The notes below the pieces were generated by a model. The model was not told the origin of the DNA. It ran no database searches and saw only the letters and a list, made by a program, of their open reading frames with translations. This document shows, in pieces, positions 1-64,000 of a stretch of DNA of 64,000 bases; positions within the stretch are counted from its first letter, which is position 1; every line of letters starts with the position of its first letter. Source of the DNA: Reinekea marinisedimentorum (lineage in GTDB: Bacteria; Pseudomonadota; Gammaproteobacteria; Pseudomonadales; Natronospirillaceae); contig NZ_SLZR01000005.1 of NCBI RefSeq assembly GCF_004341165.1, forward strand, positions 62,001 to 126,000, in the 5' to 3' direction. Position numbers and translations under genes: made by a program.

Positions 1-882
1 TTTGAACTGGAGCAGACGGTACTGGAAAGAACCTCTGAACTGCGTACCTCCAACGCTAATCTGCAGGACTCACTGGATCAGCTGAGAAAGGCGCAGCAGG
101 AGTTGATACAGAATGAGAAGATGGCCTCACTGGGTACGCTGGTCAGTGGTATTGCCCATGAGGTGAACACGCCGCTGGGTATTGCCATTACGGCGGCCAG
201 CCACCTGAAAGAAGAATTGCGCATCACCAGCAAGGCGCTGGACGACAATACCCTAACCAAATCCGGCTTCGAAAACTTCGTAAAAGGCAGCCTGGAAACA
301 GAGTCACTGCTTACCAACAACCTGCATCGTGCCGCTTCACTGATTAAATCCTTTAAACTGGTCGCCGTTGACCAATCCAGCGAAGAGCAGCGAAACATCA
401 ACCTACGCGCCTACATTAATGAAGTGCTGTTATCGTTGCGGCCAAGAATCAAGAGCACGCAGATTAGGGTACACAACGATATTCCGGATGACATTCAGAT
501 GAACGTTGCGCCCGGCAGCCTGGCCCAAATCTACACCAACCTGATCATGAACTCGATCACACATGGCTACGATGGTGGCCACAAGCCAGGCGACATTCAC
601 CTGCAGGCTGAAATCCGCAACAACCGGTTAATTCTGCTTTACAGTGACGATGGCGCCGGCATGGATGAAATTACCCTAAGAAAAATCTACGACCCGTTCT
701 ATACTACCCGCCGCTCCGATGGTGGCAGCGGGCTGGGAATGAATATTGTGTATAACCTGGTTACGTCTAAACTAAATGGAAACATAGAGACAAAGAGTCA
801 GCCTGGACAAGGAATTCAGGTAAGAATGTCGCTGAAGATCTCTGAAAACGTGTCTAATACGCAGGAACAGCTCGATGACTGA
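1..882 (+). CDS. Sensor histidine kinase, N-terminus cut by window edge
   Basis: The reading frame is open from base 1, so the sensor part lies upstream of the window. What remains starts with a charged, coiled-coil-like helix. The phosphoacceptor H-box (GIAHEVNTPLG) follows, with its histidine at fragment residue 53. The ATPase part shows an N-box around MNSITHG, a G1 motif DDGAGMD, and an F/G2 region with DPFYTT and GSGLGMNIVYNLV. The protein should autophosphorylate and pass phosphate to a response regulator. The next gene overlaps by 8 bases and encodes such a regulator (DUF3369/HD-GYP), so the two very likely form one system. The signal sensed cannot be told from this fragment. Confidence 0.93.
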   Translation, partial: FELEQTVLERTSELRTSNANLQDSLDQLRKAQQELIQNEKMASLGTLVSGIAHEVNTPLGIAITAASHLKEELRITSKALDDNTLTKSGFENFVKGSLETESLLTNNLHRAASLIKSFKLVAVDQSSEEQRNINLRAYINEVLLSLRPRIKSTQIRVHNDIPDDIQMNVAPGSLAQIYTNLIMNSITHGYDGGHKPGDIHLQAEIRNNRLILLYSDDGAGMDEITLRKIYDPFYTTRRSDGGSGLGMNIVYNLVTSKLNGNIETKSQPGQGIQVRMSLKISENVSNTQEQLDD

Positions 883-2416
883 TGAATTAATTTTCGCCGA
901 AGAACCGAAGCCACAGACCGAGACAGTTAAGGTTCGTCCGTGGAAGGTGTTGATCGTAGATGATGACGAAGAAGTTCACAGCATTACCAAGCTGGCGCTA
1001 AGAAACTTTACCTTTGATGACCGGCCACTGTTATTTCTTCATGCCTACACCGGTAAAGAAGGTCAGGAAGTACTGATGGAAAACCCGGATGTTGCCGTGT
1101 GTCTGCTGGATGTCGTCATGGAAACCGAGCACGCCGGGCTGGATACCGCCAGCGCCATTCGTTCCGAGCTTAAGAATATGTTCGTGCGCATTGTGCTGCG
1201 CACCGGCCAACCCGGTCAGGCACCGGAAGAAACCATCATTGCCGAATACGACATTAACGATTACAAAGAAAAAACCGAGCTTACCCGCGGCAAGCTGCAT
1301 ACGCTGATGTACTCCTGCCTGCGCAGCTATCGCGATATTGTCGCGCTGGATCGCTCCCGCATGGGTCTGGAGCGTATCCTGGAAAGCTCCACCCAGCTGC
1401 AGCAACGAACCTATCTGAAGGATTTCGCCAAGGGTATTCTCGAGCAAATCTCTGCTGTGTTATCCCCGGAAGAAGATGCCTTCTACGCGAAAAACAATGG
1501 CGTAGCCGCCTTCCGCCACGCCGGCGAACTGAAAGTAATTGCCGGCACCGGAGAGTACGCAAACCAGGAAACCACCGATGCACTGTCTGTCATTCCGAAT
1601 GACTGCAAAGAACTATTAAAAGACCCGGGCGTTGGCTTCAGCAGCCGCATGAGCAAGAGCGGCTTTATCTGCATCTACCGCTCGGCCAATAACCATACCG
1701 GCGTGCTGTTCCTGCGCGATCTGAAAACACGCAACGAGTTGGAAAGCCACCTGCTGCATATGTTCTGCCGCAACGCCCTGACGTCTTTTGAGAACATCTC
1801 CCTGCGCACCCTGCTGGAAGAAAGCCAGCGCGAAATTGTCTACATGCTGGGCGACGCCGTAGAGCATCGCTCCAAAGAGACCGGCTACCATTTGCGCCGG
1901 GTGGCTGAAATCAGCAGCATTCTGGCTGAGAAATCCGGCCTGCCCAGTGAAGAGGCATTAGCCATCAAAGAGGCGGCGCCCCTGCACGACCTGGGCAAGA
2001 TCGCCATCCCGGATTCAATTCTTAATAAGGCTGACAAGCTCGATTCCGACGAGTGGGCGATCATGAAGTCCCACGCCGAAGTTGGCCACGACATGCTCGA
2101 ATCTTCCGATAAACCACTACTGAAGCTGGGTGCAGAAATTGCCCTGAACCATCATGAACGCTGGGATGGCACCGGTTACCCATATGGTAAAAAGGGCGAA
2201 GAGATCAGCATAGCCGGGCGGATTACTGCCATAGCCGATGTCTTTGATGCTCTGTGCAGTGCGCGTGTATACAAAGAGGCCTGGCCGATCAAGGAGGTAG
2301 AAGAATACTTCCAGCTGCAGCGCGGCCTGCATTTTGACCCGAATCTGGTCGACATCCTGTTTGATAACATTGAAGAGATCATCCAAATTCAGAAAACTTT
2401 CGCAGACCCAACCTGA
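875..2416 (+). CDS. Response regulator with DUF3369 and HD-GYP phosphodiesterase domains
   Basis: The 513-residue protein begins with a receiver domain (residues about 22-150; KVLIVDDDEEVH; likely phospho-Asp79 in CLLDVVM). A DUF3369-type middle domain follows (about 160-325). The C-terminal HD-GYP domain (about 335-500) carries HDLGKIAIPDSIL near residue 370 and HHERWDGTGYP near 425. HD-GYP domains hydrolyse cyclic di-GMP, and both signature motifs are intact here, so activity is plausible. The start ATG lies inside the end of the kinase gene, which indicates translational coupling. Together the pair looks like a two-component route from an unknown signal to c-di-GMP breakdown. Substrate activity is inferred from motifs only. 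Confidence 0.93.
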   Translation: MTDELIFAEEPKPQTETVKVRPWKVLIVDDDEEVHSITKLALRNFTFDDRPLLFLHAYTGKEGQEVLMENPDVAVCLLDVVMETEHAGLDTASAIRSELKNMFVRIVLRTGQPGQAPEETIIAEYDINDYKEKTELTRGKLHTLMYSCLRSYRDIVALDRSRMGLERILESSTQLQQRTYLKDFAKGILEQISAVLSPEEDAFYAKNNGVAAFRHAGELKVIAGTGEYANQETTDALSVIPNDCKELLKDPGVGFSSRMSKSGFICIYRSANNHTGVLFLRDLKTRNELESHLLHMFCRNALTSFENISLRTLLEESQREIVYMLGDAVEHRSKETGYHLRRVAEISSILAEKSGLPSEEALAIKEAAPLHDLGKIAIPDSILNKADKLDSDEWAIMKSHAEVGHDMLESSDKPLLKLGAEIALNHHERWDGTGYPYGKKGEEISIAGRITAIADVFDALCSARVYKEAWPIKEVEEYFQLQRGLHFDPNLVDILFDNIEEIIQIQKTFADPT

Positions 2417-2479
2417 CACCGATCAGTTAAGGGTGCATTGGCCGGCCCGTTCCGGCCTGAATCATTCTTCTTATTCTCC

Positions 2480-2515
2480 AGCCAGCACGGTAAACTGCTG
2501 GCTTTGTTATTTCGG
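2480..2515 (+). terminator. Intrinsic terminator after the HD-GYP gene
   Basis: An 8-bp perfect stem (AGCCAGCA at 2480-2487 with TGCTGGCT at 2496-2503) is followed by a T-rich stretch (TTTGTTATTT). It lies between the HD-GYP gene and the cbrX-cbrA-cbrB unit and should separate the two transcripts. Confidence 0.75.
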
Positions 2516-2529
2516 CCCCCTGCCCGCTC

Positions 2530-2685
2530 ATGTTTATTAAGCTGATTATTTTACCGCTCTACATCGTATTGCCGTTTTCCCTGACATGGTTCGACTCGAG
2601 AACCTACTGGTACATACCCTTTGTACTCTGGCTCATCGGAATAGTCGTGAATGCTCTGGTTGAGCGCTCCAGAGGCGAGTACTGA
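2530..2685 (+). CDS. cbrX: CbrX-like 51-residue membrane protein upstream of cbrA
   Basis: This short frame encodes 51 residues beginning MFIKLIILPLYIVLPF. It has two hydrophobic stretches (about residues 2-17 and 24-41) separated by TWFDSRTYWY, and a basic tail (ERSRGEY). Its stop TGA overlaps the cbrA ATG as TGATG at 2683-2687, a classic translational-coupling arrangement. Pseudomonas genomes have a small membrane-protein gene, named cbrX, in the same position; the name here rests on position, size and hydrophobic character, not on an alignment. It may affect CbrA translation or membrane insertion. It is easily missed because of its length. Confidence 0.72.
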   Translation: MFIKLIILPLYIVLPFSLTWFDSRTYWYIPFVLWLIGIVVNALVERSRGEY

Positions 2686-5636
2686 TGACATTCGATTGGG
2701 GTTACCTGGTACTTGCAACCGTTCTGTACATTGGCGCGCTATTTTTAACGGCCTACTTTGCTGAAAAGGGTAAGATTCCGGATCAGGCGCTGAAGCATCC
2801 GCTGGTCTACATTCTGGCCTTTGGGGTGTGCTGCAGCTCGTGGACATTCTATGGCGCTGTGGGCATGGCCTATGAAATCCAGCACGGTTATCTGGCCTTT
2901 TATCTGGGGCTTTCCATACTGCTGCTGTTCTCGGCGATCATCATACGGCCGCTGTTTAATCTGGCGAAGAATTACCAGCTTTCCTCGCTGGCCGACCTCT
3001 TCGCCTTCCGCTACCGTTCGCGCTGGGTTGGCCTGATCACCGCAACCGGCGTCTTCTTCGCAGTTTTGCCACTGCTGGCCATGCAGATTCAGGCGATTAC
3101 AGACGTTATTACCATACTCGACCCGGAAGCCCATACCCGCTCTATTGCCCTCATCATCAGTGGTATTCTGCTGTACGTTACCATCCTGTTTGGCACCCGC
3201 AGCATCAAGCCCAGCGAAAAGCACCGCGGGCTGATCTTTGCTCTGGCCATTGAAGCCCTGATTAAGCTGGTCATTCTTCTGGTGATCGGCGCTGTGGCGG
3301 TGGGTGAAATTGGCGGCGGTATCGGCCCGATGCAGCAATGGGCGCAGGCAGCCCCCAAAAATCTGCTGCAGGATAATTTCCTCAACCCGATGCAGTGGTT
3401 CTCGCTGTTGCTGCTGTTTGTAACGGCCCCTCTGGTGCTGCCGCACCTGTTCCAGATTCTGTTCCGCGAAAGCTCCCAGCCACGAAGAATGCAGTACATT
3501 ACCTGGGCTGCCCCGCTCTACCTGTTTTTGATGGCGCTACCGGTGTTGCCGATCATGTGGGCCGGCATTCATTCCGGCTCTAGCCTGAGCCCGGAATACT
3601 TCACGCTGGCCGTCGGCCTTTCCCTGGAAAGCCCGGCCCTGGTCTGGCTGACGTTCTTCGGCGGGTTGTCTGCCGCCTCCGGTGTTACCGTGATTGCCTC
3701 GCTGTCTATGTCCAGCATGCTGCTCAACCATGTGGTACTGCCATTTAACAAGCCCACCATGGATACCGACATCTACCGCTGGCTGATCTGGGTGCGGCGC
3801 ATGCTCATCGCCACCGTTTTTGTCTGCATTTTTGGCTTTTATGTATTCCTCAATCAGGTCCATAACCAGTCGACTCTGCTGATTACCTCTTACACCGGCC
3901 TGTTGCAGATGACGCCCGGCCTGGTCGGACTGCTGTTCTGGAGCCGGGCAAACCACAAGGCCTTTATTGTCGGCGTTTCCGTTGGCCTGGCATCCTGGTT
4001 TATCCTGCAGCTGTGGCCGGTTCTGAGCGACAGCCTGTCACTGGTCACGCGCTTACCACTGCAGTTTGCTCTGGACGGCAACAGCTGGACACAGGTGGTG
4101 CTCTATTCCATCAGCCTTAACTCAATCGCCTTTGTTGTGACTGCCCTGCTGACCAAGTCTTCCTTAGAGGAACAGAGTGCCGCGGAAATCTGTGTGATCA
4201 GCCGCGTTGACCGCCGTCAGCGCCTGCCGCTGAAGGCCAAGAACGCGCGCGAATTTGTCGAATCACTCACCAAGCCGCTGGGTCAGGTCATGGCTGAACG
4301 TGAAGTCAACCGGGCTCTTGCCAAACTGCGGTTGGACCTCAGCGAATACCGCCCCTACGCCCTGCGCCGGCTGCGCGACACCATTGAAGCGAACCTTTCC
4401 GGCATGATGGGGCCATCGGTAGCGCAGGCCACTGTTTCACGCTACCTGCCTTACGAGAAGGTTGAGGCCATCCGCAGTGAAGACATCCACTTTCTGGAAC
4501 AGAATCTAGACAACTATCATTTCCAGCTTTCTGGTATGGCAGCAGAGCTCGACCGGCTGCGCCGTCACCACCGCGAAACACTGTATCGACTGCCAATTGG
4601 TGTGTGCTCACTCACCTCAGACGGTGAAATCCTGCTGTGGAACCAGGTGATGACCGACCTGACCGGCATTCGCGAAGAACAGGCCATTGGTGCCAGAGTC
4701 GAATCCCTTCCCGGGCAATGGTACGACCTGCTGGACAGCTTCATTGGCGGTTCGGAAGAGAAAATCACTATTGAACAGGAAGACCCGGAAGATCCACGCA
4801 ATAAAAAGTGGTTCAGCCTGCATAAAACCCGCTTCGGTAAAACCAGTACCGAGCTCAATGAAGGTATTATTCTGCTGCTGGAGGATGAAACCGAATATAA
4901 GCGGCTGGAATCCGAGCTGGTGCATTCAGAGCGTCTGGCCTCTATCGGCCAGCTGGCTGCGGGCATTGCGCATGAGATTGGCAACCCCATTACCGGCATC
5001 GATTGCCTGGCACAGGATTTAAAATATACCGAGAGCCCGGAAGAGGTTGTCGAAATTGGCGAGCAAATTCGCCTGCAGGCCGACCGTGTAACAAAAATTG
5101 TACAGTCACTGGTGAATTTTTCTCACTCCGGGCAAAACAACAAGACCGAGCACCACCCGCATTCGCTTGCGCGCATTGTTCAGGATGCCATCGACCTGCT
5201 CTCTCTTTCCCGCGATGAAAAACAGATTATCTTCGTCAACGAAGTGCCGGAGCAGTTTGAAGTCATCTGCGAGCCTCAGCGCCTGGCCCAGGTCTTTATC
5301 AACCTGCTCGGAAACGCCCGTGATGCCAGCCCTCCGTATGAAAAAGTGATTGTTGATGCGGTTATCGAACCTAAGCGTGAAACCCTGAGCATTACCGTAA
5401 CCGACCGCGGAGCCGGCATTAAAGAAGACGTTATGGACCACATTTTTGACCCGTTCTTCACCACCAAGGAAGTGGGTAAAGGTACCGGTTTGGGGCTGTT
5501 TTTGTCTTACACCATCGTTGAAGAGCACTATGGCCACATCAGTGCCCGCTCACCGGTTTATTTACTCGAAGGTATTGGCACACAATTTACGATTCGGTTA
5601 CCCTTACACACATCTGTTACCTCGGGTAACACCTAA
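2685..5636 (+). CDS. cbrA: CbrA, transporter-like sensor histidine kinase
   Basis: The protein is 983 residues long. The first roughly 490 residues form a multi-helix SLC5/sodium-solute-symporter-like membrane domain ([22 protein letters not shown] near the start). A linker of about 130 residues corresponds to the STAC region known in CbrA proteins. A PAS domain follows (about 635-745; [20 protein letters not shown]). The kinase core has its H-box at [14 protein letters not shown], with His763. The ATPase domain shows the N-box [11 protein letters not shown] near 875 and [12 protein letters not shown] near 933. In Pseudomonas, CbrA with CbrB controls carbon/nitrogen balance and use of amino acids such as histidine. 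Gene order (cbrX-cbrA-cbrB-RNA-pcnB) matches that family exactly. Confidence 0.96.
5615..5631. promoter_or_regulatory. Palindrome TGTTACC-TCG-GGTAACA before cbrB
   Basis: Perfect 7-bp arms separated by 3 bases lie across the last codons of cbrA, about 65 bp upstream of the cbrB start. Another GTTAC occurs at 5597-5601. The same GTAAC core is clustered upstream of the sigma-54 promoter 3' of cbrB, so this is a candidate CbrB site for autoregulation. The binding protein is inferred, not shown. Confidence 0.5.
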
Positions 5637-5696
5637 ACTATCACGGGTGACAACGGGTAATAGATATCAGCTTAATAAATGGCTTTGGGGGTACAG

Positions 5697-7154
5697 ATGG
5701 GTGACATTTTAATCGTTGAAGACGAAAGCATTATTCGGTCTGCATTAAAACGATTACTCGAGCGTAATAAATACCGGGTAACTGAAGCCGAATCTGTTAC
5801 CGAAGCCAGCCAAAACGATCTGGACAGCTTCGACCTGATCATCTCAGACCTGCGCCTGCCGGGCGCACCGGGCACCGACCTAATCACTGCCGCAGCCAAC
5901 ACCCCCGTATTGATCATGACCAGCTACGCCAGCATGCGCTCCGCTGTAGACGCCATGAAAATGGGGGCCGTCGATTACATCGCCAAGCCGTTCGACCATG
6001 AAGATATGATCCGCACCGTTCGGCGAATTATTGAAGAAGCCCGCAACCGGGCAAATGCCCCGGATGAAGAAATAACCGAAGAAGAGGCCGACAACAGCGA
6101 AAAGGAAGTCTTCCTTGAAGAGGACGGCAAGCGCGCAGCCCTTGGCGATATGGTCGGCAGTTGCGAGCCAATGCAAAACCTTTACCGAAGGATTCTTCGG
6201 GTAGCACCGGCAGACATCACGGTACTTATTCAGGGCGAGTCAGGCACTGGTAAAGAACTGGCTGCCCGCGCAATACACCAACACAGCTTGCGCAAAGATC
6301 ACCCGCTCATCTGTGTAAACTGTGCCGCTATCCCTGAAAGCCTGATTGAATCCGAGCTTTTCGGCCATGAGAAAGGCTCCTTCACCGGCGCCAGCACAGC
6401 AAGGCAAGGCCTGGTTGAAGCCGCTGAAGGCGGCACTCTGTTTCTCGATGAGATTGGCGAACTGCCGATGGAAGCTCAGGCGCGCCTGCTTCGTGTTCTG
6501 CAGGAAAACGAAGTACGCCGGGTTGGTTCTGTGCATGCCCGCAAGGTTGATGTTCGCTTGGTTGCAGCAACCCACCGAAACCTAAAGAAGCTGGTCAAAG
6601 AAGGCCTGTTCCGTGAAGACCTTTATTATCGCCTTCAGGTCATTGAGATTGCCCTGCCGCCGCTGCGCGATCGCATGGAAGACGTTATCGATATTGCCGA
6701 GCACCTGGTTTCCAAGCACTGCCGCCGCATGAAACTCGATAAAATTCTTCGCCTGACCTCCAATTCCCGTAAGTTAATGATGAGATACGATTGGCCGGGT
6801 AACATTCGTGAGCTGGAGAACGCCGTTCAGCGCGCCATCATTCTTTCAGATGACGGCCGGGTACACAGCGGTGACCTGGGTATTTCTCAGGATGACTGGG
6901 AGATTCCGGCAACACTGACCACGCCGCACTCTGCGGCGGTTACCCCGATCGATGCCAAAGATGCGGAGCCGCAGCCCTCCTCTGAGGCCGATGACCTGTC
7001 GCTGGAAAGTTATTTCCATCACTTTGTGATTGAACATCAGGATGCCATGTCAGAAACCGAACTGGCTCAAAAACTGGGAATCAGCCGCAAGTGCCTGTGG
7101 GAAAGAAGGCAACGCCTCGGCATTCCCCGCCCTAAAAAAGCAGCCAGCCGCTAA
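5697..7154 (+). CDS. cbrB: CbrB, sigma-54-dependent NtrC-family response regulator
   Basis: The ATG at 5697 is chosen because [10 protein letters not shown] is the normal receiver start and a G-rich run (5687-5691) precedes it; an in-frame ATG at 5679 would add six unconserved residues. The protein has 485 residues. The receiver domain carries likely phospho-Asp51 (IISDLRLPG). An AAA+ domain follows with Walker A GESGTGKE near 180, the sigma-54 contact loop as GSFTGA near 227 (Ser replacing the usual Ala), and Walker [13 protein letters not shown] Fis-type helix-turn-helix ends the protein ([20 protein letters not shown]). It should activate sigma-54 promoters when phosphorylated by CbrA. The promoter just downstream at 7424 is the obvious target. 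Confidence 0.96.
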
Positions 7155-7189
7155 CACCCGCCCTTCAGGCTGTGCACACAGCCGCATCA

Positions 7190-7363
7190 GTAACGTTTCA
7201 TAGATGCAATAACACCCGGCAGTAACAACTGCCGGTAACACCGCCCTATTGCGCCAATTTTCCGGCTCTTACATTTACTATTCCCACATCTAATCCTTAC
7301 ATTCGTAACAATCGTGTTGCCCAGTAACGTTACTGAGATGTTCGGTAACAGCAGCAGGTAACA
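7190..7363. promoter_or_regulatory. Cluster of GTAAC boxes upstream of the CrcZ-type promoter
   Basis: Seven GTAAC pentamers on the plus strand (7190, 7222, 7235, 7305, 7324, 7345, 7358) and one GTTAC (7329) occur within 174 bases. The pair at 7322-7335 forms a perfect 14-bp palindrome, CAGTAACGTTACTG. They end about 60 bp before the -24 element, a normal distance for an enhancer-binding protein. The likely ligand is CbrB; the same core forms the palindrome at 5615-5631. Confidence 0.6.
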
Positions 7364-7423
7364 CAACTGTTCACTTTTTAACCAAATAGTCTTAAGCTAT
7401 TGATATATAAGGACTTTTATCAG

Positions 7424-7440
7424 TTGGCACAGCACATGCT
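7424..7440 (+). promoter_or_regulatory. Sigma-54 (-24/-12) promoter
   Basis: TTGGCACAGCACATGCT carries GG at 7426-7427 and GC at 7438-7439, exactly 12 bases apart as required for the -24/-12 elements. It matches the TGGCAC-N5-TTGC consensus except A for the first T of TTGC. The predicted start of transcription is near 7450-7452. No protein gene begins before pcnB at 7763, so it should drive a non-coding RNA. Confidence 0.82.
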
Positions 7441-7450
7441 ATTACTAATA

Positions 7451-7637
7451 TGCAAACGCAGGTCAGCCCACCAACAAAAACAAAAACCGGGCAACCTAGT
7501 AGAATGGCAGCCCCGCCTAAAAACAAAAATAAGGGGCAGCTTATATTGAGCAATATGAAAAATAAAAATAAGAAACAAGAATAATAAGCTCTACGTCCCC
7601 TGCAGAAAGTGCTGTTACGGCCGGTGAATTCACCGGC
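7451..7637 (+). ncRNA. crcZ: CrcZ-type Hfq/Crc-titrating small RNA
   Basis: The stretch between cbrB and pcnB is the position of crcZ in Pseudomonas. It holds three A-rich tracts of the kind bound by Hfq with Crc: AACAAAAACAAAAA at 7473-7486, AAAAACAAAAATAA at 7519-7532, and a longer A-rich run at 7557-7588. Each can be shown in a loop: GCCC 7466-7469 with GGGC 7489-7492; GCCCC 7510-7514 with GGGGC 7533-7537; AGCTTAT 7538-7544 with ATAAGCT 7584-7590. A perfect GC-rich palindrome at 7620-7637 may mark the 3' end, but it lacks a T-run. The RNA could therefore run closer to pcnB (about 300 nt). Known CrcZ RNAs relieve catabolite repression; that role is inferred here from position, promoter and motifs. 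Confidence 0.78.
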
Positions 7638-7762
7638 TGGCTCCTCTCTTGCACATTCAGCACTCCCTGATAGACCAATCATTTCTGACAAAAGTAGCAC
7701 CCTAGAGCGAAGTTCTATAAACTGCGCGCTTCTTTTATTCTCCCTTTCAGATTCTCAGGTTC

Positions 7763-9106
7763 ATGGTCGTTAAATGGATTAAACGCTGGCTGAATCAGCC
7801 AGAGCAACATAGCAAACTCATTGAAGTCGAGCGCGATGACCATCAGGTCTCACGCAAGAAGGTCAGCCACAACGCCTTAAAGGTACTGTATCGACTTCAG
7901 AACTCCGGCTACGAGGCCTACCTCGTCGGCGGCTGCGTCCGTGATATTCAGCTTGGATTCACGCCAAAAGATTTCGATGTTGCGACCAATGCAACACCTG
8001 AAAACATACGCAAGTTATTCAGTAACTCGCGCATTATTGGCCGCCGCTTCCGCATCGTTCACGTCACCTTTGGCCGCGAAATTATTGAAGTCACCACCTT
8101 CCGTGGCGAAGCCAACGAGGACCATTCCGACCAGAAGCAATCCTCTGAGGGCCTGCTGCTGCGAGATAACGTCTACGGCACGCTGGAAGATGACGCCAAG
8201 CGTCGCGACTTCACCATAAACGCCATGTACTACACGCCGAAGAATTTTTCGATTCGTGCTTACCCGCAGGGTATGAAAGACTTGGCTGAGAAGAAGATCC
8301 GCATTATTGGTGACCCGGAAACCCGTTACCGTGAAGACCCGGTTCGCATGCTGCGGGCGGTTCGCTTTGCAGCGAAACTCGATTTCACCATTGAGCCAAA
8401 AACTGAAAAGCCCATTCGTGAACAGGCTCCACTGTTGACGCACATTGCTCCGGCACGCCTGTTTGATGAAGTAATCAAGCTGCTGATGAGTGGCAAGGGT
8501 CTGGAAACCTGGCGATTAATGCAGAAATACGAGCTGGTTGAGCCTTTACTTCCGCTGACTCACCAAGTGCTGCAAACGCAGAGCGACCAGCACTTCGATA
8601 CCTTTATCGAAAAAGCACTGATCAATACCGACAAGCGCATCAATGCCGGCAAACCAGTCACACCGGCCTTCCTGTATGCCGCGCTGCTTTGGCCAGCTGT
8701 TCGCCAGCAAGCCGAGCACAACATGGATATGGGCTCACCGGAAATGCCCGGCTGGCACAAAGCCATGGGCCAGGTTCTGGAACGTCAGGTTAAGACTATT
8801 GCTATTCCCAAGCGCTTCTCACTACCGATGAAAGAAATTTGGGAGCTGCAGCTACGACTGCCGAAGCGCAGTGTAAAACGAGCTGAACAGCTGGTGGGGC
8901 ATCCACGCTTCCGTGCGGCCTATGATTTCGTTCTGCTGCGGGAAGAATCCGGTGAAAACCTCAACGGATTGGGGCAATGGTGGACCAACTATCAGGAAGC
9001 CCACCCAGATCAGCGCGCTAAACTGGTTAATAATCTGCGCAGTGACCAAATGCAGAAGCGTAAACGCCGACGCCCGCGCAATAAAAAGCCTACTGAACAA
9101 TCATGA
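7763..9106 (+). CDS. pcnB: Poly(A) polymerase I
   Basis: The 447-residue protein has the class II nucleotidyltransferase signature YLVGGCVRDI with KDFDVATNATPE in its first 90 residues. The RRDFTINAMYY and RYREDPVRMLRAVRFAAKL motifs of tRNA-nucleotidyltransferase/poly(A) polymerases follow. The C-terminus is strongly basic (KRKRRRPRNKK), typical of PcnB and suited to RNA binding. It adds 3' poly(A) tails that promote RNA decay. The next gene, folK, overlaps by four bases (ATGA), as in other gammaproteobacteria. The upstream CrcZ-type RNA may run toward it, so read-through could add to its expression. Confidence 0.96.
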   Translation: MVVKWIKRWLNQPEQHSKLIEVERDDHQVSRKKVSHNALKVLYRLQNSGYEAYLVGGCVRDIQLGFTPKDFDVATNATPENIRKLFSNSRIIGRRFRIVHVTFGREIIEVTTFRGEANEDHSDQKQSSEGLLLRDNVYGTLEDDAKRRDFTINAMYYTPKNFSIRAYPQGMKDLAEKKIRIIGDPETRYREDPVRMLRAVRFAAKLDFTIEPKTEKPIREQAPLLTHIAPARLFDEVIKLLMSGKGLETWRLMQKYELVEPLLPLTHQVLQTQSDQHFDTFIEKALINTDKRINAGKPVTPAFLYAALLWPAVRQQAEHNMDMGSPEMPGWHKAMGQVLERQVKTIAIPKRFSLPMKEIWELQLRLPKRSVKRAEQLVGHPRFRAAYDFVLLREESGENLNGLGQWWTNYQEAHPDQRAKLVNNLRSDQMQKRKRRRPRNKKPTEQS

Positions 9107-9588
9107 ACAAGGTCTATGTTGCTCTGGGCAGCAACCTGGGCGTACCTTCAGACTATATCCAGCAAGCCATCACCCGGCTTGCCGGCCTACCGGCAACAGA
9201 ACTGCAACAGGTATCGCCCTGGTATAAAACAGCCCCTGTTGGCGGCCCTAAAGACCAGCCAGACTATATAAACGCAGCCTGTCTGCTATTGACAGAGCTA
9301 ACCCCTGAAGCGCTACTGACCCATTTACAGGCTATCGAAACAGATAATGGCCGGGTTCGGGAAGTTCGCTGGGGTGCCCGCACTCTTGATCTCGACATCA
9401 TCTGGTATGAAGGCTTCAGCAGCAATGAAGAAAAGCTCAGCGTTCCGCACCCGCGGGCACATCTGCGCGCCTTCGTTCTGCAGCCACTGATTGATTTAAA
9501 CGCCGATTTTAAATTACAGGGCTCAAGCCTGAGCGCCTTGTTGACCGGAATTGATGATCAGGCCATTGAGCCTTTCACCAACGGGTAA
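9103..9588 (+). CDS. folK: 6-hydroxymethyl-7,8-dihydropterin pyrophosphokinase
   Basis: The 161-residue protein begins MNKVYVALGSNLG, the family start. It contains SPWYKTAPVGGPKDQPDYINA and the signature RWGARTLDLDIIWY, followed by VPHPRAHLRAFVLQPL. FolK transfers pyrophosphate from ATP to 6-hydroxymethyl-dihydropterin in folate synthesis in the cytoplasm. The ATGA overlap with pcnB indicates coupled translation, and panB follows after 93 bases in the same direction. Length and motifs are normal. Confidence 0.96.
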   Translation: MNKVYVALGSNLGVPSDYIQQAITRLAGLPATELQQVSPWYKTAPVGGPKDQPDYINAACLLLTELTPEALLTHLQAIETDNGRVREVRWGARTLDLDIIWYEGFSSNEEKLSVPHPRAHLRAFVLQPLIDLNADFKLQGSSLSALLTGIDDQAIEPFTNG

Positions 9589-9681
9589 CGAATTCTTACC
9601 GTGTGTTCAGGTTGAATGACCCAGCTCCCTTGACTTATTTAGAGCAAATGGCAACCATTCGCCCAAATCAATAAGAGCACG

Positions 9682-10485
9682 ATGATTATGCCAAAAGCTA
9701 TCACAGTTCCAGCCATTAAAGCGATGGCCGCAAACGGCGAGAAATTTACAATGTTGACCGCCTACGATGCTACCTTCTCCAGCCTGCTGTCCGGTCTCGG
9801 TGTTGAAACCCTCCTTATTGGGGACTCACTGGGCATGGTCGTACAGGGCCAGGAATCTACCCTGCCTGTCAGTGTTGACGAAATGGTTTACCACGTTCAG
9901 GCCGTAGCCCGCGGCAACAAAGGCGCCCTGCTCGTTGCCGATATGCCATTTAACTCTTATGGCACCGTTGAACAGTGCCTCGATACCGCCGGAAAACTGA
10001 TGCAGGCCGGTGCTCACATGGTAAAACTGGAAGGTGGTGCCTGGTTGTGTGAATCCGTTACTGCCATGAGCCGCATGGGCATTCCCAGCTGTGTACACAT
10101 GGGCCTAACGCCACAGTCGGTCAATAAGTTCGGCGGCTACAAGGTTCAGGGCCGCGAAGACGACGCAGCAAAAGCCATGATTAATGAAGCCGTGGCGGTT
10201 GCTGAAGCCGGAGCAGACTTTATTCTGCTGGAGTGCGTCCCTTCTGATCTTGGCAAAGCAATCACCGAGGCCGTTCCGGTACCCGTTATTGGCATTGGTG
10301 CGGGTAATGATACCGATGGCCAGGTACTGGTCTGCTACGACATGCTGGGCCTAACACAGCATCGCCTGCCGAAGTTCGTGAAGAACTACATGCAGGTGCA
10401 TGGCAATTACGAAGCCGCCGTCACTGCCTATATTCAGGAAGTTAAAGCGAAAACCTTCCCTTCAAAAGAGCACGGCTTCGAATAA
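9682..10485 (+). CDS. panB: Ketopantoate hydroxymethyltransferase
   Basis: The protein has 267 residues (265 if translation begins at the second ATG, 9688). Family motifs are clear: LTAYDATFSSLL, LLIGDSLGMVVQG, DMPFNSYG, VKLEGG, HMGLTPQSVN and the metal/substrate region ECVPSDLGKAIT. It converts alpha-ketoisovalerate to ketopantoate with methylenetetrahydrofolate, which links it functionally to the upstream folK. panC follows after 49 bases. The enzyme normally forms a decamer in the cytoplasm. Confidence 0.96.
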   Translation: MIMPKAITVPAIKAMAANGEKFTMLTAYDATFSSLLSGLGVETLLIGDSLGMVVQGQESTLPVSVDEMVYHVQAVARGNKGALLVADMPFNSYGTVEQCLDTAGKLMQAGAHMVKLEGGAWLCESVTAMSRMGIPSCVHMGLTPQSVNKFGGYKVQGREDDAAKAMINEAVAVAEAGADFILLECVPSDLGKAITEAVPVPVIGIGAGNDTDGQVLVCYDMLGLTQHRLPKFVKNYMQVHGNYEAAVTAYIQEVKAKTFPSKEHGFE

Positions 10486-10534
10486 ACGCCTCTGGCTTAC
10501 AGTTTATTAATTTTAAGGCATTCAGGTAATCAAT

Positions 10535-11377
10535 ATGCAGGTTGTTTCTAATCTGGTCGATTTACGATCAGCTCTTGCGGAAGTAAAAGCGCAGGGCAAA
10601 ACGGTTGCTTTCGTCCCCACCATGGGAAACTTACATCACGGCCACTTAAGCCTGATTAAAAAAGCCCGAGAGCACGCAGATTTTGTGGTGGCTTCAATCT
10701 TTGTAAACCCCACTCAGTTTGGTGAAAACGAAGACATCGACAACTACCCCAAAACGCTGGAAGCAGATAAAAAACATCTCATTGAAGATGGCTGCAACCT
10801 GCTCTACCTGCCAAACGCCACAATAATGTACCCAGAGCCAGACCTCACAAGGGTTCAGGTAAACCGCATTACCAAGCTGCACTGTGGTGCCAGCCGCCCG
10901 GGGCATTTTACCGGCGTAGCAACTATTGTTCTTAAGCTGTTTAACCAGGTGCAGCCGGATGTCGCAATATTTGGACTGAAAGACTTCCAGCAGTTCCGCG
11001 TGATCGAGATGATGGTCGAGAACCTGTTCCTGCCCATCAAAATTGTGGGGGTAAACACCGGTCGCGCTGAAGATGGCCTGGCACATAGCTCACGCAATAA
11101 CTACCTGACAGCCAATGAGCGGGAAATTGCACCCACGCTGTACGCCACCCTGCAAAAGGCCGCTGAAGATATCCGCGCGGGCAAAGACAGCTTTGATCAG
11201 ATTATCCGGCATGCCAAAGAGGCACTGCACAATGCCGGTATGACGCCAGATTACTTCAATATCAGCCGACAGATAGACCTGGAACCGGCTGAAGAGAACG
11301 ACAAGCACCTGGTGATATTGGCAGCAGCCTTTTTAGGAAAAGCAAGGCTTATCGACAACATTACCGTTGAGCTGTAA
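10535..11377 (+). CDS. panC: Pantothenate synthetase
   Basis: The 280-residue enzyme ligates pantoate and beta-alanine using ATP. Visible motifs are FVPTMGNLHHGHLSLI (HIGH-like nucleotidyl-transfer motif), SIFVNPTQFGENED, LHCGASRPGHFTGVATIV, FGLKDFQQFRVI and the KMSKS-like DGLAHSSRNNYL. It follows panB closely and probably shares its transcript. A terminator-like hairpin lies between panC and panD, so panD may be transcribed separately. Length is normal. Confidence 0.96.
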   Translation: MQVVSNLVDLRSALAEVKAQGKTVAFVPTMGNLHHGHLSLIKKAREHADFVVASIFVNPTQFGENEDIDNYPKTLEADKKHLIEDGCNLLYLPNATIMYPEPDLTRVQVNRITKLHCGASRPGHFTGVATIVLKLFNQVQPDVAIFGLKDFQQFRVIEMMVENLFLPIKIVGVNTGRAEDGLAHSSRNNYLTANEREIAPTLYATLQKAAEDIRAGKDSFDQIIRHAKEALHNAGMTPDYFNISRQIDLEPAEENDKHLVILAAAFLGKARLIDNITVEL

Positions 11378-11455
11378 AAGCATTAAAAATCTGAAACTTA
11401 ATGGCCGTTTTTGATTTCAATTTAATGACAGATACGTAAAATGCTCGCCTAAGTT

Positions 11456-11488
11456 ACGCCTTGGCACCCAGCCGGGGCGTTTTATTTT
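11456..11488 (+). terminator. Terminator-like hairpin after panC
   Basis: ACGCC at 11456-11460 pairs with GGCGT at 11476-11480, with further GGC/GCC pairing inside, followed by TTTTATTTT. It lies 80 bases after panC and about 75 bases before panD. Confidence 0.6.
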
Positions 11489-11563
11489 CGTACGAAAAGA
11501 CTCAGAAATTAGTTTGTGTGCCTATCTACATCGCAACCGACCTAATGCTTTAAGGGGACTGCT

Positions 11564-11944
11564 ATGAATTTGATTATGTTAAAGGCGAAGCTCCATCAGG
11601 CTCGCGTGACTCACGCCGTACCTGACTACGAAGGCTCCTGCGCAATTAGCGGTGACTTACTCGACCTGGCCGGTATCAATGAATACGAACAGATTCAGAT
11701 CTACAACGTAACCAACGGCAAGCGCTTTATCACCTATGCCATACGCGGCGAAGACAACGAAGGCATTATCTCCGTGAACGGTGCCGCAGCCCTGAAAGCC
11801 AACGTTGGCGACTGCATCATCATTTGCGCATACGCCCACTTCAAAAAATCTGAACTCGAAAACTTCAAACCAAGCATGGTGTACATGAACCCGGATAACA
11901 CTGTTAGCCACACCGCTAACGCCATCCCTGTTCAACTGGCTTAA
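11564..11944 (+). CDS. panD: Aspartate 1-decarboxylase proenzyme
   Basis: The 126-residue proenzyme carries the self-cleavage site YEGSC with cleavage between Gly24 and Ser25, which generates the pyruvoyl cofactor. Downstream motifs [15 protein letters not shown] and [15 protein letters not shown] are those of the family. It makes beta-alanine from aspartate for the panC reaction. A good ribosome site (AAGGGG) sits 8-13 bases before the ATG. In Pseudomonas this position is usually held by pgi, so the local order differs here. Confidence 0.96.
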
Positions 11945-11957
11945 CGCCACAATTCTG

Positions 11958-11979
11958 GGGCTGTTAACGCTGACAGCCC
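11958..11979 (+). terminator. Hairpin after panD
   Basis: GGGCTGT at 11958-11964 pairs with ACAGCCC at 11973-11979 with an 8-base loop. The downstream bases are only weakly T-rich, so termination may be partial. The rest of the 350-base gap up to 12294 holds no credible gene; the only other signal I see is the CRP-like palindrome at 12244. Confidence 0.5.
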
Positions 11980-12243
11980 TCGCCTTCTGCACTACACAAC
12001 CCCTGCCAACCCCAGCTCATTAATGATTTTCGATCAGGTTTTGAAGAATCCGTAAACTTTTCTATGCTGATAACCAATGCCAGTGAAGTGCCGCACGTTA
12101 TAGCATTCCGGCAGAAAGCTGACCACCTGCGTCACCTTTGTCAAAATATCGACAGCTTATGAATAGCCAACTTGAAATAAGCATTTAGCATAATGGCTAT
12201 CAACGCCACAAATGACGCGGATGAATTAAACTATTGCCAAAAG

Positions 12244-12259
12244 CGTGATACCTGTCACA
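12244..12259. promoter_or_regulatory. CRP/Vfr-like palindrome before the pseudopilin block
   Basis: CGTGA-TACCTG-TCACA matches the TGTGA-N6-TCACA CRP consensus at nine of ten conserved positions. It lies 35 bases before the first pseudopilin start. CRP controls MSHA pili in other genera, so the site is plausible, but binding is not shown. Confidence 0.5.
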
Positions 12260-12294
12260 CTTTTTGCTAACTCAAAGCAGGTAACTAAATTTTT

Positions 12295-12837
12295 ATGAGC
12301 AGGCAGCAGATGACAGGTTCAACACTGCGCGGCTTTACTGCCATAGAGTTAATGGTCGTTGTGGTCATTATCTCAGTGTTATTGGTTGTTGCCATTCCAA
12401 GGCTGCTGAAGGTAGAGCAGCAAGCGGAAGTTGCCGTGCTCAGTAATACGCTGGGTAGCCTGAAATCCACTGCCAGGATTGCAGAATCCAAAGCGGTGGC
12501 ACAGGGTGTATCGCGCGATGGCAATGTGCAGATACTGGGGAAAACCGTTTACTTCCATAACGGCTTCCCGGTTGCACGAGCGAACATTATCGGCGAGGGC
12601 GCCCCCGGGAGCTTTTCCGGCATTGTGGACATTATGGAGCTAGATGGCGATATAAACGTCCACTACAGCGACCAAACAGAAATATTAAGCCGTGCCTTTG
12701 TTCAGGGTGTCTACCTAATTCTGGAACTGAACGGCAAATGCGTAAGCTACCGCCCACCACAAACGGACGGCAAACTACCTGAATACAGCGAAGGTATTTT
12801 CACCTTCAATGAAGAGAATTTAACGTGCACGCCTTAG
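12295..12837 (+). CDS. Type IV pilin-like protein, MshB/MshA-type
   Basis: The 180-residue protein has a class III prepilin leader ending in LRG, followed by FTAIELMVVVVIISVLLVVAIPRL. Gly at -1, Phe at +1 and Glu at +5 are all present for PilD-type processing. The mature part has an N-terminal amphipathic helix and a C-terminal pair of cysteines (GKCVSY and LTCTP) able to close a D-loop. A second in-frame ATG at 12310 would give a shorter leader. It is first in the block and probably a minor pilin. It is less like a major pilin than the next gene. Assignment to MshB specifically is inferred from order. Confidence 0.75.
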   Translation: MSRQQMTGSTLRGFTAIELMVVVVIISVLLVVAIPRLLKVEQQAEVAVLSNTLGSLKSTARIAESKAVAQGVSRDGNVQILGKTVYFHNGFPVARANIIGEGAPGSFSGIVDIMELDGDINVHYSDQTEILSRAFVQGVYLILELNGKCVSYRPPQTDGKLPEYSEGIFTFNEENLTCTP

Positions 12838-12949
12838 TGCATGTGAAGGATCAAAGCTAAAGCAATTTGTTAATAATTGTTTTGTCTTTGTTTATTAACT
12901 CACTACACTCAAAGTGTTATTTGAACTTGAACTAACAGGGTCACCTATT

Positions 12950-13393
12950 ATGAAAAAACAAGCTGGTTTTACTCTTATTGAATTGATCATGGTTATCGTG
13001 ATCCTTGGTATTTTGTCTGCGTTTGCTCTGCCGCGGTTTGCGGATTTGGGTTCTGAAGCACGCGAGGCCACATTAGAAGGCGGGATTGCAGCAGTTCGCT
13101 CTTCGGCAGCAATTGCTCACGCCACCGCCTTAGCTCAAGACATAGATTATTCTACCGGTACTGCTACTGTCGACCTCGACGGAGCTACAGGATTAGGCCT
13201 TTCAACCGGCGGTTATCCCGATGCAGACTCATCACTTACATCAGGCATAGGCTTAGCCGCACAGCTAAGCGACGATTTCACGATTGGCACTCCAGCATCT
13301 GGTGTTGTAGTAATTCAACTTCAAACTAACTGTAGCTTTGAATACGACGAGTCAGATGGTTCCGCTAGTAGTGAAGTGGTAAGTGGCTGCTAA
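12950..13393 (+). CDS. mshA: MshA-like major pilin
   Basis: The ATG at 12950 gives the compact leader MKKQAG; an upstream frame extension would add 12 unlikely residues. The processed N-terminus FTLIELIMVIVILGILSAFALPRFADLG is the MSHA pilin type, with Glu5. The body is rich in Ala, Ser, Thr and Gly and is 147 residues in precursor form. Two cysteines near the C-terminus (TNCSFEY and the final SGC) probably form the D-region disulfide. The gene has its own 112-base leader and an AT-rich upstream region, fitting separate, stronger expression of a major subunit. It lies between pseudopilin genes, as in Vibrio and Shewanella MSHA loci. Confidence 0.82.
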   Translation: MKKQAGFTLIELIMVIVILGILSAFALPRFADLGSEAREATLEGGIAAVRSSAAIAHATALAQDIDYSTGTATVDLDGATGLGLSTGGYPDADSSLTSGIGLAAQLSDDFTIGTPASGVVVIQLQTNCSFEYDESDGSASSEVVSGC

Positions 13394-13446
13394 AACGAGC
13401 AATATTGGCAGTGGTATATTCATTGCCACAGCTTAGCTGACACTAT

Positions 13447-13980
13447 ATGAACAAAAACCGAGGCTTCACCGTCATAGAACTCGTTACCGTGATCATTCTA
13501 CTCGGTATCCTTTCGGCGGTGACATTGCCCCGGTTTTTTTCTGCCTCCAGCTTTACCGATTCGTACGCAAAATCTGAATTCGAGAACGCCCTCAGCTGGG
13601 CACGCAACAGGGCGGTCACCTCGAATTGCACCTATGAAATGCGCTTAACCGATTCCGGCTGGGCGGTTTACCGCGATAACGAATGCTCCACCACCGATAC
13701 AGAATCCGGCTGTTCTACTGTATTAAAGATGTCTGAACCGGCCAGCGATGGCGCCGGTATTCCTCTAACCGGGGAATCACCCTACCTGCAAAATAGCAGT
13801 AGCAGCCCGCAACGCTTAGTGTTTTTTGCCACCGGCGAGCTGGAAATAAAAAGTTCACTGGCCAGCGGCAGCTGTACCGCCAAAACCGGTACACCGGCAA
13901 CTTCCGGCACAATAGCCCTGCAACCGAATAACCGCACGCTTTCTTACGATGGAACCACGGCCTATGTTGAAGTTCAGTAA
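13447..13980 (+). CDS. mshC: MshC-like minor pseudopilin
   Basis: The 177-residue precursor begins MNKNRG followed by FTVIELVTVIILLGILSAVTLPRFF, a normal prepilin cleavage site with Glu5. The rest contains four cysteines in the mature domain (SNCTYEM, NECSTTD, SGCSTV, SGSCTAK), suggesting disulfides in the head. Order after mshA and before an MshD-like gene supports MshC. Minor pilins of this type prime pilus assembly. The next gene starts 17 bases before this one stops, indicating coupling. Confidence 0.78.
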   Translation: MNKNRGFTVIELVTVIILLGILSAVTLPRFFSASSFTDSYAKSEFENALSWARNRAVTSNCTYEMRLTDSGWAVYRDNECSTTDTESGCSTVLKMSEPASDGAGIPLTGESPYLQNSSSSPQRLVFFATGELEIKSSLASGSCTAKTGTPATSGTIALQPNNRTLSYDGTTAYVEVQ

Positions 13981-14545
13981 GGCGCAGCAGCGGGGCGTTA
14001 CCCTGGTTGAGATGATCATTGCCATTGTCATCATCTCCATTGCCGCGGTTGCGCTGCTGCAGGGCCTGGGCCAACAAACGCGTAATAATGTAGACCCCAT
14101 GATTCAAAGCCAGGCCCAAATGCTGGCACGACAATACCTGGCGGAGGTATCGACCAAATCGTTTTTTGACCCGAGCGGTGACCCTCGCCTGGACCCGAAC
14201 CTTTCCGAAGCGGAAGTCAACAATGCCATTTCCGACCAGAGCGAATCATCCAATGCGAATCGTGCCTTATGGAATAATCTGTACGAATACGATGGCTATT
14301 CAAGCGCCATTTACGAACTGAATGGCACCACGCCAGTGAGCGGCCTTTCCGGCTACAGCGTTGCTATTGATATCGACATCAGCAATGGCCTTGCGCTGGG
14401 CACACTCAGTAACAGCGCCACCTGCCCGCCGGTGATTGCACTGATTGAGGTTGTGGTTACCGACCCGCGCAACCAGCAGACCAAACTCAGCGGCTACCGA
14501 ACCGCTTACTGGGACCCAACCGATTACTTCAGCGGTGGTTGCTGA
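13964..14545 (+). CDS. mshD: MshD-like minor pseudopilin
   Basis: The ATG at 13964 gives the leader MLKFSKAQQRG, cleaved before VTLVEMIIAIVIISIAAVALLQGL; an ATG at 13949 would lengthen it. Val at +1 is tolerated in this subfamily, and Glu5 is present. The 193-residue precursor ends GYRTAYWDPTDYFSGGC, with a cysteine at the last position. DPRLDPNLSEAEV-type acidic loops are visible. It overlaps the mshC-like gene by 17 bases, and the next pseudopilin gene begins one base after its stop. It is probably part of the pilus tip complex. Confidence 0.75.
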   Translation: MLKFSKAQQRGVTLVEMIIAIVIISIAAVALLQGLGQQTRNNVDPMIQSQAQMLARQYLAEVSTKSFFDPSGDPRLDPNLSEAEVNNAISDQSESSNANRALWNNLYEYDGYSSAIYELNGTTPVSGLSGYSVAIDIDISNGLALGTLSNSATCPPVIALIEVVVTDPRNQQTKLSGYRTAYWDPTDYFSGGC

Positions 14546-14546
14546 T

Positions 14547-15410
14547 ATGAAAAAACCAAACCCTAAACAAACCGGCTTTACGCTCACTGAACTGATCATT
14601 GTTATTGTGATCATGGGTATTCTCGGTGCGGTGATTACACCGCTGATTGGCAATAAGTTTTCTGCCGCCTATGACTCCACACAACGAGCTGGCTGGGTAC
14701 AACAGGCCGAGTTTGCCCTGGTCCATATGCGCCGCGACCTGGCCAACAGCGTACCGAACTCGGTTTATATTGATGATGGCAACGACACTAACGTTGAGTT
14801 CTTAACCGCACCGGCAAGCATTGCCGTATATGCCGCCCGCTACCGCGATAAAAACTATGTTCCCTACGATAACCTGAAGCTGAATAACGATGATGGCTTC
14901 GATATTTTTGGCAGTTATTCCGAAGTGCCAGGCTATGTCAGCGTTGGGCTTAGCAGTGCCAGTGACATTTGGGAGGCAAGCTTAGGCGATCTGGGCAGCC
15001 TACCGAGTAACATTCCGATTACTGAAGTTGCCAGCAGCAGCACTGGCAGCGGTGAAAACAGCAGCCCCATTGCCACCATTGTTCTAGGCAGTAGCCATAC
15101 GTTTCCCGATCACTCCAGCTACTACCGCGCCTATTTTTTTGACGGCATCGTCGGTTACCAATGCGACGCCTCCAGCGGCTACCTGTACCGCTACAGCGGT
15201 TACGATTCATTAGATTCAGCAGCAACCTTCTCTACCCGCACCTCAGGCGGCCAGCAAGACAGGGTCATTTCCAACGTGCAGTCGTGCTCATTTGAGCTGA
15301 TCGGCGGCTCCGTTTATAACCCGCCGGCGCTGAGAGTCGAAATTGAAATTGGCAACAGCGAAGAAAGCATTCAGCTGGTCGATACCATTCTGTTGAGTAA
15401 TGCCTCATGA
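14547..15410 (+). CDS. mshO: MshO-like pseudopilin
   Basis: The start ATG at 14547 immediately follows the previous stop. The leader MKKPNPKQTG precedes FTLTELIIVIVIMGILGAVITPLIG, a canonical processing site. The 287-residue protein is larger than the other pseudopilins, as expected of the MshO/PilW class. It includes RRDLANSVPNSVYI, a common PilW/MshO feature after the helix. Two cysteines (YQCDASS and QSCSFEL) may form a disulfide. A longer upstream frame exists but would overlap the mshD-like gene by about 100 bases and has no leader. Confidence 0.78.
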   Translation: MKKPNPKQTGFTLTELIIVIVIMGILGAVITPLIGNKFSAAYDSTQRAGWVQQAEFALVHMRRDLANSVPNSVYIDDGNDTNVEFLTAPASIAVYAARYRDKNYVPYDNLKLNNDDGFDIFGSYSEVPGYVSVGLSSASDIWEASLGDLGSLPSNIPITEVASSSTGSGENSSPIATIVLGSSHTFPDHSSYYRAYFFDGIVGYQCDASSGYLYRYSGYDSLDSAATFSTRTSGGQQDRVISNVQSCSFELIGGSVYNPPALRVEIEIGNSEESIQLVDTILLSNAS

Positions 15411-15832
15411 ATAACCACCCAACCCATCCGCAACGGCAGCAAGGCATTGCGCTGATCGCCGCCATTTTCCTGGTGGTGATCATCGGTGCTGCGGTGGTGT
15501 TACTCGGCACACTCAGCTTACGTAACACCGAACAAACCACGCAATCGCTGTTACAGATGCGCGCACAACAAGCCGTTGCTGCCGCTCAGGAATATGCAGT
15601 GCAAAGCCTGATAGCAACAGACGGTAGCAGCTGTTCAACTACACTGAATGGATCAACGGTCAACATCAGTGAATTCAGTAGCTACAGCATCGAGCTCAGT
15701 TGCACAGCGAACGATTACAACCGCCCTTCGCAGCAGATCACGCTCTATTCGCTGGTAGCCACCGCCGAATACGGCAGCATCGGTGATGCAGATTATGTTT
15801 GGGCAGAACTTGAAACATCCGTTGAGTTTTAA
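15407..15832 (+). CDS. mshP: MshP/PilX-like pseudopilin
   Basis: The gene overlaps the previous stop by four bases (ATGA). The 141-residue precursor has the leader MNNHPTHPQRQQG followed by IALIAAIFLVVIIGAAVVLLG. It lacks Glu5, as do PilX/GspK-type subunits that sit at the pilus tip. The segment QMRAQQAVAAAQEYAV is the typical A-rich helix after the membrane part. It carries two cysteines (SSCSTTL, LSCTAND). Gene order before an MshQ-like protein supports MshP. Confidence 0.75.
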   Translation: MNNHPTHPQRQQGIALIAAIFLVVIIGAAVVLLGTLSLRNTEQTTQSLLQMRAQQAVAAAQEYAVQSLIATDGSSCSTTLNGSTVNISEFSSYSIELSCTANDYNRPSQQITLYSLVATAEYGSIGDADYVWAELETSVEF

Positions 15833-15861
15833 GGGCATTATTCAGCTTACGAGTAGCGATT

Positions 15862-18800
15862 ATGAAAAGAGTTCTCTCACAATCATCTAAAGTATTGGCC
15901 ACTCTGGCGATAATGTCTCAAGGCACCGTTTGGGCGGCCTGCTCTGCATACATTGGTGATGCGACGATTAATGAAACTCATCGGGTGAACAATGCTAATC
16001 AGTCATCCACTTCGGAAGACTTTGTTGAAGTTAAAGTACTAAACAGCTCATTGGCCAGCTCGGTTATTAGTTCATGGAAACTAAAGCTCTGTTACGATCA
16101 GCAAACAGGTAACGGCAACAATGCCAGCATTACCACTTACTGCCGAGAAGAAAGCATTTCATCTGCTACCGTTACTGGTAGCTATTGGGTGCTTAAAGGC
16201 GCGGATTTTCCATCCGACTACATAGACTATGAAGACGGCTTTTCAATTGAATTAAGAGATGCCAATGGCGATCTCATCGACTATTTAAATCACAATAATT
16301 ACTACACAATCGCATCGGGTGAATCGTGCTCATTTACTTACGATACAACCTCTACGTCTACCGGAAACGGACAACGCCAATTGAGACGATGGCCAGATGG
16401 TACTGGCGACTGGGATGCTCTTTCAGGAAACAGCACCGACCCCACTGAGGGGTACAGTAATGACGGCACTGATACAACAACAAATCAAATCGCCTTTTTT
16501 GAACTGAACGACACCAGTGGCAACGTTACAGACTCGTTAAACAATGTCAGCAACGGCTCGCTGATAGGAAATGCCACCATAACAAATGCAGACGATGCAT
16601 CGGCTTGTTTGGCTGGATACATCACTGAAAACACTACCACTGCAGCAATTGACGCTATCGATACCGGAATAGATGTAGACGACGATATCGGAAACGCCGG
16701 AACTATCATGTTCTGGTATAAAAGCAGTGCTGAAAATACTTCCCGGCAGTTATTCGATGCATCAAGGGGTAGTAAATATTTCTATTTTGCTCTAACTGAT
16801 GCGAATCAACTCTCTTTTGGTCTGGAAGATTCATCTGATAAAGACAAGACAATACTCACAGATGCTATTACCTCTCCAACTGAATGGACCCACATGGCCG
16901 TCACCTGGGATCTATCCGTTAGCAGCGAAGAGTTTTATGTATACGTTAACGGCAGTAGTGTTAACTATGCCTTTAATCACAATCAAAATTTAAGCTCCAC
17001 CATTGCAGAACTCGATACTCTGTATTTTGGCGACAACAGAACCGATTATTTCGTTTACAAGTCGACCAATAATTCAGCCAATGGCTACTTTGATGACATC
17101 AGAATTTTCAGTGGCGCACTCACCAGCTCCGAAGTACTTACCTATGCGCAATCAGTGAGAATTTGCGATGCCGAACCTGCCGTATGCTTCACAGACGACT
17201 TTAACCGCTCTGAAGGCCTGGGCGCAGACTGGGCAACCACAAATAGATCAGATGCATCTGCAGCCTTCGGCGACCCAACAATCATTGCCACGAATGGAGA
17301 TGGTCGTCTTCGACTTACAGATGCAGAGAATAGAATATCTACCGCGGCAACGCTCATGCGGTTGTTTCCAAGCGCAGGCAACAAACTCGTTATTGAATTT
17401 ACTCTCTACTCATGGGGTTCTACAGCCAACAACGGCAACGAAGGTGATGGGATAACGATTGCACTTTCGGATGAAGCCTACACACCTCAGCCCGGTGGCT
17501 ATGCAGGGTCTTTAGGGTATGCCCAAAGAACTTATGGTGGGGGTGCAACAGAAGACGGTTTTGCAGGAGGCTGGGTCGGCATTGGCATTGATGAGTGGGG
17601 CAACTATCTGCGTCAATTAGGCGGCAGAACCAGTGGTTTCAGCACATCGGACACTGGCCGCATACCCGATACAGTCGCGATTCGCGGCTCGGGTAGCGGC
17701 CAGGTTGGCTATGATTACGTAATTGCCAATGGTTTAACGACCGTCGGTGACACAACCAGTGTTATACCAACGGGCCTCGACCCAGAGGTTCCCACAAGCT
17801 CAGGGCATATTTACCGGATCACTATTGACCACGAAGATGCCAGTGCCGGCGTTCTCATTACTGTTGAACGAGATACGACGTTAGACGATGAAGATAACTT
17901 CACTGAAGTAATCAGCACGTTCAACCTGATGGAGTCCAGCGGCCAAGCAGAGATTCCGGATAAGCTTTGGCTAACAATCACCTCTGCGACAGGTGGAAGC
18001 AGAAACAACATCCACGAAGTTGATGACCTCTCAGTCTGCGCCCATGAAATGGAAGATGTTTCGACCGAATATATCGACCATTACGAACTCGACCGTGATC
18101 AGCTGACCGGGCTGACTTGTGAACCAATCAATGTAACCGTCAGAGCGTGCCTGGATGGTAACGGTACGACGTGCTCACAGTACACGGACACAATCGATGA
18201 CAGTGACGATTTGACAGCAACATTCACCCCTTCTTCGGGCTGGGAATCATCGTCTACGCATACTTTTGACAGCGGAGATACCATTGAGTTTCAACAGACT
18301 ACAGCAGGCACCTATACCTTAGGTGTTGCCAGCTCTACGCCGAGTTTGAAGCCACTTTCAATTACAAGCTGTTATGTTGTGGGCAGTCTTCAGGATGATT
18401 GCAGTGTTGAGTTCGTTGATGCAGCTTACCGATTCTTTGAAAGCGCCAGTGGAACCAACAGTATTTCAACCGTCGACCTGGTAGCGGCACAAACCTCTGG
18501 CTCGCTTTATATGCGCGCCATTAAAACCGATGAGGCAACCGGGCAATGTGTAAACTACGATGCAACCAACATTAATGTCTCGTCTGAAATAGGAACAACC
18601 TGCACCAGTACCGCCTCTTGCCTGGCCGGTGAACAGGTCATCTGGACTCAGAACTCTAACAGCACAAGCCTGGCTAACCCAACTGATCAGGACGGCGGCA
18701 GCGATACCACAACCCTCGATGTATCCTTTGGCAGCAACGATACGGCTGATTTTTCAGTCATCGCGCCGGATGTGGGCATTCAACCCTTAACGGTGTCGTC

Positions 18801-20205
18801 TGAAATATTAGATGTCGATGGCAACCCGAGTGGCGAATACATCACCGGCGCACTCAACCTCAGGGTTCGGCCAGCCTCTATAGAGCTAAATACTGATGTC
18901 AGCGGCACCCACGTTGCTGGTGATAATTTTACCTCAACCATCAGTGCCAGAGATGCAAACGGCGACTTAGTACCCAGCTTTGGCCGCATTACCGGCCTTT
19001 ACAATGTTGACTGGTCGGCCTCGACAGTAGCCGGGCCATCAGGAGGAACTCTCGGCAGTATCACAACCGATACAGCAGGTTGGTCAGGGACCAATTACGA
19101 CAATGACGCCAACAACATTAATGAGTCTGTTCAGGCCAGCATAAGTTACAGTGAAGTTGGTGAAGTAAACCTTGTAGCGACGATTGACAGCTTTTTAGGA
19201 TCAACATACGACCTGTCCACCAGCACATACACGGCCGGTCGCTTCATACCGGCCTATATCACCGCCACACAAAATAGCCCTGGCAGCGCAGAATGGGGCA
19301 CGGATGACTCAAATATTTACCAGGGCCAAATGGCTGCACTTACAGATTTAAGCTATACCGTCCAAGCCTTCAACAGTGATGGTGGCTTGATCACGAACTA
19401 TGTCGGCAGTTACGTAAATTTCGGCAGCACCATGAATGCTCTGGAGAAACCCGATAACACTGTTGATACCAGTTACAGCGACATTGGTGGAAACCTGACC
19501 AACACACTGAGCTGGACAGTTTCTGACGATGGCAACTTCGATGGCTCTATCACCCTGACTGCCGCCGTCTCCGATTTGCTCTGGGACAGAAACAGCTCCG
19601 GCGCTACAACTAATGACATTGCCACCACCATTTCAGAGCTGAACCTTATCGCAGACGCATTGAAAGACAACGATAATGTCTGCGTTAAGAGCTCCAGCTC
19701 TGAAATAAGCTGCCAACAGGTTGCTGTCGATATTGAAGACCGAACCCTATACCTGGTGAGAGCCAACATGCCCGACAGCGTCGACGGCGGCTTTAACCGG
19801 GCAGAAGTAGATGTAACGCTGGAAGCATTAGTGCTCGACGCCAACGGAGACATAGACTGGGATACCCTCACCACCGATAACGATCTGGACAGTACGGTAT
19901 TCAGTGGTCTTTCCGTTGTGACAAACAATTGCACGACGGCAACAGAGTGCGCCAACGCCATCACCAACGCTGCTTTCTCAGGTCCGGATGGAACAGGAAC
20001 AACCCTAAGCGGCGGGCTTGGCTTACTCACGGCTACATCAACCAGTGACCTTTCCGGCGCGATTGAAGCACAGCTGATTGCACCCAGCTGGCTGAGCTGG
20101 GATTGGAACAGAGATGGCACCTACACGCTGGATACAGCCACCATCCTGTTTGGCGACTACCAGGGGCAGGCGCCGGTGCTGTTTATGCGGCCGGGGTATA
20201 GGTAA
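15862..20205 (+). CDS. mshQ: MshQ-like giant adhesin-type protein (LamG, DUF6701)
   Basis: The protein has 1447 residues with a Sec signal peptide ending near TVWAAC (about residue 26). A lamin-tail-like domain follows (SAYIGDATINETHRV... to about 150). A LamG/concanavalin-type domain (about 205-430) includes TEWTHMAVTWDLS and GYFDDIRIFSGALTSSEV. A lectin-like beta domain starts at CFTDDFNRSEGLGADW and contains GDGITIALSDEA. The last 700 residues match the MshQ/DUF6701 style, ending LSWDWNRDGTYTLDTATILFG and a GDYQGQAPVLFMRPG tail. It probably sits at the tip of the MSHA pilus and binds glycans or surfaces; this is inferred from family and domains. Its composition is rich in Asp, Ser, Thr and Asn, fitting an extracellular protein. 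Confidence 0.85.
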   Translation: MKRVLSQSSKVLATLAIMSQGTVWAACSAYIGDATINETHRVNNANQSSTSEDFVEVKVLNSSLASSVISSWKLKLCYDQQTGNGNNASITTYCREESISSATVTGSYWVLKGADFPSDYIDYEDGFSIELRDANGDLIDYLNHNNYYTIASGESCSFTYDTTSTSTGNGQRQLRRWPDGTGDWDALSGNSTDPTEGYSNDGTDTTTNQIAFFELNDTSGNVTDSLNNVSNGSLIGNATITNADDASACLAGYITENTTTAAIDAIDTGIDVDDDIGNAGTIMFWYKSSAENTSRQLFDASRGSKYFYFALTDANQLSFGLEDSSDKDKTILTDAITSPTEWTHMAVTWDLSVSSEEFYVYVNGSSVNYAFNHNQNLSSTIAELDTLYFGDNRTDYFVYKSTNNSANGYFDDIRIFSGALTSSEVLTYAQSVRICDAEPAVCFTDDFNRSEGLGADWATTNRSDASAAFGDPTIIATNGDGRLRLTDAENRISTAATLMRLFPSAGNKLVIEFTLYSWGSTANNGNEGDGITIALSDEAYTPQPGGYAGSLGYAQRTYGGGATEDGFAGGWVGIGIDEWGNYLRQLGGRTSGFSTSDTGRIPDTVAIRGSGSGQVGYDYVIANGLTTVGDTTSVIPTGLDPEVPTSSGHIYRITIDHEDASAGVLITVERDTTLDDEDNFTEVISTFNLMESSGQAEIPDKLWLTITSATGGSRNNIHEVDDLSVCAHEMEDVSTEYIDHYELDRDQLTGLTCEPINVTVRACLDGNGTTCSQYTDTIDDSDDLTATFTPSSGWESSSTHTFDSGDTIEFQQTTAGTYTLGVASSTPSLKPLSITSCYVVGSLQDDCSVEFVDAAYRFFESASGTNSISTVDLVAAQTSGSLYMRAIKTDEATGQCVNYDATNINVSSEIGTTCTSTASCLAGEQVIWTQNSNSTSLANPTDQDGGSDTTTLDVSFGSNDTADFSVIAPDVGIQPLTVSSEILDVDGNPSGEYITGALNLRVRPASIELNTDVSGTHVAGDNFTSTISARDANGDLVPSFGRITGLYNVDWSASTVAGPSGGTLGSITTDTAGWSGTNYDNDANNINESVQASISYSEVGEVNLVATIDSFLGSTYDLSTSTYTAGRFIPAYITATQNSPGSAEWGTDDSNIYQGQMAALTDLSYTVQAFNSDGGLITNYVGSYVNFGSTMNALEKPDNTVDTSYSDIGGNLTNTLSWTVSDDGNFDGSITLTAAVSDLLWDRNSSGATTNDIATTISELNLIADALKDNDNVCVKSSSSEISCQQVAVDIEDRTLYLVRANMPDSVDGGFNRAEVDVTLEALVLDANGDIDWDTLTTDNDLDSTVFSGLSVVTNNCTTATECANAITNAAFSGPDGTGTTLSGGLGLLTATSTSDLSGAIEAQLIAPSWLSWDWNRDGTYTLDTATILFGDYQGQAPVLFMRPGYR

Positions 20206-20215
20206 GGGCGAAAGG

Positions 20216-20270
20216 TGTTAGATGTTAGATGTTAGATGTTAGATGTTAGATGCTAGATGTTAGGTGCTAG
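20216..20270. repeat. Tandem heptamer array (TGTTAGA-type)
   Basis: About eight copies of the 7-mer TGTTAGA, with two degenerate units at the right end (TGCTAGA, TGTTAGG), start right after the mshQ stop. A related heptameric array lies 1.5 kb away at 21714-21897. Both arrays adjoin an identical 23-base palindromic sequence. Confidence 0.85.
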
Positions 20271-20275
20271 CTTGT

Positions 20276-20360
20276 TGCGGGCGAGACGCCCGCGTTCCGG
20301 TGCGGGCTCGTGGCTCACTAACCACTGAGGTTGTAGTGGACCGCGGGCGTCTCGCCCGCA
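20276..20360. repeat. Inverted pair of REP-like palindromes
   Basis: A GC-rich palindrome (core GCGGGCGAGACGCCCGC) at 20276-20298 is repeated in inverted orientation at 20342-20360 (19 bases identical). The same 23 bases recur at 21825-21847. The pair can fold into a strong cruciform and lies between the convergent mshQ gene and the small gene at 20379, so it may also terminate transcription. Confidence 0.85.
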
Positions 20361-20378
20361 TTTCTTTCATGCCTTTAC

Positions 20379-20723
20379 TTATGCAACTCTATCCTGCAAC
20401 AGCGGCCAAAGCTGCAACCGCGTCTGTTGTTCTGTATCGAAGCGCAGCAGGCCATCGTAATTAAAACCACGCCAGTTGGATAAGTAACGGCGCAGCAGGC
20501 CAATGCTGGTCATCGTTTCCGGTATTAACGCAAAAGCGCCACTCTGATCTTCCAGGTACCAATAAACTTCGCCATTAATTACCCGCAGTTCCGCCAGCCG
20601 TAAATCATCTATCTCCAAGCGGGTTATGGCACCATTACTGCGGTAGTAGGTCAGCTCGCCAAATTCGATATGCAGGCGGCTTTGTGTTGTTTCGTTCTGA
20701 GTCTGTTTGCGCCATAAAGTCAT
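20379..20723 (-). CDS. Unrecognised 114-residue protein downstream of motY
   Basis: The start ATG at 20723 lies one base after the stop of the MotY-like gene, so the two are translationally linked; a longer frame upstream would overlap that gene. The product begins MTLWRKQTQNE and has no signal peptide or membrane segment. It alternates short beta-like strands (RLHIEFGELTYYRSN, ELRVINGEVYWYLED) and then has a tryptophan- and arginine-containing helix (LLRRYLSNWRGFNYDG). I do not recognise a family. The coupling suggests a role with the flagellar stator protein, but nothing in the sequence proves it. Confidence 0.7.
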   Translation of the reverse strand: MTLWRKQTQNETTQSRLHIEFGELTYYRSNGAITRLEIDDLRLAELRVINGEVYWYLEDQSGAFALIPETMTSIGLLRRYLSNWRGFNYDGLLRFDTEQQTRLQLWPLLQDRVA

Positions 20724-20724
20724 C

Positions 20725-21645
20725 TTATTGTGCCTCGAAATCAGGTAAGCCAAGGAGTGGGTCGTTCGGGTCGTCGTTAATGCGGTCAAACTGCACCGTC
20801 ACGCGGCGGTTTTTCGCCCGGCCTGCGGCAGTTTCGTTCGTGGCGATGGGGTAGCGTTCGCCGTGGTAGCGAGTAAGGATCATACCGGCGTCGATGCCGG
20901 AATTTACCAAATAATCGGTTACGCGGTAGGCCCGCTTTTCAGAAAGGCGGCGGTTGTCGTAACGGTTACCCTGCGCATCGCTGTGGCCATCCACATAGAT
21001 GGCGGTAATCAGATCATCTTCTTTCAGGTAGGTCACAATGTCATCCAGCTGCGACCGAACCTGCGCGCTCAGCGTATCGCCACCGGATGCAAAGCTCAGT
21101 GAGGTGCGTTCAATCTGACCGTAATTCACCGGCAGCAAGCCTGTCTGGCAGGCCAGGTAGTCGTTGTAATACTGTTTGAAATTGACCGGTGAGATACTCA
21201 CGCTGATGCGGTCATCGCCAAATTTGGCTTTACGGGTCAGCGTGGGTGACATGCCATTGCCCAGCTCATCCATCATGCGGCCCGCACGTGCCGTTTCGAT
21301 TCGTATGGGGATTTTACGGTCTTTTACTGTGGTATAGCCCAGTTCATCGGTTAACGCACTGGAACGCCATTCCGGTGCCTGAATGGTAATGGCCGCCTGC
21401 CCTTCTGCCATTAAATTACGGGTCGACTGTAAATAGAACTCCAGCGTTTCCCCGGCCTGATGAAAGAACACGGCCAGTCCATACTGCGGAATGGGCTGAT
21501 AAAAACTGCAGAAATACGGTGAGGCATCGATGCGCCACTCGGTATCTGTCAAGCCGGTTCCAAAGTTCACCGCCCTTGCCTGAATAGCGGCAAAGCTGAG
21601 TATAAATAGGGTGAGTAAGGAAAATATCTGCCTGATTCTGGCCAT
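20725..21645 (-). CDS. motY: MotY-like OmpA-family protein
   Basis: The 306-residue protein has a signal peptide (ILSFAAIQARA, cleaved near residue 25). Its N-terminal domain resembles MotY (TEWRIDASPYFCSFYQPIPQYGLAVFF), with a second cysteine at YLACQTG, a pattern matching the MotY disulfide. The C-terminal OmpA-like peptidoglycan-binding domain shows VDGHSDAQGNRYDNRRLSEKR and KNRRVTVQF. MotY forms the T-ring that anchors stator units in sodium- or proton-driven polar flagella. In Pseudomonas, motY is near rnt, which is also the divergent neighbour here, although pyrC is missing between them. No other flagellar gene is in the window. A plain OmpA-like protein is the alternative. Confidence 0.75.
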   Translation of the reverse strand: MARIRQIFSLLTLFILSFAAIQARAVNFGTGLTDTEWRIDASPYFCSFYQPIPQYGLAVFFHQAGETLEFYLQSTRNLMAEGQAAITIQAPEWRSSALTDELGYTTVKDRKIPIRIETARAGRMMDELGNGMSPTLTRKAKFGDDRISVSISPVNFKQYYNDYLACQTGLLPVNYGQIERTSLSFASGGDTLSAQVRSQLDDIVTYLKEDDLITAIYVDGHSDAQGNRYDNRRLSEKRAYRVTDYLVNSGIDAGMILTRYHGERYPIATNETAAGRAKNRRVTVQFDRINDDPNDPLLGLPDFEAQ

Positions 21646-21713
21646 AGTCTTCCGCTTTTTCGTCTGAAATTTGATGGTATTGAAGGTATTGCAAAGGGGG
21701 GGCCATTTTTAGT

Positions 21714-21897
21714 GAGACGTTGGATGTAAGACGTGAGATGTTGGATGTAAGACGTGAGATGTTGGATGTAAGACGTGAGATGTTGGATGTAAGACGTGAG
21801 ACGTAAGATGTGAGTGGCCCGGCGTGCGGGCGAGACGCCCGCGTTCCAGAAACATCTTACGTCTCACGTCTCACGTCTCACGTCTTACACCTTACAT
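21714..21897. repeat. Heptad arrays facing each other around a REP palindrome
   Basis: The left side (21720-21803) has four copies of a 21-base unit made of three heptads (TTGGATG, TAAGACG, TGAGATG). The centre (21825-21847) is the palindrome also found at 20276. The right side (21853-21897) is built from complementary heptads (TCTTACG, TCTCACG). The two sides are inverted relative to each other, so the whole can form a long imperfect hairpin. It fills most of the 309-base gap between motY and rnt; no gene is seen there. Confidence 0.88.
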
Positions 21898-21954
21898 TTC
21901 TCCCCCAAATCATTACCATTGCGCTTCTTTTAGAATTTAGCATTTGGAGTGCCC

Positions 21955-22635
21955 GTGGCCGATATTGACCCGATGAATAAATTATCTGAACGTTTTCGCG
22001 GGTATTATCCTGTTGTTGTCGATGTTGAGACGGCCGGCTTTAACGCCAAAACAGATGCGCTGCTGGAAATAGCCGCGGTTACCTTAAAGATGGACGATAA
22101 CGGCTGGTTAGCGCCGGATGACTGCATGTTCTTCAATGTTAAGCCCTTTGAAGGCGCTAACCTGGAGAAATCGGCGCTGGAATTTACCGGAATCGACCCG
22201 TACAACCCACTACGCGATGATGTTGACGAAGCCGAAGCACTGAAGGCTATCTTTAAAATGATTCGCTCCGGTATGAAGGCTGCAGGCTGCAAGCGTGCCA
22301 TTCTGGTCGGCCACAACGCTACGTTCGACCACAGCTTTTTAATGGCGGCCACCGAGCGTGCCGGTAATAAGCGCAACCCTTTCCACCCCTTTTCGACCTT
22401 CGATACCTCAGCGCTTTCGGCGCTTGCCTTCGGGCAAACAGTGCTTAAAAAGGCTTGTGAGACGGCGGAAATCGAGTTTTCTGACCGCGAAGCCCACAAC
22501 GCCGAATACGACACCCGCAAAACGGCCGACCTGTTCTGTAAAATTGTGAACCACTGGAAGTCGCTGGGTGGCTGGCCACTGCCGGCACCGGCAGAAACCG
22601 AAAGCACCGCTGCTGATGAGGAAACCGAATCATGA
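21955..22635 (+). CDS. rnt: Ribonuclease T
   Basis: RNase T trims 3' ends of tRNA and other stable RNAs. The DEDDh exonuclease motifs are present: [10 protein letters not shown] near the N-terminus, [12 protein letters not shown] in the middle, and [14 protein letters not shown] near the C-terminus. Typical segments [13 protein letters not shown] and [21 protein letters not shown] confirm the family. I chose the GTG at 21955 because a GGAG sits five bases before it; an ATG at 21973 would give MNKLSERF and is also possible. The product is about 226 residues. The next gene overlaps by four bases. Confidence 0.94.
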
Positions 22636-22955
22636 AATGCATGGCCGATTTATGCGTAATCCCGTTTAACGGGCAAATATCAGTCGCCGATGAAATCGCC
22701 GAATGTCACCGGGTCTTACAGCAGTTTGATATCGACATTCAACTGCACGGCTACGGCACCAACCTGTATGGCGAGTGGGATGAAGTTTTCGCCGCCATTA
22801 AAGCCTGCCATGAGAAGCTGCACGATAGCGGTGTGGTGCGTATCTCTTCCACCATCAAGGTGGGCACACGCACCGATAAAGACCAGAAGATTGAAGACAA
22901 GGTCGATGCCGTTAACGAGCGCCTGGCGGCGCATGAGCCACCAGCAAAGCCTTAA
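22632..22955 (+). CDS. MTH1187-family thiamine-binding protein
   Basis: The 107-residue protein belongs to the MTH1187/YkoF-like (UPF0045) family: [26 protein letters not shown] at the start, [26 protein letters not shown] in the middle, and [15 protein letters not shown] with a charged tail. Members form ferredoxin-like tetramers, and some bind thiamine. An ATG at 22641 is an alternative start, three residues later. It is coupled to rnt by an ATGA overlap, a common pairing in marine gammaproteobacteria by my recollection. It ends convergently with the next gene; the two stop codons share the TTAA at 22952-22955. Confidence 0.82.
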
Positions 22956-23986
22956 AGAGCATTCAGGCCGGGCAGATTATCTTTCGATAACAGGTAAGAG
23001 CGCAGATTAACGCCCTTGGCGTTAAGCCCAAGTTTTTTGCGAATGTTTTTACGGTGGTGCTCTACTGTGCCGGTGCTGGCGTTCAACAGGCCGGCAATCT
23101 CCTTGGTACTTTTGCCCACCTTCACCAGGTTGGCTACCTGTATCTCGCGCGGTGTAAAAACGGAATAGGCATCATTAAACATGCGGTGCATGTTGGGTGC
23201 GACCACCTCTTTCAGGTTGGATTCAATTACCTGAATCAACGCCTGCTGGCTTTCATTCAGCGAAGACTTTTTAAGCTGCGACAGGTACGGGTCGATCAGC
23301 CCCTTAACATTGGCAACGATGTTTTCTTCTATTTCGGATTTTTCTTCATCCAGTTTGCGCAGCATCACCCGCAAAGCGGTGTTCATTTCTTCAAGCGATA
23401 CATTCTTGCGGCTCAGCTCTTGCTCAGCCTGCTGGCGTTTGTGAACCTCCTGTATCAGCGAGCGTGTTTTATCTGAAAGCGCCTGCGTGCGTTCCATCAC
23501 TTTGTTTTCCAACTGCTCCAGCGCGGCATCCCGCTCGGCCTCGGCTTTCAGCTGATCGGTGATGTTCTGGCCAGTACTCAGAATACAATCCTGACCATTA
23601 ATCGTGACCAGCCGGCTGACGAACAAAAACTCCAGAACGGAGCCGTCTTTCTTCTTTAACTGAGTGCGATACCTGGCCTGACCGGTTTGTAGAATCTCGG
23701 GCCTGGCCTCTGCCAGTTGGTTACTTTCAGGGTTCACCAGAATGTCTTCGGGTTGCACCTCATGAAACTCTTCACTCGAATAACCCAGTGTTTTGTGGAA
23801 ATAGAAGTTACCATCCAAACGGCTCAATGAGTGGGCGTCGACCAGCGTCATGGCGACATCCATATTGTCCAGAATCAGATTATATTTTTCATCCAGTCTG
23901 GAGAGGGTTTCAAACAGCGCATCCTTCGGCAGATCAGGCGATACCTCTTCTTTTCCGGGCTTCTTGTACATCTTGGGGTTTTCCAT
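22952..23986 (-). CDS. PAS-domain LuxR-type transcriptional regulator
   Basis: The 344-residue protein has a PAS domain (about residues 30-145; YFHKTLGYSSEEF, LKKKDGSVLEFLFVSRLV). A long coiled coil follows (about 145-235; many Glu, Lys, Leu). A LuxR helix-turn-helix lies at the C-terminus (FTPREIQVANLVKVGKSTKEIAGLLNAS and GTVEHHRKNIRKKLGL). It has no receiver domain, so control is through the PAS ligand or partner. A strong ribosome site (GAGGGGAG) precedes the ATG. It follows the two redox genes on the same strand, with a possible terminator between, and probably regulates them. The PAS ligand is unknown. Confidence 0.88.
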   Translation of the reverse strand: MENPKMYKKPGKEEVSPDLPKDALFETLSRLDEKYNLILDNMDVAMTLVDAHSLSRLDGNFYFHKTLGYSSEEFHEVQPEDILVNPESNQLAEARPEILQTGQARYRTQLKKKDGSVLEFLFVSRLVTINGQDCILSTGQNITDQLKAEAERDAALEQLENKVMERTQALSDKTRSLIQEVHKRQQAEQELSRKNVSLEEMNTALRVMLRKLDEEKSEIEENIVANVKGLIDPYLSQLKKSSLNESQQALIQVIESNLKEVVAPNMHRMFNDAYSVFTPREIQVANLVKVGKSTKEIAGLLNASTGTVEHHRKNIRKKLGLNAKGVNLRSYLLSKDNLPGLNAL

Positions 23987-24028
23987 CGTTTACTCCCCTC
24001 TAACTTACGGATTGTCGATGGCGATGGC

Positions 24029-24071
24029 AAAAAAAAGACCGGAGCGCTGAGCGATTTACCCAGGCATCCGG
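24029..24071 (-). terminator. Possible terminator between flavoprotein and regulator genes
   Basis: Read on the minus strand, CCGGA and TCCGG (outer stem at 24067-24071 and 24039-24043) enclose a 23-base loop with some inner pairing, followed by a T-run of eight at 24036-24029. The short stem makes this tentative. Confidence 0.45.
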
Positions 24072-24100
24072 CCAAGTCTACGAACAGTGAGTGCTTAAAT

Positions 24101-25810
24101 TCAGGCGTTCAGTTCGGCTCCCCGATATTCCAATTCGCCGGGATAGCGCTTTCGGTAACGCTTTTCATACGGCAGGGTTAAATCCGGCTTCCACTCGTCT
24201 GGTATGGCTCGCTTAGTGCATTTCATCTTGCCATCTTCCTGGCTGATGATGACCCAGGCGAGCCAGTCTTCATCATTGCGGGCCGGAATATCCTCACGGA
24301 AGTGGGCGCCACGGCTCTCTTCACGGAACAGCGAAGCGCGCAGTTTCATCTCGGCATTCAGCACCATATTGGCGGTTTCATGCACCAGCCGCAGCTCATG
24401 GGAGTCTTTTGCTTTCATTTTCGGGACCACGTTTTTCTGCAGATACTCGATGTTCATCAAAGCCGCCTGCAGCGTTTCCGCGCGTTTCGCATACAGCACG
24501 AAATAAGGCGTCATCAGGTTCTGCAAATACTGCGTAACCCATGCAGGCGAGTAGCCGTGCTCGCGTTGCAGCGGCTTGAACACCAATTCAACCTTTTGCT
24601 GAATGTCGTCTTCGTTCACTTCCGGCAGCGAGTGCAGGCCACTGACATACTCAGCAGCCTCAATGCCTGCCCGTGCACCCTGAACAGACGATCCGCAGGA
24701 ACTGACACCGAGACCATTAATAGCGGAATAGGTGGCATCACCCGCTGCATACAGACCAGTCACGCCGGTTTGATGACTACCCATCCGGGTAAAGATGCCA
24801 TCAAAACGGTGCATCGCCATACCAGCGGTGGCGGAAAAGTGAAGTTCTTCATCTTCCGGCATGACATTCGGGCCCTTTTGACCCTTGCCACCCACCACAA
24901 CCTGCGGCGTCACCGGCACATCGCCACGCAGGGCGGCGTAGGTCATCTCATCGCCTTCCACCATTGGGAACGGCGGCGGAGGCGGTGGTGGCGCATTTGG
25001 GTCCAGCGGCACATAATCCGGATCATCCGACGGGGCGCACCCATCAATAGGCGGCTTGCCATCCTTCATCGGCGGCGGTGGCAGCGTGTCGAACTTAGGC
25101 AATATCGGCCACTGGTACTCAGTCCCATAAGCGCCCCACGGGTGGCACAGGAAGCGCTTTTTAGTCTCGTGTGGATCAACGTTTTCCTTGCCGGAAATCT
25201 CCGCACCTAAGCGATAGGCCATTGCCTGACCGTCGTGTGTCAGTGAACCGATGGGGTAGCCCGGCACCTTAAAACTGCCCGAGCCGGTGCACAGAATGGT
25301 GGCCTTGGCTTTAATTACGACTGCGGTAGCGCGCTGGTTGAAAAAACCGATGGCACCGATGACCGTGCCATGCTGTTCAATCAGATCAACAATGGCGACC
25401 TTCTCCAGCAGCTTCACGCCGTTCTTGCGCAGCTGCTGACGGAACACATCACCCTGATTTTTCTCACCGTTCTTCTCAATCGCGCCCCACGCCACCAAAT
25501 CGCGGTAACGCTGCAATGAATCTTCATGCCACATTTCAACGATATCGCGACGCACCAGGTAATCGCTGTCTCGGGCGGTGCTTTCAAGGGTGTGCTCTCG
25601 GGTTTGGCCGGATGCAGGGTCATAACATTGGAAAGCCGCCGCCCACGGTGTTTTACCGCCCAGGCCTGCCCGGCCTTTATCAACCACCAGAACATCCAGC
25701 CCCCGGGCTTTCGCCTTCATCGCCGCGAAGGTACCCGCATAGCCGCTGCCAATCACCAGAACATCGGCCTGGTATTCTTTGTAACGGATGTTATTTTTTG
25801 AACTGTTCAT
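24101..25810 (-). CDS. FrdA/AprA-like FAD flavoprotein with polyproline insert
   Basis: The ATG at 25810 has a strong AAGGAG site; an upstream in-frame extension would overlap the preceding gene. The 569-residue protein has an FAD-binding start (ADVLVIGSGYAGTFAAMKA, glycines 21, 23 and 26), DKGRAGLGGKTPWAA, a THDGQAMAYRLGAEI segment as in fumarate reductase/APS reductase alpha chains, and GLYAAGDATYS near 352. A region at residues 244-280 is unusual, with PPPP and a run of seven prolines (PNAPPPPPPPFP). The C-terminal helical domain has many charged residues. No signal peptide is seen, so it is cytoplasmic. The substrate is unknown. The upstream GltD-like iron-sulfur protein, ending 10 bases before, is the probable electron partner. 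Confidence 0.85.
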   Translation of the reverse strand: MNSSKNNIRYKEYQADVLVIGSGYAGTFAAMKAKARGLDVLVVDKGRAGLGGKTPWAAAFQCYDPASGQTREHTLESTARDSDYLVRRDIVEMWHEDSLQRYRDLVAWGAIEKNGEKNQGDVFRQQLRKNGVKLLEKVAIVDLIEQHGTVIGAIGFFNQRATAVVIKAKATILCTGSGSFKVPGYPIGSLTHDGQAMAYRLGAEISGKENVDPHETKKRFLCHPWGAYGTEYQWPILPKFDTLPPPPMKDGKPPIDGCAPSDDPDYVPLDPNAPPPPPPPFPMVEGDEMTYAALRGDVPVTPQVVVGGKGQKGPNVMPEDEELHFSATAGMAMHRFDGIFTRMGSHQTGVTGLYAAGDATYSAINGLGVSSCGSSVQGARAGIEAAEYVSGLHSLPEVNEDDIQQKVELVFKPLQREHGYSPAWVTQYLQNLMTPYFVLYAKRAETLQAALMNIEYLQKNVVPKMKAKDSHELRLVHETANMVLNAEMKLRASLFREESRGAHFREDIPARNDEDWLAWVIISQEDGKMKCTKRAIPDEWKPDLTLPYEKRYRKRYPGELEYRGAELNA

Positions 25811-25820
25811 CTCTCGCTCC

Positions 25821-27473
25821 TTAGCCCCAGGCCGTGATTGGTGGGAAGGTACGCTCCGGTGTAATTTCGATGGCATCAACCGGGCAATAGTGGGCGCAGA
25901 GGTTGCAAATCTGGCAATCTGCCTGGTATTGAATCTCCGCCTGGCTTCCGCAGGTTAGGCAACGCTCGGCCTCGCTGGCTGCTTCATCCCAGTCGAACAC
26001 CTTCAGTGTTTCTGCAAAGCTGGTTTTGCATTGTTCTATCGGTAGGCGTCGTCGCTCAACGCGCGGGAACTTAGAGATTTCGGCACAGGCTTGCTCCGTC
26101 AGTACGCTGACATCAAATGCCTGGGGCTCCGCACTCTGCCCTTCGGTCATGGCGTCACCCTTAAGAAAACGCACAACGCTGGTCGCCGCGCGCTTGCCCG
26201 CCGCAGCCGCAACAACTACGGTGGTCGGCCCGGTAACGGCATCGCCCACAGCGAATAAATGGCTGGCCGATTGCTTAGTCGATGGGTCACACAGAATTTG
26301 ACCGCGTTCATTGGTTTGAAAGCCTGCCGGTACCAGCGTGGCATCGGTGGTCTGACCGATCGCCAGAATGATGAAATCGGCCTCTATCGCCTCATCTAAT
26401 GGCTGTTCAGCCAGAACAGGATTGAAGCGGCCATCGGCATCGCGAACACTGGCGCATTCCACCAGGGTTAATGCGCTGGCCTGACCGTTTTCCTGCTCTA
26501 TAGTATGCACACTGCGCGAGGTATGAATGACCACCCCTTCCGCTTTGGCATCTTCAATCTCTTCGCTCAGCGCCAGCATAGAATCTTTATGGCCCGGCTC
26601 AATGCGTTCCAGACAGACAACCTGGACGCTTTCAGCCCCTATGCGCACACCGGTGCGGGCGGCATCCAAAGCGACACTGCCACCGCCGATGACGGCGACC
26701 TTCTTACCCGTCAGATCCGCTGGCTGGCGGGCTTTAACGTCGTATAGAAACTCAATCGCGGTGGTAATGCCTTTGGCTTCTGCACCCGGTACAGTCAGCT
26801 TCAGAGGCTTGGAAGCACCGGTTGCAGCGATAACCGCATCAAAGCCTTTTGCCTCAAGCTCCGATGCATCGGTTATTTTTGCACCGGTCACAAAGCGAAT
26901 ACCCATCTTTTTATAGGCATCGATCTGCTTATCCAGAACCTCTGCCGGCAACCGGAAGGATGGAATCGAGGTGCGCAGCAAGCCGCCGATGTTGTCTTCA
27001 CGCTCATAGACAGTGACGCTTACACCCTGCTGAGCCAGGTGATAGGCCGCTGCCAAACCGGCCGGGCCAGACCCGATAACCGCAACCTCATGACCAGACT
27101 CAGCCGGTGCCTTAACGGTAACGGCCTCCAGCAGATAGTCGCCCAGGTATTGCTCTAAGCCATTAATGTTTACCGCAGAATCGACGATGGCCCGTGAACA
27201 GGGCGTCTCACACGGATGCGGGCAAATACGACCGGTAATAGCCGGCATTGGGTGGTATTTAGCCAGCAATTCAGCGGCTTCGTCGAGCATATCCAGCTCT
27301 ATCAGATTGTGGTATTCGCGTTGATTAACCCCCAGCGGACAGGCCGCGCTGCAGGGCGATTGCTGGTTCTTGGCCGCAGGCGATGTCAGCAGCCGCAGAA
27401 CATCCATCGGACAGCGGGAAACACAGGTCCCGCAGCCAATGCATAATTCTGCATTAATAGATTGAATAGGCAT
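25821..27473 (-). CDS. GltD/NfnB-like oxidoreductase with terminal ferredoxin motifs
   Basis: The 550-residue protein starts with a 4Fe-4S motif CIGCGTCVSRCP (cysteines 11, 14, 17, 21). Next is the cysteine-rich GltD/DPYD-type domain (PCSAACPLGVNQ, GRICPHPCETPCSRA). Two nucleotide-binding folds follow: FAD (VAVIGSGPAGLAAAYHLA) and NAD(P)H (VAVIGGGSVALDAARTG). AVGDAVTGPTTVVVAAAAG is the FAD end motif. A further ferredoxin motif CQICNLCAHYCP (cysteines 520, 523, 526, 530) ends the protein. It resembles glutamate synthase small subunit but has no large subunit nearby. It probably moves electrons between NAD(P)H and the adjacent flavoprotein. The actual partner and substrate are unknown. Confidence 0.88.
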   Translation of the reverse strand: MPIQSINAELCIGCGTCVSRCPMDVLRLLTSPAAKNQQSPCSAACPLGVNQREYHNLIELDMLDEAAELLAKYHPMPAITGRICPHPCETPCSRAIVDSAVNINGLEQYLGDYLLEAVTVKAPAESGHEVAVIGSGPAGLAAAYHLAQQGVSVTVYEREDNIGGLLRTSIPSFRLPAEVLDKQIDAYKKMGIRFVTGAKITDASELEAKGFDAVIAATGASKPLKLTVPGAEAKGITTAIEFLYDVKARQPADLTGKKVAVIGGGSVALDAARTGVRIGAESVQVVCLERIEPGHKDSMLALSEEIEDAKAEGVVIHTSRSVHTIEQENGQASALTLVECASVRDADGRFNPVLAEQPLDEAIEADFIILAIGQTTDATLVPAGFQTNERGQILCDPSTKQSASHLFAVGDAVTGPTTVVVAAAAGKRAATSVVRFLKGDAMTEGQSAEPQAFDVSVLTEQACAEISKFPRVERRRLPIEQCKTSFAETLKVFDWDEAASEAERCLTCGSQAEIQYQADCQICNLCAHYCPVDAIEITPERTFPPITAWG

Positions 27474-27656
27474 TTGGTTCTCTTCCTGATGAAAATAGGC
27501 CGGTGTTTCAGGCTCATCGGCATTAACGACAAAGGCGAATTAATAGTTTTTTTAGCCTTTTCCGAATGTAATCAGAACATAGGAGAGAGAGGGTTAGTAC
27601 GGATAATAAGCAGGGATATAATGGGGATGAAAAATACTCATAGTGTCTTTATGTTT

Positions 27657-28350
27657 GGCGGGCTGAAGCCCGATCTACAGGAGCTGCGATTTTGTAGGTT
27701 GGCCTTTAGGCCAACACAGGGTGGCTCTGTTCATCATTTGAGGCTTAGCTGTCGGGCTAAAGCCCGACCTACAGGAGCGGCGATTTTGTAGGTTGGCCTT
27801 CAGGCCAACACAGGGTGGCTCCGTTCTTCATTTGAGGCTTAGCTGTCGGGCTAAAGCCCGACCTACAGGAGCGGCGATTTTGTAGGTTGGCCTTTAGGCC
27901 AACACAGAGTGGCTCCGTTTATCATTTGAGGCTTACTTGTCGGGCTAAAGCCCGACCTACAGGAGCGGCGATTTTGTAGGTTGGCCTTTAGGCCAACACA
28001 GGGTGGCTCCGTTCATCATTTGAGGCTTACCTGCCGGGGTAAAGCCCGACATACAGATGAGCCGAGGTTGTAGGTTGGCCTTTAGGCCAACACAGAATGG
28101 CTCCGTTCATCATTTGAGGCTTACCTGTCGGGCTAAAGCCCGACCTACAGATGAGCCGAGGTTGTAGGTTGGCCTTTAGGCCAACACAGGGTGGCTCTGT
28201 TCATCATTTGAGGCTTAGCTGTCGGGCTAAAGCCCGACCTACAGGAGCGGCGATTTTGTAGGTTGGCCTTTAGGCCAACACAGAGTGGCTTCGTTCATCA
28301 TTTGAGGCTTACCTGTCGGGCTAAAGCCCGACCTACAGGAGCGGCGACTT
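27657..28350. repeat. 94-bp tandem array of paired REP hairpins (BIME-like)
   Basis: The sequence starting TGTAGGTTGGCC recurs at 27693, 27787, 27881, 27975, 28069, 28163 and 28257, with a decayed copy at 28351, always 94 bases apart. Each unit has two hairpins in opposite orientation: one with the core TGGCC-TTTA-GGCCA, the other (read on the minus strand) CGGGC-TTTA-GCCCG. Both begin with GTAGGT and end in ACA. The GTAG start is typical of REPs mobilised by RAYT transposases. The array fills most of the 916-base gap between the redox operon and orn; no gene is seen in the gap. Confidence 0.92.
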
Positions 28351-28389
28351 TGTTGGTCTTTAAGCTAACAACAAACAACACAGGAAACG

Positions 28390-28929
28390 TTACTTAAGAA
28401 AGTTCTCTTTATAAAAACGCAGCTCTTCAACAGACTCGATAATGTCATCCATCGCCCGATGTGAGCCTTTTTTGTGGATTCGACCGAGTAATTCTGGCTG
28501 CCAGCGGCGCGCCAGCTCTTTGAGCGTGCTTACGTCGATATTTCGGTAATGGCAGTAGCTATCGATTGTCGGCATGTATTTGATTAAGAAACGGCGATCT
28601 TGCCAAATCGTATTGCCACATAAAGGTGAAGCGCCCTCTTCTACCCATTCCTTCATGAACTGCAACGTTTGCGCTTCGGCATCAGCCACGCTGATATCAC
28701 TGCTCTTTACCTTAGCGGTTAAGCCAGATTCACCATGATGGGTTGTACACCATTCGTCCATGGCGTCCAGCACTTCATCCGGCTGGTGCACCACCAGCGA
28801 TGGGCCTTCGGCAAGGATATTGAGGTCTTTATCGGTAATCAGGGTGGCAATTTCCAATATGTGGCAGGTTTCCGGGTTGAGGCCGGACATTTCCAGATCA
28901 ATCCAGATGAGGTTGGATTTTTTATCCAT
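28390..28929 (-). CDS. orn: Oligoribonuclease
   Basis: The 179-residue start at 28929 gives [20 protein letters not shown], the normal family N-terminus. A longer reading frame extends over rsgA and is not coding. DEDDh exonuclease residues are visible in DLEMSGL, in [13 protein letters not shown] and in [18 protein letters not shown]. Orn degrades 2-5 nt RNAs and finishes cyclic di-GMP turnover by cleaving pGpG, which connects it to the HD-GYP protein at 875. It is divergent from rsgA, the usual neighbour, with 69 bases between the starts. Confidence 0.96.
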
Positions 28930-28998
28930 CAGGCTCGCCTTTATATGTTGAGATAGTAAACTTGCGCGCAAGTATAACTTATCCAATAAGCGACGCGC

Positions 28999-30021
28999 AT
29001 GAGTAAACGAAAGCTGACCCGTCAGCAGCAATTCCGGATCAACAAAGTTCAGCAGGAACGCCTCGCGCGCGCCAAAAAGAAAGACGCAAAAATAGAAGAG
29101 CAGATCGATGCCGGCCAATTGGGTGAGCCGGAACAAGGCCTGATCATTGCCCACTACGGTGCCACCATTGATGTGCAGGCCGCTGACGGCCGCATTGTTC
29201 GTTGCAGTGTGCGCAGTAATCTGCCAGCGCTGGTCACCGGCGATCAGGTGGTGTGGCAGCCAGATGACAGCAATGGCGGCGTGATCAACGCCGTCAGCGA
29301 CCGGCGCAGCATTCTGACCCGGCCGGATGTGCGCGGTAACCTGCGCCCGGTGGCTGCCAATGTCGACCGCATTATCATTGTGATTGCACCCAGCCCAAGA
29401 ACACCCGTGAATCTGATCGACCGCTACCTGGTCGCTACCGCGCACGACGACATTCACCCGGTCATTTTGCTCAACAAGGCCGACCTGATCAGCAAAGCGC
29501 CGGAAATGGAGCAGGAACTGGAACAGTACCGCGAGCTGGGCTACGAGGTTCATATTGCTTCAGCTAAAGATGCGGAAGGCCTGAAGCACATTCAGGAGAT
29601 GGTCGCCGACGGTAATTCAGTGTTTGTTGGCCAATCCGGCGTGGGTAAATCTTCCATCATTAACAAGCTGCTGCCCAATGAAGACATCCGCGTGGGTGAA
29701 ATTTCTGAAGCCACCGGCAAGGGCAAGCACACCACCACCACGGCGAAGCTCTATAATATACCCAGTGGCGGGCGGTTAATTGATAGCCCGGGTATTCGCG
29801 AGTTCGGTTTGTGGCACACCACTGAAGAAGACTTGGCCAAGGGCTTTCCAGATGTTGACGAGCACGCTCACCACTGTAAATTCAGTGATTGCTCACACAC
29901 CCACGAGCCCGGTTGCGCACTAAAAACAGCCGTGGACAATGGCGAGGTTCTGCAGCGCAGACTGGAGAGCTTCCTGGCCATTCGCGATTCGTTGGATGAA
30001 GTGACCATGAGAGGGGAATGA
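28999..30021 (+). CDS. rsgA: Ribosome small-subunit GTPase RsgA
   Basis: The 340-residue protein has the basic N-terminus and OB-fold of RsgA. The circularly permuted GTPase domain shows the G4 motif NKAD at [10 protein letters not shown], the P-loop [14 protein letters not shown], and [10 protein letters not shown] (G3). The C-terminal zinc site is [16 protein letters not shown]. RsgA assists late assembly of the 30S subunit in the cytoplasm. It is divergent from orn and overlaps the next gene by four bases. The length is normal for the family. Confidence 0.96.
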
Positions 30022-30524
30022 AGATGACTGAGGCATCTGATACCGGTGTTATCCGGCTAAACACCGCGGACGATTTTACCACCCACTCGGCAAGCATTAT
30101 CGGCCAGGCAGTCCGCAAAATAGACGTTCTGGCCGGCACGCTGGAGCTTTCCTGGCTTGGCAATGCTGCCGTGGTTGATGCCCTGAAACAGGCAGTGCTC
30201 GGCAACCACCGCCTGCAGCTGCGTATTCTCATTGCGAATGTATTGCCAGTGATTGAAACGGATCACCCGCTGCTACCACTGATTCGCAGGCTTTCACGCA
30301 TTGAGGCCCGTGTTATTGATGAGCAGACGCTGATCAAACAGCCATTGAAAGCTGAACTGATTCTGGTTGATCGGGGCGGTATCGTCATGCGCCAGTCAGC
30401 GGAGCAGTTCGTTGGTTTTGCACATCAGGATGACAAACAGACCGTTGCCGTGAAGCAGGGCGTTTTCGATCAATACTGGCGCTTCAGTAAAACCCATTCT
30501 GATTTGCGCCATGTTTATCTGTAG
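30018..30524 (+). CDS. Unknown protein coupled to rsgA, possibly PLD-like fold
   Basis: The gene overlaps the rsgA stop by four bases (ATGA); an ATG at 30024 is an alternative start. The 168-residue product has no signal peptide or membrane segment. Its hydrophobic pattern (LQLRILIANVLPVIE, AELILVDRGGIVMR, FDQYWRFSKTHSDLRHVYL) resembles the degenerate phospholipase-D-like domains I recall as DUF7931. No HKD motif is present, so catalysis is unlikely. Function is unknown; coupling to rsgA is the only contextual clue. Confidence 0.7.
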   Translation: MKMTEASDTGVIRLNTADDFTTHSASIIGQAVRKIDVLAGTLELSWLGNAAVVDALKQAVLGNHRLQLRILIANVLPVIETDHPLLPLIRRLSRIEARVIDEQTLIKQPLKAELILVDRGGIVMRQSAEQFVGFAHQDDKQTVAVKQGVFDQYWRFSKTHSDLRHVYL

Positions 30525-30546
30525 CGAACCGCTTTCTTTATAACGC

Positions 30547-30888
30547 CTATCGAGTCACCCGATTGGCGTAGCGTACTTCGTTTTTAAACTCATACGCCGC
30601 ATCACCAAATTCGTATTCAAAGGCAAAGCGCACAAGTTTGGGGGCGGCACGGCAGAAATCCGGCTCGGTACGGCGCAGTTCAATTTCATCACCACGAACA
30701 ATCAGATAGAAATGCTCAGCCTTGGTACAGCCATGCGACACCACTGAGACCTCAAGCGCGCCGGCATTGATCACTGGGTTGAATAAGACCGGTTCCTCGC
30801 CGGCCTGATCATCGGTCATAGTGGCGCAGCCGGCGTTGACTAAGGCCAGAAGCGGTAGTAATAGCGATATGATTATTTTCTTCGGCAT
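30547..30888 (-). CDS. Small predicted lipoprotein
   Basis: The 113-residue precursor starts MPKKIIISLLLPLLALVNAGC, a signal peptide with a lipobox (NAGC) and likely lipidation at Cys21. The mature part has two further cysteines (SHGCTKAEHF and PDFCRAAPK), which could form a disulfide in the periplasm. A good ribosome site (AAGGAAG) precedes the ATG. It is the last gene of a minus-strand group with two trypsin-like proteases, 36 bases after the permuted one. I do not recognise a family. A link to the proteases is possible but only positional. Confidence 0.78.
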   Translation of the reverse strand: MPKKIIISLLLPLLALVNAGCATMTDDQAGEEPVLFNPVINAGALEVSVVSHGCTKAEHFYLIVRGDEIELRRTEPDFCRAAPKLVRFAFEYEFGDAAYEFKNEVRYANRVTR

Positions 30889-30924
30889 TCTTTCTTCCTT
30901 TTCTGTCAGGCTGGTGCTGAATGA

Positions 30925-31863
30925 TTATTGAGTGTAACCGTGACCAATGACCGTTACGCTATCCTGCACGCCTTCTTCGGCTAATTGTGTAAAGGTGTCG
31001 GTCGATGGCAGAGCGAGGCTAGAATTTTCCGGCATTACTGAAAGTTGGATCAAAGCGATGTCGTTTTGGTAATTATAATCGTCGTAGCTTTCATGTAACG
31101 TCACATCAATTCCGCGGGCAATATAGATGTTGTCGGTGCTACCGGTATAGACGATATAGCCTGTAGCGTTCATTGCATTAGCTTTACTGCTGGTGGTGCA
31201 ATCGATGTCCTCATCTTCATAGCTGCAGACTTCATAGGCCATATCTTCAGAGCTGTTACCAAACACCATGTACAGTGGCTCAAACGCACCCAGATCATCA
31301 ACACAATGAGCTGCTGTGATCACCAGGCCATCACCGAGATAGGTGCCACCACAGAACGGGTAGAAATAGTCCGTATAGGACGGATACCGTGTCATCAGAG
31401 CAACAAAATAGTCATGATCATCGGTAGCTGCATCGCTTCCGCCTATAATTCTGGCCGAGAAGCCTGAGCTTTCAGAGCTGCTGTCTGCAACAGCGTAGGG
31501 TGAAAGCAACGAACTATTGTCAATGATCCAATCAATGTAATTAAATACATTAGTGTACACACCATAAGGCAGGCTTGAATCAGCACAAGGAAACGGGCCC
31601 CAACTGACGATCCCCAGCAAAGTGCCATCGTCTTCATAGAACAGCGGGCCGCCGCTATCGCCACTGCAGGAGTCCTGATTATAATCGCCTGCGCAGATCA
31701 TTGAGTCTTCATAAAAGGAATCACCATAGTAGCTACTGCAAACAGCATCTTGCCGGGGGGTTAGACGAACTTCCTGCAGGTCAGTAGTCAGGCTGTAGGA
31801 TTCACCGCTCGAACATGAGTACATCAGCACCAGAGCAAAAAAAGGTATTAATCGAATATTCAT
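30925..31863 (-). CDS. Circularly permuted trypsin-like serine protease
   Basis: The 312-residue frame is intact but its S1 halves are in reverse order. After a signal or lipoprotein leader ([11 protein letters not shown]) comes the normally C-terminal half: [26 protein letters not shown] with Ser70, GIVSWG, NYIDWI. A Ser-rich linker (about 117-137) follows. The normally N-terminal half comes last: R138-[21 protein letters not shown] with His186, and NDIALIQL with Asp268, ending VIGHGYTQ. Asp64, six residues before the serine, predicts cleavage after Lys/Arg. The paralogue 83 bases upstream has the normal order and aligns well with both halves. Arg138-Ile139 could still be cut to free the Ile that salt-bridges Asp69. 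All catalytic residues and core cysteines are present, so it is probably active rather than a broken gene. Confidence 0.88.
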
Positions 31864-31946
31864 AATAGCTTTGCTTATGTTTTAACTCAGAATAGTCGAT
31901 TATCGCACCCGAACAGTATGTAAACACGCTTTCCATTCGAAGCCTG

Positions 31947-33062
31947 TCACAGCTTTAGTAACAATCTTCTACGGCTCAGTAATAGCAGCATCGTAAACAA
32001 TATGAACCCATCCAAACTGCCAGTGCTAACCTCGGTTGAATCAACGTCAGACGAATCCGCGGTTTCCTCGCTTGCCGTTACTGAGGCAGTGCTGGCAGCA
32101 GCCACTGCATCTGACTCGCTGGCAGATTCAATAACCGACGCCACCCAATCCACATACTGATAAACATCGGTATAGGCACTGTAAGAGCCTGCATCACTGC
32201 CACACAACGTTGACCCCCAACTGACGATACCGAGCAGCGTTGCATCCGCTTCATACAGCAGAGGCCCGCCGCTGTCGCCGCTGCAGGAATCCTGGCTGAC
32301 ATCACCGGCACAGGCCATAGAATCACCATCGTAAACACTGTACCAAGGGCCGTTCCAATACTTCTCACAAACCGAATCTTCATAGGGTGTCAGGTACACT
32401 TCCATGAGTTGCGGGCTGGTATCGTAGGTGCTGGTATCTGAATCGGACAGCGTATCGCCATGGCCAATAACCAAAACACTGTCTTCTTCGCCAGCCTCGG
32501 CCAATGTGGTGAAAGTATCGGCACTGGGCAGAGCCAGTGTGGCATTAGTAGGTGTGCTATCAAGCTGAATAATGGCGATGTCATCGGAGTAATCATCGTT
32601 CGTGCCGGTGTAGTCTTCATGCACGGTGATGTTGGCACCGGTCACGGTATAGATAGCGGATTCATCCCCCGTGTATACGGTGTAACCGGTGTAATCTTCT
32701 GAGTCATTAGTGTCGCTGCTGTAGCAGCTGTAGCTCATGCCGGTACCGGAGCAGTTTTCATAGGCCATATCGTCTGAGTAGTTGCCGACCAGCAGGTACA
32801 GCTCATCGCTGTCACCATAGTCATTTACGCAGTGTGCTGCGGTGACAACAAAGCCATCGCCCAGGTAGGTACCGCCACACATCAGGTAATAATCATAGCC
32901 ACCTGCCCAACTGTATTTGGCCATTAGCGCCACATAATAATCGTGCTCGCCATCATCGGCTGCTTCACCACCAACAATGCGGGTGGAAACCGAACTGGTG
33001 TCAGCAAAAGACAGGTTTACTGCCAGTAAGTAACTGATGATGATTGAAAAAAGCAGCCTCAT
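31947..33062 (-). CDS. Secreted trypsin-like protease with GlyGly-CTERM-like tail
   Basis: The 371-residue precursor has a signal peptide (about residues 1-20), the activation site R28-IVGG, and the catalytic triad His77 (VVTAAHC), Asp161 (DDIAIIQL) and Ser264 (SGDSGGPL). Asp258 predicts trypsin-like specificity. After a Ser/Ala/Glu-rich linker, the C-terminus GSLDGFILFTMLLLLSRRRLLL is a small-residue, hydrophobic, basic tail like the GlyGly-CTERM sorting signals of Vibrio VesB-type proteases. Rhombosortase normally removes such tails, and the proteins leave through type II secretion; neither gene is in the window. It is the first gene of the protease pair. Confidence 0.9.
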   Translation of the reverse strand: MRLLFSIIISYLLAVNLSFADTSSVSTRIVGGEAADDGEHDYYVALMAKYSWAGGYDYYLMCGGTYLGDGFVVTAAHCVNDYGDSDELYLLVGNYSDDMAYENCSGTGMSYSCYSSDTNDSEDYTGYTVYTGDESAIYTVTGANITVHEDYTGTNDDYSDDIAIIQLDSTPTNATLALPSADTFTTLAEAGEEDSVLVIGHGDTLSDSDTSTYDTSPQLMEVYLTPYEDSVCEKYWNGPWYSVYDGDSMACAGDVSQDSCSGDSGGPLLYEADATLLGIVSWGSTLCGSDAGSYSAYTDVYQYVDWVASVIESASESDAVAAASTASVTASEETADSSDVDSTEVSTGSLDGFILFTMLLLLSRRRLLLKL

Positions 33063-33160
33063 GATACGAGTAATCCGTCTGTGAATTAGAGGCTAGAATG
33101 CTAATCCACGGCTGCTTTTCAGAAGCGAACTCACACCATATTTTTGTTTCTAGAAAGCAT

Positions 33161-33190
33161 AAAAAAACGCCGCAGAAATTGCGGCGTTTT
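33161..33190 (-). terminator. Terminator downstream of purL
   Basis: An 11-bp perfect stem (33164-33174 with 33180-33190) encloses the loop GAAAT. On the minus strand it is followed by a T-run (33167-33161), which fits termination of purL; the T's on the plus strand make it weakly bidirectional. Confidence 0.88.
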
Positions 33191-33224
33191 ATGCATAGTT
33201 TCTTCAATATTCAGAGAACCGGCG

Positions 33225-36200
33225 TTAACCCAGCCAGGCCCGGGCATTGCGGAACATACGCAGCCAGGCCCCCTCTTCACCCCACTGCTCCGGCTTCCAG
33301 GAGTTAGTCACGGCACGGAACACACGCTCCGGGTGCGGCATCATAATGCTGATGCGGCCATCCGGTGTGGTAAAGCCGTTCATACCCAGCGGCGAGCCGT
33401 TCGGGTTCAGCGGGTACTGCTCGGTTGGTTTGCCATAGTTGTCGGTATAACGCAGCGCCAGCTGACCACTTTGTTTCGCCAGCTGCAGGTGTGCATCGTC
33501 TTTAAACTCGGCACGACCTTCGCCGTGGGCTACAGCCACCGGCATACGCGAACCCGCCATACCCGCCAGCAGGATAGACGGTGATTCAACCACCTCGACC
33601 ATCGCGGTGCGGGCTTCAAACTGCTCAGAAAGGTTACGCACAAAGTGCGGCCAGGCTTCGGTGCCATCAATAATGGAACGCAGGTTGGAGATCATCTGAC
33701 AGCCATTACAAACACCCAGCGCAAAGGTTTTCTCATCCGCAAAGAAGCTTTGGAACTGATCTTTCACGCTCTCGTTGAACAGGATCGATTTCGCCCAGCC
33801 TTCACCAGCACCCAGTACGTCTCCGTACGAGAAGCCACCACAGGCGACCAGCCCGTTGAAGTCACTCAGCTGAGCACGACCGGCGATCAGGTCACTCATG
33901 TGTACGTCAACGGAATCGAAACCTGCACGATCAAAGGCTGCGGCCATTTCGATCTGACCGTTCACACCCTGCTCACGCAGAATGGCCATTTTGGGTTTGG
34001 CTCCGCTGTTGATGAACGGCGCGGCAATATCTTCTTTAACATCGAAGGTTAAGTCGGCATGCAGGCCCGGATCGTTGGCATCCAGCCAGCGGTCGTATTC
34101 CTGCGCGGCACAGTCGGCGTTATCACGCAGCGACTGAATGCGGTAGCTGGTTTCGCTCCACATGCGCAGAACATCAGTACGCGGCTTAACGTAAACCTCA
34201 TCATTTGCAGTCGTGACACGAATGTAGTCATCGTCGTTGAGGTTGCCGATAACCGCCACGCAATCTTCAAGCCCTGCCGCAGAGTATTGCTGCAGTACAT
34301 TCTCGGTTTCTGACTGCGCTACCTGAATCACCGCACCCAGCTCTTCACTGAACAGCGCAGCAATGACGTCATCATCGCTCAGGCGATCGGCACAGATATC
34401 AATACCGGTGCGGCCGGCAAAGGCCATTTCCACCAGCGTGGTGAACAGGCCACCGTCGGAACGGTCGTGGTAGGCCAGTAATTTTTCATCCGCCAGCAAG
34501 CCCTGAGTGACGGCCCAGAAGGCTTTCAGGTCTTCAGCATCATCGACATCCGGCGCAACATCGCCCACTTTACGGTAAACCTGCGCCAGAGCACTGCCGC
34601 CCAATCGATTCTGACCACGGCCAAGGTCGATCAGAATCAGGTCGGTTGCCTCTTCCGTTACTTTCAGCTCTGGAGTCACTGTTTTACGAACATCCAGAAC
34701 CGGCGAACCACCGGAAATAATTAAGCTCAGCGGAGCGGTAACCGCCTTAGTCTTTTTGCCGTCCTGCCAGGTGGTGCGCATCGACATGGAATCTTTACCC
34801 ACTGGAATGGTAAGGCCCAGTTGCGGGCACAATTCCAGGCCAACGGCTTTGACGGTGTCGTACAGGGCTTCGTCTTCGCCCGGATGACCGGCAGCGGCCA
34901 TCCAGTTGGCAGACAAACGCACCTTCTTCATGTCACCAATATAGGTAGAGGCCAGGTTGGTCAGGGTTTCGGCTACCGCCAAACGACCGGATGCCGCCGG
35001 GTTAATCAGCGCGACCGGGGTGCGCTCACCCATGGCCATAGTTTCGCCGGTATAGGAGTGGTAGCCAGAGGTGGTCACAGCGGCATCAGCCACCGGAATC
35101 TGCCATGGGCCAACCATCTGATCACGCGCAACCATGCCGGTAATGGAACGGTCGCCGATAGTAATCAGGAAGCTCTTACTGGCGACAGAAGGCAGGTGCA
35201 TGACGCGATCAACCGCTTCGGTCATATCAATGCCTTTGGTGGTGAACGAATCCACCGGGCGCGGCGTGCGCTCAAATGAACGAGACATCTTAGGCGGCTT
35301 GCCGAGCAGGATATCCAGTGGCATGTCCACAGCGTTGTTATCAAAGTGACGGTCGGTCACTGTTAGCTGCCGGTCATCCGTTGCCGTACCGATAATGGCG
35401 TATGGGCAGCGCTCACGGGCACAGAATTCTTCAAACTGGGCCAGCTTCTCTTCGGTAACGGCAAGAACATAACGCTCCTGCGATTCATTACACCAGACCG
35501 CCAGCGGCGACATGCCCGGCTCATCGTTTGGAATATCGCGCAGCTCAAACTTACCGCCACGGCCACCGTCTGCGACCAATTCCGGGAAGGCATTAGAAAG
35601 ACCACCGGCGCCGACATCGTGAATAAAGGCGATCGGGTTGTCGCTTCCCAGCTCCCAGCAACGGTCGATCACTTCCTGACAGCGGCGCTCCATTTCCGGG
35701 TTACCACGCTGCACGGATGCAAAATCCAGGTCTTCATTGCCTTCGGCGCTGTCCACTGAGGAAGCCGCACCGCCACCTAAGCCGATCTGCATCGCCGGGC
35801 CGCCCAGCACGATCAATTTAGCCCCAACCGGAATGGCATCCCAGGCTTTTTCAATGTGCTCAGCCTTAATGTTGCCATAACCACCGGCAATCATGATTGG
35901 CTTGTGATAACCACGCACTTCGTGACCGTCCTGGCTTGGCACGCTCTGTTCAAAGGTACGGAAGTAGCCAGTCAGGTTTGGCCGGCCGAATTCGTTGTTA
36001 AAGGCCGCGCCGCCCAGTGGGCCATCGATCATAATGTCCAATGCGCTGACAATACGGGCCGGTTTGCCGTAGCTGCTTTCCCAGGGCTGTTCAAAGCCTG
36101 GAATACGCAGGTCAGAAACCGTAAAGCCCGTTAAACCGGCCTTTGGCTTACCGCCGGCACCGGTCGCACCCTCGTCACGGATCTCACCACCGGAGCCCGT

Positions 36201-37124
36201 TGCTGCACCGGCAAATGGCGCAATCGCGGTCGGGTGGTTGTGGGTTTCCACCTTAAACAGGATGTGAATATCTTCTTCGCTGTAGCGATACTGGTGATCA
36301 GAACCGGTATAGAAGCGATCACCCTTAGAGCCTTCAAACACTGCGGCGTTATCTTTATAGGCCGAGAGCACCCCTTCACTGTTGTGGGTGTAGGTGTTTT
36401 TAATCATTTTGAACAGTGACCATTCGGATTGTTCACCGTCGATGGTCCAGTCTGCATTGAAGATTTTGTGACGACAGTGCTCTGAGTTTGCCTGTGCAAA
36501 CATCATCAACTCGCTGTCAGTCGGGTTGCGCTGCAGGCCCTGATAAGCCGTCACCAGATAATCAATTTCGTCTTCGGCCAATGCCAGACCCAGGGTTTTG
36601 TTGGCGCTGACCAGTGCCTCACGGCCTTCACCGAGAATATCAACAGTGGTCAAAGCAGCCGGCTGGTGCTCATCAAACAGGTTTTGCGCTTGCGGCGCGG
36701 CAAAATAAACAGACTCTGTCATCCGGTCGTAGAGCGCGGCCGAGGCAAGCTTGAGCTCACTTTCGTTCAACGGCTGCTGGGCCACAATCCAATAGCGAAT
36801 GCCACGCTCTATGCGGTGAATAAAATCCAGAGCACTGTTGTGTGCAATATCGGTCGCCTTGGTCGCCCAGGGAGAAATTGTCCCGGTACGCGGCGTGACC
36901 CAAACCGAGGCACATTCGTGCTGTTCTGTCTGTTCAGAAGGTCCATAGTGTAAAAGCGCATCCAGAATGGACTGCTCTTGCTCCGTCAATGCCCGGTCTG
37001 CATCAACAAAGTGAACGAATTCTGCGTATACATCGGTTATTGCCGGAAGTATTGCCTGAAGCGAAGCGGTTAGCCTTTGGCGGCGGAAGCGGGATAGTGC
37101 TGGGTTACCTCGAAGCGTGAGCAT
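33225..37124 (-). CDS. purL: Phosphoribosylformylglycinamidine synthase
   Basis: The 1299-residue protein is a full-length large PurL of the gammaproteobacterial type. It has the N-terminal PurS-like region, the two FGAM synthase halves ([50 protein letters not shown], and [10 protein letters not shown]-like [10 protein letters not shown]) and a C-terminal glutaminase domain. The glutaminase has its nucleophile in GVCNGCQM and the His/Glu pair in MPHPERVF. It converts FGAR to FGAM with glutamine and ATP in purine synthesis. It is transcribed alone, divergent from mltF, with a clear terminator after it. Confidence 0.97.
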
Positions 37125-37227
37125 CTTTATGAACCTGTATGGCTAGTTTTTGGGAGCGAAAAAACGGCGCGTATAATACTGGATTTAACGTTAAAATGTC
37201 AGCCGCGAATACGGCTATGTGACAACT

Positions 37228-38661
37228 ATGAGACTAATCTGGCTAAATCCTAAAAAGACCCTGCTGAAAATATTTTTACTGCTGCTTATCGTGGCAGGGC
37301 TGGGCTATTTTGTTGCAAAGGGCTTCAAGTGGCATAGCCACTGGGCTCAGATAGAACGCAGGGGCAGCCTGGTTGTTGCAGTGCGCGAAAGTGAAGGCGT
37401 TTACTGGCCAAGCGGTCAGAATTTTATTGGTCTGGAGCACGACCTGATTGAAGAGATTGAACGCCATTTGGAGATCCCCGTGCAGGTTTTTGCGGTGCGC
37501 GACCTCGACGATCTGTACCGATCGCTTGAAGTCGGTGCAGTGGATATGGCGCTGCCCGGCACCAGCATCCGGAATGTCAGTTGGCCGGTCAGCAAACCTT
37601 ACGGCACTACGGTGATTGGCCTTGCCACAACCGGTAAAGATTTAACCGGTTCAGACAACATTCGCACCGGCATTCTTGATACAGTCGCCCATCAGGATGC
37701 CATCAACGTCATACTGAAAAAAACACCCTACAGCTCCGCCATCTATGAACACGGGCGCTTTAGTGCAGAGCTGTTCACCCTGCTTGAAATGGGCGATCTT
37801 GAACAGGTGCTGATCGACCGGCGCGATTTCACGCTGCAGCAAAGTATTTTCCCAAAGCTCGAGTTCACCAGCCTTAACCTGCCCGGCCGTACCTTTAACA
37901 TTCAGTTCAGCCCCAACGAAGACGGTACATTAAAGGAACGGGTCGACGAAGTGCTCGATTTATTCGATCAGAGCGGTTTACTGGTGCAGATCAAAGACCG
38001 CTATCTGGGCTCGGCACTGGAATTCGATTATGTTGATAACCTGACCTTCGAAAAGCACATGGCTTCACGCCTGCCCAAGTATATCGATCTGTTTAAAACC
38101 CATGCCGCGCTCAATGACATGGATTGGCGCTTGCTTGCTGCCATTGCCTATCAGGAGAGCCACTGGCGGCCGAATGCCCGATCACCGACCGGTGTGCGCG
38201 GCATGATGATGGTAACTCAGGCCACCGCCAAAGAGATGGGCATTAGCAACCGACTCGACCCGGAACAGAGCATACTGGCCGGAGCCCGTTATTTTGCCAG
38301 CTTAAAAACGAGGGTGGTCGACCGCATTACAGACCCGGATCGCACCTGGTTCGCGCTGGCCGCCTATAACGTCGGCGCAGGCCACCTGGAAGATGCACGG
38401 AAAATAACAGATTTGCTGGAAGACGATCCGGACCGCTGGATCGATGTGCGCAAGCATCTGCCGAAACTGGCACTGAAAGACTACTACCCGTGGACCCGCT
38501 ACGGCTACGCCCGCGGCGCAGAGCCGGTTGTTTACGTTGCCAATATCCGCAGATTTTATGAAAAGCTGAAGAAGGAATACCCGGAACTGGATGAAGCCGT
38601 ACAACCGGAACGGCTGGATCAGTTGCCTGATGCCATCATTCCGGTATTTCCGGGCAGTTAA
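37228..38661 (+). CDS. mltF: Membrane-bound lytic murein transglycosylase F
   Basis: The ATG at 37228 is preferred over a GTG nine bases upstream. The 477-residue protein has an N-terminal hydrophobic anchor (KTLLKIFLLLLIVAGLGYFVA), a solute-binding-like domain (LVVAVRESEGVYWPSG, FIGLEHDLIEEI), and a C-terminal SLT domain. The SLT catalytic Glu is in AAIAYQESHWRPNARSPTGVRGMMM, followed by AAYNVGAGHLEDARKI. MltF cleaves peptidoglycan with formation of anhydromuramic ends at the outer or inner membrane face. The divergent purL-mltF order is common in gammaproteobacteria. Confidence 0.95.
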   Translation: MRLIWLNPKKTLLKIFLLLLIVAGLGYFVAKGFKWHSHWAQIERRGSLVVAVRESEGVYWPSGQNFIGLEHDLIEEIERHLEIPVQVFAVRDLDDLYRSLEVGAVDMALPGTSIRNVSWPVSKPYGTTVIGLATTGKDLTGSDNIRTGILDTVAHQDAINVILKKTPYSSAIYEHGRFSAELFTLLEMGDLEQVLIDRRDFTLQQSIFPKLEFTSLNLPGRTFNIQFSPNEDGTLKERVDEVLDLFDQSGLLVQIKDRYLGSALEFDYVDNLTFEKHMASRLPKYIDLFKTHAALNDMDWRLLAAIAYQESHWRPNARSPTGVRGMMMVTQATAKEMGISNRLDPEQSILAGARYFASLKTRVVDRITDPDRTWFALAAYNVGAGHLEDARKITDLLEDDPDRWIDVRKHLPKLALKDYYPWTRYGYARGAEPVVYVANIRRFYEKLKKEYPELDEAVQPERLDQLPDAIIPVFPGS

Positions 38662-38677
38662 TGCCAAGCCAGGAGGG

Positions 38678-39550
38678 TTAGAAAGAAACCTGTAATCCGG
38701 TTGCCCAAATCCACTGCTCTGTTTCTGTCCAGCGCTGCAGTTCAGAATAGGCAACCGAGTCGTCAGAGAGTTCGATCTCTCCACCGACAACCCAGCGCTT
38801 GTTATCGTCGATATCGTTCGCGTAACGCAGGGTTAACAGCATGGACGTCAAATCGGCCTGAATCGCATAATCCCAGGCGGCTAGCTCATCCTGATAGATC
38901 CAGGTGGCAGAAATAATAGAGGTGCCACCGTCATAACTGAACTGCAAACCCCAAACGGCATCTTCATCCGGCGCATCACGGAAGGTGACCGAGGCAGAGC
39001 CTTCATCGGTCGTCATCGAGTAGGCCAATCCGTACTCCATGTCTTCTTCGCTTTCATCCAGTACAAACTGGGCAGAAAGCGTGGCATTGCCATCGAGGGA
39101 AAAATCCAGCTGGGCGGCGTTGGTTTCATAAGCATCATAATAGCCGGCAGATGCCAGACCATTCTGTGCGACCGATCGCTGTGTCGGCGCGTTAGCGGTC
39201 AGGTAAACCTCTTCCAAACTAGGCAGGCGACCCGCCCAAATAGCGTAGGAACTCATCACCAAACTGACATAGGCCTGCTGAATCTCAATATCGGTCTCAT
39301 CATCCGTTAAGTCATCGTCAGAGCCGACACGGAGATGCCCATAAATAGCACCGCTGTCGAGCTCTTCACCGGCGGTGACGCCAACATAGCTGTTAGGAAC
39401 GGTCAGCGACCAGGACGATGCTTCTTCAGACTCACTGTCGTACTCTATCTGCGCCGTCAGCTGGCCGGTTGCGGTGGAGTCTGCCGCCATTGCCGCAAAG
39501 GGCGCGAATATAAAGAGCGGAGCCAATAATTTATTAGCGATTTTTCTCAT
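38678..39550 (-). CDS. Porin-like outer membrane beta-barrel protein
   Basis: The 290-residue precursor has a signal peptide ending PFAAMA and a mature start ADSTATGQLTAQIEYD. The body alternates polar and hydrophobic residues as amphipathic strands, is rich in Asp, Glu and Tyr, and ends with aromatic Phe (GLQVSF), the usual outer membrane assembly signal. It is shorter than classical trimeric porins (about 350). The start ATG shares a base with the purU stop (TAATG), so translation is probably coupled. The permeant is unknown. Confidence 0.82.
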   Translation of the reverse strand: MRKIANKLLAPLFIFAPFAAMAADSTATGQLTAQIEYDSESEEASSWSLTVPNSYVGVTAGEELDSGAIYGHLRVGSDDDLTDDETDIEIQQAYVSLVMSSYAIWAGRLPSLEEVYLTANAPTQRSVAQNGLASAGYYDAYETNAAQLDFSLDGNATLSAQFVLDESEEDMEYGLAYSMTTDEGSASVTFRDAPDEDAVWGLQFSYDGGTSIISATWIYQDELAAWDYAIQADLTSMLLTLRYANDIDDNKRWVVGGEIELSDDSVAYSELQRWTETEQWIWATGLQVSF

Positions 39551-40404
39551 TATTTAAATACCACTGTTTTATTGCCATGAACCAGTACCCGGTCTTCCAG
39601 GTGCCAGCGTAATCCCCGGGCCAGAACGGTTTTCTCGCAGTCTTTGCCCTGGCGCACCATATCTTCTACAACATCGGTATGTGAAATGCGCACGACATCC
39701 TGATCAATAATCGGCCCGGCATCCAGTTCCGCTGTCACATAGTGGCAAGTTGCCCCAATCAACTTTACACCGCGCTGATAGGCCTGGTGATAAGGACGCG
39801 CACCAATAAAGGATGGCAGAAAGCTGTGGTGAATATTGATCACCTGATTGGGCATTTTCTGACACAGAGAATCCGGCAGAATTTGCATATAACGGGCGAG
39901 TACAATGGAGTCGGCCTTGTGTTCATCAATAATCCGCTCAATTTCTGCAAAGTGTTCAGCCTTGTTATCCGGGTCTACCGGTACATGGAAGAACGGAATG
40001 CCGTGCCACTCCACCAGACCACGCAGGTCGTTATGGTTGGAGATAACGCAGGGAATATCACATGGCAGATCACCGCTGTGCCAGCGGTTTAGAATATCGG
40101 CCAGGCAATGACTGTCGCGAGAGCACATCAGGACGACTTTTTTCTTCACATAGGTATCGGTAACCGTAAACGACATGCCCAGCTCTTCTGCGATAGGGGC
40201 GAACTTTGCGGCCAACTCCCGCGCATTAAACGGGATTGAACTGGCTTTAATCTCATTACGCATAAAGAACCAACCCTGCTCTAAATCGGCATGATGATTC
40301 GCTTCTAAAATACTGCCGTTATAGTGAGCAAGAAAGCCGGAAACCCGGGCAACAATCCCAACACGATCCGGACAAGAAATGACCAATCGTAAAACGCGTT
40401 CCAT
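39550..40404 (-). CDS. purU: Formyltetrahydrofolate deformylase
   Basis: Translation from 40404 gives MERVLRLVISCPDRVGIVARV, the normal family start; a frame running 38 codons upstream is not conserved. The 284-residue protein has an N-terminal ACT domain (LVISCPDRVGIVA) and a C-terminal formyl-transferase fold. Catalytic residues are visible in INIHHSFLPSFIGARPYHQAYQRGVK and GATCHYVTAELDAGPIIDQD. PurU hydrolyses 10-formyl-THF to formate and THF, balancing one-carbon pools for purine synthesis. The coupled porin gene is an uncommon partner. Confidence 0.95.
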   Translation of the reverse strand: MERVLRLVISCPDRVGIVARVSGFLAHYNGSILEANHHADLEQGWFFMRNEIKASSIPFNARELAAKFAPIAEELGMSFTVTDTYVKKKVVLMCSRDSHCLADILNRWHSGDLPCDIPCVISNHNDLRGLVEWHGIPFFHVPVDPDNKAEHFAEIERIIDEHKADSIVLARYMQILPDSLCQKMPNQVINIHHSFLPSFIGARPYHQAYQRGVKLIGATCHYVTAELDAGPIIDQDVVRISHTDVVEDMVRQGKDCEKTVLARGLRWHLEDRVLVHGNKTVVFK

Positions 40405-40642
40405 ATTTGTAACTCCAAAGTCTTGATTTTCCGAAGAAAGAACCGAAATATCTGTTTTAACAAAAGCGGCAATGATATATGATGCGCCGTCCTTTGACGA
40501 CCGGATTGTTATCAACAATAACCTGCGTTAAATCAATACTTTAGCGTTGTTGGTACTGGTTTTAATTAACGGAAGTCGCAGCTGATAGTGCCATCAACTA
40601 CACTATTTTTACTGCGAAACAATATAAGACGGGAAGATCGCT

Positions 40643-41050
40643 ATGCTGACTGAAGAACAATTGTTGGCCGCTCCAGAAGACGACTATATGAACGATGCTC
40701 AGCTCGAGTTCTTTCGTAACTTACTGCTGACCCAGGCTGAAGAAGTCAAAGAGTCTCTTGCAAATGCACGTGCACAGCTAGCCAGTTTTGAAAACGAGCC
40801 AGACGAGTTGGATAAAGCAAGCATTGAAGAAGAGCGCCGCATGGCACTGCGTTTTCTGGATCGCCAAACGAAACTACTGCCGAAAATCATGGAATCCATT
40901 AAGCGTATAGATGAAGACGACTATGGCTTCTGCTCAGTAACCGGTGAGCCAATCGGCGTTAAGCGCTTATTGCTGCGACCGACAGCCACACTGTGTGCAG
41001 AAGAAAAACAGCGTCAGGAACTTAAAGAACGTAATTACCGAGACGCATAA
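40643..41050 (+). CDS. DksA-family RNA polymerase regulator with two-cysteine finger
   Basis: The 135-residue protein has the DksA coiled coil with the acidic tip residues conserved (DELDKASIEEE; DxxDxA). EDDYMNDAQLEFFRNLL near the N-terminus and IDEDDYGFCSVTGEPIGVKR match the family. The zinc site is reduced: CSVTG and LCAEEK keep only the first cysteine of each CxxC pair. This is the pattern of DksA2-type proteins that work without zinc. It probably binds the RNA polymerase secondary channel and modulates rRNA and amino-acid promoters with ppGpp. It is monocistronic, with a strong terminator. I see no clear Zur box upstream. Confidence 0.88.
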   Translation: MLTEEQLLAAPEDDYMNDAQLEFFRNLLLTQAEEVKESLANARAQLASFENEPDELDKASIEEERRMALRFLDRQTKLLPKIMESIKRIDEDDYGFCSVTGEPIGVKRLLLRPTATLCAEEKQRQELKERNYRDA

Positions 41051-41063
41051 GCAATACCTTCAA

Positions 41064-41087
41064 AGCCTCTGACCTCAGAGGCTTTTT
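41064..41087 (+). terminator. Terminator of the dksA-like gene
   Basis: AGCCTCTG at 41064-41071 pairs with CAGAGGCT at 41076-41083 around the loop ACCT, followed by a T-run at 41083-41087. Confidence 0.9.
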
Positions 41088-41157
41088 AGTTTCAGGCCCC
41101 CATAAACCCGGCACAGCCCTTGCTGTATAAGCATTAAACTTCATGCCCGGTGCCGCT

Positions 41158-41586
41158 ATGGAAATTGCCTCCAGCCCCATTCAATCCTATCAACACAACC
41201 AGAACATCGGCGATTCAGCCCGTAACGACGAGGCTCAGAGCCTGGTTGGCGCAAACCCGGAAGCAGAAGCAGAGAACCCGGACGATGGCGTATTCATCAG
41301 CGATCAGCGGAAGGTTTATCAATGGGTGGCCTCAGAATTTCCGCAGGTGACATCAAACCCGGCAACAGTTAGCCGCGCCAGCCAGATGCTTTACGAATAC
41401 CAGCTGCTCGATTTTAACGACATCAACACCATTAACGCGGTAGTAGCGAATTCAGATTCCGCTGAAGAACCCATTACCAGTGTGCTGAATGAGGCGCTAT
41501 TGGGGTCGGAATCGTACGCTGAGAAGAAATCACTGGCTCACCTGAAGCAGGTATTTTCCACCCTGGAAGCGGCTGTGACTTATTGA
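41158..41586 (+). CDS. Unrecognised acidic 142-residue protein
   Basis: The ATG at 41158 (MEIASSPIQSYQHN) is preferred; an in-frame ATG at 41143 would add five residues. There is no signal peptide or membrane segment. A disordered, acidic N-terminal part (about residues 1-50, rich in Asn, Glu, Pro) is followed by a helical domain: KVYQWVASEFPQVTSNPATV, ASQMLYEYQLLDFNDI, and AHLKQVFSTLEAAVTY. I do not recognise a family. It stands alone between the dksA-like gene and the convergent pilH-like gene. Codon use looks like that of its neighbours, so it is probably a real gene. Confidence 0.65.
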   Translation: MEIASSPIQSYQHNQNIGDSARNDEAQSLVGANPEAEAENPDDGVFISDQRKVYQWVASEFPQVTSNPATVSRASQMLYEYQLLDFNDINTINAVVANSDSAEEPITSVLNEALLGSESYAEKKSLAHLKQVFSTLEAAVTY

Positions 41587-41629
41587 ACAGTGAGCCACAA
41601 CAACTGCGGCCCGAACTGACGGAATAGAT

Positions 41630-41989
41630 TTATAGCCAGGAGTTAATTTCGGCCAGTAGCTCGGCCTCATCTACAGGCTTCACCATAAAGCCTTTCGCCC
41701 CCTGACGCTTACCCCAAACCCTGTCGGTTTCCTGGTCTTTGGTGGTAACCATAATCACCGGGATATCTTTTGTTTCCGGATCCTGAGTCAGTTTGCGTGT
41801 TGCCTGGAAGCCATTCAGCTCCGGCATCACAACATCCATAAGGATAACATCCGGCTTGGCGCTTTTTGCTAACGCTACGCCACTTGCACCATCTTCTGCA
41901 ACCAAATGATCGAAGCCGTGAGCTTCAAGAATCTTCACAAAGTGGGCAACCTGACTTGGCGAGTCATCAACAATTAATATGGTGGCCAT
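41630..41989 (-). CDS. pilH: PilH-like single-domain response regulator
   Basis: The 119-residue protein is a receiver domain alone: ATILIVDDSPSQ at the start, phospho-acceptor in DVILMDVVMPELNGF, and the switch Thr/Lys in VTTKDQETDRVWGKRQGA and FMVKPVDE. The segment KDQETDRVWGKRQGA is almost identical to PilH of Pseudomonas twitching-motility systems. There PilH works with PilG under the ChpA kinase to control type IV pilus extension and retraction. No other pil-chp gene is near, so the partner is elsewhere. A general CheY-like role is the alternative. Confidence 0.85.
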   Translation of the reverse strand: MATILIVDDSPSQVAHFVKILEAHGFDHLVAEDGASGVALAKSAKPDVILMDVVMPELNGFQATRKLTQDPETKDIPVIMVTTKDQETDRVWGKRQGAKGFMVKPVDEAELLAEINSWL

Positions 41990-42241
41990 TTACCTGTTCC
42001 TTATCTTTTATAAGATCGCTTTGCACTGCATTCTAATCTGCTTTACCCAGTTTAGCTATTTTCACGATGCCGATTTCTTCCTTTACTGACAGATGTTTAG
42101 CGACGACTTGATCTTTCACAGGTTACGAGCGCTTACGCAAGGCCTGCTGCAGGTTACAAAAATAAACGCGGTAAATTAGCGCCGGCTAAATTCCACTGCT
42201 ATTTTTTTAAAACGGTGTTTATTGTAAAGAAGTAACCAGCC

Positions 42242-42658
42242 ATGATTAAAAAAGAAAATATATTAGAATCCGCACGCAAAGTACTCACGGAACAGGGCAT
42301 CAACAAGCTATCACTGCGCAAAATTGCCGCTGAAACCGGCTGTGCAGCGCCTTCCATCTATTACTATTTCAAGAACAAGCAGGAAATAGTAGCCGGCTTA
42401 TGGGAAGAGGTGGCCCCAAACCTGGAAAACCGGATGCAACAGGCTTCAGATAAAAAACAGGCCTACCGGGAGTTCTGGTTAACCCGGCCCGATGATTTCC
42501 GGCTGTTCATCACCAATGCAGAATACTTCCCGTTTGTAGCGGCAACGGAACGGTATAAGGCACTGAAAGGCCTGCTGGGGACCGAGCTGCACACTCTTAA
42601 CGGGGAGTTGATGGAAAAAATCTACACCCAACAGGAAGCCCAACAGCCCGCGGCCTGA
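42242..42658 (+). CDS. TetR-type regulator with short ligand domain
   Basis: The 138-residue protein has a typical TetR N-terminal DNA-binding domain: ILESARKVLTEQGINKLSLRKIAAETGCAAPSIYYYFKNKQEIV. The C-terminal part is only about 80 residues, against 130-150 in most TetR proteins. It contains REFWLTRPDDFRLFITNAEYF. The protein may therefore be a shortened member; the frame ends cleanly before a good terminator, so I see no sign of decay. The 252-base gap to the divergent pilH-like gene probably contains its promoter and operator. Ligand and target are unknown. Confidence 0.82.
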   Translation: MIKKENILESARKVLTEQGINKLSLRKIAAETGCAAPSIYYYFKNKQEIVAGLWEEVAPNLENRMQQASDKKQAYREFWLTRPDDFRLFITNAEYFPFVAATERYKALKGLLGTELHTLNGELMEKIYTQQEAQQPAA

Positions 42659-42672
42659 GGCCGGTACAACTC

Positions 42673-42698
42673 AACGCACTGGTCTGCAGTGCGTTTTT
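42673..42698 (+). terminator. Terminator of the TetR-type gene
   Basis: AACGCACTG at 42673-42681 pairs with CAGTGCGTT at 42687-42695 around a five-base loop, followed by a T-run to 42698. The stop of dinB (convergent) is at 42708. Confidence 0.88.
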
Positions 42699-42707
42699 GC
42701 CTTCACC

Positions 42708-43772
42708 TTAAATTCTGTTGCTGTCTTCCTGCGGCCATAATGAAAGCTGCGCCTCCGGCACGCTGTTGTCAAAGCGCACACCGATGCCCAGCAAACGAAT
42801 GCCCTCCTCCACGTTTTCTGCCCGAACCTGAAACAGGCGCTGAAAGCTCTCCAATGTTAAGCCCCAATTACGCTCTATGGTCTGGGTTTTAAAACTGGAG
42901 TAACGGACCTTCAGAAAGATGCCCTTCAGAGGCGCTGAGCCCTTTTTGTTCAGCCTTTCCCTGAGCTTTTCATAAAGCCTCAAAATCTCCTGCTCGCATT
43001 GCTGCGCATTGACCCTATCCTGGGAAAAGGTATGTTCAATACTCAACGATTTTCGTTCGCCGCTTCCGCCTACCGGCCGGTCATCCACACCACGCGCCCG
43101 CTGGTATAGCCAGGGGCCGGATTTTCCGAAAAACTCCACCAGTCGCGGTAAACTCCATTGCTGCAAATCGCCGCAGGTATTGATATTCATCGAGGCCAGC
43201 TTTTCAGAAAACTTCTGGCCAATACCGGAGATCTTACGGACCGGCAGCGTAACCAGAAAATCATCAACCTTTGCCGGGCTGACAATAAACAGGCCATTGG
43301 GCTTATTCCAGTCTGATGCAATCTTTGCCAAATACTTATTACCGGCCACACCGGCCGATACCGTTATACCCACCTCACTGAAGATTTCAGCGCGAATATG
43401 CTCTGCCAGCAGTGTGGCACTGCCGCCAAACCAGGTGGAATCGGTCACATCCAGATAGGCTTCATCCAGAGAAAGCGGCTCTACCAGCTCGGTATAGCGA
43501 CTAAAAATAGAACGGATCTGCTCGGATACCGAGCGATACACCTCGAAGCGTGCCGGTTGCACAATTAAGGAAGGACAGCGGTTTTTTGCCATGCGACCGG
43601 GCATGGCTGAGCGCACGCCGAATTTTCGGGCTTCATAGTTGCAGGTTGCCAGTACAGAACGCGGGCCCTGGCCGCCTACAGCGACGGGCTTTCCGCGCAG
43701 GTGAGGAAAATCGCGCTCTTCCAGTGCGGCATAGTAGCAATCGCAATCGATGTGAATGATTTTCCGTTGCAC
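42708..43772 (-). CDS. dinB: DNA polymerase IV
   Basis: The GTG at 43772 gives MQRKIIHIDCDCYYAALEER and leaves room after the LexA box; TTG codons a few bases upstream would fall almost against it. The 354-residue Y-family polymerase shows catalytic acidic residues in IDCDCYYAA and PLSLDEAYLDVT, the helix-hairpin-helix VRKISGIGQKFSEKL, and a little-finger domain. A C-terminal AQLSLWP matches the beta-clamp binding motif (QLSLW). DinB carries out error-prone translesion synthesis. The perfect LexA box at 43785 indicates SOS control. Confidence 0.95.
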   Translation of the reverse strand: MQRKIIHIDCDCYYAALEERDFPHLRGKPVAVGGQGPRSVLATCNYEARKFGVRSAMPGRMAKNRCPSLIVQPARFEVYRSVSEQIRSIFSRYTELVEPLSLDEAYLDVTDSTWFGGSATLLAEHIRAEIFSEVGITVSAGVAGNKYLAKIASDWNKPNGLFIVSPAKVDDFLVTLPVRKISGIGQKFSEKLASMNINTCGDLQQWSLPRLVEFFGKSGPWLYQRARGVDDRPVGGSGERKSLSIEHTFSQDRVNAQQCEQEILRLYEKLRERLNKKGSAPLKGIFLKVRYSSFKTQTIERNWGLTLESFQRLFQVRAENVEEGIRLLGIGVRFDNSVPEAQLSLWPQEDSNRI

Positions 43773-43784
43773 AAACAACAAAGC

Positions 43785-43800
43785 CTGTATTTATATACAG
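43785..43800. promoter_or_regulatory. LexA (SOS) box upstream of dinB
   Basis: CTGTATTTATATACAG matches the CTGT-N8-ACAG consensus perfectly with an AT-only spacer. It ends 12 bases before the dinB GTG. The palindrome extends to an 11-bp stem (43780-43790 with 43795-43805) lying 35 bases after lipA, so it could also act as a weak terminator hairpin for lipA RNA. Confidence 0.85.
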
Positions 43801-43839
43801 GCTTTATTTTAGTGAAGCGAGCTTTCAGGTCAAGACAGA

Positions 43840-44814
43840 TTAGCTAACAGCCTCACCCTTGGCCTGCATATCCGCATGGTAGCTGGAGCGAACCATAGGG
43901 CCAGAAGCAACATTGGTAAAGCCGAGTTCATAACCATAAGCCTCCAGCTCTTTAAACTCATCCGGATGAACAAAGCGCTCAACCGCCAGGTGATGCTTGG
44001 AAGGCTGCAGATACTGACCAATGGTGACCATATCTACATCGTGCGCGCGCAGGTCACGCATGACGCCCTTCACTTCTTCCAGCGTTTCACCACAGCCGAC
44101 CATCAGGCCAGACTTGGTGCGTACATTCGGCATTCTGCGTTTAAATTCTTTCAGCAAGTCTAGCGAATGCTGGTAATCGGCACCCGGACGAACCTTTTTA
44201 TAGAGGTTAGGCACCGTTTCGAGGTTGTGGTTGAACACATCCGGCGCACCCTGAACCATGATATCCACGGCAGTTTCCAGACGTCCGCGGAAATCCGGCA
44301 CCAGCGTTTCAACGACGATGCCCGGGCTACCCTTACGAACTTCAGTTACGCAATCGGTAATGTGCTGAGCTCCGCCATCACGCAGGTCATCGCGGTCCAC
44401 CGAGGTAATGACTACGTACTTCAACCCCATATCGGCAATGGCTGCAGCCAGCTCGGTCGGTTCGTTTTCGTCGAGCGGGTTTGGCCGCCCGTGAGCAACA
44501 TCGCAGAACGGACAGCGACGGGTACAGATGTCACCCATAATCATGAAGGTTGCCGTACCGTGTTTAAAGCACTCACCCAAATTTGGGCAGCTGGCTTCTT
44601 CACAAACCGAATGCAGTTTGTGCTTACGCAGTTTTGCTTTAATGCCAGTCACTTCAGTCGAGGCCGGTATTTTTACCCGAATCCATTCTGGTTTTTTCGG
44701 CATCACCTCGGTTGGTATAACCTTAACCGGAATGCGGTCGGTTTTATCGGCACCACGCAGCTTAACACCACGCTCTTTTTTAACCCTGGCAGGAGTACTG
44801 TTTGTTTCAGTCAT
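43840..44814 (-). CDS. lipA: Lipoyl synthase
   Basis: The 324-residue radical-SAM enzyme has both iron-sulfur sites: the auxiliary cluster cysteines 71, 76 and 82 ([12 protein letters not shown]) and the SAM-binding cysteines 97, 101 and 104 (CTRRCPFC). The C-terminal [13 protein letters not shown] includes the conserved RSSY serine ligand. LipA inserts two sulfurs into octanoyl groups on dehydrogenase E2 subunits and the glycine cleavage H protein. Its start adjoins the lipB stop without a gap, so the two are coupled. Confidence 0.97.
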
Positions 44815-45450
44815 TTACGATTCCCATGACGGCTGCATGCCTAAGATGGAACAAAATGCGCCAACCCATTGCTGCATTACCCGCGGCATATCAGGCTGTG
44901 GCACAAAATCTTTTATCTGCGTCATTGCCAGACCGGCATACCCACAGGGGTTTATGCGCAGAAACGGCTCTAAATCCATATCGACATTCAGAGCCAATCC
45001 GTGAAAACTTTTCCCTTTTTTAATTCGAAGCCCCAGTGAGCAGATTTTATTGCCCTGCACATACACCCCGGGTGCGTCTTTTTTAGCCGCGGCTTCGATA
45101 TCGTATTCAGCAAGGGTTTGAATAACGCTGTCTTCCAGTGCGCTGACCAGCTTGCGAACATCCGAGCCGATGCGCTTCATATCGAGTAGAACGTAGGCCA
45201 CCAACTGGCCCGGGCCGTGGTAGGTTACCTGGCCGCCACGATCCACCGGTACAACAGGGATATCGCCGGTGTTCAGCAGGTGCTCTGCTTTGCCGGCCTG
45301 ACCCTGAGTAAACACCGGCTCATGCTCAAGCAGCCAGATTTCATCCATCGCATCATCGCTGCGATTGAGGGTGAAATCCTGCATCTTTTGCCAGGTATCA
45401 AGATACGATACGCGGCCCAGATGACGGATTAAAACAGGGTGCTGACTCAA
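44815..45450 (-). CDS. lipB: Octanoyl-ACP:protein octanoyltransferase
   Basis: The TTG at 45450 is the best start ([20 protein letters not shown]). The 211-residue enzyme shows [35 protein letters not shown] (substrate loop), and the catalytic region [26 protein letters not shown] with INPCGYAG containing the active-site cysteine. LipB moves octanoate from acyl carrier protein to lipoyl domains, the step before LipA. It begins two bases after ybeD ends. Confidence 0.95.
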
Positions 45451-45452
45451 GA

Positions 45453-45728
45453 TCAGAGCACCATTTTAACCGATGCTGAAACCTTCAGCTCTTCATGCAG
45501 CTGACGCAGGTCGTCCAACTTTTCAATGCGCATTCGAACGGTCAGGCTGACAAAGCGGCCATTTTTACTCGGGTTTTCTTTGTAGCAATCGATATGAACA
45601 CGCTCGTCATACTGACTTAAAACATCCGTCACAAAAGGCTTTAGTTCAGGGTGATTATCGCCAACCACCTTGATGACGTAGCTTTCACATGGAAATTCAA
45701 TTTTTGGCGCTTCAGGTGTTTTGTTCAA
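45453..45728 (-). CDS. ybeD: YbeD/DUF493 family protein
   Basis: The 91-residue protein (TTG start at 45728) has the DUF493 pattern: [44 protein letters not shown], and [16 protein letters not shown] at the end. Members have an ACT-like fold and sit between dacA and lipB in most gammaproteobacteria. It may have a regulatory role in lipoate metabolism, but this is not established. The ribosome site is weak, and 106 bases separate it from dacA. Confidence 0.9.
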
Positions 45729-45834
45729 CGTGCTCTAACCTTTACTACTCAATACTTAACGAACTTTTAACGATTCAATCTGTTTAGCGAACAGGCGGCG
45801 AAAAACTCTACCGGCACACGGTTCGCTACAACCA

Positions 45835-47007
45835 TTATCGGGAGAACAGATCACTGAAAAACAGCAGGATCAGATCCCAGATGCGGGCAAAAAAGCCAGC
45901 CTTCTCAACCGATTCCAGAGCCACGATATCGCGACGGGCAACCTCTTCACCACTGATGGTAACAACCATCTCACCCAGTTTTTGACCAGCAACAACCGGC
46001 GCCTTGATAACTGAATCGATGTTCAGCTTGGTAGAAAGCTGATCTTCAGCACCACGGGCTATGGTCAGCTTCAGGTCATCGGTCAGGCCAAGTGCGAACT
46101 CCTTGCTTTCACCACCCCAGATGCGCGAGGAATACAGCTCTTCGCCACCCTTATGAACTTCAGCAGTACGGAAGAAACGGAAGCCATAAGTCAGCAGCTT
46201 CTGGGTTTCCTGAGCACGGGCATCTTCAGAGCGGGTGCCCATAACAACACTGATCAGGCGCATATCGTCGCGCTTGGCTGAAGCCACCAGGCAATAACCC
46301 GCTGCATCGGTGTGGCCGGTTTTCAGACCATCAACATCCGGGTTGGTACCCAGTAAACGGTTACGGTTTGGCTGTGCTGCCACCGGGCCGTATTTAAAGC
46401 TGCGCTCAGAGTAAATCGGGTAGAACTCAGCATTATCGTAAATAATGGCCTGAGCCAAGATGGCCAAATCATACGCAGTTGAGTAATGATCAGCACCGTT
46501 CTTTGGTGGTAAGCCAGAAGAGTTAGCAAAATAAGTATTGTTCATGCCCAGACGTTCAGCATGGGTATTCATCATTTGGGCAAATACATCTTCAGAGCCG
46601 GCGATATGTTCCGCCATCGCAACTGACGCATCATTACCGGAAGGGATAATAATGCCACGCAGCAAATCTTCGATGCTGACCATTTTCCCTTCCTGAATGA
46701 ACATTCGGGAGCCGGGTGTCCGCCAGGCGTTTTCACTGACCAGGGTTTCGTCTGTCAGCGCGATACGGCCTTCAAGAATCTCCCGTTCGGCAATGTAGCT
46801 GGTCATCAGCTTGGTCAGGCTCGCCGGTGGCAGTTTTTCGTGTTCGTTTTCAGCCACAAGAATCTGGCCGGTTTCTGCATCCATCAGCAGATAGGCAGTA
46901 GCCGCCAGTTGAGGCGCAGCAGGAACGATTGGCTCTGCACTGAGTAAAGTGGCAACAAAAGAGACAGCGACCAGACCAATTTTTCTGAATTGTTTGTTTA
47001 GACTCAC
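45835..47007 (-). CDS. dacA: D-alanyl-D-alanine carboxypeptidase (PBP5/6 type)
   Basis: I chose the GTG at 47007 (MSLNKQFRKIG, preceded by a GGA); a TTG 12 bases upstream is possible. The 390-residue precursor has a signal peptide, then the serine-enzyme motifs SLTK (Ser63, Lys66), SGN in IIPSGNDAS, and KTG in DGLKTGHTDAAGYC. A C-terminal beta domain and the amphipathic tail FFARIWDLILLFFSDLFSR, which anchors the enzyme to the inner membrane, complete a normal PBP5. It trims the terminal D-Ala of peptidoglycan stem peptides. Confidence 0.96.
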   Translation of the reverse strand: MSLNKQFRKIGLVAVSFVATLLSAEPIVPAAPQLAATAYLLMDAETGQILVAENEHEKLPPASLTKLMTSYIAEREILEGRIALTDETLVSENAWRTPGSRMFIQEGKMVSIEDLLRGIIIPSGNDASVAMAEHIAGSEDVFAQMMNTHAERLGMNNTYFANSSGLPPKNGADHYSTAYDLAILAQAIIYDNAEFYPIYSERSFKYGPVAAQPNRNRLLGTNPDVDGLKTGHTDAAGYCLVASAKRDDMRLISVVMGTRSEDARAQETQKLLTYGFRFFRTAEVHKGGEELYSSRIWGGESKEFALGLTDDLKLTIARGAEDQLSTKLNIDSVIKAPVVAGQKLGEMVVTISGEEVARRDIVALESVEKAGFFARIWDLILLFFSDLFSR

Positions 47008-47065
47008 AATAGATTCCAATAACTTATTTAGATACCAGACTTACCGGCCTTTGCCGGCAAGCATG

Positions 47066-47090
47066 AAAAAGCGGCTATTGTAACAGCCGC
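47066..47090 (-). terminator. Terminator after rlpA
   Basis: On the minus strand GGCGGCT pairs with AGCCGC (47085-47090 with 47071-47076), followed by a TTTTT run at 47070-47066. It separates rlpA from dacA. Confidence 0.75.
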
Positions 47091-47108
47091 CGGGAATTTT
47101 ACACCCTG

Positions 47109-47912
47109 TCAGTTTTTAACAATGATCAGCGGCTTACCCAGCTCACCACCGGTGTACTGCTGCTGCAGTGCGACAGCACGGTCGTACTGAACCGGGCCAA
47201 TGCGAACCCGATACAGTTCATCTTTATAGACATCGACTTTATCTTTGATTTCAGCAGCGAGCTTTTTCTCCAGATTAGAGGCCGATTCCTTTTTACTGAA
47301 CGCCCCCACCTGCACAAAATAGGAGTGGGTATCGAGAGCGGCACCGTGCAGCGCCTCAACCCTTACCCGGGCGGTGCCCTTATCCTGATAACCGAGCTTT
47401 ACCGCAGCGGCGTAAGAAAGATCAATGATGCGACCGCCATGAAACGGCCCCCGGTCATTCACCCGAACATCAATCGATTTACCGTTGTCGAGATTGGTTA
47501 CCCGAACCCAACTGGGCAGTGGCAGGGTTTTATGCGCGGCACTGATTTTATTCATATCAAAAACTTCACCATTGGAAGTTGTATGACCGTGAAACTTCGC
47601 GCCATACCAGGAAGCAATGCCGTCTTCACGATAGTCTTCCGCACTGGCCAGCACCTGATAAGTTTTTCCGTTGACTTTATAAGGGCTTTTATTGCCGTGC
47701 CTGGAGAGCGGTTCTTTGCGCGGCGTGGTGGTTTCAATTTCATGAGCCGCCAGCGCGGTCTCCGGTGCTCTATCCTGCGCAATGCTGTAACGGCTGGCCT
47801 GCGGGTCATCGGCCAGTTGATCGCTGGATACAAACTTGCCGGAACAGGAAAACAGCAGCACGGATAAGCCAAAGACGGTATAACTCTTAAGTTGCTGAAC
47901 TGCAGCTTGCAT
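47109..47912 (-). CDS. rlpA: Septal-ring lytic transglycosylase RlpA
   Basis: The 267-residue lipoprotein has a leader with lipobox VLLFSC. The double-psi barrel domain (about residues 90-180) carries GIASWYGAKFHGHTTSNGE, KTLPLPSWVRVTNL and RVNDRGPFHGGRIIDLS, which includes the catalytic His and Asp region. A C-terminal SPOR domain (SYFVQVGAFSKKESASNLEKK) binds denuded glycan at the septum. RlpA of Pseudomonas cleaves naked glycan strands during cell separation. The ATG shares a base with the mltB stop (TAATG). Confidence 0.95.
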   Translation of the reverse strand: MQAAVQQLKSYTVFGLSVLLFSCSGKFVSSDQLADDPQASRYSIAQDRAPETALAAHEIETTTPRKEPLSRHGNKSPYKVNGKTYQVLASAEDYREDGIASWYGAKFHGHTTSNGEVFDMNKISAAHKTLPLPSWVRVTNLDNGKSIDVRVNDRGPFHGGRIIDLSYAAAVKLGYQDKGTARVRVEALHGAALDTHSYFVQVGAFSKKESASNLEKKLAAEIKDKVDVYKDELYRVRIGPVQYDRAVALQQQYTGGELGKPLIIVKN

Positions 47913-48883
47913 TAATCTGTACCTTCAGTCATTGCGATTTCCTCTGACAGATGAAACACCGCCATAGAATAGGCTGTTGATCGATTATAGCGGGAAATTA
48001 CCCAGAAATTTTTGTAACCCAACCAGTAGTGCGGTTCATCATCACCATCCAGACGCACAGGAAATACCAGTGAAGAGCCGTCCCGGACTATTTCCGGCTG
48101 CCACCCCATGGCCTGAACCGCATCCAGAGTTCTGTCGCGCTCGAACGAGTTAATCTTCACCTGTTCATAATCGCCGCTTAGAGTCACTTCCGAGATGATC
48201 GGCTCACCCTTCTGCCAACCGTTTTCTTTCAGGTAGTTCGCCACCGAACCGATGGCATCGTACGGGTCGTCCCAAATATTTATATCGCCGTCTTCATCAT
48301 GATCGACCGCATAGGCGACATAACTGGACGGCATAAACTGCGGGTAACCGGTGGCGCCGGCATAAGAGCCTTTCATCTCGGTAGGGTCGAACCCCTGCTC
48401 CACCGCAATCAAAATAAAGCGCAGCCATTCGCGCTGAAAATAATCTGCCCGGCGCCCTTCGGTTACGGCCAAAGTACCCAACGAACTGAATGTATTGTGC
48501 CGGCCTTTGGAAATTCCGTAGCGGCTTTCCACGCCAATTATGGCCGCAATGATTTCAGCAGGAACACCGTAAATTTGTTCGGCTTTTGCCAGCAGCTGCG
48601 CGTTGTGCTCAACGAAACGCTTGCCGTAACGGATGGTTTCGCGCGAGACGAACATCGGTTTGTATTCGGCGTAGGTTTTGGTTTTTTCTGCCGGTGCAGC
48701 CAGTTTTTGAACACTGGTTTCACGGAAGGTACCGGCGGCCATCCACGACTCGACCAGTTCTCTTTCAAGCCCATGTTCCTCGACCAGCTGATCAACCACC
48801 TGCTGAGCACGAGGGAATTCTGTGAAGTTTTGCGCCATTGCCGCGCAGGAGAGAAGTGCAATGAAAAATCCGACTAATCGCAT
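47912..48883 (-). CDS. mltB: Lytic murein transglycosylase B
   Basis: The ATG at 48883 gives a clean signal peptide (MRLVGFFIALLSCAAMAQ); a TTG 42 bases upstream would put extra basic residues before it. The 323-residue enzyme shows the SLT-3 features: IIAAIIGVESRYG with the catalytic Glu, GSYAGATGYPQFMPSSYVAYAVDHD and GSVANYLKENGWQKGEPI. Cys12 may be lipidated (LLSC). It cleaves peptidoglycan in the periplasm. It is coupled to rlpA by a one-base overlap and follows rodA after 48 bases. Confidence 0.94.
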   Translation of the reverse strand: MRLVGFFIALLSCAAMAQNFTEFPRAQQVVDQLVEEHGLERELVESWMAAGTFRETSVQKLAAPAEKTKTYAEYKPMFVSRETIRYGKRFVEHNAQLLAKAEQIYGVPAEIIAAIIGVESRYGISKGRHNTFSSLGTLAVTEGRRADYFQREWLRFILIAVEQGFDPTEMKGSYAGATGYPQFMPSSYVAYAVDHDEDGDINIWDDPYDAIGSVANYLKENGWQKGEPIISEVTLSGDYEQVKINSFERDRTLDAVQAMGWQPEIVRDGSSLVFPVRLDGDDEPHYWLGYKNFWVISRYNRSTAYSMAVFHLSEEIAMTEGTD

Positions 48884-48931
48884 AACCGCTGACCTGAAAC
48901 CACCTTTAACCAAACGTATGAACAAACCGTT

Positions 48932-50062
48932 CTAATCTCGTTTATGCGTACTGATCGACATTAAGATACCGAAGCTTCCCAGCAGGGTAACAATCGATGT
49001 TCCACCGTAACTGACCAGTGGCAAGGGTACGCCAACCACTGGTAATAGCCCACTTACCATGCCGATATTTACAAAGACGTAAATAAAAAACGTCAGCGTT
49101 AATGAACCGGCAAGCAACCGACAAAAGCTGTCGCGCGCATTGATAGAAATAGCCATGCCACGCCAGACAATCAGCAGGTACAGCACCAGCAATACCACGG
49201 CTCCCACCAAACCCAACTCTTCACTCAAGACAGCAATAATGAAGTCGGTGTGGCTTTCCGGGAGAAAATCCAGCTGTGATTGAGTGCCGTGCAGATAGCC
49301 CTTGCCATACAGGCCGCCAGAACCGATCGCTGTTTTCGACTGAATAATATTCCAGCCAGAACCGAGTGGGTCTGACTCCGGGTTCAGAAAGGTAAGCACC
49401 CGTTGCTTCTGATACCCCTGAAGAACAAACAGCCACATTGCCGGCAGCGAACTGACAGCTATGACAGTGGCGGCGGCAATGAGTTTCCAGCTTAGGCCAG
49501 CTAAAAAGATAACAAAGATGCCTGAAGCCGCGATTAACAGCGATGTGCCCAGGTCCGGCTGCTTTAAGATCAGAATAGTCGGCACAAACAGCAACACAAG
49601 AGAGACCAGAACATGCCGGAATTTCGGTGGCAAACCTTTGCGGGATAAATACCAGGCCAGCATGATCGGCACCGATACCTTGATAATTTCCGAGGGCTGA
49701 AAGCGGAACAGGCCCGGAATCGTCAGCCAGCGCTGCGCGCCTTTGGCATCGTGCCCGGAAAGCAACACCGCCACCAGCAAACAGATACCGCCGATGTAGA
49801 GCACACCACTCCACTGCTGAAATATGCGCGGGTCCAGCTGGGCAATAATAAACATGGCAAAAAAGCCAATACCAAAGCGAACAGACTGCCGGTACACAGC
49901 CCCCATATCGGCACCGCTGGCGCTGTAAAGCACAATAAGCCCAGCACCGGCGACCAGCATCAGTGCCATTAACAGGTAGATATCAATGTGCACGCGCTGC
50001 AACAGGCTTCTGCTGCGCGAGAAGGTTTCGCTGGGCGCATGACGAATAAAATCACTGAGCAT
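48932..50062 (-). CDS. rodA: Rod-shape peptidoglycan polymerase RodA
   Basis: Translation from 50062 (MLSDFIRHAPSETF) overlaps the end of mrdA by 11 bases; a 42-codon upstream frame lies wholly in mrdA. The 376-residue SEDS protein has about ten membrane helices and family signatures: GAQRWLTIPGLFRFQPSEIIKV, ILKQPDLGTSLLIA, FLPESHTDFIIAVLSEELGLVG and VSGLLPVVGVPLPLVSYGGTS. RodA polymerises glycan strands with PBP2 in the elongasome. Confidence 0.96.
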   Translation of the reverse strand: MLSDFIRHAPSETFSRSRSLLQRVHIDIYLLMALMLVAGAGLIVLYSASGADMGAVYRQSVRFGIGFFAMFIIAQLDPRIFQQWSGVLYIGGICLLVAVLLSGHDAKGAQRWLTIPGLFRFQPSEIIKVSVPIMLAWYLSRKGLPPKFRHVLVSLVLLFVPTILILKQPDLGTSLLIAASGIFVIFLAGLSWKLIAAATVIAVSSLPAMWLFVLQGYQKQRVLTFLNPESDPLGSGWNIIQSKTAIGSGGLYGKGYLHGTQSQLDFLPESHTDFIIAVLSEELGLVGAVVLLVLYLLIVWRGMAISINARDSFCRLLAGSLTLTFFIYVFVNIGMVSGLLPVVGVPLPLVSYGGTSIVTLLGSFGILMSISTHKRD

Positions 50063-51905
50063 TGACGGATTCCCGCAATAGGTATTCATCCAGAAGTTCT
50101 CTGGCAATCGGCGCTGCGACTGTACTGCCGCCACCGCCATTTTCGACCAGTACAACCAGAGCGATTTTAGGGTCTTCAACCGGCGCATAGGCCATAAACC
50201 AGGCGTGGTCTTTCAGTCGATCCGGCACATCATCGAGGGCGTTGCCTTCTTCGTCGCGCTTGATCTCTGCCACCTGAGCTGTCCCGGTTTTACCGGCAAT
50301 AGTGTACTGCGATTGGTAACCTGCGCGCCGGGCAGTGCCTTTGCGGCCATACATCACCTCGGTCATGGCATGATCCATTTTACTCCAGTTGGAATCATCG
50401 TTGAGCTTGATATCCGGCTGAGCTTTATCTTCAAATTCAAGCAGGCTTTCATCATTGCTGTGCATCAACAGGCGCGGCATGAACCACCGGCCATGGTTGG
50501 CCAGCACACCGGTAGCAATCGCCAGCTGCGTAGGCGTAACCAGCATATAGCCCTGACCGATGCCCAGGTTCACGGTATCGCCGGCATACCAGGAGAAACC
50601 ATGACGGTCTTTCTTCCATTGTCGGCTGGGGTTATTGCCATTGGCACTGTTATAAACATCGAGCGTGGTGATTTTACCAAAGCCGAACTCGTCCAGCATG
50701 TCGTGGATTGGCTCCAGAGTCATGCGGTAGGCCAGCTCATAAAAGTAGGTATCGACGGATTCTTCGATGGCATCGGTCAGGTTGACGATGCCGTGACCGC
50801 CCCGCTTCCAGTCACGATAGATACGATCATCGTTCGGCAACTGAAACCAGCCATTGTCGTTAATGGTGTAAGACCAGGTGGTAAAGCCACCATCGACACC
50901 GGCCAGCCCGATAAAGGGCTTAATGGTCGAGGCCGCCGGGTACTGACCACGGGTAGCGCGGTTAAGAAACGGCTTATCCGGCGAATCACGCAATTCGTTG
51001 TAAAGCACGGTCGGGAAACCGGTAACGTAGAGGTTAGGGTCAAACGACGGTTGGCTGACCAACGCAAGAATGCCACCGGTTTCAGGCTCAATGGCCACAA
51101 CCGAGCCACGCTTGCCATCGAGCAGCTCAAACGCCTTCTTCTGCAAGGCGCTATCAAGCTGCAGGTGAATATTGGCACCCGGTACCGGTGCCTGCTTTTC
51201 CAATACCTTTAATACCCGGCCGCGAGCGTTGGTCTCTACCCGCTGATACCCGGTCTTACCGAGCAACACGTCTTCATATTGTTTTTCAATGCCCTGCTTA
51301 CCAATGAAACGGATACCGGCGTATGCGCCTTTGTCCAGGTTCTCGGCTTCCTGCTCGTTTATTCGGCCGACATAACCCAACACATGCGCGAACGCCTCGC
51401 CCTGCGGATACTGACGAATCAGCTCGGCCTCCACCTGAACGCCTTTCAAAAAGATTCGGTTGGCCGCCAGCGCAGCAATTTCATCTTCGGTGAGTTTAAT
51501 TTTCAGCGGAACCGGGTCATACGGGCGGCGGTACTGCTTTAAGCGCCGCTTAAAACGGCTGACCTGATCATCCGAGACCTCGATAACGTCGCGGATATCA
51601 TCAAGCAGCTGGTCGATATCGCCGGCGCGCTCAACCACAATGCTCAGCGTATGGCTGGGCAGGTTTTCTGCCAGCAGTTCGCCATTGCGGTCGTAGATGA
51701 GACCCCGGGTAGGCGGAATAGCGACCACTTCCAAGCGGTTGTTATCAGACAGGGCCTGATGCTTTTCGTGTTCCACCACCTGCAGAAAAACCAGCCGGGA
51801 AACCAGCACCATCAGCATGAGCACAACCACCACCGCGGAAACGATCATGCGTCGCTTAAAGATGCGGCGTTCCAGTTCTTTTGTATCCAGGGAGTGCTGT
51901 GTCAT
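50052..51905 (-). CDS. mrdA: Penicillin-binding protein 2
   Basis: The 617-residue protein has an N-terminal membrane anchor (MIVSAVVVVLMLMVLVSRLVFLQ) and a dimerisation domain with PPTRGLIYDRNGELLAEN. The transpeptidase domain has SxxK at Ser326-Lys329 (PAASTIKP), SVD in ESVDTYFYELA and KTGTAQ near the C-terminus. It crosslinks the peptidoglycan made by RodA during elongation. The order rlmH-mrdA-rodA is the usual one. Fifteen bases separate it from rlmH. Confidence 0.97.
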   Translation of the reverse strand: MTQHSLDTKELERRIFKRRMIVSAVVVVLMLMVLVSRLVFLQVVEHEKHQALSDNNRLEVVAIPPTRGLIYDRNGELLAENLPSHTLSIVVERAGDIDQLLDDIRDVIEVSDDQVSRFKRRLKQYRRPYDPVPLKIKLTEDEIAALAANRIFLKGVQVEAELIRQYPQGEAFAHVLGYVGRINEQEAENLDKGAYAGIRFIGKQGIEKQYEDVLLGKTGYQRVETNARGRVLKVLEKQAPVPGANIHLQLDSALQKKAFELLDGKRGSVVAIEPETGGILALVSQPSFDPNLYVTGFPTVLYNELRDSPDKPFLNRATRGQYPAASTIKPFIGLAGVDGGFTTWSYTINDNGWFQLPNDDRIYRDWKRGGHGIVNLTDAIEESVDTYFYELAYRMTLEPIHDMLDEFGFGKITTLDVYNSANGNNPSRQWKKDRHGFSWYAGDTVNLGIGQGYMLVTPTQLAIATGVLANHGRWFMPRLLMHSNDESLLEFEDKAQPDIKLNDDSNWSKMDHAMTEVMYGRKGTARRAGYQSQYTIAGKTGTAQVAEIKRDEEGNALDDVPDRLKDHAWFMAYAPVEDPKIALVVLVENGGGGSTVAAPIARELLDEYLLRESVNAQ

Positions 51906-51920
51906 GGTGCGGAAATCTGC

Positions 51921-52388
51921 TTACTTATGATAAGGGTGGTTTTGCGTAATGCTCCAGGCCCGGTAGAGCTGCTCAGCGAGCAGCACGCGCACCAACGGGT
52001 GCGGCAGGGTCAGGTTCGACAGTGCCCACTTCTGATTGGCCCGGGCAAGACATCTTGAATCAAGCCCATCCGGCCCGCCAACCAGCAAGGCTAAATCTTT
52101 ACCACCCATACGCCAGTTTTGCAGCTGATCAGACAGCTGCTCAGTGGACCATGGCTTACCGGAAAGATCTAATGCCACCACATGATCGCTGTCTTTTATG
52201 GCAGCCAGCATGGCATCGCCTTCCTGCTGCCTGGCTTTCTCAACCGAGGAGTTCTTATTGCGGTTCCCCAGCGCCAGCGGTACAAACTCCACCGGCATTT
52301 CGCGCGGCATACGCTTGGTGTAATCGCCAGTGCCCTGGTTGACCCAGTCGGGCATTTTTGGCCCGACAGCAATAATGCGGATTTTCAT
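51921..52388 (-). CDS. rlmH: 23S rRNA pseudouridine-1915 N3-methyltransferase
   Basis: The 155-residue SPOUT methyltransferase matches the family: [61 protein letters not shown] and [12 protein letters not shown]...NHPYHK at the C-terminus. It methylates pseudouridine 1915 of 23S rRNA in assembled ribosomes using SAM. It lies three bases after rsfS, in the standard order. Confidence 0.96.
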
Positions 52389-52391
52389 GGC

Positions 52392-52766
52392 TTACATATC
52401 GGGTTCAGATTCAGGGGTTAAGCCCGACCACAGGCTTTCCAGGTCGTAGAGTGCGCGAGCTTCCGGCAGCATGACATGCAGGACCAGATCGGTGAAATCC
52501 AGCAATACCCAATCGGAGCCAGCTTCGCCTTCCTGATGGTCTGACGCATAACCCTTCTCTTTCAGTTCTTCCGCTACGCTGCGCACCACTGCCGAAATAT
52601 GGCGGGTAGAGGTACCGGATGCAATGATCATGGTATCCATTAAAGAGGTCTTGTCACGCACATCGATAATTTCGATGTCGGTGGCCTTAATGTTTTCCAG
52701 TGCTTCAACGACGGCTTGAGTCAGTTCTGCACCGTGGGCGTTCTTTTCCCGAGTTTTTTCAATCAT
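52392..52766 (-). CDS. rsfS: Ribosome silencing factor RsfS
   Basis: The 124-residue protein shows the RsfS/DUF143 features VVEALENIKATDIEIIDV, DTMIIASGTSTRHISAVV, and GSDWVLLDFTDLVLHVMLPEAR followed by YDLESLW. It binds ribosomal protein L14 and blocks subunit joining when nutrients are low. The order nadD-rsfS-rlmH is conserved. The first 12 residues (MIEKTREKNAHG) are probably a flexible start. Confidence 0.95.
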   Translation of the reverse strand: MIEKTREKNAHGAELTQAVVEALENIKATDIEIIDVRDKTSLMDTMIIASGTSTRHISAVVRSVAEELKEKGYASDHQEGEAGSDWVLLDFTDLVLHVMLPEARALYDLESLWSGLTPESEPDM

Positions 52767-52782
52767 ATAAATTCTTCACTAG

Positions 52783-53451
52783 TTAGGTTGACTGCGCCTT
52801 CCGGTACAGCTGGTTTTCGTTAATGTAGCCGGCAATTTCATCAGGCAGGTTAAGTTCGTGTTGCAAATGCTTGCGCAAATCGGTCGAAGAGACCGGCAGA
52901 TCCACCGATGCATCCAGCCAGTAGCCGCCGTTTCCACCGGTCAGCAGCTGATGCAGTGAATCACGCGGCTGCAGCCCGCTATGGGGAATTGCCGCGGCTT
53001 CGCCATTGCGATGAAACACCCAGAACGAGACCTTAGCGGCCAGTTCCTGATACTGATGCCAGCGCGGCAGGCTATTCCAGGCATCTGTTCCCAGTACAAA
53101 CAACAGTTTAGCGCCTGGGTTCGCTTCTGCGATCTGGCGGACAGTATCCACCGAATAGCTGGCACCTTTGCGCGTTATCTCCTGATCGTCGATATAGATC
53201 CGCCCGGCACCGCTCTGGGCCGAACGCCACCTTTCCAGCATAGCAAGACGATGCTCAGCCGAAGCTGAAGCCTCCGCTTTCAATGCAGGAAGGTAGCAGG
53301 GAATAACGCGCAGCTGGGAAATTTCTGAATGCGACAGCACCGAACTGCAAATGGCGGCATGAGCCTTATGAAAAGGGTCAAAGGTGCCGCCATATATAGC
53401 CACGATGTTGCCGTTGTTGCTATGGGGTTTATGGCTCACGAACCTGGCCAT
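52783..53451 (-). CDS. nadD: Nicotinate-nucleotide adenylyltransferase
   Basis: The 222-residue enzyme shows [19 protein letters not shown] (nucleotidyltransferase HxGH-type site), [12 protein letters not shown], and the C-terminal [12 protein letters not shown] (ISSTxxR motif). NadD adenylylates nicotinate mononucleotide in NAD synthesis. The start is uncertain: ATG at 53451 (MARFVSHKP), an ATG at 53466 and a GTG at 53439 are all possible, none with an ideally spaced ribosome site. All lie inside the end of proA, so translation is coupled. Confidence 0.93.
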
Positions 53452-54694
53452 CTCCCAATACGACATACTTTTGCGAGGTCAGGCCGATCAGGCCGACCGG
53501 GCCACGGGCATGAATTTTATCGGTAGAAATACCGATTTCCGCACCCAGGCCATATTCAAAGCCATCAGCAAACGCTGTGGAGGCATTGACCATCACCGAG
53601 GAGGAATCCACCTCCCGCAGGAACCGGCGCGCCTTGGTGTAGTTCTCAGTCACGATGGCATCGGTATGGTGACTGCCGTATTTATTGATATGTGCAATGG
53701 CCTCATCCATATCGGCCACTACCTTCACGGCCAGAATCGGCGCGACGTACTCTTCGTACCAATCCTGTTCTGTCGCCGCTTCACACTCAATGATTGCCCG
53801 GGTTTTATCACAACCACGCAGGGCGACGCCCTTTTCTGCATAGCGGCCAGCCAGAACCGGCAGCAGCTCAGAGGCACGCTGCTCATCAACCAGCAGTGTT
53901 TCCATCGCGTTACAAACGCCGTAACGGCGGGTTTTGGCATTAAAAGCAATGTTAACGGCCTTTTCAGCATCGGCTTCGGCATCGATAAAGACATGGCAGT
54001 TGCCATCCAGGTGCTTAATCACCGGCACGCGGGCATCGTTTGTGATGCGCTCAATCAGCCCTTTACCACCGCGCGGAACGATGACATCAACGTACTGAGG
54101 CATGGTAATAAGCTGATGCACGGCATCGCGATCTGTTGTTGCCACCACCTGCACGGCAGATTCCGGCAGACCACTGGCCTTCAGGCCAGACTGAATGCAC
54201 TTCGCCAACGCAGTATTGGAATGAATGGCTTCACTGCCGCCACGCAGAATGACCGCATTGCCCGACTTCAAGCACAGGCTGGCCGCTTCAATGGTTACAT
54301 TCGGGCGGGATTCGTAAATAATGCCGATCACGCCCAATGGCACACGCATCTTGCCGATTTGAATGCCGCTGGGGCGATAATCAAGATCGGTAATATTGCC
54401 GACCGGGTCGGGCAGCGCAGCAACCTGCTTCAGGCCCTCAATCATGCCGGCGATACGCGCCGGAGTAAGCTCCAGGCGGTCGAGCATGGCAGGGCTCAAG
54501 CCTTTATCGCGGCCGGCGGCCAAGTCTGCCTGGTTGGCAGTGATCAGCTCTTCGGTCATTTCTTCAATGGCGGAAGCGGTACCAAGCAGCGCCTGATTCT
54601 TCAGTGCGGTCTCGCTGGCGGCCATCTTTGCAGAGGCGCTGCGGGCTGCCTGGCCCAGTTCGGCCATGTATTCAGCTATATTCTTGATCGTCAT
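53429..54694 (-). CDS. proA: Gamma-glutamyl phosphate reductase
   Basis: The 421-residue enzyme has the aldehyde-dehydrogenase-like fold with [33 protein letters not shown], and [12 protein letters not shown]. The catalytic cysteine is in [39 protein letters not shown] ends the domain. ProA reduces glutamyl-5-phosphate to the semialdehyde in proline synthesis. It heads the long minus-strand run proA-nadD-rsfS-rlmH-mrdA-rodA-mltB-rlpA. Confidence 0.97.
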
Positions 54695-54822
54695 ATCTCA
54701 GCTACTATTGATGCTTTGCGGCGGCATTATACATTTGTTAATAAATGAGCTCTATGCTGATCTGCGTTCGCTTATAATTGCCTGGCCATTGTTTGCATGC
54801 TCATTAAGGACACCCTAATTCC

Positions 54823-56094
54823 ATGCCGGAAACCCCCGCACTCATATTAGTCGCCATTGGCATTGCCTCTTTTCTGGAAAGCCTGGCTCTGGTCGGCCTG
54901 TTAGTGCCCGGCGTCGTGGTTCTGTTTTCACTCTCAGCACTGGCCAGCGCCGCCGGTATTCCAATTGCGCAGATGCTGATCGTTGCAGCCATTGGCGGCT
55001 TTATCGGCGATCTCATCAGTTTTTATCTCGGCCAGCGTTTTTTACCCAATGCCCTGCACAGCAAAAAACTGAGCAAATATCAGGGCTGGATCGATCAGGG
55101 ACACTGGTTTATTAAGCGCTGGGGCTGGCTGAGCATCATCATCGGGCGCTTTTTAGGCCCGCTGCGCCCCATCATTCCATTGGTTGCCGGCGCGCTTGAA
55201 ATGAAAGCCAGGCTGTTTGTCACACTCAGCTTCTTCACCTGCCTGGCCTGGGCACCGGCTTACCTGCTGCCCGGCTACTTTACCGGTGAACTTTCGGACC
55301 TGTGGAGGCTGCAGCCGCTGGATATTCGCTCGCTGATAAATTATGCGCTGACATCAATGGCGGTGTGCGCCTTTGCGCTGACCATTTACCACCACATGCA
55401 CCCGGAAAAAATGCACCTGCGCGGCTGGATCACCAAACACCAGTCAGAACGCTGGCCCATTGCTCCAGTAGCCCTGCTGATCAGCTGTCTGATCTTAACC
55501 CTGGTCTTCAAGCAGGTTTACCCGCTGCAAATAGATTTGGAATTTACCGGTTGGGCGGCACACTGGCTCACCATTGAAAGCATGAGCCACTACATGGCAG
55601 CAATCAGCAACCTTTCAGACCACCGGCTGGTCTACATTGAGCTGGCCATGCTGATTATTTGGCTTGTGGTAATCCGGCGCGTCAGCATTGCGATTATTTC
55701 GGTGGTTGGCGCACTTATTTTGTATGGCTTGGTCAACCTGCTGAGCCACTCTCTGGTTTACAGCGATGCCGCTGAACTCTGGAACCTGGCAAGCTTCATT
55801 TTCACTGGCGGGCTTCTCGCCACGCTGACCAACAGCACCAGGGCCAGTCAACGCCGCTGGCCCATCTACTTTGCCTACTTTTCCATTAGCCTGATCATGA
55901 TGCTGAGCCACCTGTGGCTGGGGCATATCGGCCCGTCGGCCGGGATTCTGGTATTTTTATCAACAACAGCCGCTCTGGCAGCGACCAGAGCGCTATGGAA
56001 ATTATTCAATAAGGCGCCCAGAGCCTACGTTGCCGGCCCCATACTGCTGTTATTGCTCGTGCTGAACACAGTGCAGTTCCTGACCCATTTTTAA
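54823..56094 (+). CDS. DedA-family protein fused to a degenerate PAP2-like domain
   Basis: The 423-residue protein begins with a DedA domain (about residues 1-190). Marks are SFLESLALVGLLVPGVVVLF, GGFIGDLISFYLG and IIIGRFLGPLRPIIPLVAGALEM, including the conserved FxGR-P type segment. The C-terminal half (about 210-423) has about six further hydrophobic helices. SLIMMLSHLWLGHIGPSAG recalls the last PAP2 phosphatase motif, but the Arg/His pattern is changed and no PSGH is seen. DedA proteins recycle undecaprenyl phosphate or other lipids across the membrane; the PAP2-like half here is probably non-catalytic. A ribosome site AAGGA precedes the ATG at a long spacing. Confidence 0.85.
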   Translation: MPETPALILVAIGIASFLESLALVGLLVPGVVVLFSLSALASAAGIPIAQMLIVAAIGGFIGDLISFYLGQRFLPNALHSKKLSKYQGWIDQGHWFIKRWGWLSIIIGRFLGPLRPIIPLVAGALEMKARLFVTLSFFTCLAWAPAYLLPGYFTGELSDLWRLQPLDIRSLINYALTSMAVCAFALTIYHHMHPEKMHLRGWITKHQSERWPIAPVALLISCLILTLVFKQVYPLQIDLEFTGWAAHWLTIESMSHYMAAISNLSDHRLVYIELAMLIIWLVVIRRVSIAIISVVGALILYGLVNLLSHSLVYSDAAELWNLASFIFTGGLLATLTNSTRASQRRWPIYFAYFSISLIMMLSHLWLGHIGPSAGILVFLSTTAALAATRALWKLFNKAPRAYVAGPILLLLLVLNTVQFLTHF

Positions 56095-56109
56095 AGATGC
56101 CTGCGCCAC

Positions 56110-56271
56110 TAGTGGGCCATGCGTAAAGTTCGGTCACTAAGGAGCACAGTAGTTCAGTGAAGATCAAGGCGAAAAAACGCAGTAATAGTGGCGCTATTTC
56201 AAGGTTTTTCAACGAAGATCATCGCTGAACTGCGAAGCGAACAGTTACCTAACTTTGCGCATGGCCCACTA
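56110..56271. mobile_element. MITE-like 162-bp element with 21-bp terminal inverted repeats
   Basis: The ends at 56110-56130 and 56251-56271 are inverted repeats matching at 20 of 21 positions (TAGTGGGCCATGCG at the outside). The interior has partly complementary stretches (AGTTCAG near 56151 with CTGAACT near 56225), so the whole can fold into a long hairpin. There is no room for a transposase. It lies 15 bases after the DedA-type gene and supplies the stop codon of the convergent small gene. No clear target duplication beyond TA is seen. Confidence 0.82.
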
Positions 56272-56499
56272 AAGCTCGTCCAGCACCATAAAGGTTAGAA
56301 AGGTCATTAAAATAATTCCGCTAATCAGTGCGACCGGCTGCCCCAGGGCGGCCAGCGATATCACCAACGCCAGCCAGACGAGCCGTAAAATATGAAGCTT
56401 ACGCTGATAGGCTGCAGTCAACGTACGCCGGGTGTGGGCAGATTCAGGCAATCGCCAGAAGTTCACCCAGCTCAGATACAGGTAACTTAACAAATACAT
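56269..56499 (-). CDS. Small membrane protein ending in the MITE-like element
   Basis: The ATG at 56499 has a GAGGG site seven bases before it; an upstream in-frame start would lack one. The 76-residue product starts MYLLSYLYLSWVNFWRLPES and has one long hydrophobic region (about residues 37-72: LVWLALVISLAALGQPVALISGI and the following residues), perhaps two helices with a Gly-Gln-Pro turn. The stop TAG (56271-56269) lies in the right terminal repeat of the MITE-like element, so the original C-terminus may have been longer. I do not recognise a family. Confidence 0.68.
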   Translation of the reverse strand: MYLLSYLYLSWVNFWRLPESAHTRRTLTAAYQRKLHILRLVWLALVISLAALGQPVALISGIILMTFLTFMVLDEL

Positions 56500-56603
56500 A
56501 GAGTGCCCTCGCTTGCAAAATCCGATATGCAATCGACACTGGAAAAGTAGATCAAATGATCGTGGGCAAAATGGGAAATTTGTTAAATTAAGTAAGGTTT
56601 CTC

Positions 56604-56984
56604 TTAGCGGGAGGAAATTTTCAGCTGGCGATTGGGGATAACACCCTGCAGGGACATCCGATACACTTCATCGATGGAGCTCTTGATCCACTTAACCACC
56701 TTGGTATCGTTTAAGGCAAAGTCTTCCGGCAGCAGATACCACTGATCATAAACGCGACCATGAGCAACCCAGTGCCGGTCATCGCAAACGTCAGCGAGCT
56801 CAGCGGCCAGTGCCGGGTGCAATGCGCGTATGCCGACTTCACCGGCGGCATTGACCAGTAAACAAAGCTGGCCATTCACTCGGATCACATGCTCGCCAAA
56901 ATACATTCCAATTTTTGGTTCAAACTCTTCCGGAACGTACTGCAGCAAAAAGTGAATGCGCCTTGATCGGTTAACTTTATCCAT
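56604..56984 (-). CDS. TfoX N-terminal-domain-like protein
   Basis: The 126-residue cytoplasmic protein contains IGMYFGEHVIRVNGQLCLLVNAAGEVGIRAL and WYLLPEDFALNDTKVVKWI, the spacing and pattern of the TfoX/Sxy N-terminal domain (MFGG...gk...Klad...Pee). It lacks the C-terminal TfoX domain of the competence regulator, as do many stand-alone members. The first ten residues are basic (MDKVNRSRRIHF). It is divergent from the ScfR-type regulator with 288 bases between; I see no other gene with confidence there. Function is unknown. Confidence 0.6.
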   Translation of the reverse strand: MDKVNRSRRIHFLLQYVPEEFEPKIGMYFGEHVIRVNGQLCLLVNAAGEVGIRALHPALAAELADVCDDRHWVAHGRVYDQWYLLPEDFALNDTKVVKWIKSSIDEVYRMSLQGVIPNRQLKISSR

Positions 56985-57272
56985 ACTTATCTAATCCTTG
57001 AAATAATAAACCACCAACAACTCCGTTAGTGATGTCGGTCACATATCGTCCTAATGCTAGCAAAAGGTTGTCAAAATGCCAGCCATCCGCTCGCGCTTGA
57101 AACAAATGTCAGCCACTAATATTCAAAACATTGACATAGGCACCTGCAGCGTAATTTCGCTGTTTTCAGCCGGTAAACCAATGCAGATCACCAAAACTGC
57201 GGAAAACGACCATTGAGTTAGCCTGAGTGTGCAATTACTATTCTTTTCGCTAATCGCGAAACTGAGAGCACG

Positions 57273-58760
57273 ATGGAAATAAACAGCGAAAGCCTAAGGT
57301 TTGTCCTGGGCCTGAAGATCAAACAATTCCGGCAAAATGAGGGCATGTCCCTTAAAGAGCTATCTGCCCTGACCAAACTTTCAATTTCTTATTTAAGCGA
57401 AATTGAAAAAGGCAAAAAATACCCTAAGCCGGAAAAGATTGCCGTACTGGCCCATGCACTGAACCGTACCTTTGATGAACTGGTCTCATTAAAACTTGAT
57501 GACGAGCTTAATCCGCTGACAGCGTTGCTGAATTCCCCGGTTCTGAAAGAATTCCCCCTGCAGCAGTTTGGAATTGGTCTGGCTGATATTTTTGAGCTGG
57601 TGAATGACTCACCCAGCAAGGCCGGCGCCTTCATCCGCACGCTGCTGGAAATCAGCCGCGGCTACGATATGAACGTTGAGCACTTCCTGCTTGCCTCGCT
57701 TCGCTCCTACCAGAAGATGCACTTCAACTACTTTGCCGATCTGGAAGAGGCCGCCAACGAATTCCGCGAACAGAACAAGCTGACCGGCAACAAGGTGATC
57801 ACTCAGAAATGGCTGGAGGCCGTTTTGCGTGACGAGTTCCAGTGCGAAATACACTACGATGACTTCAGCGATTACCCCGATTTACAGCCGCTGCGCTCTA
57901 TTTGCCCGGCACCGAGAAAAATCTGGATCAACAGCAAGCTTTACCCCCAGCAGCAAAAATTTGTCCTGGCGCGGGAGATTGGCTACCGGTTCATGAAGCT
58001 GAAAGAGCGGGCTGAAACCTCGTCCTGGATTAAAGTTGAAACCTTCGATCAGGTATTCAACCAATTTAAGGTTTCTTACTTTGCCGGCGCAGTACTCATT
58101 CCGGAGCAAAGCATCATCGAAGACTTAACGGTTTGGCTGCAGAACAAGCATTTCGACGGTAAAGCACTGGTCGAACTGATGAAAAAGTACGATTCCACAC
58201 CAGAAATGTTCCTCTACCGAATGTCGCAAATTATGCCGGCTCACTTCGGCATGCAGAAAATGCATTACATGCGCCTGAATCACAAACTGAAAACCAACTC
58301 CTTCCACATTACTAAAGAACTCAACCTCACCAATGTATTCGTACCGCGCAGCATTGGCCCCGGTGAACACCAGTGCCGGCGCTGGGCTGCAACGGCCGGC
58401 CTGAAGCAACTTGCCGAACACCCGGACCCACTAAACGATGTTCAGGTTTCAGCCCAGCTGAGTACCTTTACTGCACAAAAGCAGACCTTTTTTAACATTG
58501 CGATTGTCCGCTCGAAATCGTTGAGTGACCAAACCAACACCGGTATGACGCTTGGGTTTCTGATCGACGATAACTTTAAAGCCAAGGCCGCGTTCTGGGA
58601 TGACAGCAAGGTGCCGAATTCTGAGGTCAACGAAACCTGCGAGCGCTGCCCGGTAAATGATTGCGAAAGCCGAGTAGCGCCGCCCTCTATTCACCGGGCG
58701 CAAAAGAAACAACGGTCGCGGGAGCGCTCACTCAGCGCCTTTATTGAACGGAATAAGTAA
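57273..58760 (+). CDS. XRE-family regulator of the ScfR type (DUF2083)
   Basis: The 495-residue protein starts with a Cro/C1 helix-turn-helix (LGLKIKQFRQNEGMSLKELS, SISYLSEIEKGKKYPKPEKI). The middle has an ImmA/IrrE-like region where the metal site HExxH is replaced (LAREIGYRFM), so it is not a peptidase. The C-terminal DUF2083-like domain ends with a cysteine cluster CERCPVNDCESRVAPP. Proteins of this design (ScfR, RamB, PrpC regulators) respond to short-chain acyl-CoA and control glyoxylate or methylcitrate enzymes. It is longer than typical members (about 470). It lies five bases before minC, but a shared function is unlikely. Confidence 0.85.
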   Translation: MEINSESLRFVLGLKIKQFRQNEGMSLKELSALTKLSISYLSEIEKGKKYPKPEKIAVLAHALNRTFDELVSLKLDDELNPLTALLNSPVLKEFPLQQFGIGLADIFELVNDSPSKAGAFIRTLLEISRGYDMNVEHFLLASLRSYQKMHFNYFADLEEAANEFREQNKLTGNKVITQKWLEAVLRDEFQCEIHYDDFSDYPDLQPLRSICPAPRKIWINSKLYPQQQKFVLAREIGYRFMKLKERAETSSWIKVETFDQVFNQFKVSYFAGAVLIPEQSIIEDLTVWLQNKHFDGKALVELMKKYDSTPEMFLYRMSQIMPAHFGMQKMHYMRLNHKLKTNSFHITKELNLTNVFVPRSIGPGEHQCRRWAATAGLKQLAEHPDPLNDVQVSAQLSTFTAQKQTFFNIAIVRSKSLSDQTNTGMTLGFLIDDNFKAKAAFWDDSKVPNSEVNETCERCPVNDCESRVAPPSIHRAQKKQRSRERSLSAFIERNK

Positions 58761-58764
58761 ACCC

Positions 58765-59439
58765 ATGGAAAGCAACGCCCTGAAACTCAGAAGCCGGTTA
58801 TCTCCCAGCCATCAGATTCCGGTTTCTTCGGCCAACCCTGAAGAATTCGAACAGCAACTGATCTCCACCATTCAAAAAGCCCCTAGCCTCTTTCAATTTG
58901 CACCAACCATTCTGGATGTCAGCTCACTGGCGCCGATTCCGGAAGCAAGCGACATACAGGCCATTTTACAGATCTGCCGCAAAAACCGGCTGGTGCCCTA
59001 TGCACTGACCAGTACCGACACCGGCCACCGCAATATCGCACACATTCTGGGGCTGGCCTGGGTGGAGTTCAAAGCCGGTAACGCACAAAAGGCGCCGGCT
59101 GCTCAACAGCCACTGATAACAGAAACTAAGGTCGTCACAACGCCGGTTCGCTCCGGCCAACAGATTTACGCCAAAGACGCCAACCTGCTGATTACCAGCC
59201 AGGTCAGCGCCGGGGCCGAGGTGATTGCCGATGGCAGCATTCATATTCTGGGTGCGCTGCGCGGCAAGGCTATTGCCGGTGCTCAGGGCGCAACGCACAG
59301 CGAGGTCATTTGTCAGCAGATGAGTGCCGAGCTGATTGCTATTTCCGGCACCTATCTGCTTCAGGAGGACTTCCCGGAAGGAAGTGGTTGTGCCCGCTGC
59401 CGGCTCGATGCTGATCACATCGTAATCGACTACCTGTAA
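58765..59439 (+). CDS. minC: Septum site-determining protein MinC
   Basis: The ATG at 58765 is chosen because it follows the previous stop; an in-frame start inside that gene would add seven residues. The 224-residue protein has the N-terminal FtsZ-inhibiting domain (FQFAPTILDVSSLAPIPEASDIQAILQIC) and the C-terminal beta-helix (QQIYAKDANLLITSQVSAGAEVIADGSIHILGALRGKAIAG), which binds MinD. MinC blocks FtsZ ring formation near the poles. Confidence 0.96.
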   Translation: MESNALKLRSRLSPSHQIPVSSANPEEFEQQLISTIQKAPSLFQFAPTILDVSSLAPIPEASDIQAILQICRKNRLVPYALTSTDTGHRNIAHILGLAWVEFKAGNAQKAPAAQQPLITETKVVTTPVRSGQQIYAKDANLLITSQVSAGAEVIADGSIHILGALRGKAIAGAQGATHSEVICQQMSAELIAISGTYLLQEDFPEGSGCARCRLDADHIVIDYL

Positions 59440-59512
59440 TTGCACATTGAATGGGGCCGAACCTTCATTTAGGCTAAGCCAATGTTATCTACTCGAAAAT
59501 AAGGAAATACCT

Positions 59513-60322
59513 TTGGCTACAATCATTGTGGTTACTTCCGGTAAAGGCGGCGTTGGCAAAACCACCACCAGTGCCGCAGTCAGCATGGGGCTTGCTCAAG
59601 CCGGTCATAAAACTGTTGTTATCGATTTCGACATTGGCCTGCGCAACCTCGACATCATCATGAACTGTGAACGCCGCGTCGTGTTCGATTTTGTCAATGT
59701 TATTCAGGGTGATGCTTCACTGAACCAGGCGCTGATCAAAGACAAGCGCTGCGACAAACTCTTTATTCTGCCTGCCTCGCAAACCCGCGATAAAGACGCC
59801 TTAACCAAAGACGGCGTTCAGCAGGTACTCAACCAGCTCAAGCAGGATTTCGAATTCATTATCTGTGATTCACCTGCCGGTATTGAGCATGGCGCACAGA
59901 TGGCACTGTACTTTGCCGATAAAGCCATTGTTGTCACCAACCCAGAGGTTTCGTCGGTGCGCGACAGCGACCGTATTCTCGGCATTCTGCAGAGCAAGAG
60001 CTACCGTGCCGAAAACAATATGCCACCGGTGGATGAACACCTGTTGATCACCCGCTTTGACCCGGCCCGTGTCATCAAAGGCGAAATGCTGAGCATTGCA
60101 GACATTGAAGATATTCTGGCGGTTAAACTGCTGGGGGTCATCCCGGAAAGCCAGGCGGTATTGAATGCCTCGAACAACGGCACTCCGGTCATTCTGGATG
60201 AAAAAAGCGATGCCGGCCAAGCCTATCAGGATACAGTCGCACGCCTGCTGGGGGATGATCGCCCGCACCGTTTCACTGAAGCCCAGAAGAAAGGCTTCCT
60301 GCAGAGAGTATTTGGGGGCTAA
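59513..60322 (+). CDS. minD: Septum site-determining ATPase MinD
   Basis: Translation begins at TTG 59513 with AAGGAA nine bases upstream; the product then starts MATIIVVTSGKGGVGKTT as in all MinD proteins. The 269-residue ParA-type ATPase shows the deviant Walker A SGKGGVGKTT, FDIGLRNLDIIMNCERRVVFDFVNV, and DSPAGIEHGA. The C-terminus KKGFLQRVFGG is the membrane-targeting helix. MinD recruits MinC to the membrane and oscillates with MinE. A longer upstream frame exists but has no conserved residues. Confidence 0.96.
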   Translation: MATIIVVTSGKGGVGKTTTSAAVSMGLAQAGHKTVVIDFDIGLRNLDIIMNCERRVVFDFVNVIQGDASLNQALIKDKRCDKLFILPASQTRDKDALTKDGVQQVLNQLKQDFEFIICDSPAGIEHGAQMALYFADKAIVVTNPEVSSVRDSDRILGILQSKSYRAENNMPPVDEHLLITRFDPARVIKGEMLSIADIEDILAVKLLGVIPESQAVLNASNNGTPVILDEKSDAGQAYQDTVARLLGDDRPHRFTEAQKKGFLQRVFGG

Positions 60323-60327
60323 GTAGA

Positions 60328-60579
60328 ATGTCGATATTTGAACTATTCAGCCGAAACAAAGAAGAACGCTCCGCCAATGTTGCCAAAGAACGGCTGCAGG
60401 TTATTGTGGCGCACGAACGCCGGGCCAGAAATGCACCCTCGTACCTGCCCGCGATGCAGAATGAAATTCTCGCGGTGATTCGCAAATACGTAGAGATTGA
60501 TAACGACCAGCTGCAGGTTGACCTGAATGATGATGGCAACTGCTCGGTATTGGAAGTTAATGTTAACCTGCCGAAATAA
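60328..60579 (+). CDS. minE: Cell division topological specificity factor MinE
   Basis: The 83-residue protein starts MSIFELFSRNKEERSANVAKERLQVIVAHERR, containing the membrane-targeting sequence and the MinD-binding helix. The C-terminal domain includes YLPAMQNEILAVIRKYV and LEVNVNLPK. MinE stimulates the MinD ATPase and drives pole-to-pole oscillation. It follows minD after five bases and ends with a strong bidirectional terminator. Confidence 0.97.
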   Translation: MSIFELFSRNKEERSANVAKERLQVIVAHERRARNAPSYLPAMQNEILAVIRKYVEIDNDQLQVDLNDDGNCSVLEVNVNLPK

Positions 60580-60598
60580 GCAAAACGCAGGTGCATAA

Positions 60599-60624
60599 AA
60601 AAGGCCGCAATTGCGGCCTTTTTT
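60599..60624. terminator. Bidirectional terminator between minE and trxB
   Basis: A perfect palindrome AAGGCCGCAATTGCGGCCTT at 60601-60620 is flanked by A's on the left and T's on the right, so it can end both minE and the convergent trxB transcripts. Confidence 0.93.
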
Positions 60625-60641
60625 AGTAAGGATCGGTGCTG

Positions 60642-61604
<963 letters not shown>

Positions 61605-61711
61605 TCAAAAATAACTCTGACTCCACGATGGCGGCGAATTTCATTTATTCAAGAACCACCAAAGAAGAATCAGCAAAGAAATAAGAATAATTATTATTTA
61701 GGCACAAACAA

Positions 61712-62515
61712 TCAGAAGCTAAAAATCAGCCACAACGCCAAACCAACCAACCAGGCCAGCTGACTGCGCTTCAACAGCGTTAGGGTTTCATCCAGCAAGG
61801 TGTCTTCATGGGCATGGCCAATGGCAGACTTCATGCAGGTAATCAGGAAAACCCGGTCATCCCGGTCGAAGTCTTTCAACTGCTGCAGCCAGAGTGGGAA
61901 GCAATGGGAAAAACTACCCATCAGCGCCATAGTAATTGCCATAAGCCGCACTGGGAACCAATAGAGGGCATGGCGAACCAGATGCGCAAACGAATCGACC
62001 GACTCGTCTTTCATAAGTACCGAAACCAACCAGACCAGCAATATGCCGGGCGCGCCAAAGGCAATAAACCAGAATACTGGCACAAAGAACCGCTCCAGAA
62101 ACAGATAACCCAGGCCGGCCTGAACACCTTCCTGAATGCCTTCTTCACCCGGTTCGTACATCTGCCCTTCCAGCCCAAGCTGCTCAACAGCAATCTGCCA
62201 GGCTGCAGCATCTTCGCCCTGCTCAACTTTGCGCTGATACTCAGCCAGCGATTCCGGCTGGTCACCCGATTTAAACGCCAGCAGCAGTAGCGCCAGAGAC
62301 AAAACGAACTCCACAAAGCCACTGGACAGCAAATAGAGGATAAAGCCCAATAACAGAGTGGGCACTAATGCGTAGATAGCCACACCCAGTTTAGCGCTCA
62401 TCGATGGGCGATAACTGAACTTCCGCCAACGCATTGCAACAGCCGAAACCGGCTCATCATAATGAGTGACGCTTACGGATACGACATAAGCAATGACGAC
62501 GACCAGAAAATCCAT
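61712..62515 (-). CDS. ampE: AmpE-like membrane protein
   Basis: The 267-residue inner-membrane protein (MDFLVVVIAYVVSVSV, then about four hydrophobic segments) shows the AmpE features RWRKFSY, LGYLFLERFFVPVFWFIAFGAPGILLVW, and VRHALYWFPVRLMAITMALMGSF. AmpE is related to CbiB/CobD membrane proteins and is linked to beta-lactamase induction together with AmpD. Here it is divergent from nadC as in the nadC-ampD-ampE region of other genera, but ampD is not beside it. The role without ampD is uncertain. Confidence 0.88.
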   Translation of the reverse strand: MDFLVVVIAYVVSVSVTHYDEPVSAVAMRWRKFSYRPSMSAKLGVAIYALVPTLLLGFILYLLSSGFVEFVLSLALLLLAFKSGDQPESLAEYQRKVEQGEDAAAWQIAVEQLGLEGQMYEPGEEGIQEGVQAGLGYLFLERFFVPVFWFIAFGAPGILLVWLVSVLMKDESVDSFAHLVRHALYWFPVRLMAITMALMGSFSHCFPLWLQQLKDFDRDDRVFLITCMKSAIGHAHEDTLLDETLTLLKRSQLAWLVGLALWLIFSF

Positions 62516-62803
62516 AACACCTCCTTTTTATTTTGGAACCCGCAGGCACAAAACTAAGTATCAACGATATTGACGAAATTTAAAGCAACAGACCAATATA
62601 TTTATCGTAGTCGCCAGCAAGCAAACGGATTAGCCTGTTGCAGCGAGCTAATCACCCAAGCGCTTTTAGCAAAAGCCGTAAAATTAGTGCCATCAGGCCT
62701 AGGCATGGCGGCTGCAGCCGCGTTAAACTAGCGCGAATCGAGTGCACGCATCTGCCTGCAGAATAAAGCCTTTAGTATCAAACACTTGCCGAGCGTACCC
62801 ATT

Positions 62804-63661
62804 ATGTTTATTGCCGATCTCCCTTATGCCAAAACTCTTCGCGACCACCTGGTACGCACCGTGCGATTCGCTATAGAAGAAGACCTGGGCAGTGGCGACA
62901 TTACCGCGCAACTCATCCCGGAAGATGAACAGTCAACAGCCAGAGTCATCACCCGCGAAGAAGGCATACTGTGCGGCCGCGAATGGTTTGAAGAGGTTTT
63001 CCGTCAAATTGACCCGACACTGGAATTAAACTGGCTGAAACAGGATGGCGACAAAATCCTACCGAACGACGCACTGGTAGAAATCAAAGGCAACACCCGG
63101 GCAATTCTGACTGCAGAACGCACTGGCCTGAACTTCTTACAGACCCTCAGCGGCACCGCGACACTGGCCAACCGCTACGCCACCGCTGTAGACGGTAAGG
63201 ACATCATCATTCTGGACACCCGCAAAACCATCCCCTGCCTGCGCCTGGCACAGAAATACGCCACCCACGTTGGCGGTTGCCAGAATCACCGCCTTGGCCT
63301 GTACGACATGTTCCTGATTAAAGAAAACCACATCGCCGGCTGCGGCGGCATCGAAAACGCCGTCAAACGCGCCAAAGAAATCGCGCCAGATAAACGCATT
63401 GAAGTAGAAGTTGAAACCATCGAACAACTGCAGGAAGCACTCAACCTGCCGGTTGATGTGATCATGCTGGATAACTTCGACGGGCAACGCACCACCGAAG
63501 CCGTTAAGCTGAATGCCAATAAGATTAAATTGGAATCATCCGGCAACATGGATTTGGATAAGATTGGCGAGGTGATCAGCGATCATCCGGATTTTGTGAG
63601 CGTGGGGAAATTGACTAAGCATGTGACGGCGTTGGATTTGAGTTTGCGGTTGGTGAACTGA
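62804..63661 (+). CDS. nadC: Quinolinate phosphoribosyltransferase
   Basis: The ATG at 62804 gives MFIADLPYAKTLRDHLV; a TTG at 62786 is less likely. The 285-residue enzyme has EEDLGSGDITAQLIP, ERTGLNFLQTLSGTAT, LDTRKTIPCLRLAQKYA, GGCQNHRLGLYDMFLIKENHI and VEVETIEQLQEAL, with IMLDNF near the end. It makes nicotinate mononucleotide from quinolinate and PRPP. The 288-base gap to the divergent ampE holds no gene that I can see. Confidence 0.96.
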   Translation: MFIADLPYAKTLRDHLVRTVRFAIEEDLGSGDITAQLIPEDEQSTARVITREEGILCGREWFEEVFRQIDPTLELNWLKQDGDKILPNDALVEIKGNTRAILTAERTGLNFLQTLSGTATLANRYATAVDGKDIIILDTRKTIPCLRLAQKYATHVGGCQNHRLGLYDMFLIKENHIAGCGGIENAVKRAKEIAPDKRIEVEVETIEQLQEALNLPVDVIMLDNFDGQRTTEAVKLNANKIKLESSGNMDLDKIGEVISDHPDFVSVGKLTKHVTALDLSLRLVN

Positions 63662-63732
63662 GCCAGATACAAAGTAAAAAAAACACTCTATAGTTACAGG
63701 CTTGAATAAGCCCCATCCCCGGAGACAACTAA

Positions 63733-64000
63733 GTGAAGTTCAGTGTCATCATCCCAGCTAAAAATGAAGCCGCAGGCATAGGCAAACTAGTGGAAGAGCT
63801 ATTTACCTTGCGTGAGCTCGGTGATAACCCGGAAGTCATCGTGATTGATGATGGCTCGACTGATGGCACTGGAGAAGCAGCCACAAAAGCAGGCGCAACA
63901 GTATTAAGGCACCCATATTCCAGGGGGAATGGCGCAGCCATTAAAACCGGCATCCGTAATGCCAAGGGTGACTACTTAATTATGATGGATGCCGATGGCC
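63733..64000 (+). CDS. GT2-family glycosyltransferase, 3' end cut
   Basis: A GTG at 63733 with GGAG eight bases upstream opens a frame running off the window. The visible 89 residues start MKFSVIIPAKNEAAGIGKLVEEL and contain VIVIDDGSTDGTGEAA, HPYSRGNGAAIKTGIRNAKGDY and the metal-binding MMDADG. This is the GT-A fold of family 2, most like dolichyl/polyprenyl-phosphate hexose transferases. It probably adds a sugar to a polyprenyl carrier. Acceptor and product cannot be told from the fragment. Confidence 0.9.
   Translation, partial: MKFSVIIPAKNEAAGIGKLVEELFTLRELGDNPEVIVIDDGSTDGTGEAATKAGATVLRHPYSRGNGAAIKTGIRNAKGDYLIMMDADG

Follow-up and report, generated by a model that had tools for sequence, protein, structure and literature searches.

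A natural circular permutation of a trypsin-like (S1) protease, encoded beside its normal-order paralogue

Few protein families have been studied as closely as the trypsin-like (S1) proteases. Their catalytic residues follow the linear order His-Asp-Ser according to PMC3434108, which states CA distances of 6.4, 8.4 and 9.8 A within the S1 triad. The window analysed here, a stretch of 64,000 nucleotides from Reinekea marinisedimentorum, contains an ATG-started open reading frame whose 312 aa product (P0001) carries these residues in the order Ser70-His186-Asp268. This raises the questions of whether the two halves of an S1 protease have been exchanged by a natural circular permutation, how such a gene could have originated, and whether its product would still be activated as a protease.

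The gene is located on the minus strand, which was absent from an earlier note on this DNA (Table 1). In reading order, P0001 comprises a short hydrophobic signal, the S1 C-half (LQEVRLTP, CAGD, a stretch of 10 residues, SWG and W112), a Ser-rich linker, IIGG at residues 139-142 and the S1 N-half (CGGTYLGDG, TAAHC, NDIALIQL and VIGHG), with the stop three residues further on. The Ser barrel is therefore read first and the His/Asp barrel second. The positions which the earlier note had assigned to Ser70 of GDSGGP, the bond Arg138-Ile139 at IIGG, His186 of AAHC and Asp268 of NDIA were right, as was its Ser-rich linker between the halves. The counterpart of Asp194 is Asp69, and Asp64 presumably corresponds to Asp189, judged from its distance to Ser195.

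Table 1. Features of the permuted protease gene and its neighbourhood (positions in the window)
Feature	Position	Strand	Remark
Small lipoprotein-like gene, syntenic marker	30547..30888	-	beside the protease in 7/7 genus genomes; no Pfam match
Permuted S1 (trypsin-like) protease gene (P0001, 312 aa)	30925..31863	-	
N-terminal signal, residues 1-17 (...LVLMYS-C17)	31813..31863	-	sequence; lipobox-like end by eye
C-terminal (Ser195) beta-barrel, placed first, residues 25-120	31504..31791	-	
Asp64 = Asp189, trypsin-type S1 pocket	31672..31674	-	alignments
Ser70 = Ser195 of GDSGGP	31654..31656	-	
Ser-rich linker, residues 121-138, last Arg138 (P1 of canonical activation bond)	31450..31503	-	pLDDT <50 over 124-149
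IIGG, Ile139 = Ile16, would-be new N-terminus	31438..31449	-	
N-terminal (His57/Asp102) beta-barrel, placed second, residues 139-312	30928..31449	-	
His186 = His57	31306..31308	-	
Asp268 = Asp102	31060..31062	-	
Normal-order S1 paralogue, 371 aa	31947..33062	-	GlyGly-CTERM-like C-terminal tail (by eye)
purL-like gene, syntenic marker on the other side	33225..37124	-	

The adjoining paralogue shows the landmarks of the fold in the usual order (IVGG29-His77-Asp161-Ser264). In BLASTP comparison with this protein, P0001 is matched in two pieces, query residues 22-113 corresponding to subject residues 212-307 (53%, 1e-30) and query residues 124-311 to subject residues 14-204 (51%, 2e-56). This matching of the halves in swapped order is far above chance, and it bears out the separate alignment of each half that had been proposed as a check. 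The cut point is the inter-barrel connector, at approximately residues 205-211 of the paralogue, so that the break falls between the two barrels as previously claimed. The Pfam family Trypsin (PF00089) is detected in the whole P0001 with 1.7e-35 in three stretches, the best of which places profile positions 132-220 at residues 24-113, and positions 3-88 of Trypsin_2 (PF13365) come later, at residues 173-308. Protein P0003 matches PF00089 with 3.6e-27 in two stretches. In both proteins, the best stretch of PF00089 (profile 132/134-220) is located near the N-terminus and the PF13365 stretch (profile 3-88 or 8-88) comes after it. No Pfam family beyond the two trypsin ones was found in P0001.

By homology over both barrels (PF00089), as well as by its His, Asp and Ser residues and the GDSGGP and TAAHC motifs, P0001 belongs to the S1 family (clan PA). 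The His/Asp barrel comes first in the normal-order copies of the genus (six of seven genomes) and in the other S1 proteins read for order. With homologous, collinear halves that are swapped with respect to a homologue, P0001 is both an S1 homologue and a circular permutant, and by linear order it is no regular S1 member. The natural circular permutation proposed in the earlier note is well supported by the reversed halves and by the retention of their order in a second species, and it is apparently undescribed before.

This second species of the genus (G002) was found by searching 57 genomes with P0001, seven of them genus members including the window's own (G000). The same half order, which was to be expected in related genomes if the permutation is real, is present there at the same locus (match of 51% over query residues 20-310). 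The full-length permuted orthologue has 329 aa and is collinear with P0001 from end to end, with an identity of about 46-51% (46% in BLASTP over 326 columns, 50% in a global alignment). Its gene, at L040:7714-8703 on a 2.25 Mb contig, is located between a purL-like and a small lipoprotein gene, and in the window's genome the same two markers flank the permuted and the normal version, which are direct neighbours. The purL-like gene of the window is so named from homology. In G002 no normal-order homologue was detected, the genome giving one match at E<=0.001. Normal-order copies were found in six of the seven genus genomes, and five of the seven have only these. In these five, the protease adjoins the same lipoprotein gene and has a hydrophobic tail that ends in basic residues, and a gene of 116-124 codons adjoins purL in each of them (5/5). 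In G004 and G006, several more genes are interposed at the protease-purL locus.

The permuted gene is under purifying selection. Over the 304 aligned codons of the permuted pair, identity at codon positions 1, 2 and 3 is 0.64, 0.69 and 0.36, respectively; dN is 0.44 by NG86 (dS not computable) and 0.42 by LWL85 with a dS of 2.3, and dS is saturated. Twenty-three columns are invariant in nine normal-order S1 domains, namely the window paralogue and eight from records with titles pointing to five phyla. P0001 keeps 23 of these 23 columns and the G002 protein 22, having lost Gly216.

AlphaFold modelled the permutant (pTM 0.72) as confidently as the paralogue (pTM 0.70). The permutant model was built on a thin alignment (A4) of half-domain rows, some N-half rows of which have misplaced first residues, and has a mean pLDDT of 68.5. 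The low-confidence region comprises the linker and the first residues of IIGG (Table 1). Each half of the permutant matches the corresponding half of chymotrypsin-fold chains, and the paralogue matches whole domains. Foldseek searches with the permutant model gave mostly half-length matches of low TM, which is expected because the aligner depends on chain order. We infer that the two halves re-form a standard two-barrel enzyme. In the paralogue as in both permutants, each half has four of the eight non-signal cysteines (4 + 4), so that every disulfide can form inside one half and no inter-chain disulfide is expected. The parent, likewise without an inter-half disulfide, may thereby have been fit for permutation.

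In the usual S1 switch, the freed amino group of Ile16 bonds to Asp194 after cleavage. Since the counterparts of both residues are kept in both permutants, this switch is the best guess for the permuted protein as well. The linker would serve as an internal propeptide, and a cut before IIGG would free Ile139 (Ile16) to bind Asp69 (Asp194) and thereby turn the enzyme on. The linker is also the only link between the halves, and such a cut would sever it. Two chains would result with no disulfide between them, one with the Ser, which a genuine lipobox would tether to the membrane, and one with His and Asp. Cleavage at Arg138-Ile139 yielding two chains is a plausible prediction from the residues present. 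We consider it likely, though short of assured, that the protein is a natural permutant of the S1 fold with one origin and a two-barrel enzyme switched on by a cut before IIGG.

The activation bond is Arg-Ile in the window protein and Thr-Ile in the G002 orthologue, hence a trypsin-type cut is not conserved. Arg before Ile16 together with Asp189 is present in seven of eight genus proteins, and both are lost in the same one of the eight. This is the G002 protein, with Thr at P1 and a pocket of Gly189/Val190/Thr216, which we take to be nearer to the elastase type. A joint change of P1 and pocket would be predicted for enzymes that activate themselves by cutting this site; as a single event it fits this idea and does not prove it. 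The specificity of the G002 permutant may have shifted from trypsin-like to elastase-like. The window protein has Arg at P1 and Asp at residue 189, as in a self-activating trypsin such as VesB (PMC6219818).

Several other readings of the permuted protein have to be weighed. The least unlikely is activity as a single chain with the linker uncut, the permuted connection or another group ordering the activation pocket. Some S1 enzymes, such as tPA, are active as a single chain, and the activation residue differs between the two species (Arg versus Thr), but IIGG and Asp194, whose known joint role is the salt bridge after cleavage, are kept in both proteins and the window protein keeps the Arg. 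Also unlikely, and ranking just behind, is a permuted but catalytically dead protein (pseudoprotease) with a two-barrel fold, maintained for a role in binding or as a decoy. The G002 protein lacks the Arg activation site, Asp189 and Gly216, and the IIGG region is of low confidence in the uncut model, which would suit a dead enzyme; however, the two proteins, about 50% identical, have both retained His, Asp, Ser, GDSGGP, Ile16 and Asp194, where some loss would be expected. A domain-swapped dimer, in which the C-half of one molecule pairs with the N-half of another so that active sites form between chains, appears improbable. In its favour, the halves are joined only by the low-confidence linker and an inter-half disulfide is not expected, but about 25 flexible residues should, on geometric grounds, allow closure within one molecule. 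Finally, there is a very slim chance that the gene is an assembly error or a functionless leftover of tandem duplication, for although a normal-order copy adjoins, as it would with a leftover, and the assembly is a draft of 62 contigs, another genus member has a full-length orthologue of the same order in the same place, the gene has no stops and is under purifying selection, and in G002 the permutant is the only member detected and hence no by-product of a nearby copy. A misassembly, which would have undone the earlier claim, is very unlikely because the half order recurs in a close relative. As candidates in their own right, a misassembly or chance frame was rejected on the full-length G002 orthologue, and a pseudogene on the conservation by codon position.

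The ends of the preferred two-barrel enzyme differ from those of the normal proteins. P0001 ends with VIGHGYTQ and shows no Gly/Ser-rich stretch, hydrophobic helix and basic end of the GlyGly-CTERM type; the C-terminal membrane tail of the normal proteins is missing in both permutants. No NCBIfam model matched P0001, P0002, P0003 or P0005, though the tail of the paralogue looks GlyGly-CTERM-like by eye. The rhombosortase model TIGR03902 is above its cut-off in five of the seven genus genomes and just below it in G000 and G002, and matches below the cut-off were also obtained in 14 of 14 control genomes. The N-terminal signals end, by eye, in lipobox-like motifs (...LMYS-C17 in P0001, ...LCVS-C18 in G002), an assignment based on the general lipobox pattern, the motif being degenerate and fitting poorly in G002. 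The membrane anchor of the permutants may thus have moved to the N-terminus. The most far-reaching version of the preferred reading would be an active, first natural permuted protease of the chymotrypsin fold, whose propeptide is the sole inter-barrel bond. Activation would convert it into a non-covalent split enzyme, its Ser half anchored in the membrane and its His/Asp half releasable, with the Ile16-Asp194 bridge holding the two together, while the anchor would have moved from the C- to the N-terminus and the activation residue and pocket would have changed together in G002. We advance this complete picture tentatively, its chance being somewhat less than even.

Phylogenetic trees point to the origin of the permutation. 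After rearrangement of the permuted halves to the normal order, a tree of 14 sequences groups the two permutants in a single clade (97/93), which joins the normal copy of the window (100/99). A tree of the N-half only agrees (99/97); the shorter C-half-only tree lacks the permuted pair and places the window's normal copy weakly with the G002 protein (72/61). In a PurL tree, in which two of seven rows are partial, G000 and G002 are sisters (98/98). This grouping of the two permutants next to the normal copy of the window supports one event of duplication, fusion and trimming. The simplest history would be a single permutation in the common ancestor of G000 and G002, after which G002 would have lost its normal-order copy. 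In the BLASTP comparison, the N-half match begins 15 residues ahead of IIGG, and a stretch of 13 residues there resembles FADTSSVSTR of the paralogue. This likeness of the linker to the stretch before the N-half of the paralogue supports a fusion of tandem copies. The route from a tandem pair favoured in the earlier note is thus backed by the adjacent paralogue, the same order in a relative and the sister position of the permuted clade to the paralogue.

The process would have started in the shared ancestor of the two species, where S1 genes encoding a C-terminal membrane tail stood in tandem. The C-half of one copy would have been joined to the N-half of the next via a remnant of the tail and the propeptide of the next copy, the outer halves and the membrane tail would then have disappeared, and the fused protein would have acquired a new export signal at its N-terminus, perhaps that of a lipoprotein. 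DNA comparison of the two window genes gave no source for this signal, only the half-domains aligning well. A separate tandem pair of S1 genes, independent of that in the window, is present in G009 (contig C1, 811346-814157; L036, L012) and its members are sisters (99/99). As G009 thus has its own pair of the same S1 family, such duplication, the opening step of the proposed route, recurs.

Chymotrypsin and other multi-chain S1 enzymes consist of several chains after cleavage, with the Ile16-Asp194 bridge, disulfides holding the chains and the normal half order. In the permutant, by contrast, Ser and His/Asp would sit on separate chains and an inter-chain disulfide is not expected. The best solved relatives by sequence are VesB and VesC of Vibrio cholerae (PDB 4lk4, 6bqm; PMC6219818). 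According to PMC6219818, VesB is an autoactivating S1 zymogen with an Arg-Ile activation bond, attached to the surface by a C-terminal GlyGly-CTERM tail processed by rhombosortase. The normal-order paralogue of the window has, by eye, a similar plan. VesB and VesC have the normal half order and a C-terminal anchor, and activation only removes an N-terminal propeptide, whereas the permutant lacks a tail at the C-terminus and has its activation bond between the barrels.

Natural circular permutation is known from papain-like proteases, where PMC10318531 names PPPDE, permuted groups related to NlpC/P60, and LupA. As described there, these have another fold, are mostly cysteine peptidases and represent whole families, whereas the S1 case is an event traceable at one locus. 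For swaposin and permuted DNA methyltransferases, permutation by duplication is described in PMC3320104, with tandem copies fusing and outer parts being trimmed. These too have other folds, while in the S1 case a gene of the parental type still adjoins the permutant in the window and is missing from one relative, which has lost it. The locus therefore offers a rare, traceable permutation of a fold, with a maintained permutant, an adjacent parental-type gene and a relative whose only detected member is the permutant. It allows one to ask by experiment if trypsin barrels can fold irrespective of their order, and if a zymogen can be activated by a cut that parts its catalytic halves from each other. 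Protein engineering could also use a naturally split trypsin as a switch.

The distribution of the permuted form was surveyed with P0001 in 57 and 22 genomes and with a two-row profile (A1) in 390 and 369 genomes, the draws overlapping; single matches over both halves were obtained only in G000 and G002. A permuted-order profile of 11 rows, nine of them re-ordered normal S1 domains (A5), matched over both halves only in G000 among 398 + 299 genomes of the phylum, four genomes of named loci, and 217, 112 and 115 genomes of three other phyla. In the profile searches at most 5 to 25 candidates per genome were scored, with strict cut-offs of 1e-13 or 1e-15 for A1 and 1e-20 to 1e-38 for A5. The sets of 217 and 115 genomes gave no A5 match of any kind and so show little. 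Two long partial A5 spans from the phylum search (G907, G993) proved on reading to be of normal order. A scan of contigs with P0001 alone yielded no relative and one with A1 yielded 26 loci; by tblastn, the N-half precedes the C-half in all 20 loci having both, and six have the C-half alone. Among these loci, L053 has its halves in different frames, and L046 and L047 have several copies in a row. No permuted S1 protease was found in one scan of viral contigs, and none of the 96 plasmid records matched had one place covering 80% of the query. Within the limits of these searches, the permuted form is carried by two species only. In the open-access literature, with broader queries considered among their best matches, no natural permuted trypsin-like protease was found, in agreement with the earlier note, to which no described natural bacterial S1 permutation of this kind was known. 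PMC12667903 does not mention protease, trypsin, peptidase or serine, and the permuted protein described in PMC8195603 is a transglutaminase-like peptidase, not a trypsin.

Some further observations concern the neighbouring gene and the wider family. The product of the lipoprotein-like gene may assist the protease as a partner or chaperone, or inhibit it. In the five normal-only genomes of the genus (g1), the longest frames of protease and lipoprotein overlap slightly. In all six g4 genomes of the family (L005, L007, L012, L013, L014, L015), a normal-order frame runs from GDSGGP through a GlyGly-CTERM-like tail into the lipoprotein without a stop, as if both were one polyprotein or the lipoprotein started inside the protease frame. 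An S1 homologue in G016 (contig C6 near 79353; L014) has one in-frame TAG, which the search match crosses. In Glycomyces niveus (L046, 2578-5232), three S1 copies, each of normal order (N-C, N-C, N-C), follow one another in two frames, an array that could yield permutants.
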